Position numbers and translations under genes: made by a program. Below, piece after piece: positions 1 through 37,229 of a stretch of DNA of 37,229 nucleotides; position 1 is the first letter of the stretch; each line of letters begins with the position of its first letter. Below the pieces are notes generated by a model. The model had not been told where the DNA came from. It did not search any database and saw only the letters and a program-made list of their open reading frames with translations. The stretch comes from an uncultured Sphingomonadales bacterium (GTDB taxonomy: Bacteria > Pseudomonadota > Alphaproteobacteria > Sphingomonadales > Sphingomonadaceae): positions 1-37,229 of the forward strand of contig CALMZE010000050.1 of NCBI GenBank assembly GCA_937870585.1, read 5' to 3'.

Positions 1-1
1 G

Positions 2-187
2 CTGGAGGGCGGGACGGCGCTGGTTGCGGCGGGTCGGGCGGATGCCGTCTCATTCGGGCGTGCCTTCATCGCCAATCCCGATCTGGTCGCGCGCTTCAAG
101 GCGGGCGCACCGCTCGCCAAGCCGGATTATACGCTGCTTTATACGGGCGAGGAGCGTGGGTTCACCGATTATCCGGCAATGGGGTGA
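2..187 (+). CDS. Old Yellow Enzyme family NADH:flavin oxidoreductase, C-terminal fragment (cut by window edge)
   Basis: This is the last 61 residues of an open frame that enters from the left edge and stops with TGA at 185-187. The translated stretch contains ADAVSFGRAFIANPDL, the typical FMN phosphate-binding end of the TIM barrel in the NemA/OYE family of ene-reductases. It ends in TLLYTGEERGFTDYP, which is also typical of this family. These FMN proteins reduce activated C=C bonds (enones, nitro-olefins, maleimides) with NAD(P)H. The next gene lies on the opposite strand and converges on it, with an inverted repeat between them. Only the C-terminus is visible, so the substrate class cannot be refined. 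Confidence 0.85.
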   Translation: MEGGTALVAAGRADAVSFGRAFIANPDLVARFKAGAPLAKPDYTLLYTGEERGFTDYPAMG

Positions 188-200
188 CGCATCCCCAAAG

Positions 201-290
201 CCGTTCGTCCTGAGCTTGTCGAAGGACTGCCTTTTCTTGAAACGTTAGTATCAGGAAAGAACAGTCCTTCGACAAGCTCAGGACGAACGG
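201..290. repeat. Dispersed inverted repeat, copy 1
   Basis: The arms CCGTTCGTCCTGAGCTTGTC (from 201) and its reverse complement (ending near 290) are separated by an AT-richer centre. The element fills the space between two convergent genes. Similar arms recur at 10548-10661, 11968-12053 and 36997-37087, so this is a dispersed family of REP/MITE-like palindromes. It could fold into a long hairpin and act as a bidirectional terminator. Confidence 0.85.
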
Positions 291-309
291 AGAATTAGGT
301 CATTCCCTC

Positions 310-1389
310 TTAGGCAGCCTTGGCCTTCCGGTTATCAACCGAGGTGTGCACTCCGTTCACGCGGGAGCGGAATTCATCGGCCCGCGCGCGCGGATTGTAG
401 AACTGCTTGTACCAGATGCGGCCCTTATGGAACGGACCATCGTCCGGGATCTGGAGGATGTTGATCGCGGCTTCCTTGTGCTGCCACAGCTCAAAATCCT
501 GCGCGAACGCATCAAGCGCAACGTCCTGATAGGAGCGAGCCATCGAGACGCCACTCGCATCAGCGCGCTTGGAATCGACCTTTACCATCAGTGCATACCA
601 GACGCGCACCTCGCCATCCTCCACCGGCGTATTGCAGATCATGATGACGCTGGGATGCTGGCCTTCCATCTTGGAGAGCAGAATGCCCGGTCCGGTATAC
701 CAGGTGTCGTTGATCAGCACATCTTCGCCCGTGGAAACCAAAGTGCGGTGGCCTGCGCCGAAGCGTTGCATGATGATGTGATCGCGAAACTCATTCTCGA
801 AATAGGCAATGTCCTTGCTGCCATGCACCGGAATGAAGTGCGCCAGATCGGCCATGTTATCGAGGATTTCCTGCGGATGGATCGGCAGCGTGCCAAGATG
901 GTCGAGCCGCCAGCGGACCCAGCCTTCCTCTTCCTTGTCCCACTCGGCGAACAACGGCAGATCAAATTCGGGCTCGCCATTCTCCATGTCGTGCCACATC
1001 CACACGCACCCGGCCTTCTCAACAACCGTATAGGCTTTGACGCACGCGGCCTTGGGAATGGCATGGGTGGAATAGGGGATGTCGTCGCACTGGCCATCGG
1101 GCGCATAGCGCCAGCCATGCGCAGGGCAGCGCAGCGAATCGCCTTCTACATGCGTGCCGTCCTTCACCACATAGGATGAGGTGTTCTTGGCCATATGGAC
1201 GCGCATGTGCGGGCAATAGGCGTTGAGAAGGACGACGCGGCCCGAGCCCTTGCCGCGATAGAGCACCATATCCTGCCCGAAAAAGCGGACGGCCTGCGGC
1301 GTGGTCGTCACCTCATCGGCAATTGCAATCATGAACCAGCCGCGCGGGAAGGCGAACTCGCCTAAGCCATAGTCTGCTGTTGTGGCCAT
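310..1389 (-). CDS. Rieske 2Fe-2S oxygenase, KshA-like (3-ketosteroid 9alpha-hydroxylase type)
   Basis: This 359-residue protein is the oxygenase component of a Rieske non-heme iron monooxygenase. The Rieske cluster ligands are C59 and H61, then C88 and H91 (CPAHGW). The insertion between the two ligand pairs is longer than usual. The mononuclear iron site is N178-x2-D181-x2-H184-x4-H189, within DNMADLAHFIPVH, the form seen in KshA. The C-terminal motif WYKQFY is also KshA-like. In the steroid pathway KshA hydroxylates C9, which opens ring B, and it needs a separate reductase that is not in this window. The start is fixed by GAGGAGAGG just upstream of the ATG. It is the last gene of a three-gene operon, 23 bases after the HsaA-like gene. 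The exact substrate (steroid versus another polycycle) is inferred from its neighbours. Confidence 0.88.
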   Translation of the reverse strand: MATTADYGLGEFAFPRGWFMIAIADEVTTTPQAVRFFGQDMVLYRGKGSGRVVLLNAYCPHMRVHMAKNTSSYVVKDGTHVEGDSLRCPAHGWRYAPDGQCDDIPYSTHAIPKAACVKAYTVVEKAGCVWMWHDMENGEPEFDLPLFAEWDKEEEGWVRWRLDHLGTLPIHPQEILDNMADLAHFIPVHGSKDIAYFENEFRDHIIMQRFGAGHRTLVSTGEDVLINDTWYTGPGILLSKMEGQHPSVIMICNTPVEDGEVRVWYALMVKVDSKRADASGVSMARSYQDVALDAFAQDFELWQHKEAAINILQIPDDGPFHKGRIWYKQFYNPRARADEFRSRVNGVHTSVDNRKAKAA

Positions 1390-1412
1390 ATGTCCTCTCC
1401 TCTTGGTCCGGC

Positions 1413-2606
1413 TCAGATAAAGCTGTCAGTGTTGGGCGCGCCGAGCATGACGTTGCCGAAATTGCGGCCCACCGAATTGGGGTTGTTCGCCACATGTGTG
1501 CGGCCTGTGTGAATGTCGCAGAAGGTTCGGGCAATCTGATTACCGCGATAAATACCGTCCGCGCCGGACGTGTAATACATACGGCTGATCAGCTCGCAGC
1601 AGCGCCCCGAAATCTGGGCCGACTGGTAGCGGAAGCGCAGGCGCGTCTCCAGATCGGCCTGTTCGCCCTTGCGTGCAGCTTCGTTAAGCACAGCGAAATT
1701 GCGGAACAGCACTGTCTTCATCTCATCAATAGCAGACTGTGTTTCAGCAATCAGCACCTGCACATCAGGATCGCCCGCTGCGCTCGCGCCAGTATTGTTG
1801 CTCTTCCGCTTTGCGCCGGTCTCCAGATAGGTGTCGAGCGCGCCCTGCAAGGCCCCGATCGACGAGGAGGAGACGGCGCGGACGAAGACCTGACCGAAGG
1901 GTAGCTTGTAGAGCGGCCCCGGATTGGACTTGGCACCCGGATTGGTGTTGGCAAAGCCATCCTTGGAACGGTGCGTGCGGTATCCGGGGACGTAAGCGTC
2001 CTCCACCGTCACGTCATGGCTGCCCGTGCCGCCAAGGCCGATGGTGTTCCAGATCGGCAGAACCTTGAAGTCTTTGCGGGGCACGAGGAAGGTCCAGAAA
2101 TCGGGAATGCCGGTTTCCGGATCGGGCACCAGCCCGCCGAGGAACGCCCATTCGCAATGATCAACGCCGCTTGAAAAGCCCCAGCGCCCGCTGATCTTGT
2201 AGCCGCCTTCGACCGGCGTCACCTGCGCCTTGGGCATATAGGAAGAGGAAATGAGCGTGGTCGCATCATCCTTCCACACATCGTCCTGCGCCTTGGGATC
2301 AAACAGAGCGAGTTGCCAGTTGTGCACGGCCACAACGCCCAGCACCCAGGCGGAGGACATGCAACCTTCAGCGACCTTCATCTGCACCGCGTAAAAGGCT
2401 TCCGGGTCCATTTCATAGCCGCCCCAGCGCTTGGGCTGGAGGATCTTGAAAAAGCCAGCTTCTTGAAAATCACGGATGGTGTCTTCAGGAACCTTGTTGC
2501 CCGCTTCGCACGCATCGGCGCGTTCACGTAACACGGGCACCAGAGCCTGCGCGCGCGCGACCAGATCGGCGGGCGTCGGCGTGATCATTGCAGCGGCTGT
2601 AGCCAT
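1413..2606 (-). CDS. Flavin-dependent aromatic hydroxylase, HsaA-like
   Basis: This 397-residue protein has the acyl-CoA dehydrogenase fold of the group D flavin monooxygenases. HsaA (3-hydroxy-9,10-secoandrostatrienedione 4-hydroxylase) is the closest match I recognise. Shared stretches include GFFKILQPKRWGG (about residues 50-62), VHNWQLALFD, and WGFSSGVDHCEWAF, followed by GLGGTGSHDV. These enzymes use reduced flavin from a partner reductase (HsaB), not seen here, to ortho-hydroxylate a phenol and make the catechol for ring cleavage. The ATG at 2606 is preferred over an upstream in-frame start at 2684. It has AAGGAGAC at a good distance and starts directly at the conserved domain. The upstream stop overlaps this leader region, so the three genes form one transcription unit. 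Its length matches the family. Confidence 0.88.
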   Translation of the reverse strand: MATAAAMITPTPADLVARAQALVPVLRERADACEAGNKVPEDTIRDFQEAGFFKILQPKRWGGYEMDPEAFYAVQMKVAEGCMSSAWVLGVVAVHNWQLALFDPKAQDDVWKDDATTLISSSYMPKAQVTPVEGGYKISGRWGFSSGVDHCEWAFLGGLVPDPETGIPDFWTFLVPRKDFKVLPIWNTIGLGGTGSHDVTVEDAYVPGYRTHRSKDGFANTNPGAKSNPGPLYKLPFGQVFVRAVSSSSIGALQGALDTYLETGAKRKSNNTGASAAGDPDVQVLIAETQSAIDEMKTVLFRNFAVLNEAARKGEQADLETRLRFRYQSAQISGRCCELISRMYYTSGADGIYRGNQIARTFCDIHTGRTHVANNPNSVGRNFGNVMLGAPNTDSFI

Positions 2607-2625
2607 TTTGTCCGTCTCCTTGAAA

Positions 2626-3546
2626 TTATGCAGCCTCTGCGAGCGCTGCCTGTTCGTCCGCGCCGAAGCCGACGCTGAAATCATGCCCCCACAGGCTCAC
2701 CGAGGTGCTTTCGAATACGGTGTGGCGGTCCCAATCAATCGTGCGGCCGCCAAAGCCATATTCGAGCGCGAAGCCGCCCGGCGTCATCATGTAGAAGCTG
2801 GTCATGTGATCATTGGTGTGCTTGCCGAGCGTCGCCATCAGCCGCGTGCCGTTGGCCTGCATCCGGTCCATGGCGCGGCCCACCTCGTCCATCGCATCAA
2901 CCTCGACCATCAGATGCACGCAGCCAGATGGCACTTCGCCTTCGAACAGGGCGAGGCTGTGATGACGGCCATTGGCGCAGTGCATGAAGTTGATGCGCAT
3001 TTCAGGCCCGCCTTCGCCCATCGGGCGGTGGACCAGAATGTCCGCTACGCCAAAGCCCAGCACGTCGCAGAGCAGCCCTGTCGTCGAATCGAATGCCGGG
3101 GCGGGCAGAACCATATGGCCATAACCCAGATCGCCCGTCACAAAGCGCGGCACGCCGACGGGCGAGACGAAACGGTCAAAATTGGTCTGATAGCCGTAGA
3201 AAATTTCGTGGCGATTGCCCGATGGATCAACGAACCATGCCATGTCGAACACATGGCGCAGCGCGAGTTCCGAAGGCGTCGCGCGCGTCCAAGTCACGCC
3301 TTTTGCCGTGAGTTCGGAAAGGCCCGCTTCGAACTGGTCCTTGGAGCGTAATTCCCAGCCACTGGCGAAATAGCGGTCTTCGCCACCTTGCTCGATGAAG
3401 AGGCGCCCGGCGCGTTCATCAATGCGCAGCGCATGGCCGCCGGGCACGGCATGGGCCGAAAAGCCTGCGACATCCTCTCCGAACCGCACCCATTGCTGCG
3501 GATCGGTGGACCGGATGATGCTATAGGCGAGCGCGCTGACCTGCAT
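2626..3546 (-). CDS. Extradiol ring-cleavage dioxygenase, HsaC/BphC-like
   Basis: This 306-residue type I (vicinal oxygen chelate) extradiol dioxygenase has two repeated domains. The Fe(II) ligands are expected at H144 (GYGHMVLP), H195 or H196 (NGRHHSLALF) and E262 (LEYGFGG), all in the second domain and in the canonical order. These enzymes open a catechol next to the hydroxyls. With the HsaA-like and KshA-like genes downstream, the likely substrate is a catecholic secosteroid, though a biphenyl-type catechol is possible. The ATG at 3546 starts the conserved MQVSALAYSIIRS and has AAAGGGAA upstream. An upstream in-frame start at 3606 would add 20 non-conserved residues and overlap an FNR-type box. 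This is the first gene of the operon. Confidence 0.9.
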   Translation of the reverse strand: MQVSALAYSIIRSTDPQQWVRFGEDVAGFSAHAVPGGHALRIDERAGRLFIEQGGEDRYFASGWELRSKDQFEAGLSELTAKGVTWTRATPSELALRHVFDMAWFVDPSGNRHEIFYGYQTNFDRFVSPVGVPRFVTGDLGYGHMVLPAPAFDSTTGLLCDVLGFGVADILVHRPMGEGGPEMRINFMHCANGRHHSLALFEGEVPSGCVHLMVEVDAMDEVGRAMDRMQANGTRLMATLGKHTNDHMTSFYMMTPGGFALEYGFGGRTIDWDRHTVFESTSVSLWGHDFSVGFGADEQAALAEAA

Positions 3547-3605
3547 GGCAGATTCCCTTTGGTGAACAGGGGGCAGCTTATCCGGTGCGAGGGCGCTTCT
3601 GGACA

Positions 3606-3619
3606 TTGATCTGAATCAA
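3606..3619. promoter_or_regulatory. Perfect FNR/FnrL/FixK-type box upstream of the hsaC-hsaA-kshA-like operon
   Basis: The sequence TTGATCTGAATCAA matches the FNR-family consensus TTGAT-N4-ATCAA at every defined position. It lies 60 bases upstream of the chosen start of the extradiol dioxygenase gene. The divergent crotonase gene starts about 200 bases away. FNR-family regulators sense oxygen, so control of an oxygenase operon by oxygen supply is a sensible inference. No promoter hexamers could be placed with confidence around it, so activation versus repression is open. Confidence 0.65.
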
Positions 3620-3695
3620 TCAAATTGGCGATATATGTTAGAATGCGCTCGAATAGTGACACATATGTTCATCAAGGAGAGATTCTATCGTTGAA

Positions 3696-3727
3696 ATGCG
3701 TAAATTGTATCGAGAGTTGATACGCAT
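3696..3727. promoter_or_regulatory. Inverted repeat ATGCGTA-N18-TACGCAT in the divergent intergenic region
   Basis: Seven-base arms are perfectly complementary, and a second pair (GTATC...GATAC) is nested inside. The site lies about 100 bases upstream of the crotonase start. This arrangement fits a dimeric regulator site. No regulator gene is adjacent, so the cognate protein is unknown. Confidence 0.4.
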
Positions 3728-3823
3728 GGTGTGGCTTCGAATCGCGGACCGGGCTTGTGGAAGCAGCGCAGGATGGGCAGGCTGTCGGTTCATGTCATGC
3801 CATGGAGAGGACAGGCTAATATC

Positions 3824-4633
3824 ATGACCGAGCAGACCAGCGCCGCAGACGATGTACTTTATAGTGTGGAGGATCACGTCGCGACGATCCTGCTAAACCG
3901 GCCCCACCGGCGCAATGCGCTCAACTGGAACGCTTATGCGCAGTTGGAAGCTGCGTTGAAGGCGGCGTCTGCTGATCCGGAGGTGCGCTGCGTGATTGTG
4001 TCCGGCGCGGACCCGGCCTTTTGCTCAGGCGATGATGTGCTGGAAATCATGGCAGGGCCGAAGAGCTTTGCGGCGGGCACCACCGCGCCCACCGTCAATT
4101 TCCAGCCGACGCCTGCCGCCATGGCCGCGCTTGAATGCGAAAAGCCGCTGATCGCGGCCGTCAACGGGGCGGCCATTGGCTGGGGAATGGAATTGGCGCT
4201 CTTTGCCGATATCCGCATCGCATCTGACAAAGCGCGCTTTTCCGAGATGTTCATCAAGCGCGGGCTGGTGTGCGATGTCGGCGGATTTTACCGCCTGCCC
4301 GCCATTGTCGGTCCCGCCAAGGCTGCGGAGTTGCTATTCACGGGCGACATCATTGATGCGGCGGAGGCAGAGCGTATCAGTCTGGTGAGCGCAGTCGTGC
4401 CACATGAACGGCTGATGGAGCAGGCGCGGGCCATGGCGTCTCGTATTGCCGCCAATCCTCCGCTCGCATTGCGTTACATGAAGGCGGGCCTGCAAAAATC
4501 GGCTTATGGCGATCCGCGTGAGATGGGGGCCTGGGCCATCGCCACCATAAGGCGGCTGATGGAAACCGAGGATCATAAGGAAGGCGTGGCGAGTTTCCTT
4601 GAAAAGCGCGAGCCTGTGTTCAAGGGGCGCTGA
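3824..4633 (+). CDS. Enoyl-CoA hydratase/isomerase (crotonase) family protein
   Basis: This 269-residue crotonase-fold protein has oxyanion-hole segments near residues 62-75 (SGADPAFCSGDD) and 109-118 (AVNGAAIGWG). The first catalytic glutamate of hydratases is present in GMELALFADIR. At the usual position of the second one (the PE of FGQPE) the sequence is FSEMF, and an aspartate appears in GLVCDVGG, a layout found in several crotonase isomerases. It may therefore be an isomerase or a hydrolase-like variant and not a classic hydratase. The start is the ATG that begins MTEQTSAADD. GGAGAGG lies somewhat far upstream, and longer in-frame starts encode non-conserved sequence. It is divergent from the ring-cleavage operon, which suggests a role in degrading the ring-cleavage products. 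Confidence 0.88.
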   Translation: MTEQTSAADDVLYSVEDHVATILLNRPHRRNALNWNAYAQLEAALKAASADPEVRCVIVSGADPAFCSGDDVLEIMAGPKSFAAGTTAPTVNFQPTPAAMAALECEKPLIAAVNGAAIGWGMELALFADIRIASDKARFSEMFIKRGLVCDVGGFYRLPAIVGPAKAAELLFTGDIIDAAEAERISLVSAVVPHERLMEQARAMASRIAANPPLALRYMKAGLQKSAYGDPREMGAWAIATIRRLMETEDHKEGVASFLEKREPVFKGR

Positions 4634-4740
4634 GTCTCCGCCGTTCGACGAACGGACGGCGCGGATCGACCAACGACAGAAACAATGTTGCGCGTTTGCG
4701 CACGGATTCTAAACTGAGCCCATCTCAGGAGGGTTCCAGT

Positions 4741-6810
4741 ATGAACAAATATCTGCTCGCCGGTGTCGCAGCCTTGGCCATGGTGTCCTTTGGCGCGTCC
4801 GCCGTGGTTCAGGCGGCGTCTCGCCCCGCTAAATCCGCCAAGGCTGCTTCGCCCACCTATGGCAGCTTTGGTGTTGATCTTTCCGGCATGGACGCAAAAG
4901 TCGCGCCGGGAGACGATTTCTATCGTTTCGTGAACGGCGCTTGGGCAGACAAGACTCTGATCCCCGAGGATCGCTCCAGCTGGGGTGGCTTCATGATCCT
5001 GCGCGACCTTTCTGATCAGCGCACACGCGCGATCATCGAAGACGTGTCGAAAAGGAAGAACAAGCCGGGCAGCGCCGCGCAGAAGGTGGGCGATTATTTC
5101 GCCTCCTTCATGGATGAAGCGGCCATCGAGCGACTGGGCATGGCCCCGGTGCGGCCTTATCTGGATGCCATCGCCGCCATGAAGACGCGCGGCGACCTTG
5201 CGGTTGAACTGGGCAAGGCCAACCGCATGATGATCGATATGCCGGTGGGGATCGGCGTCGAGCAGGATCTGAAAGATAACAGCGTCTATTCGGCCTATAT
5301 CGGGCAGGGCGGGCTCGGCTTGCCAGACCGTGACTATTATCTGGTGGATGACAATCCCCGTTTTGTTGAAGCGCGCACCCAGTACAAGACACACATCGCC
5401 GCCATGCTCAAGCTGGCCGGTTTTGACGATGTTGAGGCGCGGGCGCAGCGTATCTATGATCTGGAAGTGGAGATTGCGAAGGTTCACTGGACCCAAGCCG
5501 AATCGCGCCAGATCGACAAGCTCTACAATCCGATGACACTGACGGAACTGGACGCGAAAATGCCCGGTTTCGACTGGGCGGGCTTCATCCGCACCGCAGG
5601 GCTGGGCGGGCAAGCCAAGGTGATTGCCACTCAGCCTTCTGCGCTGACGGGCATCGCCAAGCTGCTCAATGATGCGCCGCTGGAAACCTGGAAGGATTAT
5701 CTGGCGCTGCGGACAATCAAGGATGCTGCCCCGCTGCTCGGCAAGGCCTTTGTGGACGAAAATTTCGCGTTTGAAGGTAAGGTGTTGACCGGCACACCCG
5801 CGCTCAAGGAGCGTTGGAAGCGCGGAGTGGATATGGTCAATGCTGCTCTGGGTGAAGCGGTGGGGCAGATTTATGTCGCGCGCTACTTCCCGCCTGCGGC
5901 CAAGGCTAAGGCCGATGCGCTGGTCAAGAACCTGATTACGGCAATGGATGGCCGCCTGTCCCGGCTGGAATGGATGAGCCCGGAAACGCGCACCAAGGCG
6001 CGTGCCAAACTCGCGGCCTTCACACCCAAGATCGGCTATCCGGACAAATGGCGCGATTATTCCAAGCTGGAAGTGAAGCGCGGCGATGCCTTTGGTAACG
6101 CCATTCGTGCAACCGAGTTTGAATATCAGCGTAATCTGGCCAAGATCGGCAAGCCGGTGGATCGCAGCGAATGGGGCATGACCCCGCAAACGGTGAACGC
6201 CTATGCCAATCCGCTGCTCAACGAGATCGTGTTCCCGGCGGCGATCCTGCAGCCGCCCTTCTTTGATCCCAATGCTGATCCGGCGGTCAATTATGGCGGC
6301 ATTGGCGCGGTGATTGGCCATGAAATCAGCCATCATTTCGATGATCAGGGCCGCAAATTCGATATGAACGGCAACCTCGCCGAATGGTGGACGCCGGAGG
6401 ATGTGAAGCGGTTCGAGGCACTCACGGTCAAGCTCGGCCAGCAATATAGCGCCTATGAGCCGCTGCCCGGCGCGCATGTGAATGGCGATCTGACGATGGG
6501 CGAGAATATCGCCGATCTGGCCGGCGCGACCATTGCCTATGATGCCTATGTGCTGTCGCTGGGCGGCAAACCCGCGCCGCAGATGGAGGGCTATACCGGG
6601 GAACAGCGCTTCTTCCTCGGCTTCGGACAAATCTGGCGTAACAAATATCGCGAGGCGCTGCTGCAACGCACGCTCACCACTGATCCGCACACGCCCGGGC
6701 ATTTCCGCCCCTATGTCGTGCGCAATCTGGACGCCTGGTATGAGGCCTTCAAGACCAAGCCCGGCGAAAAGTTGGTGTTGGCCCCGGCAGACCGCGTGCG
6801 CATCTGGTAA
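4741..6810 (+). CDS. M13 family zinc metallopeptidase (PepO/neprilysin-like), exported
   Basis: This 689-residue protein begins with a signal peptide (MNKYLLAGVAALAMVSFGAS, probable cleavage near VVQA). The zinc site is H527-E528-I-S-H531, and the third ligand glutamate is E588 in GENIADLAG, with D592 supporting it. NAYANPLLNEIVFPAAILQ, which lines the substrate pocket, precedes the zinc helix. The chain ends in VRIW, the typical M13 C-terminus. These are oligopeptidases acting in the periplasm or outside the cell. The start is set by AGGAGGG at about 4727-4733. The gene appears to be transcribed alone and converges on the TonB-family gene with about 27 bases between stops. Confidence 0.95.
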   Translation: MNKYLLAGVAALAMVSFGASAVVQAASRPAKSAKAASPTYGSFGVDLSGMDAKVAPGDDFYRFVNGAWADKTLIPEDRSSWGGFMILRDLSDQRTRAIIEDVSKRKNKPGSAAQKVGDYFASFMDEAAIERLGMAPVRPYLDAIAAMKTRGDLAVELGKANRMMIDMPVGIGVEQDLKDNSVYSAYIGQGGLGLPDRDYYLVDDNPRFVEARTQYKTHIAAMLKLAGFDDVEARAQRIYDLEVEIAKVHWTQAESRQIDKLYNPMTLTELDAKMPGFDWAGFIRTAGLGGQAKVIATQPSALTGIAKLLNDAPLETWKDYLALRTIKDAAPLLGKAFVDENFAFEGKVLTGTPALKERWKRGVDMVNAALGEAVGQIYVARYFPPAAKAKADALVKNLITAMDGRLSRLEWMSPETRTKARAKLAAFTPKIGYPDKWRDYSKLEVKRGDAFGNAIRATEFEYQRNLAKIGKPVDRSEWGMTPQTVNAYANPLLNEIVFPAAILQPPFFDPNADPAVNYGGIGAVIGHEISHHFDDQGRKFDMNGNLAEWWTPEDVKRFEALTVKLGQQYSAYEPLPGAHVNGDLTMGENIADLAGATIAYDAYVLSLGGKPAPQMEGYTGEQRFFLGFGQIWRNKYREALLQRTLTTDPHTPGHFRPYVVRNLDAWYEAFKTKPGEKLVLAPADRVRIW

Positions 6811-6837
6811 GGCGCACGCGGCCGGCCCGCTTACCGC

Positions 6838-7503
6838 TTAGTCCGGCAGGACGAAGCGAACCGTCATTTCGCGCCAGGCTTCAATGGGAGCGCCATCGCT
6901 GGTTGCGGGCTTGAAGCGCCATTTGGAGAGCGCCTGATCGCGCGTGGCGCGGAAGAAGGCCTCTTCGGTGGCGCTGACCTGCTCGACGGCCTTCACGCGC
7001 CCATCAGCGCCCACCAGCACGCGCACCACGACAAGCCCGCCGAGCCCTGCCCGGATCATCGAAGTGGGGTAGGGCGGCTGGAGCAACGCGGCATGGCGTG
7101 GATCAGGCTTTACGCCCGTGACCACCGGCTTGCGCGCCGGGGCCGGATCAGGCTCGACCTTGCGCTCGATCAGACCAGCGCCCTCACTGTTACCAGTGTC
7201 GAGCGGTGCGGGATCAAAGGTGAAGTCCGTCCGTGGGAATGGATCGGCGATGGCGACGGGTGCGACCTCAGGCGCAGCCGTTGGCCGGGGCGGCGGCGGG
7301 GATTTTTTCCGTGTCTCGGGCGGGGGCAGCGGCTGCGGATCGGGCGCCACCTCATATCCCTGCAAGATTGTCGGTATTTCGCGCACGACATGCGGCGCGG
7401 CGAAAATCAGCGCAGCCAGCACGCCGCCATTCAGCGCAACCGCAAAGCCAAGCCCGCCTGCATTGAGCGACCGGCCTGTCCTGGTGTCGAGATAAGCCAT
7501 CAT
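6838..7503 (-). CDS. TonB family energy transducer
   Basis: This protein of about 221 residues has one N-terminal membrane helix (about residues 17-36), a proline-rich linker that should span the periplasm (PLPPPETRKKSPPPPRP region), and a C-terminal TonB domain. The TonB domain includes QPPYPTSMIRAGLGGLVVVRVLVG and WRFKPATSDG. TonB couples the proton-motive force from ExbBD to outer-membrane receptors; no exbB or exbD gene is nearby. Two adjacent ATG codons (7503 and 7500) follow GAGGAG. The second has the better spacing, and the choice changes one residue only. A sigma70-like promoter is visible upstream. Confidence 0.9.
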   Translation of the reverse strand: MMAYLDTRTGRSLNAGGLGFAVALNGGVLAALIFAAPHVVREIPTILQGYEVAPDPQPLPPPETRKKSPPPPRPTAAPEVAPVAIADPFPRTDFTFDPAPLDTGNSEGAGLIERKVEPDPAPARKPVVTGVKPDPRHAALLQPPYPTSMIRAGLGGLVVVRVLVGADGRVKAVEQVSATEEAFFRATRDQALSKWRFKPATSDGAPIEAWREMTVRFVLPD

Positions 7504-7554
7504 CCATCTCCTCTTTTTTGGGGCAGGACGCACGACTCAGGCCCTGCAAGAGGA

Positions 7555-7583
7555 TTGATACTCTATCTCTGATAATGTTACAA
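7555..7583 (-). promoter_or_regulatory. Predicted sigma70-type promoter of the TonB-family gene
   Basis: Reading the minus strand, TTGTAA (7583-7578) and TATCAA (7560-7555) are separated by 17 bases, about 50 bases upstream of the start codon. The hexamers match the consensus at several positions. This is a prediction from sequence only. Confidence 0.45.
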
Positions 7584-7599
7584 GATCACATAACGTCAA

Positions 7600-8910
7600 T
7601 CAGCTTGACGCTTCCAGCCGGGCAATCGCCCGGTCCTGACCGATCAAAGGCAATAGCGCCTTCATGTCCGGGCCATGATCCAGGCCGGTCAAGGCGCGGC
7701 GAAGCGGCAGGAACAAGCTCTTACCCTTGCGGCCCGTTGACGCTTTCAAGGCATCGGTCAGGGCGGACCAGACATCGGCAGACCATGTGAGAGAGCGGGC
7801 CAATTGCGCAGCTTCGCTCAGGAAAGGCCGGTCTTCAGGCTCAATGCTCGCCGAGACCTCACCAGTTACAATGGCCAACCAGTCGGCGGCGTCGCTCAAG
7901 CGCTCCAGATTGGGGCGGATCGCCTCCCACGCCGCTTCGGTCATCCCTTCGGGCAAGCGATTCGCCACCGCCTCATAGGGCGTCTGGTGGAGGATTCGCG
8001 CGTTGAGTTGGGCCAGTTCGCCTTCGTCGAACCGGGCTGGTGCGCGGCCAAAGCGGGCGAAATCGATGCTTGCTATCAGGGGCTGCGGCGTGGTGAAGGG
8101 TTCCACCGGATCGCTCGTCCCCAGCCGCGCCAGCAGCGCGATGACAGCCATCGGCTCAATGCCCTGTTCGCGGAACGCATCCATGCCGAGCGAGCCGAGC
8201 CGCTTGGAGAGCTTGCCCTCGCTTCCGGTCAGCAGCGCTTCATGCGCAAAACGCGGCGGCGCTGCGCCCATGGCGGTGAACATCTGGATCTGCGTCGCGG
8301 TGTTGGTGACATGATCCTCGCCACGCAGCACGTCCGTAACGCCCATATCCACATCGTCGATGGCGGAGGGGAGCATATAGAGCCAGCTGCCATCGGCGCG
8401 GCGGATAACGGGGTCAGAAAGAAGCTTGGGATCAAATTTCTGGTGCCCGCGCACCCTGTCGTCCCATTCGATCGGCGCATCATGATCCAGCTTGAAGCGC
8501 CAGTGCGGCGTGCGGCCTTCGGGCACCGGCGCATCGGCGGCCTTGCGTTCATAGACGGGCGGCAGACCGCGACCCAGCAGCACCTTGCGGCGCAGGTCCA
8601 GTTCTTCGGGCGTTTCATAACAGGCATAGACGCGGCCCGCCGCCTTCAGCGCCTCGAACTGTGCCTCATAGAGCGCGAAGCGGGCAGACTGGCGCGCCTC
8701 ACCATCGGGCGCAATGCCCAGCCAGGCGAGATCGGCGCGGATGCCGTCGACATAGTCCTCCTTGGACCGTTCAAGATCGGTATCGTCGATCCGCAGCAGA
8801 AAGCGCCCGCCATGGCGTTTGGCCCAAAGCCAGTTGTGGAGCGCGGTGCGGACATTGCCGACATGGAGGTGGCCGGTGGGAGACGGCGCGAAACGAGTGG
8901 TGATGGTCAT
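7600..8910 (-). CDS. gltX: Glutamyl-tRNA synthetase
   Basis: This 436-residue class I aminoacyl-tRNA synthetase has the start MTITTRFAPSPTGHLHVGNV, carrying the HIGH-type motif, and KLSKR at residues 233-237 as the KMSKS-type motif. It charges tRNA with glutamate in the cytoplasm. It is shorter than the roughly 470-residue type and resembles the compact GltX found as one of two copies in many alphaproteobacteria. A second copy elsewhere, and a tRNA(Gln) specificity, are therefore possible. It follows holA by about 40 bases on the same strand and could be co-transcribed with it. Confidence 0.95.
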   Translation of the reverse strand: MTITTRFAPSPTGHLHVGNVRTALHNWLWAKRHGGRFLLRIDDTDLERSKEDYVDGIRADLAWLGIAPDGEARQSARFALYEAQFEALKAAGRVYACYETPEELDLRRKVLLGRGLPPVYERKAADAPVPEGRTPHWRFKLDHDAPIEWDDRVRGHQKFDPKLLSDPVIRRADGSWLYMLPSAIDDVDMGVTDVLRGEDHVTNTATQIQMFTAMGAAPPRFAHEALLTGSEGKLSKRLGSLGMDAFREQGIEPMAVIALLARLGTSDPVEPFTTPQPLIASIDFARFGRAPARFDEGELAQLNARILHQTPYEAVANRLPEGMTEAAWEAIRPNLERLSDAADWLAIVTGEVSASIEPEDRPFLSEAAQLARSLTWSADVWSALTDALKASTGRKGKSLFLPLRRALTGLDHGPDMKALLPLIGQDRAIARLEASS

Positions 8911-8949
8911 GCCCCGGCGCTTACCGGCTTGGGCAGGGGCGCGTCAAAC

Positions 8950-9966
8950 CTAACGCCGCCGCTGCGCCGCGCGTGAAGCAGAGAGGAACAGCGAATCCGC
9001 CAGCACATCGCCTGCTGTGGACGGGGCCTTGATGCCGCGTTCGGCCTCCAGCAGACGCGTGTTGAGCGTGGCGACGCCGTCAGCTGTCCAGCGCTGCAAC
9101 TGTGGCAGCGCGCCATCCTTTTCCCACATCGGGAGCGAGGATGTGACGGCATCTGCAGAACGCCCGCCTGCCATCTGGCCATGCAGCCGAGCGAGCAATT
9201 GCATCCGCCTGTGGACGGCGCGGAGTAGCGAAATGCTGTTTTCCCCTTCCGCCTTCAGTCGCGCCAGCTCCTGCGCGACCTGTCCCGGCTGACCGCCTAG
9301 CACCGCGCGGATGAAATGCTTCTGATCCACCTCTCCCGACACGGCGGACACAGCATCGAGCGCCGTCGAATCAACCTCGGCCGGGCGTTCGGGCGCGGCA
9401 TCGAGGTAAAGCGCCAGCTTTTCCAGTTCGCGTGCCATCAATGCCCGGTCTCCGCCCGCCATGCGGACGATGCGGCCTGTACAGTCTCCGGTCAGCCGCA
9501 GCCCCTGTTCCTGCGCCAAGGCCGCCGCGATCTGTTCCAGTTCGCGCTGGTTGGGCAGATAGGAGGCACAGGCCATGGCCGCCGGATGCGCCAGCATCAA
9601 TTTGACAATGGCTGCTGTATTTTTGAGCCCGCCCGCAATGATCGCCACCGGATTGCCCGCCACCGGCGCGTCGAGCAGCGCTTGAACGGCGGCCACCGGG
9701 TCCTCGCGGCCTTCCCAGCGGATCACGATGAAGCGCTTCTCGCCAAACAGACCCATCGAGGCGGCTTCATCGGCGAGGCGCGCGGGATCGCCCTTGAGCG
9801 TGGCGAGATCGAGATCGATGCGTTCGGCCTCTGCCCCCATGGCGCGCACCAGCCGGGCCAGCAGTGCGTGTGAGCCCGCTTCATCCGGGCCATAGAGCAG
9901 GAAGGCGCGGGTGCCTTGGCCGCCCGCATCGAGCGCTTTAGCGACTTGCGCCGCATTTGCTTTCAC
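8950..9966 (-). CDS. holA: DNA polymerase III subunit delta
   Basis: This 338-residue clamp-loader subunit opens the beta sliding clamp. Family features include RAFLLYGPDEAGSHALLARLV near the N-terminus, the segment LFGEKRFIVIRW, and the C-terminal collar domain with LLRAVHRRMQLLARLHGQM. The start is GTG, in a GTGA overlap with the stop of lptE, so translation is probably coupled. The lptE-holA order after leuS is conserved in alphaproteobacteria, but here another gene sits between leuS and lptE. Confidence 0.93.
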   Translation of the reverse strand: MKANAAQVAKALDAGGQGTRAFLLYGPDEAGSHALLARLVRAMGAEAERIDLDLATLKGDPARLADEAASMGLFGEKRFIVIRWEGREDPVAAVQALLDAPVAGNPVAIIAGGLKNTAAIVKLMLAHPAAMACASYLPNQRELEQIAAALAQEQGLRLTGDCTGRIVRMAGGDRALMARELEKLALYLDAAPERPAEVDSTALDAVSAVSGEVDQKHFIRAVLGGQPGQVAQELARLKAEGENSISLLRAVHRRMQLLARLHGQMAGGRSADAVTSSLPMWEKDGALPQLQRWTADGVATLNTRLLEAERGIKAPSTAGDVLADSLFLSASRAAQRRR

Positions 9967-10460
9967 TGCGCGTTGGCCTGCCGCCCCGCAAACAGCGCAA
10001 CGCGCGCGGTGATCTGGTCCGCCAGAATCTGCGTCAGCCGTTCAAGTGCGCTGTCTTCAGCGGCGAGCACAGCATATTCGGAAGAGACCACGTCAATCCC
10101 CGCGTCAGACCCTGCGGTCGCATCGAGCAGGGTCGTGCCCTGTGCGGCATCGACCAGCCGGTAGCGTGCGCGCAACGCTCGGCGTTCGCGTGTGACGGCA
10201 TCATCGCGGCGCACGCCAAAACCGGTGATCTGATCATCCAGTTCGATTTCCAGCCGATAGGCCGCGACTTCACCTTGCCTGTTGCCAATCCTGTCATTGA
10301 GCGCATTGCGCAACAGCCAGCCCGCTTTGCCATCAATCGGAGCCACATCCACCGAACGCAACGCTTGGGCGGCCGCCCCCTGTGACCCATCGGCATAAAG
10401 CGGACGCAGCGCACAGCCCGACAGGCTGGCGAGGAGGATCAGGGGCAGAGCGCGTTTCAT
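9963..10460 (-). CDS. lptE: LPS assembly lipoprotein LptE
   Basis: This protein of about 165 residues has a lipoprotein signal, MKRALPLILLASLSGC, with the lipidated cysteine at residue 16. CALRPLYADG follows it, which is the usual LptE opening. LptE is the outer-membrane plug and chaperone of LptD, delivering lipopolysaccharide to the cell surface. The ATG at 10460 is preferred because it places the lipobox correctly; an earlier in-frame start at 10478 adds six residues. It overlaps holA by four bases. Confidence 0.9.
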   Translation of the reverse strand: MKRALPLILLASLSGCALRPLYADGSQGAAAQALRSVDVAPIDGKAGWLLRNALNDRIGNRQGEVAAYRLEIELDDQITGFGVRRDDAVTRERRALRARYRLVDAAQGTTLLDATAGSDAGIDVVSSEYAVLAAEDSALERLTQILADQITARVALFAGRQANAQ

Positions 10461-10547
10461 GCGCGCGGTATCGGGCAAGAGCGGGATCGGCTCAAGCCCG
10501 AAATGTGGCGCACGTTGTTCCGATCCTCAATAAGGTCTGCAAAAACA

Positions 10548-10661
10548 CCGTTCGCCCTGAGCTTGTCGAAGCCTGTCCTGAGCCTCGCCGAAGGGGGATG
10601 TCCTTCATTATTCGAACCAGTCCAAGAAGGGGCAATGCTTCGACAAGCTCAGCTCGAACGG
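10548..10661. repeat. Dispersed inverted repeat, copy 2 (downstream of the cyclodipeptide synthase-like gene)
   Basis: The arms CCGTTCGCCCTGAGCTTGTCG and CGACAAGCTCAGCTCGAACGG face each other across about 70 bases. The left arm carries an extra partial copy (CCTGAGCCTCGCCGAAGG). The element sits between the cyclodipeptide synthase-like gene and lptE. It belongs to the same family as 201-290, 11968-12053 and 36997-37087. Confidence 0.85.
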
Positions 10662-10688
10662 TACGGGTTGACCCCATTTGATCATATG

Positions 10689-11939
10689 TCACGGCATGAA
10701 TTGCAGCTCTTTCAACTGCCGACGCGCGCGCAAGGAGAGCACGCGGCCAATGTCCAGCAGTATGTCGCACGCAATGCCGGGATGCTTGTCTCGCAACGCA
10801 CCAAAATCGCGCCAGCCGAGCGTGCGGACATTGCAATCGGTGAGCGCGGTCACGGTAGCGGAACGGGGTTGTGCGTCGAGAAACGCCTGCTCGCCAAACA
10901 CAGAACCCGCTTCAATCACCGCAATCTGCTGATGCGTGCCATCGGCGCGCTTCACCGTTACTTCGGCGCGGCCATCAATCAGGATGAAGAGGTGGCGGCC
11001 ATCGCGCTCTTCGCCGAGCACCTCCTCGCGCGGGCCAAAGCGTTTGATCTTTGTGAATTTGAACAGCGCGTTCCAGTCTTGGTCGCTGGAATCGGCGAGA
11101 AATCCTGCATCGGGATTGGCGACCGTCTCCACGCCTGCCGCCGTGCGCAGCACCTTGACCGCACCGTCTGAAAAATAGAGCCCCCGTTTGCGGAGGTCGA
11201 GCGAGAGGAAGGCCAGACGGGCCAGCGCGTCCGGGGCTCCTGCAAATTTGCCTTCACACAAATCGGCAATCGAATCGATCGAACCGGGATAGACGAGCAC
11301 CGGCCATCCCATCTCTTCCAGACAACAGAACAGCGCCGATTCTTCGATCAGATAATCCGCCGCAATCTGCGCCGCCTGATCTGCACTCACTGCGAAGGGA
11401 TTGGCATCCAACTTGTCGCCGCGCCCCAGATACAAATCGGCAAAATCGCTGATCGAGCGCGCAAAGGCCGCATCATCGCGCGCAAGGGCTCGCAACTGAT
11501 TATGATGCCCGGCAAAGCTCTCCGCCGTTTCCACCTCTGAAAAGCGGATGAACTCGAACTGGCACTTGCCGCCAAACTGCGCGAGCACGGGCGCATAAAG
11601 GCGGCAGAAATCCGCCCCGGCCTCCATCGCCTTGGCGCGGGCGGCGTCTTCATCCAGCCCTTCGAGCAGTTGCAGCGTCAGCCGGTAGACGCTGTCGCCC
11701 ACCACCACGGCGCAGCGTTCAAACCGCTCCGAAATCCACTCAATCGAGGCTTCGAAGCGCGCGCCTTCAAAATTCGCATTGCCCAGCGAGACGCCAAGCA
11801 TGGATTTCTCGCCGCCAAATTCAAAATAGCCCTTCGCCTTGGGTGCAATGCCTTCAAAACCCGCTTTGTAGCGGTGCGTGCCAAAGCTGATGGTTTCCAG
11901 TCCCAGATTGGACGCACGGATGGAATTGGGATCGCTCAA
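10689..11939 (-). CDS. Cyclodipeptide synthase-like protein fused to a cyclic-nucleotide-binding domain
   Basis: This 416-residue protein has two parts. Residues about 20-255 align from end to end, by eye, with tRNA-dependent cyclodipeptide synthases such as AlbC. Matching elements are GVSLGNANF (residues 49-57; AlbC GISAGNSYF), a WxxxRFER strand-helix region (68-75), SEV (134-136), and DYLIEESALF (195-204; AlbC NYVLAEAPLF). The AlbC catalytic residues S37, Y178, E182 and Y202 correspond to S51, Y196, E200 and Y217. Residues about 292-405 form a CAP_ED domain whose phosphate-binding cassette FGEQAFLDAQPRSATV keeps E350 and R359. No helix-turn-helix follows, so it is not a Crp-type transcription factor. 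I infer an enzyme that joins two aminoacyl groups from charged tRNAs under cAMP or cGMP control. The start is TTG with AGGAG six bases upstream. The gene lies between leuS and lptE and is bracketed by repeats. Known cyclodipeptide-tailoring enzymes are absent nearby. Activity is unproven. Confidence 0.82.
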   Translation of the reverse strand: MSDPNSIRASNLGLETISFGTHRYKAGFEGIAPKAKGYFEFGGEKSMLGVSLGNANFEGARFEASIEWISERFERCAVVVGDSVYRLTLQLLEGLDEDAARAKAMEAGADFCRLYAPVLAQFGGKCQFEFIRFSEVETAESFAGHHNQLRALARDDAAFARSISDFADLYLGRGDKLDANPFAVSADQAAQIAADYLIEESALFCCLEEMGWPVLVYPGSIDSIADLCEGKFAGAPDALARLAFLSLDLRKRGLYFSDGAVKVLRTAAGVETVANPDAGFLADSSDQDWNALFKFTKIKRFGPREEVLGEERDGRHLFILIDGRAEVTVKRADGTHQQIAVIEAGSVFGEQAFLDAQPRSATVTALTDCNVRTLGWRDFGALRDKHPGIACDILLDIGRVLSLRARRQLKELQFMP

Positions 11940-11967
11940 CGGAGTCTCCTCGCCTTGTCCTCGTGTC

Positions 11968-12053
11968 CCGTTCGCCCTGAGCTTGTCGAAGGGCTGCCTT
12001 TACCTTTCGACCCAAGGCAAAGGGCAGGGCTTCGACAGACTCAGCCCGAACGG
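11968..12053. repeat. Dispersed inverted repeat, copy 3 (upstream of the cyclodipeptide synthase-like gene)
   Basis: CCGTTCGCCCTGAGCTTGTCG faces CGACAGACTCAGCCCGAACGG, with a short pyrimidine-rich centre. It occupies most of the gap between leuS and the cyclodipeptide synthase-like gene. With the copy at 10548-10661 it brackets that gene. Confidence 0.85.
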
Positions 12054-12075
12054 GGAGGGGGTATGACCGAACGCG

Positions 12076-14586
12076 TTACGCTACAATATTCACCAAGCGA
12101 CCCGGAACCACGATGATTTTCTTGGGCACGGCTCCATCGAGCGTGCGGATGATCTTGTCTGATGCCAGCGCCAGCGCTTCCAGCGCGACTTTGTCCGCAT
12201 CCTTGGGCACGGTCAGCGTATCGCGCAGCTTGCCATTGACCTGCACGGCGATGGTGACTTCATCATCCACCAGCAGCGCGGGATCATGATCGGGCCAGCT
12301 TTGCGTGGCGACTAGACCTTCGCCGCCCAGCGCCACCCAGCCTTCTTCCGCGAGATGCGGCAGCATGGGGGAAATGAGTCGCGGCAGGGTGCGGATTGCG
12401 GCGGTGCGTGACGCGGACGGTGCGGCCTTTTCGATGGCGTTCACCAGTTCGTGAACCTTGGCGACGGCCTTGTTGAAGGTCAGCGCCTCAATGTCTGTGG
12501 CAATGCCCGCAATGCTGCGGTGGAGGAGCTTGTCCAGCGCCACATCCGCGCCTTCACTGGCTGAAGCATCGCCAAACAGCCGCCAGATGCGGTTGACGAA
12601 GCGCCATGTGCCCTCAATCCCGCTTTCGGACCATTCCAGATCGCGTTCGGGCGGGGAATCGGAGAGCATGAACCAGCGTACCGCGTCCGCGCCGTACTGA
12701 TCAATAATGCCATCGGGATCGATGACATTCTTCTTCGATTTGGACATTTTCTCGATGCGGCCACGAATCGCGCGCGCGCCTTCAAGCGTGATGACGTTCT
12801 TGCCTTCGATCTTGACCTCTTCAGGGCTCAGCCATTTGCCATCGGTCGAGCGATAAGTCTCATGCGTCACCATGCCCTGCGTGAACAGTGCGGCGAACGG
12901 CTCCGCAAAGTCGATCTGCCCCACCTTTTGCAGCGCGCGGGTCCAGAAGCGGGCATAGAGCAGGTGCAGGATCGCATGTTCGATCCCGCCAATATATTGC
13001 CCCACCGGCAGCCACGCTTTCACCTCGTCCGCATCGAACGGCTTGTCATCGGGCTGGCTGGCAAAGCGGATGAAGTACCAGCTCGAATCAGCAAAGGTAT
13101 CGAGCGTGTCGGTCTCGCGCCGCGCGGGTTCCTTGCAGTTCGGGCAGGGGACATTCTTCCACGTCGGGTGTCGGTCGAGCGGATTGCCCGGTACATCAAA
13201 GCTGACATCTTCGGGCAGCTTCACCGGCAATTGCGAACGTGGCACGGGCAGGACACCGCAAAACTCGCAATGGATGATCGGGATCGGTGTGCCCCAGTAA
13301 CGCTGGCGAGAGACGCCCCAATCGCGCAGGCGATATTGCGTCTGGCCTTCGCCCCAGCCCTCATGTTCAGCCTTGGCGATAACGGCGGCCTTGGCAGCGT
13401 CCACCTCCATGCCGTCCATCCAGCCCGAATTCACGAGGCGGCCCGGCCCGGTATAGGCGACATCGCCTTCAAAGTCGGAGTCGGTCAGATCACCGTCGGC
13501 CACCACGCGGCGGACGGGCAGATCATATTTGCGGGCGAAATCCAGATCGCGCTGGTCATGCGCGGGGCAGCCGAACACCGCCCCCGTCCCATACTCCATC
13601 AGCACGAAATTGGCGACCCAGACGGGCAGATGCCAACTGGGATCGAGGGGATGTTCCACCGAAAGCCCGGTGTTGAAGCCGATCTTTTCCGCCGTCTCGA
13701 TCTCGGCAGCGGTCGTGCCGCCCTTCTTGCACAGTTCAATGAAGCGTTGCAGCTCCGGTGCATTGGTGGCCAGTTCGCGGGCGAGCGGATGGTCTGCGGC
13801 AATCGCCACAAAGCTTGCGCCAAACAGCGTGTCGGGCCGCGTGGTGAACACGTCGATGGCATCGCCCGTGCCTGCCAGATTGAAGGCGAAGTTCAGCCCC
13901 TTGGATTTGCCGATCCAGTTTTCCTGCATCAGCCGCACCTTGTCTGGCCACTGATCAAGCGTATCGAGGCCGGCAAGCAGCTCTTCGGCGAAATCGGTGA
14001 TCTTCAGGAACCATTGGTTGAGCTTCTTGCGCTCCACCGGCGCGCCGGAGCGCCAACCCTTGCCATCAATCACCTGCTCATTGGCGAGCACGGTCATATC
14101 GACCGGATCCCAATTGACCTCGCTCTCCTTGCGATAAACGAGGCCATGCTTGTAGAAGTCGAGGAACAGCGCCTGTTCGTGGCCGTAATATTCGGGTTCA
14201 CAGGTGGAAAGCTCGCGGCTCCAGTCGATGGCGAGGCCGAGACGCTTCAGCTGCTTCTTCATCGCTTCGATATTGGCGCGCGTCCAGTCGCCGGGGTGAA
14301 CCTTGCGCTCCATCGCGGCATTTTCTGCCGGCATCCCGAAGCTGTCCCACCCCATCGGATGCAGCACGCCGTGCCCCGTCATCGCCTTGAAGCGCGCCAG
14401 CACGTCGCCCATCGTATAATTGCGGACATGGCCCATATGGATGCGCCCGCTGGGATAGGGAAACATCTCCAGCACATAGGTTTTGGGGCGCGGATCGCTG
14501 GCGGGCGGAGCCTTGAAGGCCTGTGCTTCATCCCAGGCGGTCTGCCATTTGGGGTCTGCTGCAAAGGGGTTGAAGCGGGTGCTCAT
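12076..14586 (-). CDS. leuS: Leucyl-tRNA synthetase
   Basis: This 836-residue class I synthetase carries HMGH at residues 50-53 and KMSKS at 613-617. The connective editing domain between them contains the threonine-rich [13 protein letters not shown]. Other family landmarks are GYIGG-type [21 protein letters not shown] and the C-terminal [10 protein letters not shown] anticodon-binding segment. It charges tRNA(Leu) in the cytoplasm and hydrolyses mischarged products. It follows the DUF3576 lipoprotein gene on the same strand, with a repeat element in the gap, and precedes the cyclodipeptide synthase-like gene. The length is normal and no key motif is missing. Confidence 0.97.
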
Positions 14587-14603
14587 ATATCAAATCCATG
14601 AAT

Positions 14604-14728
14604 CGTCATTCCCGCCCTTCGACTGCCTGCAAGGCAGGCGCTCAGGCTAAACTGCCCTTCGGGCAAACGGGAATCCAGGAACACCCGGCTTTGGAGTTCA
14701 TGGATTCCCGCCTTCGCGGGAATGACGG
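14604..14728. repeat. Composite inverted repeat between leuS and the DUF3576 gene
   Basis: The outer arms CGTCATTCCCGCC and GGCGGGAATGACG (with TTCGC) are reverse complements. Inner hairpins include CTGCCTGCAAGGCAG and TGCCCTTCGGGCA. It differs in sequence from the CCGTTCG family. The CGTCATTCCCGCG type is a common bacterial intergenic palindrome. It could attenuate transcription into leuS. Confidence 0.8.
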
Positions 14729-14735
14729 CTAAATC

Positions 14736-15173
14736 TCAGCCGCCAATCGCGCTGCGACGCAGATCACGCGCTTTGGTCAAAATAATATCTTCCAGCTTCT
14801 GCACCGTGGCCGCCTGCACCGGCGCATCCACCCAAACGCCATTCTGCGCAATCTGGCGCGACGCAGCGACGCGCAGTGCATCGGCGCGCAAATCCTGATC
14901 GAGCACCGAAATGGTGAGCTTCATCCGTTCGTTGGGAGAGGCCGGATTCACATACCAGTCGGTCACCAGCACGCCGCCGTTCGAATCGGTCTGCACCAAC
15001 GGCATGAAGCTGATCGTATCGAGTGCAGCGCGCCAGAGATAGGCGTTGACGCCGATCGTCGTCACCTTGGAAGCGGCCAGATCAGCCTGCACCAGCGGGC
15101 GCGCCTTTTTTCCGCACGCGGCGAGAGACAGAACCAGAGCAACCGCAACCATCGGGCGGGAAAGCGCAATCAT
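14736..15173 (-). CDS. DUF3576 domain lipoprotein
   Basis: This 145-residue protein has a lipoprotein signal ending LVLSLAAC, with the lipidated cysteine at residue 20. The mature part contains TTIGVNAYLWRAALDTISFMPL and GGVLVTDWYVNP, recognised as the DUF3576 family, which is usually found just upstream of leuS in alphaproteobacteria. Its function is not known. The linkage to leuS and lptE suggests an envelope role. The ATG at 15173 is chosen because a longer in-frame start at 15428 would put about 85 non-conserved residues before the signal peptide. AAGGA precedes the ATG. Confidence 0.85.
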   Translation of the reverse strand: MIALSRPMVAVALVLSLAACGKKARPLVQADLAASKVTTIGVNAYLWRAALDTISFMPLVQTDSNGGVLVTDWYVNPASPNERMKLTISVLDQDLRADALRVAASRQIAQNGVWVDAPVQAATVQKLEDIILTKARDLRRSAIGG

Positions 15174-15357
15174 TCGCAAATCCTTGCTTTTTCCATAGAG
15201 ACAGCGTGCCTTATAGCCTTTAGCCCGTCCCGGGCAAGCGTCGCGATTAAGGCAGGATTGTGGCAGAGATGCCACAGGCCGCACGAAAACGCTGTTCAAG
15301 GTGCTGAATGTGCGGCAAGACATTGCAGATCGAAATGTGCAACGGTATGCAGAACAT

Positions 15358-16068
15358 ATGAAAATGCGTTGGGCCTTGATGGGAGCTGGAGGGGTTGCGG
15401 TCGCCGCAGCCTTCATTGCGCCCGCCATCGGCGCTCAGGGTAACTTGGTTCAGTCCAGCCTGCGCAGCACGATTGGCCCGGCCATCGGCTATTTCACGCC
15501 TGCCGCAGCGGATCCAAAATTGTCGGCCATTTACGGCCATGGCGCGGCTTCGCACCGCAAATTCCGCTTTACGCCTGCGGTCAGTGCGGATGGCAATCGC
15601 TCTGTGACGGTGGCTGTGCGTGCGACCGGCTTTGTTGGCCCGGCTGCGATGAAGGCAGATATGGCGGTCGCTCCGGCTGCCGCCCCCACTGGCACTGTTC
15701 TGATGCCTGCCGCTTATAATCTGGGTGCCAGCATGGGCTGGAAGAAATTTGCCGGACAGGGCGAATCGGCCAAGCTTGATTCGGCGCGCTTGCCGAGCGC
15801 AGATATTGGCACGATGGGTGCGTCTGCTCCGGCCCGTAAATGGAGCACGCGTGTTCAGCTGGATGCTGAGCGTGCAACTGGCCAAGCGCCGCGCACCTTT
15901 GCCGGTGAAAACCTCTCGGTTGATGTCGGCGGATCGTTCCGCCTGACCCGCAACTTCGATGTGACGGCGGGTGTCCGCTATCAGTCGGAGCGGGATCGCT
16001 TGCAGAAGGCGGCTGACGAGCGCCGTGACAGTCAGGCCGTTTATGTGGGCACAGCCTTCCGCTTCTGA
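15358..16068 (+). CDS. Exported protein of unknown function, possible outer-membrane or periplasmic beta protein
   Basis: I do not recognise this 236-residue protein as a named family. It begins with a clear signal peptide (MKMRWALMGAGGVAVAAAFI, probable cleavage after APAIGA). The mature part is rich in alanine, glycine and serine. Towards the end it has alternating strand-like segments (STRVQLDAERA, LSVDVGGSFRL, FDVTAGVRYQS, QAVYVGTAFRF). It ends in phenylalanine, as many outer-membrane beta-barrels do, but there are too few obvious strands for a full barrel. The ATG at 15358 fits the signal peptide; a GTG at 15301 would add 19 residues. Its stop lies inside the end of the convergent ThiE-like gene, a 28-base overlap. 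Confidence 0.65.
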   Translation: MKMRWALMGAGGVAVAAAFIAPAIGAQGNLVQSSLRSTIGPAIGYFTPAAADPKLSAIYGHGAASHRKFRFTPAVSADGNRSVTVAVRATGFVGPAAMKADMAVAPAAAPTGTVLMPAAYNLGASMGWKKFAGQGESAKLDSARLPSADIGTMGASAPARKWSTRVQLDAERATGQAPRTFAGENLSVDVGGSFRLTRNFDVTAGVRYQSERDRLQKAADERRDSQAVYVGTAFRF

Positions 16069-16607
16069 GCGATAAGGCCGTCAATCGCGGCCCATCCATA
16101 AATATCAAACACTGACAGGCTTTTGGCGCGCGTCTGCGTCATGCCCCCGAGCGCGATGACAGGCGTTCGCGTGCCCCGTGTCATCTGCCCGAACTTCACA
16201 CGCCCCAAAGCTCGCGCGCCGGGGTGAGAGCGGGTGGGAAAGACAGGGGAGACGAACAGCAAGCGCGCGCCTGCCAGTTCCGCGCGGATTCGCTCGCGCC
16301 GCGAATGGACCGGCGCGCTGATCGCACCGCGCGCCCTGCCATGCGCGCCATCGGCCCTTACTGCACGCGCTTGTCGCGGAGATCCGGCCCAGAGCAGACA
16401 ATGCCCGCCCGCCCGGGCGAGCTGCCGGATGCGCGCAAACACGGCACGGCGGTCGCGCAGCGGCAGGCTGTAATGGCGAAAGATGATGCCGCTGCCCGGT
16501 GGCAGCGCGCGGATCGCGTCCATCAAGCCGTCGCCCAGCCGCTCGTCGGTCATCAGCCACAGCCGGGGGAGCGCGGGGGCGTGAACAGGGTGGTAGCGCG
16601 ATGCCAT
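16041..16607 (-). CDS. Thiamine phosphate synthase/TenI family protein
   Basis: This 188-residue TIM-barrel protein of the ThiE/TenI family contains LWLMTDERLGDG near the N-terminus, ARLLFVSPVFPTRSHPGARALG (pyrophosphate region) and TPVIALGGMTQTRAKSL near the C-terminus. ThiE couples the thiazole and pyrimidine halves of thiamine, and TenI-type relatives aromatise the thiazole. The segment before LLFVSP has ISAPVHSRRE where strict ThiE enzymes have a longer substrate-binding stretch, so a TenI-like or divergent role is possible. It is divergent from the YggS-type gene with only about 21 bases between the start codons, and its last codons overlap the convergent exported-protein gene. Confidence 0.78.
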   Translation of the reverse strand: MASRYHPVHAPALPRLWLMTDERLGDGLMDAIRALPPGSGIIFRHYSLPLRDRRAVFARIRQLARAGGHCLLWAGSPRQARAVRADGAHGRARGAISAPVHSRRERIRAELAGARLLFVSPVFPTRSHPGARALGRVKFGQMTRGTRTPVIALGGMTQTRAKSLSVFDIYGWAAIDGLIAQKRKAVPT

Positions 16608-16628
16608 AAGCCTGCCTATAGCGCCCGC

Positions 16629-17294
16629 ATGACCCAGGAGGCAAAGGCGCGGCTGACCGCGATCCAGGATGACATGGCGCTTGCCGCGAAACGCTCGGGC
16701 CGCAAGGCGGAGGAGATTGCGCTGATCGCCATTTCCAAAACGAAGAGCGCGGACGACATTCGCCCGCTGATCGCCGCCGGGCAGCGCGCCTTCGGAGAAA
16801 ACCGCGTGCAGGAAGCACAGGCGAAATGGCCCGCGCTGATAGCCGAAACGCCGGGCATTGCACTTCATCTCGTCGGTTCGCTCCAGTCCAACAAGGCGGA
16901 AGATGCGGTTGCGCTGTTCGACGTGATCCATTCGGTGGATCGCGCCTCGCTGATCGCGGCACTCGCCAAGGCGCAAGAGAAGACCGGGCGGCATCCGTCC
17001 TGCTTCATTCAGGTCAATATCGGTGATGAGCCGCAAAAGGGCGGCTGCGCCATTGCTGACCTGCCCGTCTTGCTCGCCGAGGCGCGCGCGGCCGGGCTCT
17101 CCATTGTCGGGCTGATGGCGGTTCCGCCCGAAGGCGTGGAGGCCGCGCCTTATTTTGCGCTGCTCGCCAAGCGCGCGCGCGATCATGGGCTGGCGCGCCT
17201 CTCCATGGGCATGTCTGGCGATTTCACCACGGCGATCATGCTGGGCGCGACCGAAGTGCGCATCGGCACGGCATTGTTCGGCGCGCGAAGCTAA
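16629..17294 (+). CDS. YggS family pyridoxal phosphate homeostasis protein
   Basis: This 221-residue fold-type III PLP-binding protein has the PLP lysine K37 in LIAISKTK. Family motifs are AFGENRVQEAQAKW, LHLVGSLQSNKAEDAV, LSIVGLMAVPP, RLSMGMSGDFTTAI and EVRIGTALFGAR. The family is thought to buffer free PLP and balance amino acid pools; no enzymatic reaction is established. Longer in-frame starts run antisense through the ThiE-like gene and are rejected. The downstream Gdt1 gene starts six bases after the stop, so the two are probably one operon. Confidence 0.95.
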   Translation: MTQEAKARLTAIQDDMALAAKRSGRKAEEIALIAISKTKSADDIRPLIAAGQRAFGENRVQEAQAKWPALIAETPGIALHLVGSLQSNKAEDAVALFDVIHSVDRASLIAALAKAQEKTGRHPSCFIQVNIGDEPQKGGCAIADLPVLLAEARAAGLSIVGLMAVPPEGVEAAPYFALLAKRARDHGLARLSMGMSGDFTTAIMLGATEVRIGTALFGARS

Positions 17295-17300
17295 AGACAC

Positions 17301-17867
17301 ATGGAAGCCATCATCACCTCCACCGCCATCGTCGCGCTCGCCGAGATTGGAGACAAGACACAACTGCTCGCCATCCTGCTCGCCACACGCTTTCGCGAAA
17401 AGGGCGCGATCGTGGCGGGCATCCTGTTTGCAACGCTCGCCAATCATGCGCTCGCCGCGCTGCTGGGCGCGCAGGTCTCTTCTATTCTCGATAGCAGCTG
17501 GTTCCGCCTTGCCATCGCCATCTCGTTCATCGCCATGGCGGCCTGGACGCTGGTGCCCGACACGCTGGACGAAGAGGAGGACAAGCCCCATCGCTTCGGC
17601 GCCTTCCTCACCACACTGATCGCCTTCTTCCTCGTTGAAATGGGGGACAAGACGCAGGTTGCCACAGTGATGCTCGGCGCGCGCTATCAGGATGTGATGA
17701 GCGTCACCACCGGCACCACGCTCGGCATGATGATCGCCAATGTGCCCGCCGTCTGGCTAGGGGCAGAACTGATCCGCCGGGTTTCGCTCAAACATGTCCG
17801 CTGGGCCGCCGCTGCGCTGTTCTTCGCGCTGGGGGTGTGGATGTTGGTGGAGCATTGGGCGGGGTAA
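17301..17867 (+). CDS. TMEM165/GDT1 (UPF0016) family cation transporter
   Basis: This 188-residue inner-membrane protein has two homologous halves of about three helices each. Each half carries the signature E-x-G-D-K-T: E15-I-G-D-K-T20 and E113-M-G-D-K-T118. The acidic and polar residues of these motifs form the cation path. Bacterial relatives export manganese and eukaryotic ones handle Mn2+ and Ca2+. A charged loop (DTLDEEEDKPHRFG) joins the halves. The position directly after the YggS gene suggests co-transcription. Confidence 0.93.
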   Translation: MEAIITSTAIVALAEIGDKTQLLAILLATRFREKGAIVAGILFATLANHALAALLGAQVSSILDSSWFRLAIAISFIAMAAWTLVPDTLDEEEDKPHRFGAFLTTLIAFFLVEMGDKTQVATVMLGARYQDVMSVTTGTTLGMMIANVPAVWLGAELIRRVSLKHVRWAAAALFFALGVWMLVEHWAG

Positions 17868-18146
17868 CTCGACACCGCGTGGTGTCGCTGGCATCATCGG
17901 CGGATGAACGTCGCTCCTTCCGGGCATATGGTCGTCAGCGAGTGCAACGATCTTTCCCTCCGCTGAGAGTTGCGGTGACGCTTGCAACCGTCACCATACC
18001 CCGACCTTGGTGCCTTGGTGTGAGGCAGAATGTCTTTTCACACCAAGACACAAAGACACCAAGGCGCGCCTGTCGGAGAGGTATCGGCCTAAACCAGTGA
18101 AGGGGCTATTGCTGCTGTCTTCGAGATTCTGTTCTTGGATCATTGT
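17868..18146. other. Gene-free stretch with an inverted repeat
   Basis: No coding sequence is supported between the Gdt1 gene and the end of the convergent lipoprotein gene. The only clear structure is an inverted repeat at 18005-18064, reported separately. Confidence 0.6.
18005..18064. repeat. Inverted repeat made of CACCAAG units
   Basis: CCTTGGTGCCTTGGTGTGAG on the left faces CACACCAAGACACAAAGACACCAAGG on the right. Short CACCAAG/CTTGGTG units are repeated within each arm. It lies between convergent genes and could form a hairpin that stops transcription from either side. Confidence 0.7.
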
Positions 18147-18857
18147 TCATCTTGGGATTTCTGTAGTGAATGCCCTTTGCCTGATTGTTTGTGCAAATGT
18201 GGGCGTGATGGTCGGGCCGCCGTCAGGGTCAAGTGTAAGGCCTCCATCATGAAGCCACCGCAGCCTTTTCTGTATCCCCACGGTCACATCTTCATTCGTT
18301 GTCTCAAGCAGGATGCGCTTCACGCCAATCGCCGCCGGATCAACCCGCTCCACGCTCGATGGATCATTGGCGTCCGCAAAGCGCACCATCATCGGCCAGC
18401 CCGCTCTGGGAAGCGTCACTTTGATACCATCTTCGGATGACAGCCTGCGCACAGCCGCCATTTTTTCTTCCCACGGCCGATCCCAAAGCTCTGGAGCAAA
18501 TGCTCCCAGCACATCAATGTCTGCCGAGCCGTTGGACATGGTCAGCAGCGCAAATATCGGTCCGGACGGTGCATCCACCACCACAGCTTCCCCGCGGCTG
18601 ATCCCAGCCCTAAAGCCCGAACCTTCTTCAGGTAACAACGCCGGTTCTTTGTGAGAATAATATTCCATGACGGATGAACCGGATTTCAAGCCCTTCACCG
18701 TTTGCAGTTCAACCGTCATCCGAAATCTGAAAGTCGGTTTGCCGTGCAGCAGACCACAACCAGACAGCAATCCAGCAGCCCCGGTGGTCAGTGCTATCAA
18801 CGCGGCGCGACGCGATAATTCACGCAAACTCTTCGTACTCTGTTGGAATGACATCAT
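18147..18857 (-). CDS. Putative lipoprotein of unknown function
   Basis: This 236-residue protein has a twin-arginine-like basic region (LRELSRR) followed by a hydrophobic stretch and the lipobox LLSGC, with the cysteine at residue 34. The mature part contains FRFRMTVELQTVKGLKSGSSVMEYYS and FALLTMSNGSADIDVL. I do not recognise a named domain with certainty. The start is uncertain: ATG codons at 18890, 18857 and 18854 are in frame. The later ones give a more normal signal length. It follows the DUF1963 gene within about 55 bases, so the two are likely co-transcribed and may act together in the envelope. Confidence 0.6.
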   Translation of the reverse strand: MMSFQQSTKSLRELSRRAALIALTTGAAGLLSGCGLLHGKPTFRFRMTVELQTVKGLKSGSSVMEYYSHKEPALLPEEGSGFRAGISRGEAVVVDAPSGPIFALLTMSNGSADIDVLGAFAPELWDRPWEEKMAAVRRLSSEDGIKVTLPRAGWPMMVRFADANDPSSVERVDPAAIGVKRILLETTNEDVTVGIQKRLRWLHDGGLTLDPDGGPTITPTFAQTIRQRAFTTEIPR

Positions 18858-18911
18858 CGTCTGATCCAGAACCGCAATCCCACCCGCCATTGCGTGCCCC
18901 GTTTCAGCGTC

Positions 18912-20699
18912 TCAGTAGGAGGATGAAACCACCGTTACCCGGTCGAACCGGCGCTCTCGCAGATCATCGGGCTTGATGAGAATCTGAATCACACCATCTC
19001 CCAAGAGCAAGCCTATGCTGTAATTGCTGGACAGTTCGAGCAAGACGATGTGATCCATGACATACTCTTCGACATAGCCCTGAACATAGCTGGGTGGCCC
19101 GAACATCCGGTCCGGGCAAGGCGCGTGCAGTTCCCTGACTTTTCTCAGTTCGCCACGCTTCTTCTTAGCCATGTATTCCTCATCCGAATACGCGGTTTCA
19201 CGCTGGAATTCGTCGCGCATGGTCTCGGTCGCGAGCCCGTGGAACCTTGTCACACGATCAATCAACGCCTCCGGAATGGTGCCAAGGGCCGCGCTGTTGA
19301 TGCTGAGGCTGTAGTTGACGGAATCTTGAATGATGCCCTCCCCGCTAAATTGCAATGCGGGCCATATGGTTTCGAACCAGGCCGAAATCGCGTCTGACTC
19401 GGACTGGGGAACGGCATCGGCCGGATTGTGCTGCGCAGCTGAACGGAAAAGGCCTTGCGCGTGCTGGCGCCAATCCATCAGTTTCTGCTGTTTTGAAGCC
19501 TCATCCAGATTGGCCAGATCGCTGGAGCGACGGATCCTATAGTCCTGAAGCTCTTCCAGTGCCTTCGCCGCGAGAATCTGAACGGCACCCCAATCGTGCG
19601 GGAAATTGGGGAATGGGCGCGTCCATGGATCCCAACTTGGGGTCGCGTCACGCCGAACGGCTCCAACCGAATTGGCCTGAGCCTTGAGCAAAATTTCGCT
19701 CATGCCGCACTTGTCATTCCAAAACCAATCGCCGTCTGTACCGCCGTGCCCGGACGCAGTCGGCTCGGAACGGGGATATTCAATGGCAACGGGCTCGAAG
19801 GTCCACCGTGTGAACTGCGAAGGCAGATAGGCCTCCCAATCATCGATATGCGGAGTGATATTGGGAAGGAGATCACCACCTGAGAATGGCCCCAATGTTG
19901 CGGGGGCCTCCGCTTCCTGCCACCCATCCGGCAGGCCCGGGGCATGGATGATGCACGCATCAAAAGGCGCATTCTCGATATAGTCGATAAAACAGTACAA
20001 AACACCGTCACGCGGCAACAGACCGGTCGCGTCCTGTTGCGCCAGAAGCCGACAATCCCATTGCATCAGGAAATGGAGCGGTCTGCCGGGATCCTCCTTT
20101 GAAACCGGCCAGACAAATCCCGGCGCAACCGTTGGCCTGCCCCCGCAATAGGAGAGCCAGCCTTGCGCTTTAGGGCGCGAATGTTCTGCAAAGACAATGG
20201 GATGATAGCGCGCTTCACCGATGCCGGGCAGCGGCGTCTTCTCATTGGCGCGCGCATCGCGCAAAGAATCCATCCGCTGGATCTCCGTCCGCATGGCTGC
20301 CGCCAATTGCATCGCCAGTTCGCGGTCCTCTGGGTTGAGGGCTGCATGGTCTTCAACGCTGCCACTCTGTTCGCTGCGGGCCGCCCGCCGGGCAATCGAC
20401 TCCAGCCGACCTTCTGACAAGACAGACTCTGGCGCGCTTTTGAGAGTGGGTGTTGTGCGGCGCTTTGTACTTCCCCGAGCCGGCCAGAGCCCTATGGCAA
20501 GCGAAGCGATCACGGAGCTCCCCATCAAAATACCGATGGCTCCTGCGGAACCAAATGACTCAACAAGGGGTTTAACCAGAGAATAAAAGAACCGCGCCTT
20601 GGACGGCATTTGCGAACCTCTTCCGGCCAGAAGGATCAAGGCAGAGAATGCTGTTGCCATGATCGGTAGCCAGACAAGAATTTTGAAACGGGGTGCCAT
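18912..20699 (-). CDS. Membrane-anchored DUF1963 (YwqG-like) protein
   Basis: This 595-residue protein has two hydrophobic helices at the N-terminus (about residues 6-24 and 55-73), then a charged linker with EQSGSVEDHAALNPEDRELAMQLAA. A DUF1963-type domain starts near residue 165. Recognisable parts are YCGGRPTVAPGFVWP, PLHFLMQWDC, DGVLYCFIDY and the later WDPWTRPFPNFPHDWGAVQ. DUF1963 proteins have no established reaction and are often described as hypothetical or stress-related. The long region between and after the DUF1963 blocks has no family that I recognise. GAGGA precedes the ATG. The lipoprotein gene downstream lies within about 55 bases. Confidence 0.7.
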   Translation of the reverse strand: MAPRFKILVWLPIMATAFSALILLAGRGSQMPSKARFFYSLVKPLVESFGSAGAIGILMGSSVIASLAIGLWPARGSTKRRTTPTLKSAPESVLSEGRLESIARRAARSEQSGSVEDHAALNPEDRELAMQLAAAMRTEIQRMDSLRDARANEKTPLPGIGEARYHPIVFAEHSRPKAQGWLSYCGGRPTVAPGFVWPVSKEDPGRPLHFLMQWDCRLLAQQDATGLLPRDGVLYCFIDYIENAPFDACIIHAPGLPDGWQEAEAPATLGPFSGGDLLPNITPHIDDWEAYLPSQFTRWTFEPVAIEYPRSEPTASGHGGTDGDWFWNDKCGMSEILLKAQANSVGAVRRDATPSWDPWTRPFPNFPHDWGAVQILAAKALEELQDYRIRRSSDLANLDEASKQQKLMDWRQHAQGLFRSAAQHNPADAVPQSESDAISAWFETIWPALQFSGEGIIQDSVNYSLSINSAALGTIPEALIDRVTRFHGLATETMRDEFQRETAYSDEEYMAKKKRGELRKVRELHAPCPDRMFGPPSYVQGYVEEYVMDHIVLLELSSNYSIGLLLGDGVIQILIKPDDLRERRFDRVTVVSSSY

Positions 20700-21043
20700 G
20701 ATAATCCTCGCAGATGCCGCTATGAAATACTCTAAGGCAGGATCCTCACGATTTAATTAAATCCGGCATGAATCAGACAATTCGACAAGGTCAGCATGGA
20801 ATTTGATCTGTTTACTCCAAAGATGCGCTGATTGCCCTGATTGCAGTTTTGCCGCCGCTTGAATGTCAATCTGCTCCAGTTCCCGACACAGACTGGATCC
20901 ATCCAGACAGTGCGAAGGGCGGTTATGCCTGTGCCGACTAGGCGCGGCATCGCTTCGAAATCTTTTTGACAAGCGTTTGCAGTGCGCTTATCAACATGCC
21001 ATAGATAAATGCGCATATGGGCGCTGCAAAGGGAGATGGATGC
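20700..21043. other. Intergenic region upstream of the TonB-dependent receptor
   Basis: No protein-coding gene is supported in these 344 bases. The region is clearly more AT-rich than its surroundings near 20740-20830. It contains a strong predicted promoter for the receptor (reported separately) and should also carry the promoter of the divergent DUF1963 gene, which I could not place. Confidence 0.6.
20966..20994 (+). promoter_or_regulatory. Predicted sigma70-type promoter of the TonB-dependent receptor gene
   Basis: TTGACA (20966-20971), a perfect -35 hexamer, is separated by exactly 17 bases from TATCAA (20989-20994) as the -10. The expected transcription start near 21001 gives a leader of about 40 bases before the start codon at 21044. 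No obvious Fur-type site overlaps it, which argues mildly against iron control. Confidence 0.65.
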
Positions 21044-23461
21044 ATGGTCAAGTCAGTCGGAATTCGCTTTGGCGTGCGCGCGGCCAGCCTGTTGTTGGGC
21101 GCGACGATGCTGATCCAACCGGGGCAGGTGCTCGCGCAATCGGCTGCGGGTGACGAGGTTGCGGCGGACGAAATTCTCGTCACGGCGCGCCGGAAGGAGG
21201 AGCGACTGCAAGATGTGCCAGTGGCCATCACCGCGCTGACCGGCGAAGCGCTGGAAGGCTATAACGTCACGTCAGTGGGCGATATTGCGACTTTTGTGCC
21301 GAGCATGGTGGTGGGCCGTCAGGTCACCGGCTCTTCGGCAAGCATCTTCCTGCGCGGGGTCGGCTCCAGTTCGTTGAGCGCGGGCTTTGATCAGTCGGTC
21401 TCGTTCAACATTGATGGTCTGGCACTGAGCCGCGGCCGCGAAATCGCCTTTGCCCAATATGATGTGGCGAGCGTGGAAGTGCTGAAAGGCCCGCAGTCGC
21501 TCTATTTTGGCCGCAACACGACCGGCGGTCTGATCTCGATCCGCACCAATAATCCTGGTGATGAACTCGAAGTGCGCGGCAAGATCGGCTATGGCTTTGA
21601 AGCGCATGACAAATATGCCGAAGCCGTGCTTTCTGCTCCGCTGTCTGACACGCTGGGCGCGCGGCTTGCGCTGCGCTGGAATGATTCGCGCGGGTCGCTG
21701 GTCAATACCGCTGGCCCTGCGACGGACACCGCAACGGGCCTCGCCCGCACGCCGCAATCGCGCTACCGCGATCCGACGAACACCCTGTCTGGCCGCCTGA
21801 CGCTCAAATTCGATCCGACGGACAATCTGAGCTTCCTGCTCAAGGGCGGCTACACCCACTATGAAGATGATGGCGCAGGCAGCCTGTATGAGCGCAAATG
21901 CGGTGGCGGGCGCACCACGCCCTTGGCCACGGGCGGCGTCACAAACAGCTTTGCCGATTGCGCCGTGAATGGCCGCGCCGATCACAACGCCAGCAACGTG
22001 GCGTTTGTGGAGAATTTCCGATACGCCCGCGGCGGCAAGCTGTTCACCGATCTTGACAGCTATTTCACCGTGCTGACGAGTGAGCTTGATACCGACACGT
22101 TCGATATCACCTCCATCACAGGCTATTCGCATTTCAAGCAGACTGACTTCAACGATTTTGTCGGCGCGATCCGCAACGTTGCCGTGTCTCAACTCGCCAA
22201 ATTCAGCCAGTTCAGCCAGGAAGTGCGCATCGCGTCCGATTTTGAAGGGCCGATCAACTTCACTGTGGGCGGCTATTTTTCGGATTCGAACTTCGTCTTC
22301 AACACCGACAGCCACAATGTGAATTTCGGCTATGATGCGGTGCGCAAGACCTATGTCTCCTTCTCGCGAGACAATGGCTTTGACGCCAAGAGCTTCTCCG
22401 TCTTTGGGCAAGCGAGCTGGGCCATCATGCCGACACTCGAACTTTCGGGCGGTGCGCGCCTTTCGCATGACAAGCGCGATTCCTACCAGCAATCGCTGCC
22501 GGGAGCCGTCACGGCAGCGAACGGGGCCTTCCCGCAGAACCGGCGCTTCGATGATCATTTCGACGATACGGACCTTTCGCCCGAAGTGACGCTGTCCTGG
22601 AAACCTTCGCGCGATGTCACGATCTACGGCGCCTACAAGCAGGGCTATAAGTCGGGCGGCTTCAATCTGAGCCAGACGATCACGGCGGCGGCCAGCCTGC
22701 GCGCGGGCCAGTTCAAGAGCGAGACCGCCGAAGGCTATGAAGTGGGTGCGCACGCTGTTCTCATGGATCGCCAGCTGCGCATCAACGCGGCCGTCTATGA
22801 TTATGACTATAACGATCTTCAGGTGCAGTTCTTCGATCCGATCAGCACCGGGCAGATCGTGGCCAATGCCGGCGCACTCAACACCAAGGGGTTTGAGCTG
22901 GACTTCAACTTCAGCCCCAACGCGCTTCAGGGTTTCAGCCTGCGCGGGGCTTATGCCTATAACAAAGCGAAGTACAAAAACTTCATTGGCCAATGCTATG
23001 GCGGGCAGACGCCTGTCGGAGGCTGCAACCTGCAACCCAATGCGGCGGGCACGGTTTTCAACGGCCAGCTGTATAGCGGCCGGATTGCGCCCAAAGCGCC
23101 CAAAAATGCCTGGCAGCTGGGCGGCAGCTATGAAGTGCCGATGGGCGGAATGAAGGCGGGCTTGTCTGTCGATCTCAACCACAGCTCCAGCTATAACTAT
23201 ACAGACGTTCTGATCCCGGAAGCCGTGCAGAAGGCCTTCACGCGCATTGATGGCTCGATCACGCTGGGGGCCGAGGATGACAAGTGGAAGCTCGCGCTCA
23301 TCGGTCGCAACCTGACGAACGAATATATCGTCACCTCCGCCAATGAATTCCCGTTCACCGGCGGCAGTGGCACGGGCACGGCAGCGGGCATCAAGTCTGA
23401 TCTGAACACGATTGTCGAGCGCCCGCGCGAAGTGGCGCTGGAGCTTTCGATCAAGTTCTGA
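21044..23461 (+). CDS. TonB-dependent outer-membrane receptor
   Basis: This 805-residue receptor starts with a signal peptide (probable cleavage after VLA, residue 31). A TonB box, DEILVTA (residues 42-48), and a plug domain follow; the plug contains RLQDVPVAITALTGEAL, IFLRGVGSS and VEVLKGPQSLYFGRNTTGGLI. A 22-stranded barrel then ends in VALELSIKF with the terminal phenylalanine. It belongs to the large sphingomonad group of receptors (often labelled FecA/CirA-like) that import substrates other than iron. Its place at the head of a catabolic island suggests uptake of that island's substrate. GGGAG eight bases before the ATG at 21044 decides the start; an in-frame ATG at 21017 lacks such a site. 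Confidence 0.93.
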   Translation: MVKSVGIRFGVRAASLLLGATMLIQPGQVLAQSAAGDEVAADEILVTARRKEERLQDVPVAITALTGEALEGYNVTSVGDIATFVPSMVVGRQVTGSSASIFLRGVGSSSLSAGFDQSVSFNIDGLALSRGREIAFAQYDVASVEVLKGPQSLYFGRNTTGGLISIRTNNPGDELEVRGKIGYGFEAHDKYAEAVLSAPLSDTLGARLALRWNDSRGSLVNTAGPATDTATGLARTPQSRYRDPTNTLSGRLTLKFDPTDNLSFLLKGGYTHYEDDGAGSLYERKCGGGRTTPLATGGVTNSFADCAVNGRADHNASNVAFVENFRYARGGKLFTDLDSYFTVLTSELDTDTFDITSITGYSHFKQTDFNDFVGAIRNVAVSQLAKFSQFSQEVRIASDFEGPINFTVGGYFSDSNFVFNTDSHNVNFGYDAVRKTYVSFSRDNGFDAKSFSVFGQASWAIMPTLELSGGARLSHDKRDSYQQSLPGAVTAANGAFPQNRRFDDHFDDTDLSPEVTLSWKPSRDVTIYGAYKQGYKSGGFNLSQTITAAASLRAGQFKSETAEGYEVGAHAVLMDRQLRINAAVYDYDYNDLQVQFFDPISTGQIVANAGALNTKGFELDFNFSPNALQGFSLRGAYAYNKAKYKNFIGQCYGGQTPVGGCNLQPNAAGTVFNGQLYSGRIAPKAPKNAWQLGGSYEVPMGGMKAGLSVDLNHSSSYNYTDVLIPEAVQKAFTRIDGSITLGAEDDKWKLALIGRNLTNEYIVTSANEFPFTGGSGTGTAAGIKSDLNTIVERPREVALELSIKF

Positions 23462-23473
23462 CGAATAGGGGAA

Positions 23474-23494
23474 GGGCGGGCTTCAGGCCCGCCC
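23474..23494. terminator. Probable shared terminator hairpin between convergent genes
   Basis: GGGCGGGC and GCCCGCCC form an eight-base GC stem with a five-base loop, directly after the receptor stop codon. The right arm lies inside the last codons of the convergent molybdopterin oxidoreductase gene. No clear T run follows on the plus strand, so termination efficiency is uncertain. Confidence 0.55.
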
Positions 23495-25594
23495 GATCTC
23501 TACTGCCACTCCGGTCAGATGCGCCATGTTGCTCAGCGGCTCATGGCTGTCTGGCCCGGTGGGCATCAGCGCATTGACATTGACACCGGGAGCCGCGTGC
23601 GCGCGAGAGATGCCCGGGGCCTGGGCGTGACCATAGCCATGCGACATCGCCACCACACCGCGCCGCAGCGTTTCATCGAGCCTCACCGGGGATTGCACCG
23701 CGCCATAGCGGTTTGAAACCGTCGCCATATCGCCCTCTGCCAGCCCCAGCCGCGCGGCATCGTCCGGATGGATATGCAGCGGATTGAGGGCATGGGCCGG
23801 GCGTTTAAGTGCCGCCATGTTCGCCAGATTGCTGTTGTGCATATAGTTGGTGCGCAGCGAGATGAGCTTGAACACGTCCTCTCCCTCCGCCGCCAGCTCG
23901 TCAAAGATGCGTGCGCAGCGGACGATGGCCTCTGCAAACGCGTCCGGGCAGCAATCCACCTTGCCGTCCTCATGGCAGACCACGCTTTCGTAAAACGCCT
24001 CTCGCTCCGGCTGCGGCAACAATGCGGACTGGCCGGGCTGTGCGCGGATCTCCTCCAGCGTCAGCCCGATGCGAGCGGCAATCTTGCGCGCGCGGCCCAG
24101 CATGTCGGGCGCGTCACCATCGAGCGCGCTGGGCAGCCCCAATTCCTGCTGGAGCCGCGAGATGATCCACCAATCATCGCGCCGTTCATGCTGCGGCGGA
24201 ACCACGGCTTCCACCGATTGCAAGAAGGGCTGCGGCTGCATGGCATTGGCAGACAGGTTGCACTCCGCCCGCTCCAGCCAGTCCGCTGCGGGCAGGACAT
24301 AATCGGCATATTCGCCGGTCGCGTTGCGAAACAGATCGACCTGCACCATCAGATCAAGCCTAGGCAGCGCCGCACGGAGCTTGGCTTCCCCCGGCATCGA
24401 AAGCAGCGGATTGCCAGACAGCACAATCAGCGCGCGGATGGGGCTGGCCGCCTGCGCGATCAGCTCTCCGAGTGCATAGCCAGGCAGGGAACCGCCCACG
24501 ACGTTGATCGGTCCATCATCCGTTTCCACGATTTGCGGCTCTGATGGCCGCACCGCGCGGGCATTGGGATAGAAGCCCTTGGCGTAATAATCACCACCTT
24601 TGCGCCCCAGATTGCCGGTGACAAAGCTCAGCATCAGCAGCAGCCAATAAGCCAAAGTGCCTTGCCGCCCCTGATTGATGCCCGTTGCCATATAGACCGC
24701 CGCGCTCGGCGCATCGGCATAGTCACGGGCGATGGAGCGGATCGTCTCAGTGTCAATGCCGGTTACACCCGCGACCCGCTCCGGCGGATAATCGGCGATG
24801 AAAGCCCTCAGTCCCTCAAGATTGCGGCCATGTCGCGCGATGTGCTTTTCGTTGAAGCGCCCGGTGCGATCCAGTTCGTGAAGCAGCGCGGCCAGCAGAT
24901 ACACATCGCTATCCGGCTTGATCAGCGTCACCTCTCCGGTCGTATCATTGGCAGATTCGATGCGGCGGGGGTTGATGAACCGCACTGTGCCGCCACGCGC
25001 CTTGATGTCCTGCAAAACAGACAAGGGTCGGTGCAACGATGTATAGGTCCAGTGCGAAATTTTGGGATTGCCGCCCAAGCACAGAAGATACTGCGTGTTG
25101 GCAAAATCGGGGATGGGGAAGAGGTTGAGCGTGCCGAATATCGCCTCGGTCGCGGCGGGCTTGTTTGCGGTGTCCTGCGTGCCCGCGTTGAAATTGCGCC
25201 GCGTTCCGATCTGCTGGCCCATCGAAGCGGCAAGCGGAAAGGCATTGCTGTTGAGGCTGACCGGATTGCCGAAATAGACCGCAATCGCATCCGGCCCATG
25301 TTCGTCGCGAATCGCGCGAAGGCGCGTGCCAATGTCTGAGAGCGCCGCATCCCAATCCACCCGTTCGAACTGCCCCGGCATCACGCTGCGCGGATTGGTG
25401 CGGCGGATGGGGAAATTCACGCGGTCCGGATCATCATGGATTTGCAGGAAGCCCAGCCCCTTGTGGCAGGCAAAGCCCTTGGAAACGGGATGCTCGCGGT
25501 CTGGCTCCAGCTTGGTCACGCGCCCGGCTTCCACCGTTGCCACCATCGGGCAAAGCGGCTCACAGATGCGGCAGAAGGTGCGGGTGCGGGTCAT
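23483..25594 (-). CDS. Molybdopterin-dependent oxidoreductase (bis-MGD, one [4Fe-4S]), paralogue A
   Basis: This 703-residue protein belongs to the DMSO reductase/formate dehydrogenase superfamily. The N-terminal cysteines C8, C11, C15 and C43 (FCRICEPLCP ... ACHKG) should hold one [4Fe-4S] cluster, and K45 sits where relatives relay electrons to the cofactor. Cofactor-binding regions include LCLGGNPKISH, GTVRFINPRRIES and LIVLSGNPLLSMPG, with the C-terminal MGD-binding domain (LISLRTNYMHNSN; DDAARLGLAEGD). No Cys or Sec appears at the usual metal-ligand site, where the sequence reads FNAGTQD. There is no Tat signal, so it should be cytoplasmic. The ATG at 25594 overlaps the acyl-CoA synthetase stop (ATGA), showing coupled translation. 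The substrate is unknown; single-subunit relatives include oxidoreductases and hydratases. Confidence 0.88.
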   Translation of the reverse strand: MTRTRTFCRICEPLCPMVATVEAGRVTKLEPDREHPVSKGFACHKGLGFLQIHDDPDRVNFPIRRTNPRSVMPGQFERVDWDAALSDIGTRLRAIRDEHGPDAIAVYFGNPVSLNSNAFPLAASMGQQIGTRRNFNAGTQDTANKPAATEAIFGTLNLFPIPDFANTQYLLCLGGNPKISHWTYTSLHRPLSVLQDIKARGGTVRFINPRRIESANDTTGEVTLIKPDSDVYLLAALLHELDRTGRFNEKHIARHGRNLEGLRAFIADYPPERVAGVTGIDTETIRSIARDYADAPSAAVYMATGINQGRQGTLAYWLLLMLSFVTGNLGRKGGDYYAKGFYPNARAVRPSEPQIVETDDGPINVVGGSLPGYALGELIAQAASPIRALIVLSGNPLLSMPGEAKLRAALPRLDLMVQVDLFRNATGEYADYVLPAADWLERAECNLSANAMQPQPFLQSVEAVVPPQHERRDDWWIISRLQQELGLPSALDGDAPDMLGRARKIAARIGLTLEEIRAQPGQSALLPQPEREAFYESVVCHEDGKVDCCPDAFAEAIVRCARIFDELAAEGEDVFKLISLRTNYMHNSNLANMAALKRPAHALNPLHIHPDDAARLGLAEGDMATVSNRYGAVQSPVRLDETLRRGVVAMSHGYGHAQAPGISRAHAAPGVNVNALMPTGPDSHEPLSNMAHLTGVAVEIGRA

Positions 25595-27126
25595 GCTGCA
25601 AATAGCCGCTGTGCACCCTCCGGCACCTGCGGGAACATCTTGCGCAGCGTGGGTTTGGAGACTTTGCCAGAGAGCGTGCGCGGCAGCGCTTCGGTGAGGC
25701 ACACCATCGATTTGGGCCGCTTGAACTTGGCGAGCGCTTCTGCGCCTTCTGCTTCGATGGCCCGCGCCAGACCCGCTTCGTCGCTGACGCCGCTTGCCAC
25801 GATCATCGGCACTTCGCCCCAATCCTTGTCCGGCACGCCAATCACCGCCAGTTCGCGGAAGCCCGGAACGCCCGCCAGCGCCTTTTCAATCTCTGCCGGA
25901 TAGACGTTGATCCCGCCTGAAATCAGCATGTCTTTGGCGCGATCCATGATTTTGACGAAGCCTTCCTCGTCCATCATCCCCACATCGCCGGTGCGCAGCC
26001 AGCCGTCCACGATGGTTTCCGCCGTGACTTCGGGTTTGCGCCAATAGCCTTGCATGACATGGGGGCCTTTGACCATGATCTCGCCCGTCTCGCCCAGCGG
26101 CAACGTGTTGCCCGCGTGATCGCCAATTCGGAATTCGGTGCCCATGATCGCGCGCCCGGCCCAGCCGATGCGGCGCATCGCATCCTCGCTGTGCATCGTG
26201 CCGACCAAGCCAGAAGCTTCAGTAAGGCCATAGGACTGGATCATCGCAATCCCCTTGGCCTTGTACGCTTCGATCAGATCGACGCTGACCGGCGCCCCCC
26301 CTGCCGCCGCCGAAATCATCCAGGAGAGATCGGCGCGCTCAAAATCAGGAGACCGCATCAGCCGCTCCCAGATGACGGGAACTGTGGTCGCCACGCTGAC
26401 GCGGTGCTTCTCGATCACGCGCAGATAGCGATCAATGTCGAAATCGCTTTCGAGCACCATCGTCCCGCCCGCATTGACGGTGAACTGGATGAAGCAGCTG
26501 ATCAGCGCGCCGGTGAAGACATAGGGCACCGCGACCATGATCTTGTCGCGCCAGGTCAGCCCCTCGGCAATGTTCTTGGCCATGCCCGGATAGATCGCCC
26601 CGCCATGGGTGAGCAGCGCGCCCTTTTGCTGACCGGTCGTGCCCGATGTGTAGCAGATGAAGCCGGGATCAGAGAGCGCGATGGCTTCCTGCGGCGCGGG
26701 GCCACTTTCCAGCTCCAGATCGGCAAAGGGCAGTGCATCGCCCGAGCCCAGCACATAGACGGCAAAGGGCAGGGTCCGCTTGGCCGCCTCCAGCTGCGCC
26801 AGATGCGCGGCTTCGGTGACGACGAGCGTGCAATCGGCATCCTCCAGCAGCGGCACCAGCTCTGGCCCGGTCAGGCGGAAATTGAGCGGCACGAAGATCG
26901 CACCCAGCTTGAGCGTTGCAATCGTGACGAGCGGCGCTTCCACCCGGTTGGTGAGCAGTAGCCCCACCCGGTCGCCCTTGCCGACGCCCGCTGCCCGCAG
27001 GCCGCGCGCAATCGCATCCGACCGCGCGTCGAGTTCGGCCCAACTCATATGCAGATCATCATGGATGATCGCGCTATGCCCCGGCCGCCACCGCGCCCAA
27101 TAGCGCACCAGTTCTGCGATGTTCAT
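25591..27126 (-). CDS. Acyl-CoA synthetase (class I adenylate-forming enzyme)
   Basis: This 511-residue ANL-superfamily ligase has the P-loop YTSGTTGQQKG at residues 159-169. It also has the adenine-binding YGLTEASG, GWLRTGDVGMMDEEGFVKI (core motif with the hinge aspartate region), GGINVYPAEIE, and the catalytic lysine K488 in SGKVSK. It activates a carboxylic acid with ATP and joins it to CoA. The family runs from fatty acids to aromatic and steroid side-chain acids, so the acid is not defined by sequence. It is followed by the molybdopterin oxidoreductase gene with a four-base overlap, and preceded by a hairpin-rich gap and the CoA-transferase gene on the same strand. Confidence 0.92.
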   Translation of the reverse strand: MNIAELVRYWARWRPGHSAIIHDDLHMSWAELDARSDAIARGLRAAGVGKGDRVGLLLTNRVEAPLVTIATLKLGAIFVPLNFRLTGPELVPLLEDADCTLVVTEAAHLAQLEAAKRTLPFAVYVLGSGDALPFADLELESGPAPQEAIALSDPGFICYTSGTTGQQKGALLTHGGAIYPGMAKNIAEGLTWRDKIMVAVPYVFTGALISCFIQFTVNAGGTMVLESDFDIDRYLRVIEKHRVSVATTVPVIWERLMRSPDFERADLSWMISAAAGGAPVSVDLIEAYKAKGIAMIQSYGLTEASGLVGTMHSEDAMRRIGWAGRAIMGTEFRIGDHAGNTLPLGETGEIMVKGPHVMQGYWRKPEVTAETIVDGWLRTGDVGMMDEEGFVKIMDRAKDMLISGGINVYPAEIEKALAGVPGFRELAVIGVPDKDWGEVPMIVASGVSDEAGLARAIEAEGAEALAKFKRPKSMVCLTEALPRTLSGKVSKPTLRKMFPQVPEGAQRLFAA

Positions 27127-27149
27127 GCCAACTCCTCACTCTTCATATT

Positions 27150-27273
27150 CTCCCCATCGTCTTGCGATGGGGAGGTGGCATCGCGCAGCGATGACGGAGG
27201 GGTATTGGCACCTGCGCTGGCCCCTCCACCATCCTTCGGATGGTCCCCCTCCCCTTCGCAGGACGAAGGGGAG
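27150..27273. repeat. Cluster of perfect hairpins between the CoA-transferase and acyl-CoA synthetase genes
   Basis: Two perfect ten-base stems with five-base loops bracket this gap: CTCCCCATCG/CGATGGGGAG at 27150-27174 and CTCCCCTTCG/CGAAGGGGAG at 27249-27273. Between them lie smaller hairpins (CATCGC/GCGATG and ACCATCC/GGATGGT). It differs from the CCGTTCG repeat family. It may lower transcription from the upstream genes into the synthetase, or stabilise the mRNA ends. Confidence 0.8.
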
Positions 27274-27279
27274 GATCAT

Positions 27280-28455
27280 TTAATCGTTCAACCAGTCATC
27301 CAGAACCGCATCCTGATCGCGTCCCGCCGTTGGGGCGAGCGCGGGGGCGAATTCCTGATCGGGCGTCTTGATCGGCGTGCCTGTCAGCCGCAATTCGCCT
27401 TTGCCTGGCAGATCCACCGCATAGACATTGTGGCGCGCAAGGAAGTGCGGATCAGTCACCAGAGTCTCGCGGCTATTGGCAGCCCCGGCAGGCACATCAT
27501 GCAGCCCGAACAACGCCATCCAGTCCGCAAAAGGCCGCGTGGCGAACAGCGTCACCAGTTCGCGATGCACGTCTTCATCCGCCTCATTCACATCGCGCCC
27601 ATCAGCGTAGAGCGCCGCCAGATCGGGCCGCTCAACTGCTGCGCAGAAGCGGTCCCAGAATTTGGGGCTGAGCGCCTGAAAGAAGATGCCCCGCCCGTCG
27701 CTACATTCATACCGGCACAGGCGCGGCCAATGCGCCTGCTTGCCGCGCCCGCCCAGAAAACCGGGGCGATCAAAGCATTGATCGGGGTTGAGCGCGGCAT
27801 CCACCACATCGGGCAGCCAGTGTGCGGCGCAATCTGCAGCGGCGACTTCGACCAATGCGCCTTCCCCCGTTGCCCGTGCGCGGGTGAGCGCGGAGAGCGT
27901 GCCGATGGCGGCATAAAGCCCCATCGCGTGCATCCCCACCGGCGTCGCCGCGCTCTTCACCCGCTCTTCCTTGGTCAGGGCATAGGGATTGATCGAGGAG
28001 AGCGCGCCGAACGCATCGAAGCTCGGCCCGTGCGAGCCCATTTCGGCATAGGGACCATAGCGCCCCAGCCCCGAAATCGAGCAGAAGATGATAGCCGGAT
28101 TGACCGCCTTCAGGGCCTCAAAGCCCAGCCCCAGCCGGTCGAGAATGCCTGCGCGCATCCCCTCAATTACGATCTCTGCCTTGGCAGCGAGTTGTAAGAA
28201 GGTCGTGCGGCCGTCATCCGATTTCAGATCGAGCTGGACGCTGCGCTTGCCCCGGTTCCAGCGCAGGTGGAGCAGGCTTTCACCGTTCGGGCTGCCCATC
28301 GCCGGATTGCCCGCGTAGCGCACGCCGTCTCCAACCGCATCTTCCACTTTGACGACATCCGCGCCCATATCGGCCAGATAACCGCCCAGACTCGATGGCC
28401 CGAGCGCCGCGACTTCGAGCACGCGGACGCCTTTCAGGAAATCATAGCCGCTCAT
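27280..28455 (-). CDS. CaiB/BaiF family CoA-transferase
   Basis: This 391-residue family III CoA-transferase begins with VRVLEVAALGPSSLGGYLADMGADVVKVE, the characteristic opening. The expected catalytic aspartate is D147 in GPSFDAFGAL. RWNRGKRSVQLDLKSDDGR and IFCSISGLGRYGPYAEMGSHG are further family landmarks. Such enzymes move CoA between carboxylic acids without ATP; some act as racemase-like isomerases. The ATG at 28455 overlaps the stop of the Rieske gene (ATGA), so the longer frame starting at 28506 is rejected. The neighbours suggest CoA handling of the same acid that the synthetase activates. Confidence 0.93.
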   Translation of the reverse strand: MSGYDFLKGVRVLEVAALGPSSLGGYLADMGADVVKVEDAVGDGVRYAGNPAMGSPNGESLLHLRWNRGKRSVQLDLKSDDGRTTFLQLAAKAEIVIEGMRAGILDRLGLGFEALKAVNPAIIFCSISGLGRYGPYAEMGSHGPSFDAFGALSSINPYALTKEERVKSAATPVGMHAMGLYAAIGTLSALTRARATGEGALVEVAAADCAAHWLPDVVDAALNPDQCFDRPGFLGGRGKQAHWPRLCRYECSDGRGIFFQALSPKFWDRFCAAVERPDLAALYADGRDVNEADEDVHRELVTLFATRPFADWMALFGLHDVPAGAANSRETLVTDPHFLARHNVYAVDLPGKGELRLTGTPIKTPDQEFAPALAPTAGRDQDAVLDDWLND

Positions 28456-29600
28456 GCTGCGAGCGTTTCCATCTCCTTGGCCAACTGGCGGTGCAGATGC
28501 TGGCATGGTGCCTCCATCCGGCCATAGAGGAAATCGCCAACCGGGTGTGCGTTCGCATTCGCCTGAATGGTTTCCTCCATCGGGAAATCCTCTTCAAACG
28601 CGGCCTGTTCGAGGATCGACCAGCTCTTGTCGATCTGCGCGGCGCGCTCATCATTCAGCAGATCGCGGTCGATCAGGAAGCGGATATGAACATGGCAGCG
28701 CGCCGGATCGGTCAAATGCGGCCAGACGTTCCAGAATTCCAGATGTGTCGGCGTCGGGATCATGCAGACATTGGGGAAGACCACGAAATTGCCGGACATG
28801 AAGCGGAAATCCTCCGGCTCTTCAGTGCCCGCCTTCACCTTGTCCGAAAGGCGCTTATAGGCTGACCAGGAGCGGCCATGCCTGCCGAAATCCTCCCACA
28901 GGGCAGAGCCGGTTTCGATCCGCTTGCCCACGCCGCGCGGGTGGAGGAATTGCGGGTGGAGAATGTCGATCGCGCCATCCATCACCAGCTTCCAGTTCAT
29001 TGCGGCGTCGAGCCTTTTCTCCATGTAGATGACCGTGCGGTCCGCGCCATAGCTGCCCAACCGCGCATCGGCCTTGCCGAGATAGTCCGCCATCGAGCGC
29101 GCGGCGTTTCCGGAGAAATCCACCCAGATCATGCCGTGCCGCTCTTCAGCGACAAGGCGCTTGAGGTTGCGGCAGCTCTTGTCGATCTCGCCCAGTTGCG
29201 CCTCGAACGGGATGCCGCGCAAGGCTCCATCGCTCTCAAAACTCCAGCCATGATAGGCGCAGACGAAGAAGGGCTTCTTCCCGCTTTCGGCCTGCTCGAC
29301 CTTGCCGCCACGATGGCTGCACATGTTGCGGAAGGCGGCGACCGTTCCATCCTTCTGGCGGGCGATCAGGATCGGTGCGCCCAATATGTCGCGCGTCACA
29401 AAGCTGCCCGGCTCAGGCAGTTCGCTCGACATGGCGGCAACGAGCGGCTGGTTGCGGAATACCGCCAGCTCCTTTTTCAGATGCTCCGCGCAGGTGAAAT
29501 TGGAGACCGGCACATTGAGCACCGCGTCCGCCAGATCGGTGGTGCCGTTGCGGAGATGGGTGACAAGGCGATCATAAACGCCGTCCATCATGATGCTCAT
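28452..29600 (-). CDS. Aromatic-ring-hydroxylating-type Rieske oxygenase, alpha subunit
   Basis: This 382-residue Rieske oxygenase has cluster ligands C94, H96 (CSHRG), C114 and H117 (CAYHGW). The catalytic iron site reads D208-x3-D212-x2-H215-x4-H220 within NWKLVMDGAIDILHPQFLH. The bridging aspartate and the two histidines are intact. It lacks a neighbouring beta subunit, ferredoxin or reductase gene, so it is probably an alpha-only enzyme supplied by shared electron-transfer proteins. It is unrelated in detail to the KshA-like protein at the left end. AGGAGAG precedes the ATG. It heads the run Rieske - CoA-transferase (ATGA overlap) - synthetase - molybdenum enzyme. The substrate is unknown. 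Confidence 0.92.
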   Translation of the reverse strand: MSIMMDGVYDRLVTHLRNGTTDLADAVLNVPVSNFTCAEHLKKELAVFRNQPLVAAMSSELPEPGSFVTRDILGAPILIARQKDGTVAAFRNMCSHRGGKVEQAESGKKPFFVCAYHGWSFESDGALRGIPFEAQLGEIDKSCRNLKRLVAEERHGMIWVDFSGNAARSMADYLGKADARLGSYGADRTVIYMEKRLDAAMNWKLVMDGAIDILHPQFLHPRGVGKRIETGSALWEDFGRHGRSWSAYKRLSDKVKAGTEEPEDFRFMSGNFVVFPNVCMIPTPTHLEFWNVWPHLTDPARCHVHIRFLIDRDLLNDERAAQIDKSWSILEQAAFEEDFPMEETIQANANAHPVGDFLYGRMEAPCQHLHRQLAKEMETLAA

Positions 29601-29635
29601 AAAACGCTCTCCTGTCGTGCGTAAATCTATAGTGT

Positions 29636-29645
29636 GTTAATTAAC
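29636..29645. promoter_or_regulatory. AT-rich palindrome GTTAATTAAC upstream of the Rieske gene
   Basis: This perfect ten-base palindrome sits about 36 bases upstream of the Rieske start codon, beside an ATCTAT sequence resembling one half of the operator seen at 31310 and 32127. It marks the only regulatory-looking sequence in the 60-base gap between the GMC and Rieske genes. The function is a guess. Confidence 0.3.
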
Positions 29646-29660
29646 GTTTTTGGCCAAGAG

Positions 29661-31271
29661 TCAAGCCTGTTTGGTGCCCGCAAACTCTGCTACCCGCTCG
29701 CCGATCATGATCGCGGTCGCATTCGTGTTGACGCGCGGGAGGAGGGGGATGACCGAGGCATCGGCCACACGCAGCCCCTGCACGCCGCGCACGTCCAAAG
29801 TTGGCGTGACCACCGAAGCCGCATCGCCCCCCATGCGACAGGTGCCAACCGGGTGATAGCTGATGCCGGTCCGTGCGCGGACATACTCCGTCCATGCCGC
29901 ATCATCATCCGGAATGGGCGACGGCGTGCGATCCGCCTTAACGAACGCCGCCAGCGCAGGAACTTTGAATAGCCCCTCAATCAGGCGGCAGGCGTCCACC
30001 AAAGTCGCCACATCGCGCGCATCGCCGAGCAATTGATGGCGGATGACGGGCAGCGTTGCGGGGTCCGCGCTGACCAACTCCACGGCCCCCCGGCTGAAGG
30101 GATTGCCGACCGAAGCGCCGATGGTCATCACAGGCTCTTTGGGCATGGCGGCGGTTGCGGCGCTCTCCGCATCGGGCTCCAGATCATAGCCGACGGGGTA
30201 GAAATGGAGTTGCAGATCGGGCTGCTCCAGTCCGTCCTGAGACCGTGCGAGCGCCATTGCCTGCACGGCGGGCGTCGCCATTGGCCCCTTGCCGCGCAAC
30301 AGATAAGTCAGCAGCGATTCGGCGAGGTGCCAGGGCTTCATCCGGCTGTTATAGGTGTGGACGGTCGCGAACTTGTTGATGGCGATGGTGGGATGCTCTT
30401 GCAGGTTGCGCCCCACATCGGGCGCATCCTGCACCACAGTTATGCCCAGCGCCTTGAGCGCCTCTGCAAGGCCAATGCCAGACCGCATCAGCAAGGCGGG
30501 CGAGCCCATCGCCCCGGCAGACACGATCACCTCGCGCGCGGCAGCAAAGCGGCGGCGCTCGCCCTTCACCTGCGCCTCGACCGCCACAGCGCGCGAGCCG
30601 TCAAACACGATCCGCTCAACCAGCGCGCCGGTGATGATCTCCAGATTGTGCCGCTGCGCCGCGCTCTTCAAAAATGCCTCCGCCGTGCTGCTGCGTTTCG
30701 ATTTGCGCTGCGTGGTGAGCGTGGCAAACGCGCCCTCGGCTCTCCCGTCACAATAATCATCGAGCACCGGCAAGCCGCTCTGCCCGCACGCTTGCAGGAA
30801 GGCCCCAGTCAGCGGATGCGGATCCGCCATTGGTTCAACACTCAGCGGCCCGTGCGCACCATGGCTCTGGCTCTCTCCGCCCGCAAAGCCCTCGCTGCGC
30901 CGGAAATAGGGCAGGCACTCATCAAAGGACCAGCCGGTGCAGCCTGCATCGACCCAGCGCTGATGATCGGCGCGCGTGCCGCGAATATAGACGAGCCCGT
31001 TGATCGCGCTCGATCCACCCAGCATCTTGCCCGCCGACCAGAGGAAGCGGCGGCCCTGAATGGAAGGATCAGGCTCCTGCGCATAGCACCAGTCGAACCT
31101 GGGATCGGTCAGCATCTTCGCGAACCCGGCAGGCATGGAGACGAGGAAACTGTCTGAAGGTCCGCCTGCTTCGAGCATCAGCACCCGATTGGCCGGGTTT
31201 TCGCTCAGCCGCGCTGCCGCCACTGCCCCCGCGCTGCCGCCGCCGACAATGATGAAGTCCGCTTCGTCCAT
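29661..31271 (-). CDS. GMC family FAD-dependent oxidoreductase (choline/alcohol dehydrogenase-like)
   Basis: This 536-residue flavoprotein has the FAD dinucleotide-binding fold at the start (DFIIVGGGSAGAVAAARLSE), the GMC signature GGSSAINGLVYIRG, a second signature around GAMGSPALLMRSGIG, and the catalytic pair H473 (SYHPVGTCRMG) and N517 (VNTNATAIM). GMC enzymes oxidise alcohols to aldehydes and pass electrons to oxygen or a quinone. No signal peptide is visible. GGAGAGCGGG sits before the ATG at 31271. Longer in-frame starts run antisense through the divergent SDR gene and are rejected. It is divergent from the SDR gene across about 67 bases containing a shared operator. Confidence 0.92.
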   Translation of the reverse strand: MDEADFIIVGGGSAGAVAAARLSENPANRVLMLEAGGPSDSFLVSMPAGFAKMLTDPRFDWCYAQEPDPSIQGRRFLWSAGKMLGGSSAINGLVYIRGTRADHQRWVDAGCTGWSFDECLPYFRRSEGFAGGESQSHGAHGPLSVEPMADPHPLTGAFLQACGQSGLPVLDDYCDGRAEGAFATLTTQRKSKRSSTAEAFLKSAAQRHNLEIITGALVERIVFDGSRAVAVEAQVKGERRRFAAAREVIVSAGAMGSPALLMRSGIGLAEALKALGITVVQDAPDVGRNLQEHPTIAINKFATVHTYNSRMKPWHLAESLLTYLLRGKGPMATPAVQAMALARSQDGLEQPDLQLHFYPVGYDLEPDAESAATAAMPKEPVMTIGASVGNPFSRGAVELVSADPATLPVIRHQLLGDARDVATLVDACRLIEGLFKVPALAAFVKADRTPSPIPDDDAAWTEYVRARTGISYHPVGTCRMGGDAASVVTPTLDVRGVQGLRVADASVIPLLPRVNTNATAIMIGERVAEFAGTKQA

Positions 31272-31304
31272 CCCGCTCTCCCTCTCCGACAAGACTAAGG
31301 GCGC

Positions 31305-31332
31305 TTGCATATCTATGGCAAGTAGATAATAT
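31305..31332 (+). promoter_or_regulatory. Operator-promoter 1, between the divergent GMC and SDR genes
   Basis: The inverted repeat TATCTA-N7-TAGATA spans 31310-31328. It lies between a -35-like TTGCAT (31305-31310) and a -10-like TAATAT (31327-31332) with a 16-base spacer. A protein bound here would block RNA polymerase. The same arrangement recurs at 32122-32149. The shared part begins GCTTGCATATCTAT in both copies. A TetR-type dimer is the natural candidate, since a TetR gene lies in the same cluster. Confidence 0.65.
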
Positions 31333-31338
31333 CGCCCG

Positions 31339-32109
31339 ATGACATCTAGTGCCCATCTCGAAGCATTGTTTGGTATTGCCGGAAAACGGGCGCTCGTGAC
31401 GGGCGCGACCTCGGGCATCGGCAAGTTGATCGCGCAAGGGCTGACCGCAGCCGGAGTGGAGGTGTGGACGGTCGCGCGGAATCCCGGCCCCGACGCGTCA
31501 GACCGCGACATTGCCGCCGATGTCGCAACCGACGAGGGGCTGGCCGCAATCACGGCGGCACTGGGAGACCGACCGCTTCACATCCTCGTCAACAATGCCG
31601 GGACCAATGTGGATACACCGCTGGAAGGAAACGGGCGGGAAGGCTTTTCCGAGGTTCTGGGCCTGAACCTGACAGCGCCGTTCGTGCTGATCCAGGCCTT
31701 GCTGCCCAATCTCGACAAGGCGGCCACGCGCACTGATCCGGCGCGCGTCATCAACATCACATCGGTCGCCGCGCTCGATCCCGGCGGTCTGCCTAACTAT
31801 TCCTATGGCGCGAGCAAGGCCGGACTGGCCATGATGACCCGGCACGTCGCCCGCCACCTCGCCAAGCGCAACATCACCTGCAACGCCATTGCACCGGGCC
31901 TTTTCCCCTCACGCCTGAGCGAGCAGTTCATGGATTTCAAGCCGGGCGATCCGCCGCCGCCCGGCTGGGCCTCACCCATAGGCGCGCGCACTGGCGAAAT
32001 GGAGGATATTGCGGGGGCCGTCATCTATCTGAGTTCCCGTGCTGGCGCGTGGATCTCCGGCATCCAGCTGCCCGTGAGTGGCGGCGCTGCGACGATCAAA
32101 TCGACCTGA
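31339..32109 (+). CDS. Short-chain dehydrogenase/reductase (SDR)
   Basis: This 256-residue classical SDR has the cofactor motif TGATSGIG at residues 21-28, NNAG at 85-88, and the catalytic S142 with Y156-x3-K160. VARNPG follows the second strand, and an arginine at that position often indicates NADP(H). SDRs interconvert alcohols and ketones, including hydroxysteroids. The predicted promoter would start the transcript at or within a base or two of the start codon, and no ribosome-binding site fits in the remaining space. The mRNA may therefore be leaderless. It is the first gene of the plus-strand unit. Confidence 0.93.
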   Translation: MTSSAHLEALFGIAGKRALVTGATSGIGKLIAQGLTAAGVEVWTVARNPGPDASDRDIAADVATDEGLAAITAALGDRPLHILVNNAGTNVDTPLEGNGREGFSEVLGLNLTAPFVLIQALLPNLDKAATRTDPARVINITSVAALDPGGLPNYSYGASKAGLAMMTRHVARHLAKRNITCNAIAPGLFPSRLSEQFMDFKPGDPPPPGWASPIGARTGEMEDIAGAVIYLSSRAGAWISGIQLPVSGGAATIKST

Positions 32110-32121
32110 GACGCGCGCCGC

Positions 32122-32149
32122 TTGCATATCTATACTAAATAGATAATCT
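32122..32149 (+). promoter_or_regulatory. Operator-promoter 2, upstream of molybdopterin oxidoreductase B
   Basis: TATCTAT-N5-ATAGATA, a perfect seven-base inverted repeat, spans 32127-32145. It is flanked by TTGCAT (32122-32127) and TAATCT (32144-32149), 16 bases apart. The layout repeats the one at 31305-31332, including the preceding GCTTGC. The start codon at 32173 has GGAGAG, so this transcript would have a normal leader. Confidence 0.7.
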
Positions 32150-32172
32150 CTCTCCCTGAGAGGAGAGCGCAT

Positions 32173-34275
32173 ATGGGCTTCACGATCGTGCCAGGGGCAG
32201 ATGGCGAGCACATCACCTATTGCCGCATTTGCGAAGCGCTGTGCGGCATGGTCGCCACGGTAGAGCAGGGGCGCATCACCCGGATCAGGTCAGACAAGGA
32301 TAATCCCCATTCTCGCGGCCATATCTGCGTGAAAGGCCCTGCGCTCGCGGAACTGGCCTATGATGAAGACCGCATCACCCGCCCAATGAAGCGAATAGGG
32401 GCCGCCGGAGAGTTCACGCCGGTCTCTTGGGACGAAGCGCTCGATGATATTGCCGCGCGCCTGTCCGCCATCATCAACACGCACGGGGCTGAGGCTTTCG
32501 CCATGAACACCGGCAATCCGCCGAGCATGGGCTGGCCGAGTGCGATGGGCAACGCGCTGTTCCAGCAGGCAATGGGCTGCACGCGGCTCTATTCGCCCTC
32601 TTCGGAGGATATTTCGACGCCGGTGCTCGCCACCGAGCTGATGTTTGGCACCCACGCCTTCGTCTTCCCCGATCTGGCGGCGTGCGATCATCTGCTGATC
32701 TTCGGCTCCAACCCGCTCGTTAGCCATGGCTCGCTGCTGATCGCCCCGCGCTTCAAGGCGGATATGGATGCCATTGCCGCGCGGGGAAGGGTGATTGTGA
32801 TTGATCCGCGCCGCAGCGAAACCGCGCGCAAGTTTGAACATGTCTCGATCATGCCGGAAGGCGATGTGTGGTTGCTGGCCGCGATGCTTTCCGTCATTCG
32901 CGCGGAAGGGCTAGATGCGGCTGACTTTGTGGCAGACCAGTGCAGCGGCTGGCCGGAGCTGACTGCGGCGCTCGCCACGATTACGCCAGAGCAGGCAGCC
33001 CCTCTGTGCGGGATTGACGCCAGCACCATCCGCAGCCTCGCGCGCGATTTCGCCGAAGCACCCCGCGCCGCCGCAATGGGACGCATCGGCATCTGCCGGG
33101 GGCAATATTCCACGCTGACCAACTTTCTGCTCCACGCCCTCAATGTTGTGTGCGGGCGCTTCCATGCCGAAGGGGGCATTGGCTGGGGCCATGGCGGCAG
33201 CGCGACCGATGAGCCTTTCCGGGGCATCTCGCCACTGGCGGCACGCGGCGGCGTTCCCTCGCGCGTCAGCGGCATACCTAGCGTTTGGGGTGCGCAATCG
33301 AGCCTGACCTTTCTGGAGGAGATGATCACCCCCGGCCCCGGCCAGATCAGGGCATTGCTGCTCAGCGGGGCCAATCCGGTGATGTCCATGCCCAACGGCC
33401 CGGCGCTGCCACAGGGCTTTGCGCTTCTCGACCTGATGGTGTCGCTCGATCTCTACATGAATGAAAGCAACGCGCACGCGCATTACATCCTGCCCGTCAC
33501 CACCGCGCTGGAGCGGGCGGACATCAACCAGTTCTTTATGAACCATATGGTGCGCCCGTTCGCCCAGCATGTTGCCGCTGTGATCCCGCCCTTAGGTGAT
33601 GCCCGGATGGAGTTCGACATTTTGCGTGATCTCGCCGCCCGCATGGGCCGCGACGCGCCGTTCGGCAACATGACGCCATTCGACATGGCCGATGCCGCTT
33701 TGAAGGCGGGCGTCGAAGGTCTGTCACTGGAAGCGATCAAGGCGCATCCCCACGGGCTGATGATCGAACGCGGGCGCTGGGCGTTCGACTGGAAGACTCG
33801 CATGGGCCATGCAGACGGGCGCATCCGGCTCTACCCGGCACTGATTGCGGAGGAAATTGCGCGGCTGCTCTCTGCCCCGCCGCGCAATCCGGATGCGCTG
33901 CGCCTGATCAACCTGCGAAGGCTCAAGTCCATCAACAGCTGGATGAACAATGTGGACGGGCTGGCCCGCAGTAATGATCCCGCCCTGCTAATCCACCCGC
34001 ACGATGCCGCCGCGCGCGGCGTGCAGGACGGCGCTACTGCCTCGCTCCGCAGTGCATGGGGGGAGATTGAGGTGCAGGCGCGGATTACGGACGAAGTGCG
34101 GCCCGGTTGTGTCGCTTATCCGCACGGGCGCGGCAATGAAGGCGGATGGACGCGCGCGGCAGCCCGGCCCGGCGCGAACCTCAACCGCATCACGCCCAAC
34201 ACCCCCGACATGGCGGAACCGGCCTCTGGTATGAGTTGGCTGGAAGGGTTTGATGTTGAGGTGGTGGCGCTATGA
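32173..34275 (+). CDS. Molybdopterin-dependent oxidoreductase (bis-MGD, one [4Fe-4S]), paralogue B
   Basis: This 700-residue protein has the same architecture as the enzyme at 23483-25594. The cluster cysteines are C17, C20, C24 and C52 (YCRICEALCG ... ICVKG), with K54 after the last one. Cofactor-binding segments include LLIFGSNPLVSHGS, GRVIVIDPRRSET and LLLSGANPVMSMPNG; the C-terminal domain contains LINLRRLKSINSWMNN. At the metal-ligand site it reads LYSPSSED, again without Cys or Sec. There is no Tat signal. The first cysteine motif of the two proteins is nearly the same, but the remainder is clearly diverged, so this is not a recent duplication. AGGAGAG precedes the ATG, and its stop overlaps the sulfotransferase start (ATGA). 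The substrate is unknown. Confidence 0.88.
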   Translation: MGFTIVPGADGEHITYCRICEALCGMVATVEQGRITRIRSDKDNPHSRGHICVKGPALAELAYDEDRITRPMKRIGAAGEFTPVSWDEALDDIAARLSAIINTHGAEAFAMNTGNPPSMGWPSAMGNALFQQAMGCTRLYSPSSEDISTPVLATELMFGTHAFVFPDLAACDHLLIFGSNPLVSHGSLLIAPRFKADMDAIAARGRVIVIDPRRSETARKFEHVSIMPEGDVWLLAAMLSVIRAEGLDAADFVADQCSGWPELTAALATITPEQAAPLCGIDASTIRSLARDFAEAPRAAAMGRIGICRGQYSTLTNFLLHALNVVCGRFHAEGGIGWGHGGSATDEPFRGISPLAARGGVPSRVSGIPSVWGAQSSLTFLEEMITPGPGQIRALLLSGANPVMSMPNGPALPQGFALLDLMVSLDLYMNESNAHAHYILPVTTALERADINQFFMNHMVRPFAQHVAAVIPPLGDARMEFDILRDLAARMGRDAPFGNMTPFDMADAALKAGVEGLSLEAIKAHPHGLMIERGRWAFDWKTRMGHADGRIRLYPALIAEEIARLLSAPPRNPDALRLINLRRLKSINSWMNNVDGLARSNDPALLIHPHDAAARGVQDGATASLRSAWGEIEVQARITDEVRPGCVAYPHGRGNEGGWTRAAARPGANLNRITPNTPDMAEPASGMSWLEGFDVEVVAL

Positions 34276-35417
34276 AGACCGGATTTCTCGCACAAGACGA
34301 GCGCTTGCACGAAGAGGCGATGGCGGCGACCGGTCTCTCCGATTTTGGCGACCCCACCTATCGCGAAGGCTTGCGGCAATTGCTCGCTGCCCGCGATGCG
34401 AGCGGGGTCAACTATCCGCATGACGGCGAGACGATCCTTGGCCCGATCCGGCAGACGCTTGCCACCCGATTGGTCACGCTGGAGCGGATCAAGCAGGCAG
34501 GCGCGCTTCCGCCCGTTACAGCGCCGATTTTCGTCCTCGGCCTGCCGCGCACCGGCACCACCGCGATGCAGCGGCTGCTTATGGCCGATCCCCGCCATCA
34601 AGGGCTTGAATATTGGCTGGGGGAAAAGCCCAAGCCCCGCCCCCCGCGCGCGGACTGGGCCGTCGATCCTGATTTCGTCGCCTGTCGCGAGGCCGTGTCG
34701 GCGATGGCCGAAGCCGCGCCCGTGGTGCTCAAACTGCATCCCATGGCGGCAGACCAGGGCGAGGAATGCCGTCTGGTGATGGAGCAGAGTTTCGGCCACT
34801 CCTCCTTCAGCCTTGTGGCGCCGCTCCGCCCCTATCAGGACTGGCTTTTCGCGGCGGACCTTGCGCCGCACTATCAGCATTTCAAACGCGTGCTCGGCCT
34901 GATTGGCGCGAACGATCCGGGCAAGCGCTGGGTGCTCAAATGCCCGCACCATGCCCCGCAGGTGGAGAGCCTGCTGCGCGTCTTTCCCGATGCCCGGATC
35001 ATCCTGATGCACCGCCCGGTCGAAGAGCTGATCCCCAGCGTATCCCAGCTGGCGGATGCGTTCCTCGCGCTGGTCGAAGGCCCCGGCGTGGATATGGTCG
35101 CTCGCGCGGCATTGATCGCCGAAAATCTGGACCTGACGCTGCGGAGACTGCTTGCCGCGCGCGAGGCTCATCAGGCGCAGGTGTTTGATCTGACGATGAA
35201 GCGTTTTGTCGCCGATCCGCTGGCCGCCGTGGAATCCGCCTATGCGCATTTCGGCATCGCCATGGATGAGAGTCGCCGCGCTGCACTTACCGCGTGGGTC
35301 GCAGCCAACCATGGGGCAGGCCATGGCGCACCCGCGTCCGGCCCGCTGCCCTATGGTCTCAACCGGGACGCGCTGCGGGAACGCTTTCACTATTATCAGG
35401 GGCACGGCGATGGATGA
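34272..35417 (+). CDS. Sulfotransferase family protein
   Basis: This 381-residue protein has the 5-prime phosphosulfate-binding loop GLPRTGTTAMQRLL (residues 90-103) of PAPS-dependent sulfotransferases. The 3-prime phosphate-binding region is likely around WVLKCPHHAPQVESLLRVFPDARIILMHRPVEELIPSVSQ. It belongs to the bacterial Sulfotransfer_3-type group, many members of which are uncharacterised. The pairing with the following DUF6473-like gene (eight-base overlap) and the ATGA overlap with the molybdenum enzyme place it firmly in this operon. Sulfation in a catabolic cluster is unexpected. It may modify the substrate or an intermediate, or the fold may have been reused. Confidence 0.85.
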   Translation: MKTGFLAQDERLHEEAMAATGLSDFGDPTYREGLRQLLAARDASGVNYPHDGETILGPIRQTLATRLVTLERIKQAGALPPVTAPIFVLGLPRTGTTAMQRLLMADPRHQGLEYWLGEKPKPRPPRADWAVDPDFVACREAVSAMAEAAPVVLKLHPMAADQGEECRLVMEQSFGHSSFSLVAPLRPYQDWLFAADLAPHYQHFKRVLGLIGANDPGKRWVLKCPHHAPQVESLLRVFPDARIILMHRPVEELIPSVSQLADAFLALVEGPGVDMVARAALIAENLDLTLRRLLAAREAHQAQVFDLTMKRFVADPLAAVESAYAHFGIAMDESRRAALTAWVAANHGAGHGAPASGPLPYGLNRDALRERFHYYQGHGDG

Positions 35418-36317
35418 GATCAATCCTGCGGACTTTTTTGCCGATTACAGCAAGCGCGATCATGAGATTGTCGATTATGCCTTTTATCGTTTCGACGCGC
35501 TGCCTTCGGTCGGGTTTCGCGGGCCGCCACTCGCACCTGACGTGCTGGAGAGCGGGGGTTACTGCACCGCAATTGGCGCAGCACAGACGCTGGGCGTCTA
35601 TGCGCCAAGTCCCTTTCCCGCGCTCATCACCGAACGCACGGGCCTGCCCTGCCTCAATCTCGCGACCGGCGGCGCGACGGCGGCCTTCTTCGCCTGCCAG
35701 CCTGCCTTGATTGAAATCGCCAATCGGGGCCGGTTCGTCATCCTGCAAGTGATGACGGCCCGCGCGGAAGGCAATTCGCGGGCAGTGCCTGTGGGGCTCA
35801 ACTTCATGCGCGACACACGGACCGGCGAAACCGAAATGAACGAGGCCTTCTGGCTGCGGATGCTCGCTGAAGATCGTGCCGCCGTACCGCAGTTGGTGCA
35901 GGAAAGCCTGCACAGCTGGCGCGCCTCCTATCAGCGGCTGATCGCGCAAATCCATGTGCCGATCATCCTGTTCGACTTTTCAACCAAGCCCGATGATGAA
36001 GTGACAGACTTCAACGCGACCACCCGCGATGAATTTGCGGCAGCTTTCCGCAGTTCGTGGATCGCGCTTCGATCGACGCCGTGGCGGGGCTCTGCGCGGA
36101 TGTCGCCGCCTGCAAAAACGCGCCGGGGCTGCCCCATCCACTGATCAGCCCCTTTACCGGCGCTCCGGGGCAGGTCGATTTCGGGGCTATGAACAACACG
36201 ATGGCGGAGGAAATTCACGCGACCAACGCCTATTATCCTTCGCCCGAGATGCACGAGGATGCCTTCGCCGCACTCGCTCCGCACATCACGCGGTTGACAG
36301 GCACCGCCCCGGCATGA
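35410..36317 (+). pseudogene. DUF6473-like protein gene with a one-base frameshift
   Basis: The first frame (35410-36144) encodes a recognisable N-terminal domain: SGGYCTAIGAAQTLGVYAPS, PCLNLATGGATAAFFACQP and FVILQVMTARAEGNS, resembling DUF6473. After DEFAAAF near 36047 it runs into low-quality sequence and stops early. The other frame from about 36048 continues as FPQFVDRASIDAVAGLCADV and runs to a natural end at 36317 with GQVDFGAMNNTMAEEIHATN. One missing T in the CTTTC run at 36044-36048 would restore a protein of about 302 residues. This may be a true mutation or a sequencing error in a homopolymer. The start overlaps the sulfotransferase stop by eight bases. The function is unknown; proximity suggests it serves the sulfotransferase. 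Confidence 0.75.
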
Positions 36318-36351
36318 AACGGCTACAGGGCATTTAGACAGGGGAAAATGA

Positions 36352-36960
36352 TTGGGACGTCCCAGAAAACCGCTCATCTCGCGCGAGGCCGCAACACAGG
36401 CTGCGCTGGCGGTGATCGATGAAGAGGGGCTGGACGGCTTCAGTCTGGGCGCAGTTGCGCGGCAGATGGCGGTCAAGGCCCCCTCGCTCTATTATCATTT
36501 TCGCGACAAGGCGGAGATCCTGTCCGAAGTCGCGCGCTTCATCCTGCTCGACACCGGTTACCGTGACGATATGCCCGGCACCTGGGAGGAACGCACCATC
36601 GAGCTGTGCAAGGAAACCCGGCGCGCTTTGCTCAAACACCCCAATGCCGCGCCGCTGATCCTGCAATTCTTCCCGCGCCATTTGCTTCTGGATGCCTATG
36701 AACACGCCGTGGAAGGCTATCCGCGCACGCGAGAGCTCCACATGGCCATATTGGAGGGGATCGAGAAGCTCACCTTTGGTGACGCGCTGTTTGCCGCTGC
36801 GGCTCAGGCGCGGGGCCTGCCCGCCATGCCCGAGATCGACCCGGCGACTTATCCCAATCTGGCGGAATCGGTCGCGGCAAACCGGATGGATGATGAAGCG
36901 GTGTTCGTTGAAGCGCTGCGGATGTTCTTTGCCGGAGTTCGGGTGCGGACGGAGGGGTGA
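36352..36960 (+). CDS. TetR/AcrR family transcriptional regulator
   Basis: This 202-residue regulator has an N-terminal helix-turn-helix (about residues 12-58): AALAVIDEEGLDGFSLGAVARQMAVKA, then PSLYYHFRDKAEIL. An all-helical ligand-binding domain follows, somewhat like the TetR_C_1 type. No in-frame ATG exists between the upstream stop TGA (36349-36351) and the conserved GRPRKP, so the start is TTG at 36352 with GGGGA upstream. An ATG at 36348 is in another frame. It is the last gene of the plus-strand unit and the only regulator visible in the island, so it is the best candidate for binding the TATCTA-N7-TAGATA operators. Confidence 0.9.
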   Translation: MGRPRKPLISREAATQAALAVIDEEGLDGFSLGAVARQMAVKAPSLYYHFRDKAEILSEVARFILLDTGYRDDMPGTWEERTIELCKETRRALLKHPNAAPLILQFFPRHLLLDAYEHAVEGYPRTRELHMAILEGIEKLTFGDALFAAAAQARGLPAMPEIDPATYPNLAESVAANRMDDEAVFVEALRMFFAGVRVRTEG

Positions 36961-36996
36961 AATGTCGAGAGGGGGACACTGAACGTTTCCACCTCA

Positions 36997-37087
36997 CCGT
37001 TCGTGCTGAGCTTGTCGAAGCACAGTCTTTCTCTGGTCATCAAGGCCTCAAGATAAGGCAGTCCTTCGACAAGCTCAGGACGAGCGG
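36997..37087. repeat. Dispersed inverted repeat, copy 4
   Basis: CCGTTCGTGCTGAGCTTGTCG and CGACAAGCTCAGGACGAGCGG face each other across about 50 bases, between the convergent TetR and thiolase genes. It is the same family as 201-290, 10548-10661 and 11968-12053. Its position between two stop codons again suggests a terminator-like role. Confidence 0.85.
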
Positions 37088-37095
37088 AGTTGGTT

Positions 37096-37229
37096 TCAAT
37101 CCACCCCGAAAATCGCCGAGCTGATCGTGGGAGAACCCGGACCGCCTGCCAGCAAGCTGGTGCGCGCGCCCGGCACCGGGTTGGGGCTTTCCCCGCGCAG
37201 GCAGCGCACGGCTTCCACCGCCGTCACAA
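37096..37229 (-). CDS. Thiolase family protein, C-terminal fragment (cut by window edge)
   Basis: The last 43 residues of a minus-strand gene are visible, ending with TGA at 37096-37098. The translated end, TAVEAVRCLRGESPNPVPGA and then RTSLLAGGPGSPTISSAIFGVD, matches the C-terminal end of thiolases of the SCP-x/lipid-transfer type, where VEAxRQLRGE and a glycine-rich last strand are typical. Such thiolases release acetyl-CoA or propionyl-CoA in beta-oxidation, including that of steroid side chains. The catalytic cysteine and histidine lie outside the window, so assignment rests on this tail only. Confidence 0.65.
   Translation of the reverse strand, partial: VTAVEAVRCLRGESPNPVPGARTSLLAGGPGSPTISSAIFGVD

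Follow-up and report, generated by a model that had tools for sequence, protein, structure and literature searches.

The chemistry of cyclodipeptide synthases (CDPSs) passes through an aminoacyl-enzyme and a dipeptidyl-enzyme, both formed on a serine, according to the accessible text of two papers (PMC13062777, PMC12945691). In AlbC numbering the catalytic set comprises S37, Y178, E182 and Y202, and the subfamilies are told apart by two further positions, NYH members carrying N40 and H203 and XYP members any residue and P203 (available part of PMC13062777). Fusions of CDPSs to methyltransferase, P450 and ABC-transporter partners appear in the accessible portion of one genome survey (PMC5816076), and CDPS-fused methyltransferases in that of a second (PMC5767969); the available text of a cyclodipeptide review (PMC11610984) contains neither 'fused' nor 'allosteric'. 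Among the open-access matches listed, no CDPS under direct allosteric control was described. Nothing on a CDPS linked with a cyclic nucleotide-binding (CNB) domain was found in open-access full text, which lacks most subscription papers, and the combination of CDPS with 'cyclic nucleotide' returned only a diatom pheromone paper from that source.

Direct control of an enzyme by a fused CNB domain is documented for the mycobacterial acetyltransferases MtKat and MsKat, which cAMP activates through that domain (accessible part of PMC5861322). The CNB-like domains of family 2B encapsulins bind no cyclic nucleotide, which is explained by divergent site residues (available text of PMC12407261). Here we describe a gene that encodes a CDPS domain and a CNB domain in one chain. 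It lies in the window, the whole stretch of 37,229 nucleotides that was analyzed, from an uncultured Sphingomonadales bacterium.

Domain architecture of the fusion protein

The gene and its parts were located as follows.

10689 to 11939, minus strand: whole gene, CDPS-linker-CNB fusion of 416 aa with a TTG start (open reading frame)
11187 to 11882, minus strand: CDPS domain, about residues 20-251, with S51, Y196, E200, Y217 and the XYP-type P218 (Pfam, NCBIfam and PDB-sequence matches, alignments)
11067 to 11186, minus strand: linker of ~40 residues, about residues 252-291 (gap between the 9j61 match and the CNB match)
10692 to 11066, minus strand: cyclic nucleotide (cNMP)-binding domain, about residues 292-416, with cassette FGEQAFLDAQPRSA holding E350 and R359 (Pfam, alignments, predicted fold)

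The 416-aa frame was uninterrupted from its TTG start codon, 6 nt 5' of which stood a ribosome-binding-like GAGGAG. A hmmscan search against Pfam placed PF16715 (CDPS) at residues 43-204 (45.4 bits, E 1e-11, cut-off 27) and PF00027 (cNMP_binding) at residues 299-385 (61 bits, E 1.1e-16, cut-off 27.5), and the NCBIfam CDPS subfamily model TIGR04539 matched residues 43-237 (92.3 bits, cut-off 45). Both domains thus exceeded their Pfam cut-offs, the agreement is far better than chance would give, and the curated profiles, together with the aligned key residues, support the first-pass annotation in naming a CDPS-like enzyme joined to a cNMP sensor. The sole further Pfam match at E values up to 10 was Pentapeptide_3, below its own cut-off. 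The same scan reported no helix-turn-helix (HTH) or other DNA-binding domain in the fusion protein, and the chain stops at residue 416, three residues past the last predicted CNB helix, which agrees with the earlier statement that a DNA-binding domain is lacking.

The junction was found between two complete domains. An assembly chimera is disfavoured by the continuous frame, the similar GC content of the two gene parts (0.59 and 0.61) and the position of the gene inside a 37 kb contig. As anatomy, the union of CDPS and CNB in one chain is strongly supported, and within the genomes searched this arrangement of domains is new for a known family.

The CDPS domain is of the XYP type

The best solved match among PDB sequences was 9j61, entitled 'cyclodipeptide synthase' (E 2.2e-41, residues 20-251), with 82 identities over 224 aligned residues (36.6%) in a local alignment; 5ocd, 5mlp and AlbC (3oqv) followed. 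No paper naming the code 9j61 was present among the open-access matches listed. A solved CDPS at this level of identity suggests the Rossmann-like CDPS fold for the N-terminal domain. In the full-length AlphaFold2 model the CDPS half stayed mostly below pLDDT 50, the input alignment consisting almost only of CNB sequences, and when residues 1-263 were predicted alone without an alignment, 246 of the 263 residues were below 50. This low confidence reflects a lack of input, and the models, which follow the structural check proposed with the first reading, speak neither for nor against the CDPS fold.

Alignment placed S51, Y196, E200 and Y217 at the CDPS catalytic positions (S37, Y178, E182 and Y202 of AlbC), just as the first reading of the sequence had them. 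Conservation was assessed over 32 rows: besides the query and 9j61 these were 30 frames retrieved by the searches, the weak frames L069 and L072 having been left out beforehand. Serine occupied the S51 column in all 32 rows and glutamate the E200 column in all 31 rows that have a letter there; the Y196 column held tyrosine in 26 of 31 rows and phenylalanine in five, the Y217 column tyrosine in 30 of 31 and phenylalanine in one, and the P218 column proline in 25 of 31. Judged from these sequence comparisons, the case for a CDPS enzyme is strong.

The subfamily differs from the one first proposed. P218 directly follows Y217 and corresponds to AlbC position 203, which is histidine in NYH members; by the published rule the query is therefore of the XYP type and not NYH like AlbC. 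N54 aligns with N40 of AlbC, and the rule permits any residue at that position in XYP enzymes. The 'AlbC-type' label of the first-pass annotation accordingly holds for the family but not for the subfamily. 9j61 is likewise XYP by its own proline in the alignment, and 5ocd, 5mlp and 5mlq are named XYP in the accessible text of PMC12945691. The query shares with XYP CDPSs the domain, the motif order, the catalytic Ser/Tyr/Glu/Tyr and the proline after the last tyrosine; it differs from them in the CNB domain added behind the CDPS domain.

In a phylogenetic tree of the 32 rows the query grouped with 9j61, L057 and L040, a piece from Cupriavidus, at a support of 99/98. The tree does not resolve the branching within this group, and the program flagged long branches elsewhere, the short L040 and the letter make-up of the query. 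L057 (1168-2142) is an unfused relative in this clade with about 90 residues before its CDPS match, a stretch that gave no Pfam match. Another CDPS-like frame, L064 (807-2228), codes for 474 aa with a long Ser/Thr/Glu-rich tail, also free of Pfam matches. Pocket rules (P1 and P2) for predicting CDPS products have been published and are less reliable for XYP enzymes (available part of PMC5816076). The adjoining leuS was not used as a clue to leucine in the product, because leuS occupies the same place in relatives that lack the gene.

The CNB domain retains the phosphate-binding cassette

E350 and R359 aligned with E72 and R82 of E. coli CRP, and S360 with S83. In CRP, E72 and R82 (mature numbering) hold the ribose and the phosphate, and T127 is a base contact. 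T127 lacked a counterpart in the query, Q408 falling there in an alignment that is loose at that end. E350 and R359 were invariant in all 18 rows of a CNB alignment (the query and 17 CNBs from related loci), and the FGEQAFLD block was retained in the query and in the 17 others. The alignments to CRP and among the 18 CNBs confirm the cassette with intact E350 and R359 that had been noted at first sight. AlphaFold2 predicted the domain confidently (block pLDDT 73-96 over residues 281-410), and the best Foldseek matches of the model were mostly CRP-type CNBs, several of them with bound cAMP. The query has the CNB fold and the phosphate cassette in common with CRP-type cAMP receptors and differs from them in that no DNA-binding domain was reported.

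These residues bear on whether the domain senses a cyclic nucleotide at all. The protein might instead be an active CDPS whose CNB-like domain serves dimerisation or binds another small molecule, and the missing match to the base-contacting threonine of CRP fits this reading. Family 2B encapsulins offer a precedent for CNB folds without cyclic-nucleotide binding (accessible part of PMC12407261), and the query CNB matches the encapsulin model NF041163, at 32.3 bits and thus far below the cut-off of 400. The encapsulin sites are divergent, as the same text states, whereas the query, like the 17 aligned sequences, keeps E350, R359 and FGEQAFLD, and we consider a non-sensing domain rather unlikely.

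Related CNBs occurred in several settings. Some stood alone (e.g. L012 and L014). L015, from a Bacillota metagenome-assembled genome (MAG), is an MFS transporter that ends in a CNB of this type, and L018, L019 and L020, also from Bacillota MAGs, are MFS transporters with a C-terminal CNB by their likeness to L015. In the Verrucomicrobiota MAG loci L022-L027, frames of 465-629 aa carried a C-terminal CNB after a GNAT-like-looking region, which gave no Pfam match in the two proteins scanned (L022 and L023). As they stand alone, on MFS transporters or behind a GNAT-like-looking region, CNBs of this type travel between partners. How far the L022 match extends had suggested that the linker might share an origin with the Verrucomicrobiota proteins. 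Comparison with five proteins led us to reject this: the best E was 5.4 for residues 240-295 and 0.39 for residues 205-285. With residues 185-290 a match to L022 did appear (E 1.2e-4), but it was confined to residues 189-219 of the CDPS domain and was not seen in the other four proteins.

Distribution of CDPS and CNB fusions

To our searches of genus, family, class and phylum samples, all within one phylum, the fusion was confined to the window: no second CDPS-CNB protein was found in these genomes. The full protein was matched in seven of 13 genus genomes, its own included. Outside its own gene these matches fell in the CNB domain, L009 excepted, where a nominal match to residues 182-410 ran across two stops and on recheck only residues 303-410 matched a frame. 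The CDPS part gave no match better than E 0.36 in L002-L010 and was absent from the other 12 genus genomes. The window's own genome was the only one to match it in the family sample (one of 397, absent from the 396 others) and in the phylum sample (one of 398).

The NCBIfam profile TIGR04539 was matched in ten of 385 genomes of the window's class (six above cut-off, the window's own included), in two of 398 genomes of the phylum sample (the window's own, which alone exceeded the cut-off, and L041) and in 18 of 355 genomes of the class of G1084 (five above cut-off), L041 being among the 18. L041 looks by eye like a LysR-type frame, is missed by a purpose-built CDPS profile and seems to be a false match. 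A wider scan of genome contigs yielded 17 loci; apart from L022 (residues 189-415), each was matched only in the CNB. Search patterns drawn from both domains led the scan to meet the CNB rather than the CDPS, so fused relatives elsewhere may have been missed. No relatives of the fusion were found in the phages or the viral contigs searched, and the plasmid search returned one record, a short CDPS piece on a Cupriavidus plasmid. This piece (L040:3971-4366, Cupriavidus necator plasmid NZ_CP068436.1) is a 132-aa frame whose start matches the N-terminal part of 9j61-like CDPSs; the remainder of the domain is absent, and the frame looks truncated.

Five of the 32 CDPS-like frames were longer than 300 aa (L029, L057, L064, L070 and L068), and Pfam reported no CNB in any of them. 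The 27 others, at less than 300 aa, could not accommodate both domains, though contig ends or frameshifts may have shortened some of them. In one of the long frames, L029:1441-3639, from a genome of ~1 Mb in the window's class, a CDPS domain (195.9 bits) was followed in one frame by PAS and a histidine-kinase-type ATPase. L029 resembles the query in joining a CDPS to a signalling module in one chain; it differs in having PAS and the kinase-type ATPase where the query has the CNB, and its CDPS domain belongs to another clade (support 100/100). No CDPS-histidine kinase fusion was seen among the open-access matches listed, judging by titles and the starts of abstracts.

Genomic context of the insertion

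The gene is flanked by the following features.

12076 to 14586, minus strand: leuS, flanking the insertion upstream; identified as leucyl-tRNA synthetase by eye
11968 to 12053, no strand: REPIN-like inverted repeat on the leuS side of the gene, 28 nt away from its start codon
10548 to 10662, no strand: REPIN-like inverted repeat on the lptE side of the gene, 26 nt beyond its end
9963 to 10478, minus strand: lptE, flanking the insertion downstream (Pfam LptE at 42.2 bits against a cut-off of 23)

The leuS-lptE gap thus measured 1.6 kb in the window and held a repeat, the gene and a second repeat. The end of leuS was present in 12 of 13 genus genomes. Eleven loci other than the window's own were available, of which L048 and L050 stop at contig borders; in all nine readable ones lptE stood directly at or over the leuS end and was followed by holA (tblastn). 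As leuS abuts lptE in nine of nine relatives, the gene represents an insertion specific to one lineage, and the repeats beside it are common in the genome. Four pairs of REPIN-like inverted repeats were identified in the window (203-288, 10548-10662, 11968-12053 and 36999-37085), comprising eight half-sites at up to two mismatches where none was expected, and with one mismatch at most, 203 copies of the half-site motif were counted genome-wide (reversed control, 0).

A simple promoter scan found no site upstream of the gene, which may therefore be transcribed together with leuS. Downstream of lptE and holA lies a gene for a glutamyl/glutaminyl-type aminoacyl-tRNA synthetase (7600-8910, minus strand; Pfam tRNA-synt_1c), so that, with leuS, synthetase genes stand on both sides of the insertion. 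None of the ten window proteins scanned with Pfam was a known CDPS tailoring partner adjoining the gene; the oxidising enzymes closest to it are encoded 8-10 kb away at 310-2684 and comprise a Rieske oxygenase and an acyl-CoA dehydrogenase.

Such a setting would suit a recently acquired or chance-fused gene without a settled function. The CDPS part is missing from the 12 other genus genomes and from the 396 others of the family sample, the gene sits between genes that abut in relatives and has repeats on both flanks, and its GC content (0.598) is the lowest of seven genes compared, if narrowly (next 0.600). Yet the frame is free of stops, third-position GC (0.69) is within the neighbours' range of 0.69-0.75, the catalytic and cassette residues are intact, a ribosome-binding-like site precedes the start and the junction joins two whole domains. 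On this evidence a gene without settled function is very unlikely.

Signal supply and a possible role in defence

The genome contained one match to Guanylate_cyc (class III cyclase), in a 674-aa CHASE2 protein, as well as a CRP-like regulator with CNB and HTH domains, which makes it plausible that this organism uses cAMP signalling. No cyclase adjoined the CDPS-CNB gene, the only Guanylate_cyc match of the genome being on contig C82 and the gene on C50. Similarly, the cyclase part of the PycC model (172-337) matched only C82; the other four PycC-model matches fell within model positions 1-151, a region to which CNB proteins align. Further frames matching this CNB part were observed on contigs C24, C133 and C182 of the same genome.

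CNB-fused effectors exist in Pycsar defence, and a Pycsar effector is by definition encoded beside a pyrimidine cyclase. In Pycsar effectors of the CNB-TIR kind the CNB is joined to an effector domain, as in the query; the query differs in having no adjacent cyclase, in having a CDPS as the partner and in profile scores below those of the genome's CRP-like protein. On three PADLOC models of Pycsar effectors the query CNB scored 29.7-33.1 bits, the CRP-like protein 43.1-56.4 bits and three stand-alone CNBs 34.1-50.1 bits. Since these other proteins score alike or higher, the PADLOC matches of the query are generic. With no adjacent cyclase either, identity as a Pycsar defence effector was rejected.

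A broader version of this idea is that the CDPS-like domain no longer frees a cyclodipeptide and instead transfers the aminoacyl group elsewhere or strips aminoacyl-tRNA; a cyclic nucleotide would then lower translation, and the protein might serve, for instance, as an effector in stress or against phages. The matches to the PADLOC effector models, the existence of CNB-fused Pycsar effectors and the want of a known tailoring partner among the ten window proteins all point this way. Set against them are the higher scores of the CRP-like protein on the same models, the location of the only Guanylate_cyc match on another contig, the lack of PADLOC matches in ten window proteins scanned and the presence of all four CDPS catalytic residues, and we regard an effector of this kind as quite improbable.

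Proposed mechanism and implications

CDPS chemistry and CNB gating are each established, and we combine them in a proposed mechanism, to which we give about an even chance: the protein would be a single-chain, ligand-gated CDPS that most likely responds to cAMP or a related nucleotide. The two domains, their catalytic and cassette residues, and a cyclase domain and CRP-like protein in the genome are observed; enzymatic activity, the product, the ligand and the gating are what we infer. The N-terminal domain would take two aminoacyl-tRNAs in turn, forming an aminoacyl-enzyme on S51 and then a dipeptidyl-enzyme, with ring closure and release of a cyclodipeptide. The C-terminal CNB would bind a 3',5'-cyclic nucleotide, most likely cAMP from the class III cyclase of the genome. 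Ligand binding would move the terminal helices of the CNB, and the ~40-residue linker would relay this motion so that the synthase is turned up or down.

By analogy with MtKat and MsKat, the gating by cAMP or cGMP proposed in the first-pass annotation can reasonably be inferred. In those acetyltransferases, as in the query, a CNB is fused to an enzyme domain; theirs is a GNAT enzyme with an N-terminal CNB, whereas the query is a CDPS with a C-terminal CNB. Against a ligand-gated CDPS speak the unmatched T127 of CRP, the encapsulin CNBs that bind no cyclic nucleotide, and the lack, in the genomes searched within one phylum, of a second fused member that would indicate selection for the architecture. 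The CDPS-CNB protein is a candidate cNMP switch.

A wider reading, to which we give somewhat less than an even chance, is that a second messenger acts directly on the use of aminoacyl-tRNA: a cyclic nucleotide would switch the CDPS and so bring about a cyclodipeptide signal or the withdrawal of charged tRNA within one protein. CDPSs are known as biosynthetic enzymes. If this reading is true, then together with L029 it would mean that CDPSs have been recruited into signalling chains more than once. If a cyclic nucleotide does gate the protein, this would suggest that some cyclodipeptides are regulated signals, and the protein would offer a ready system for small-molecule switching of tRNA-dependent peptide chemistry.
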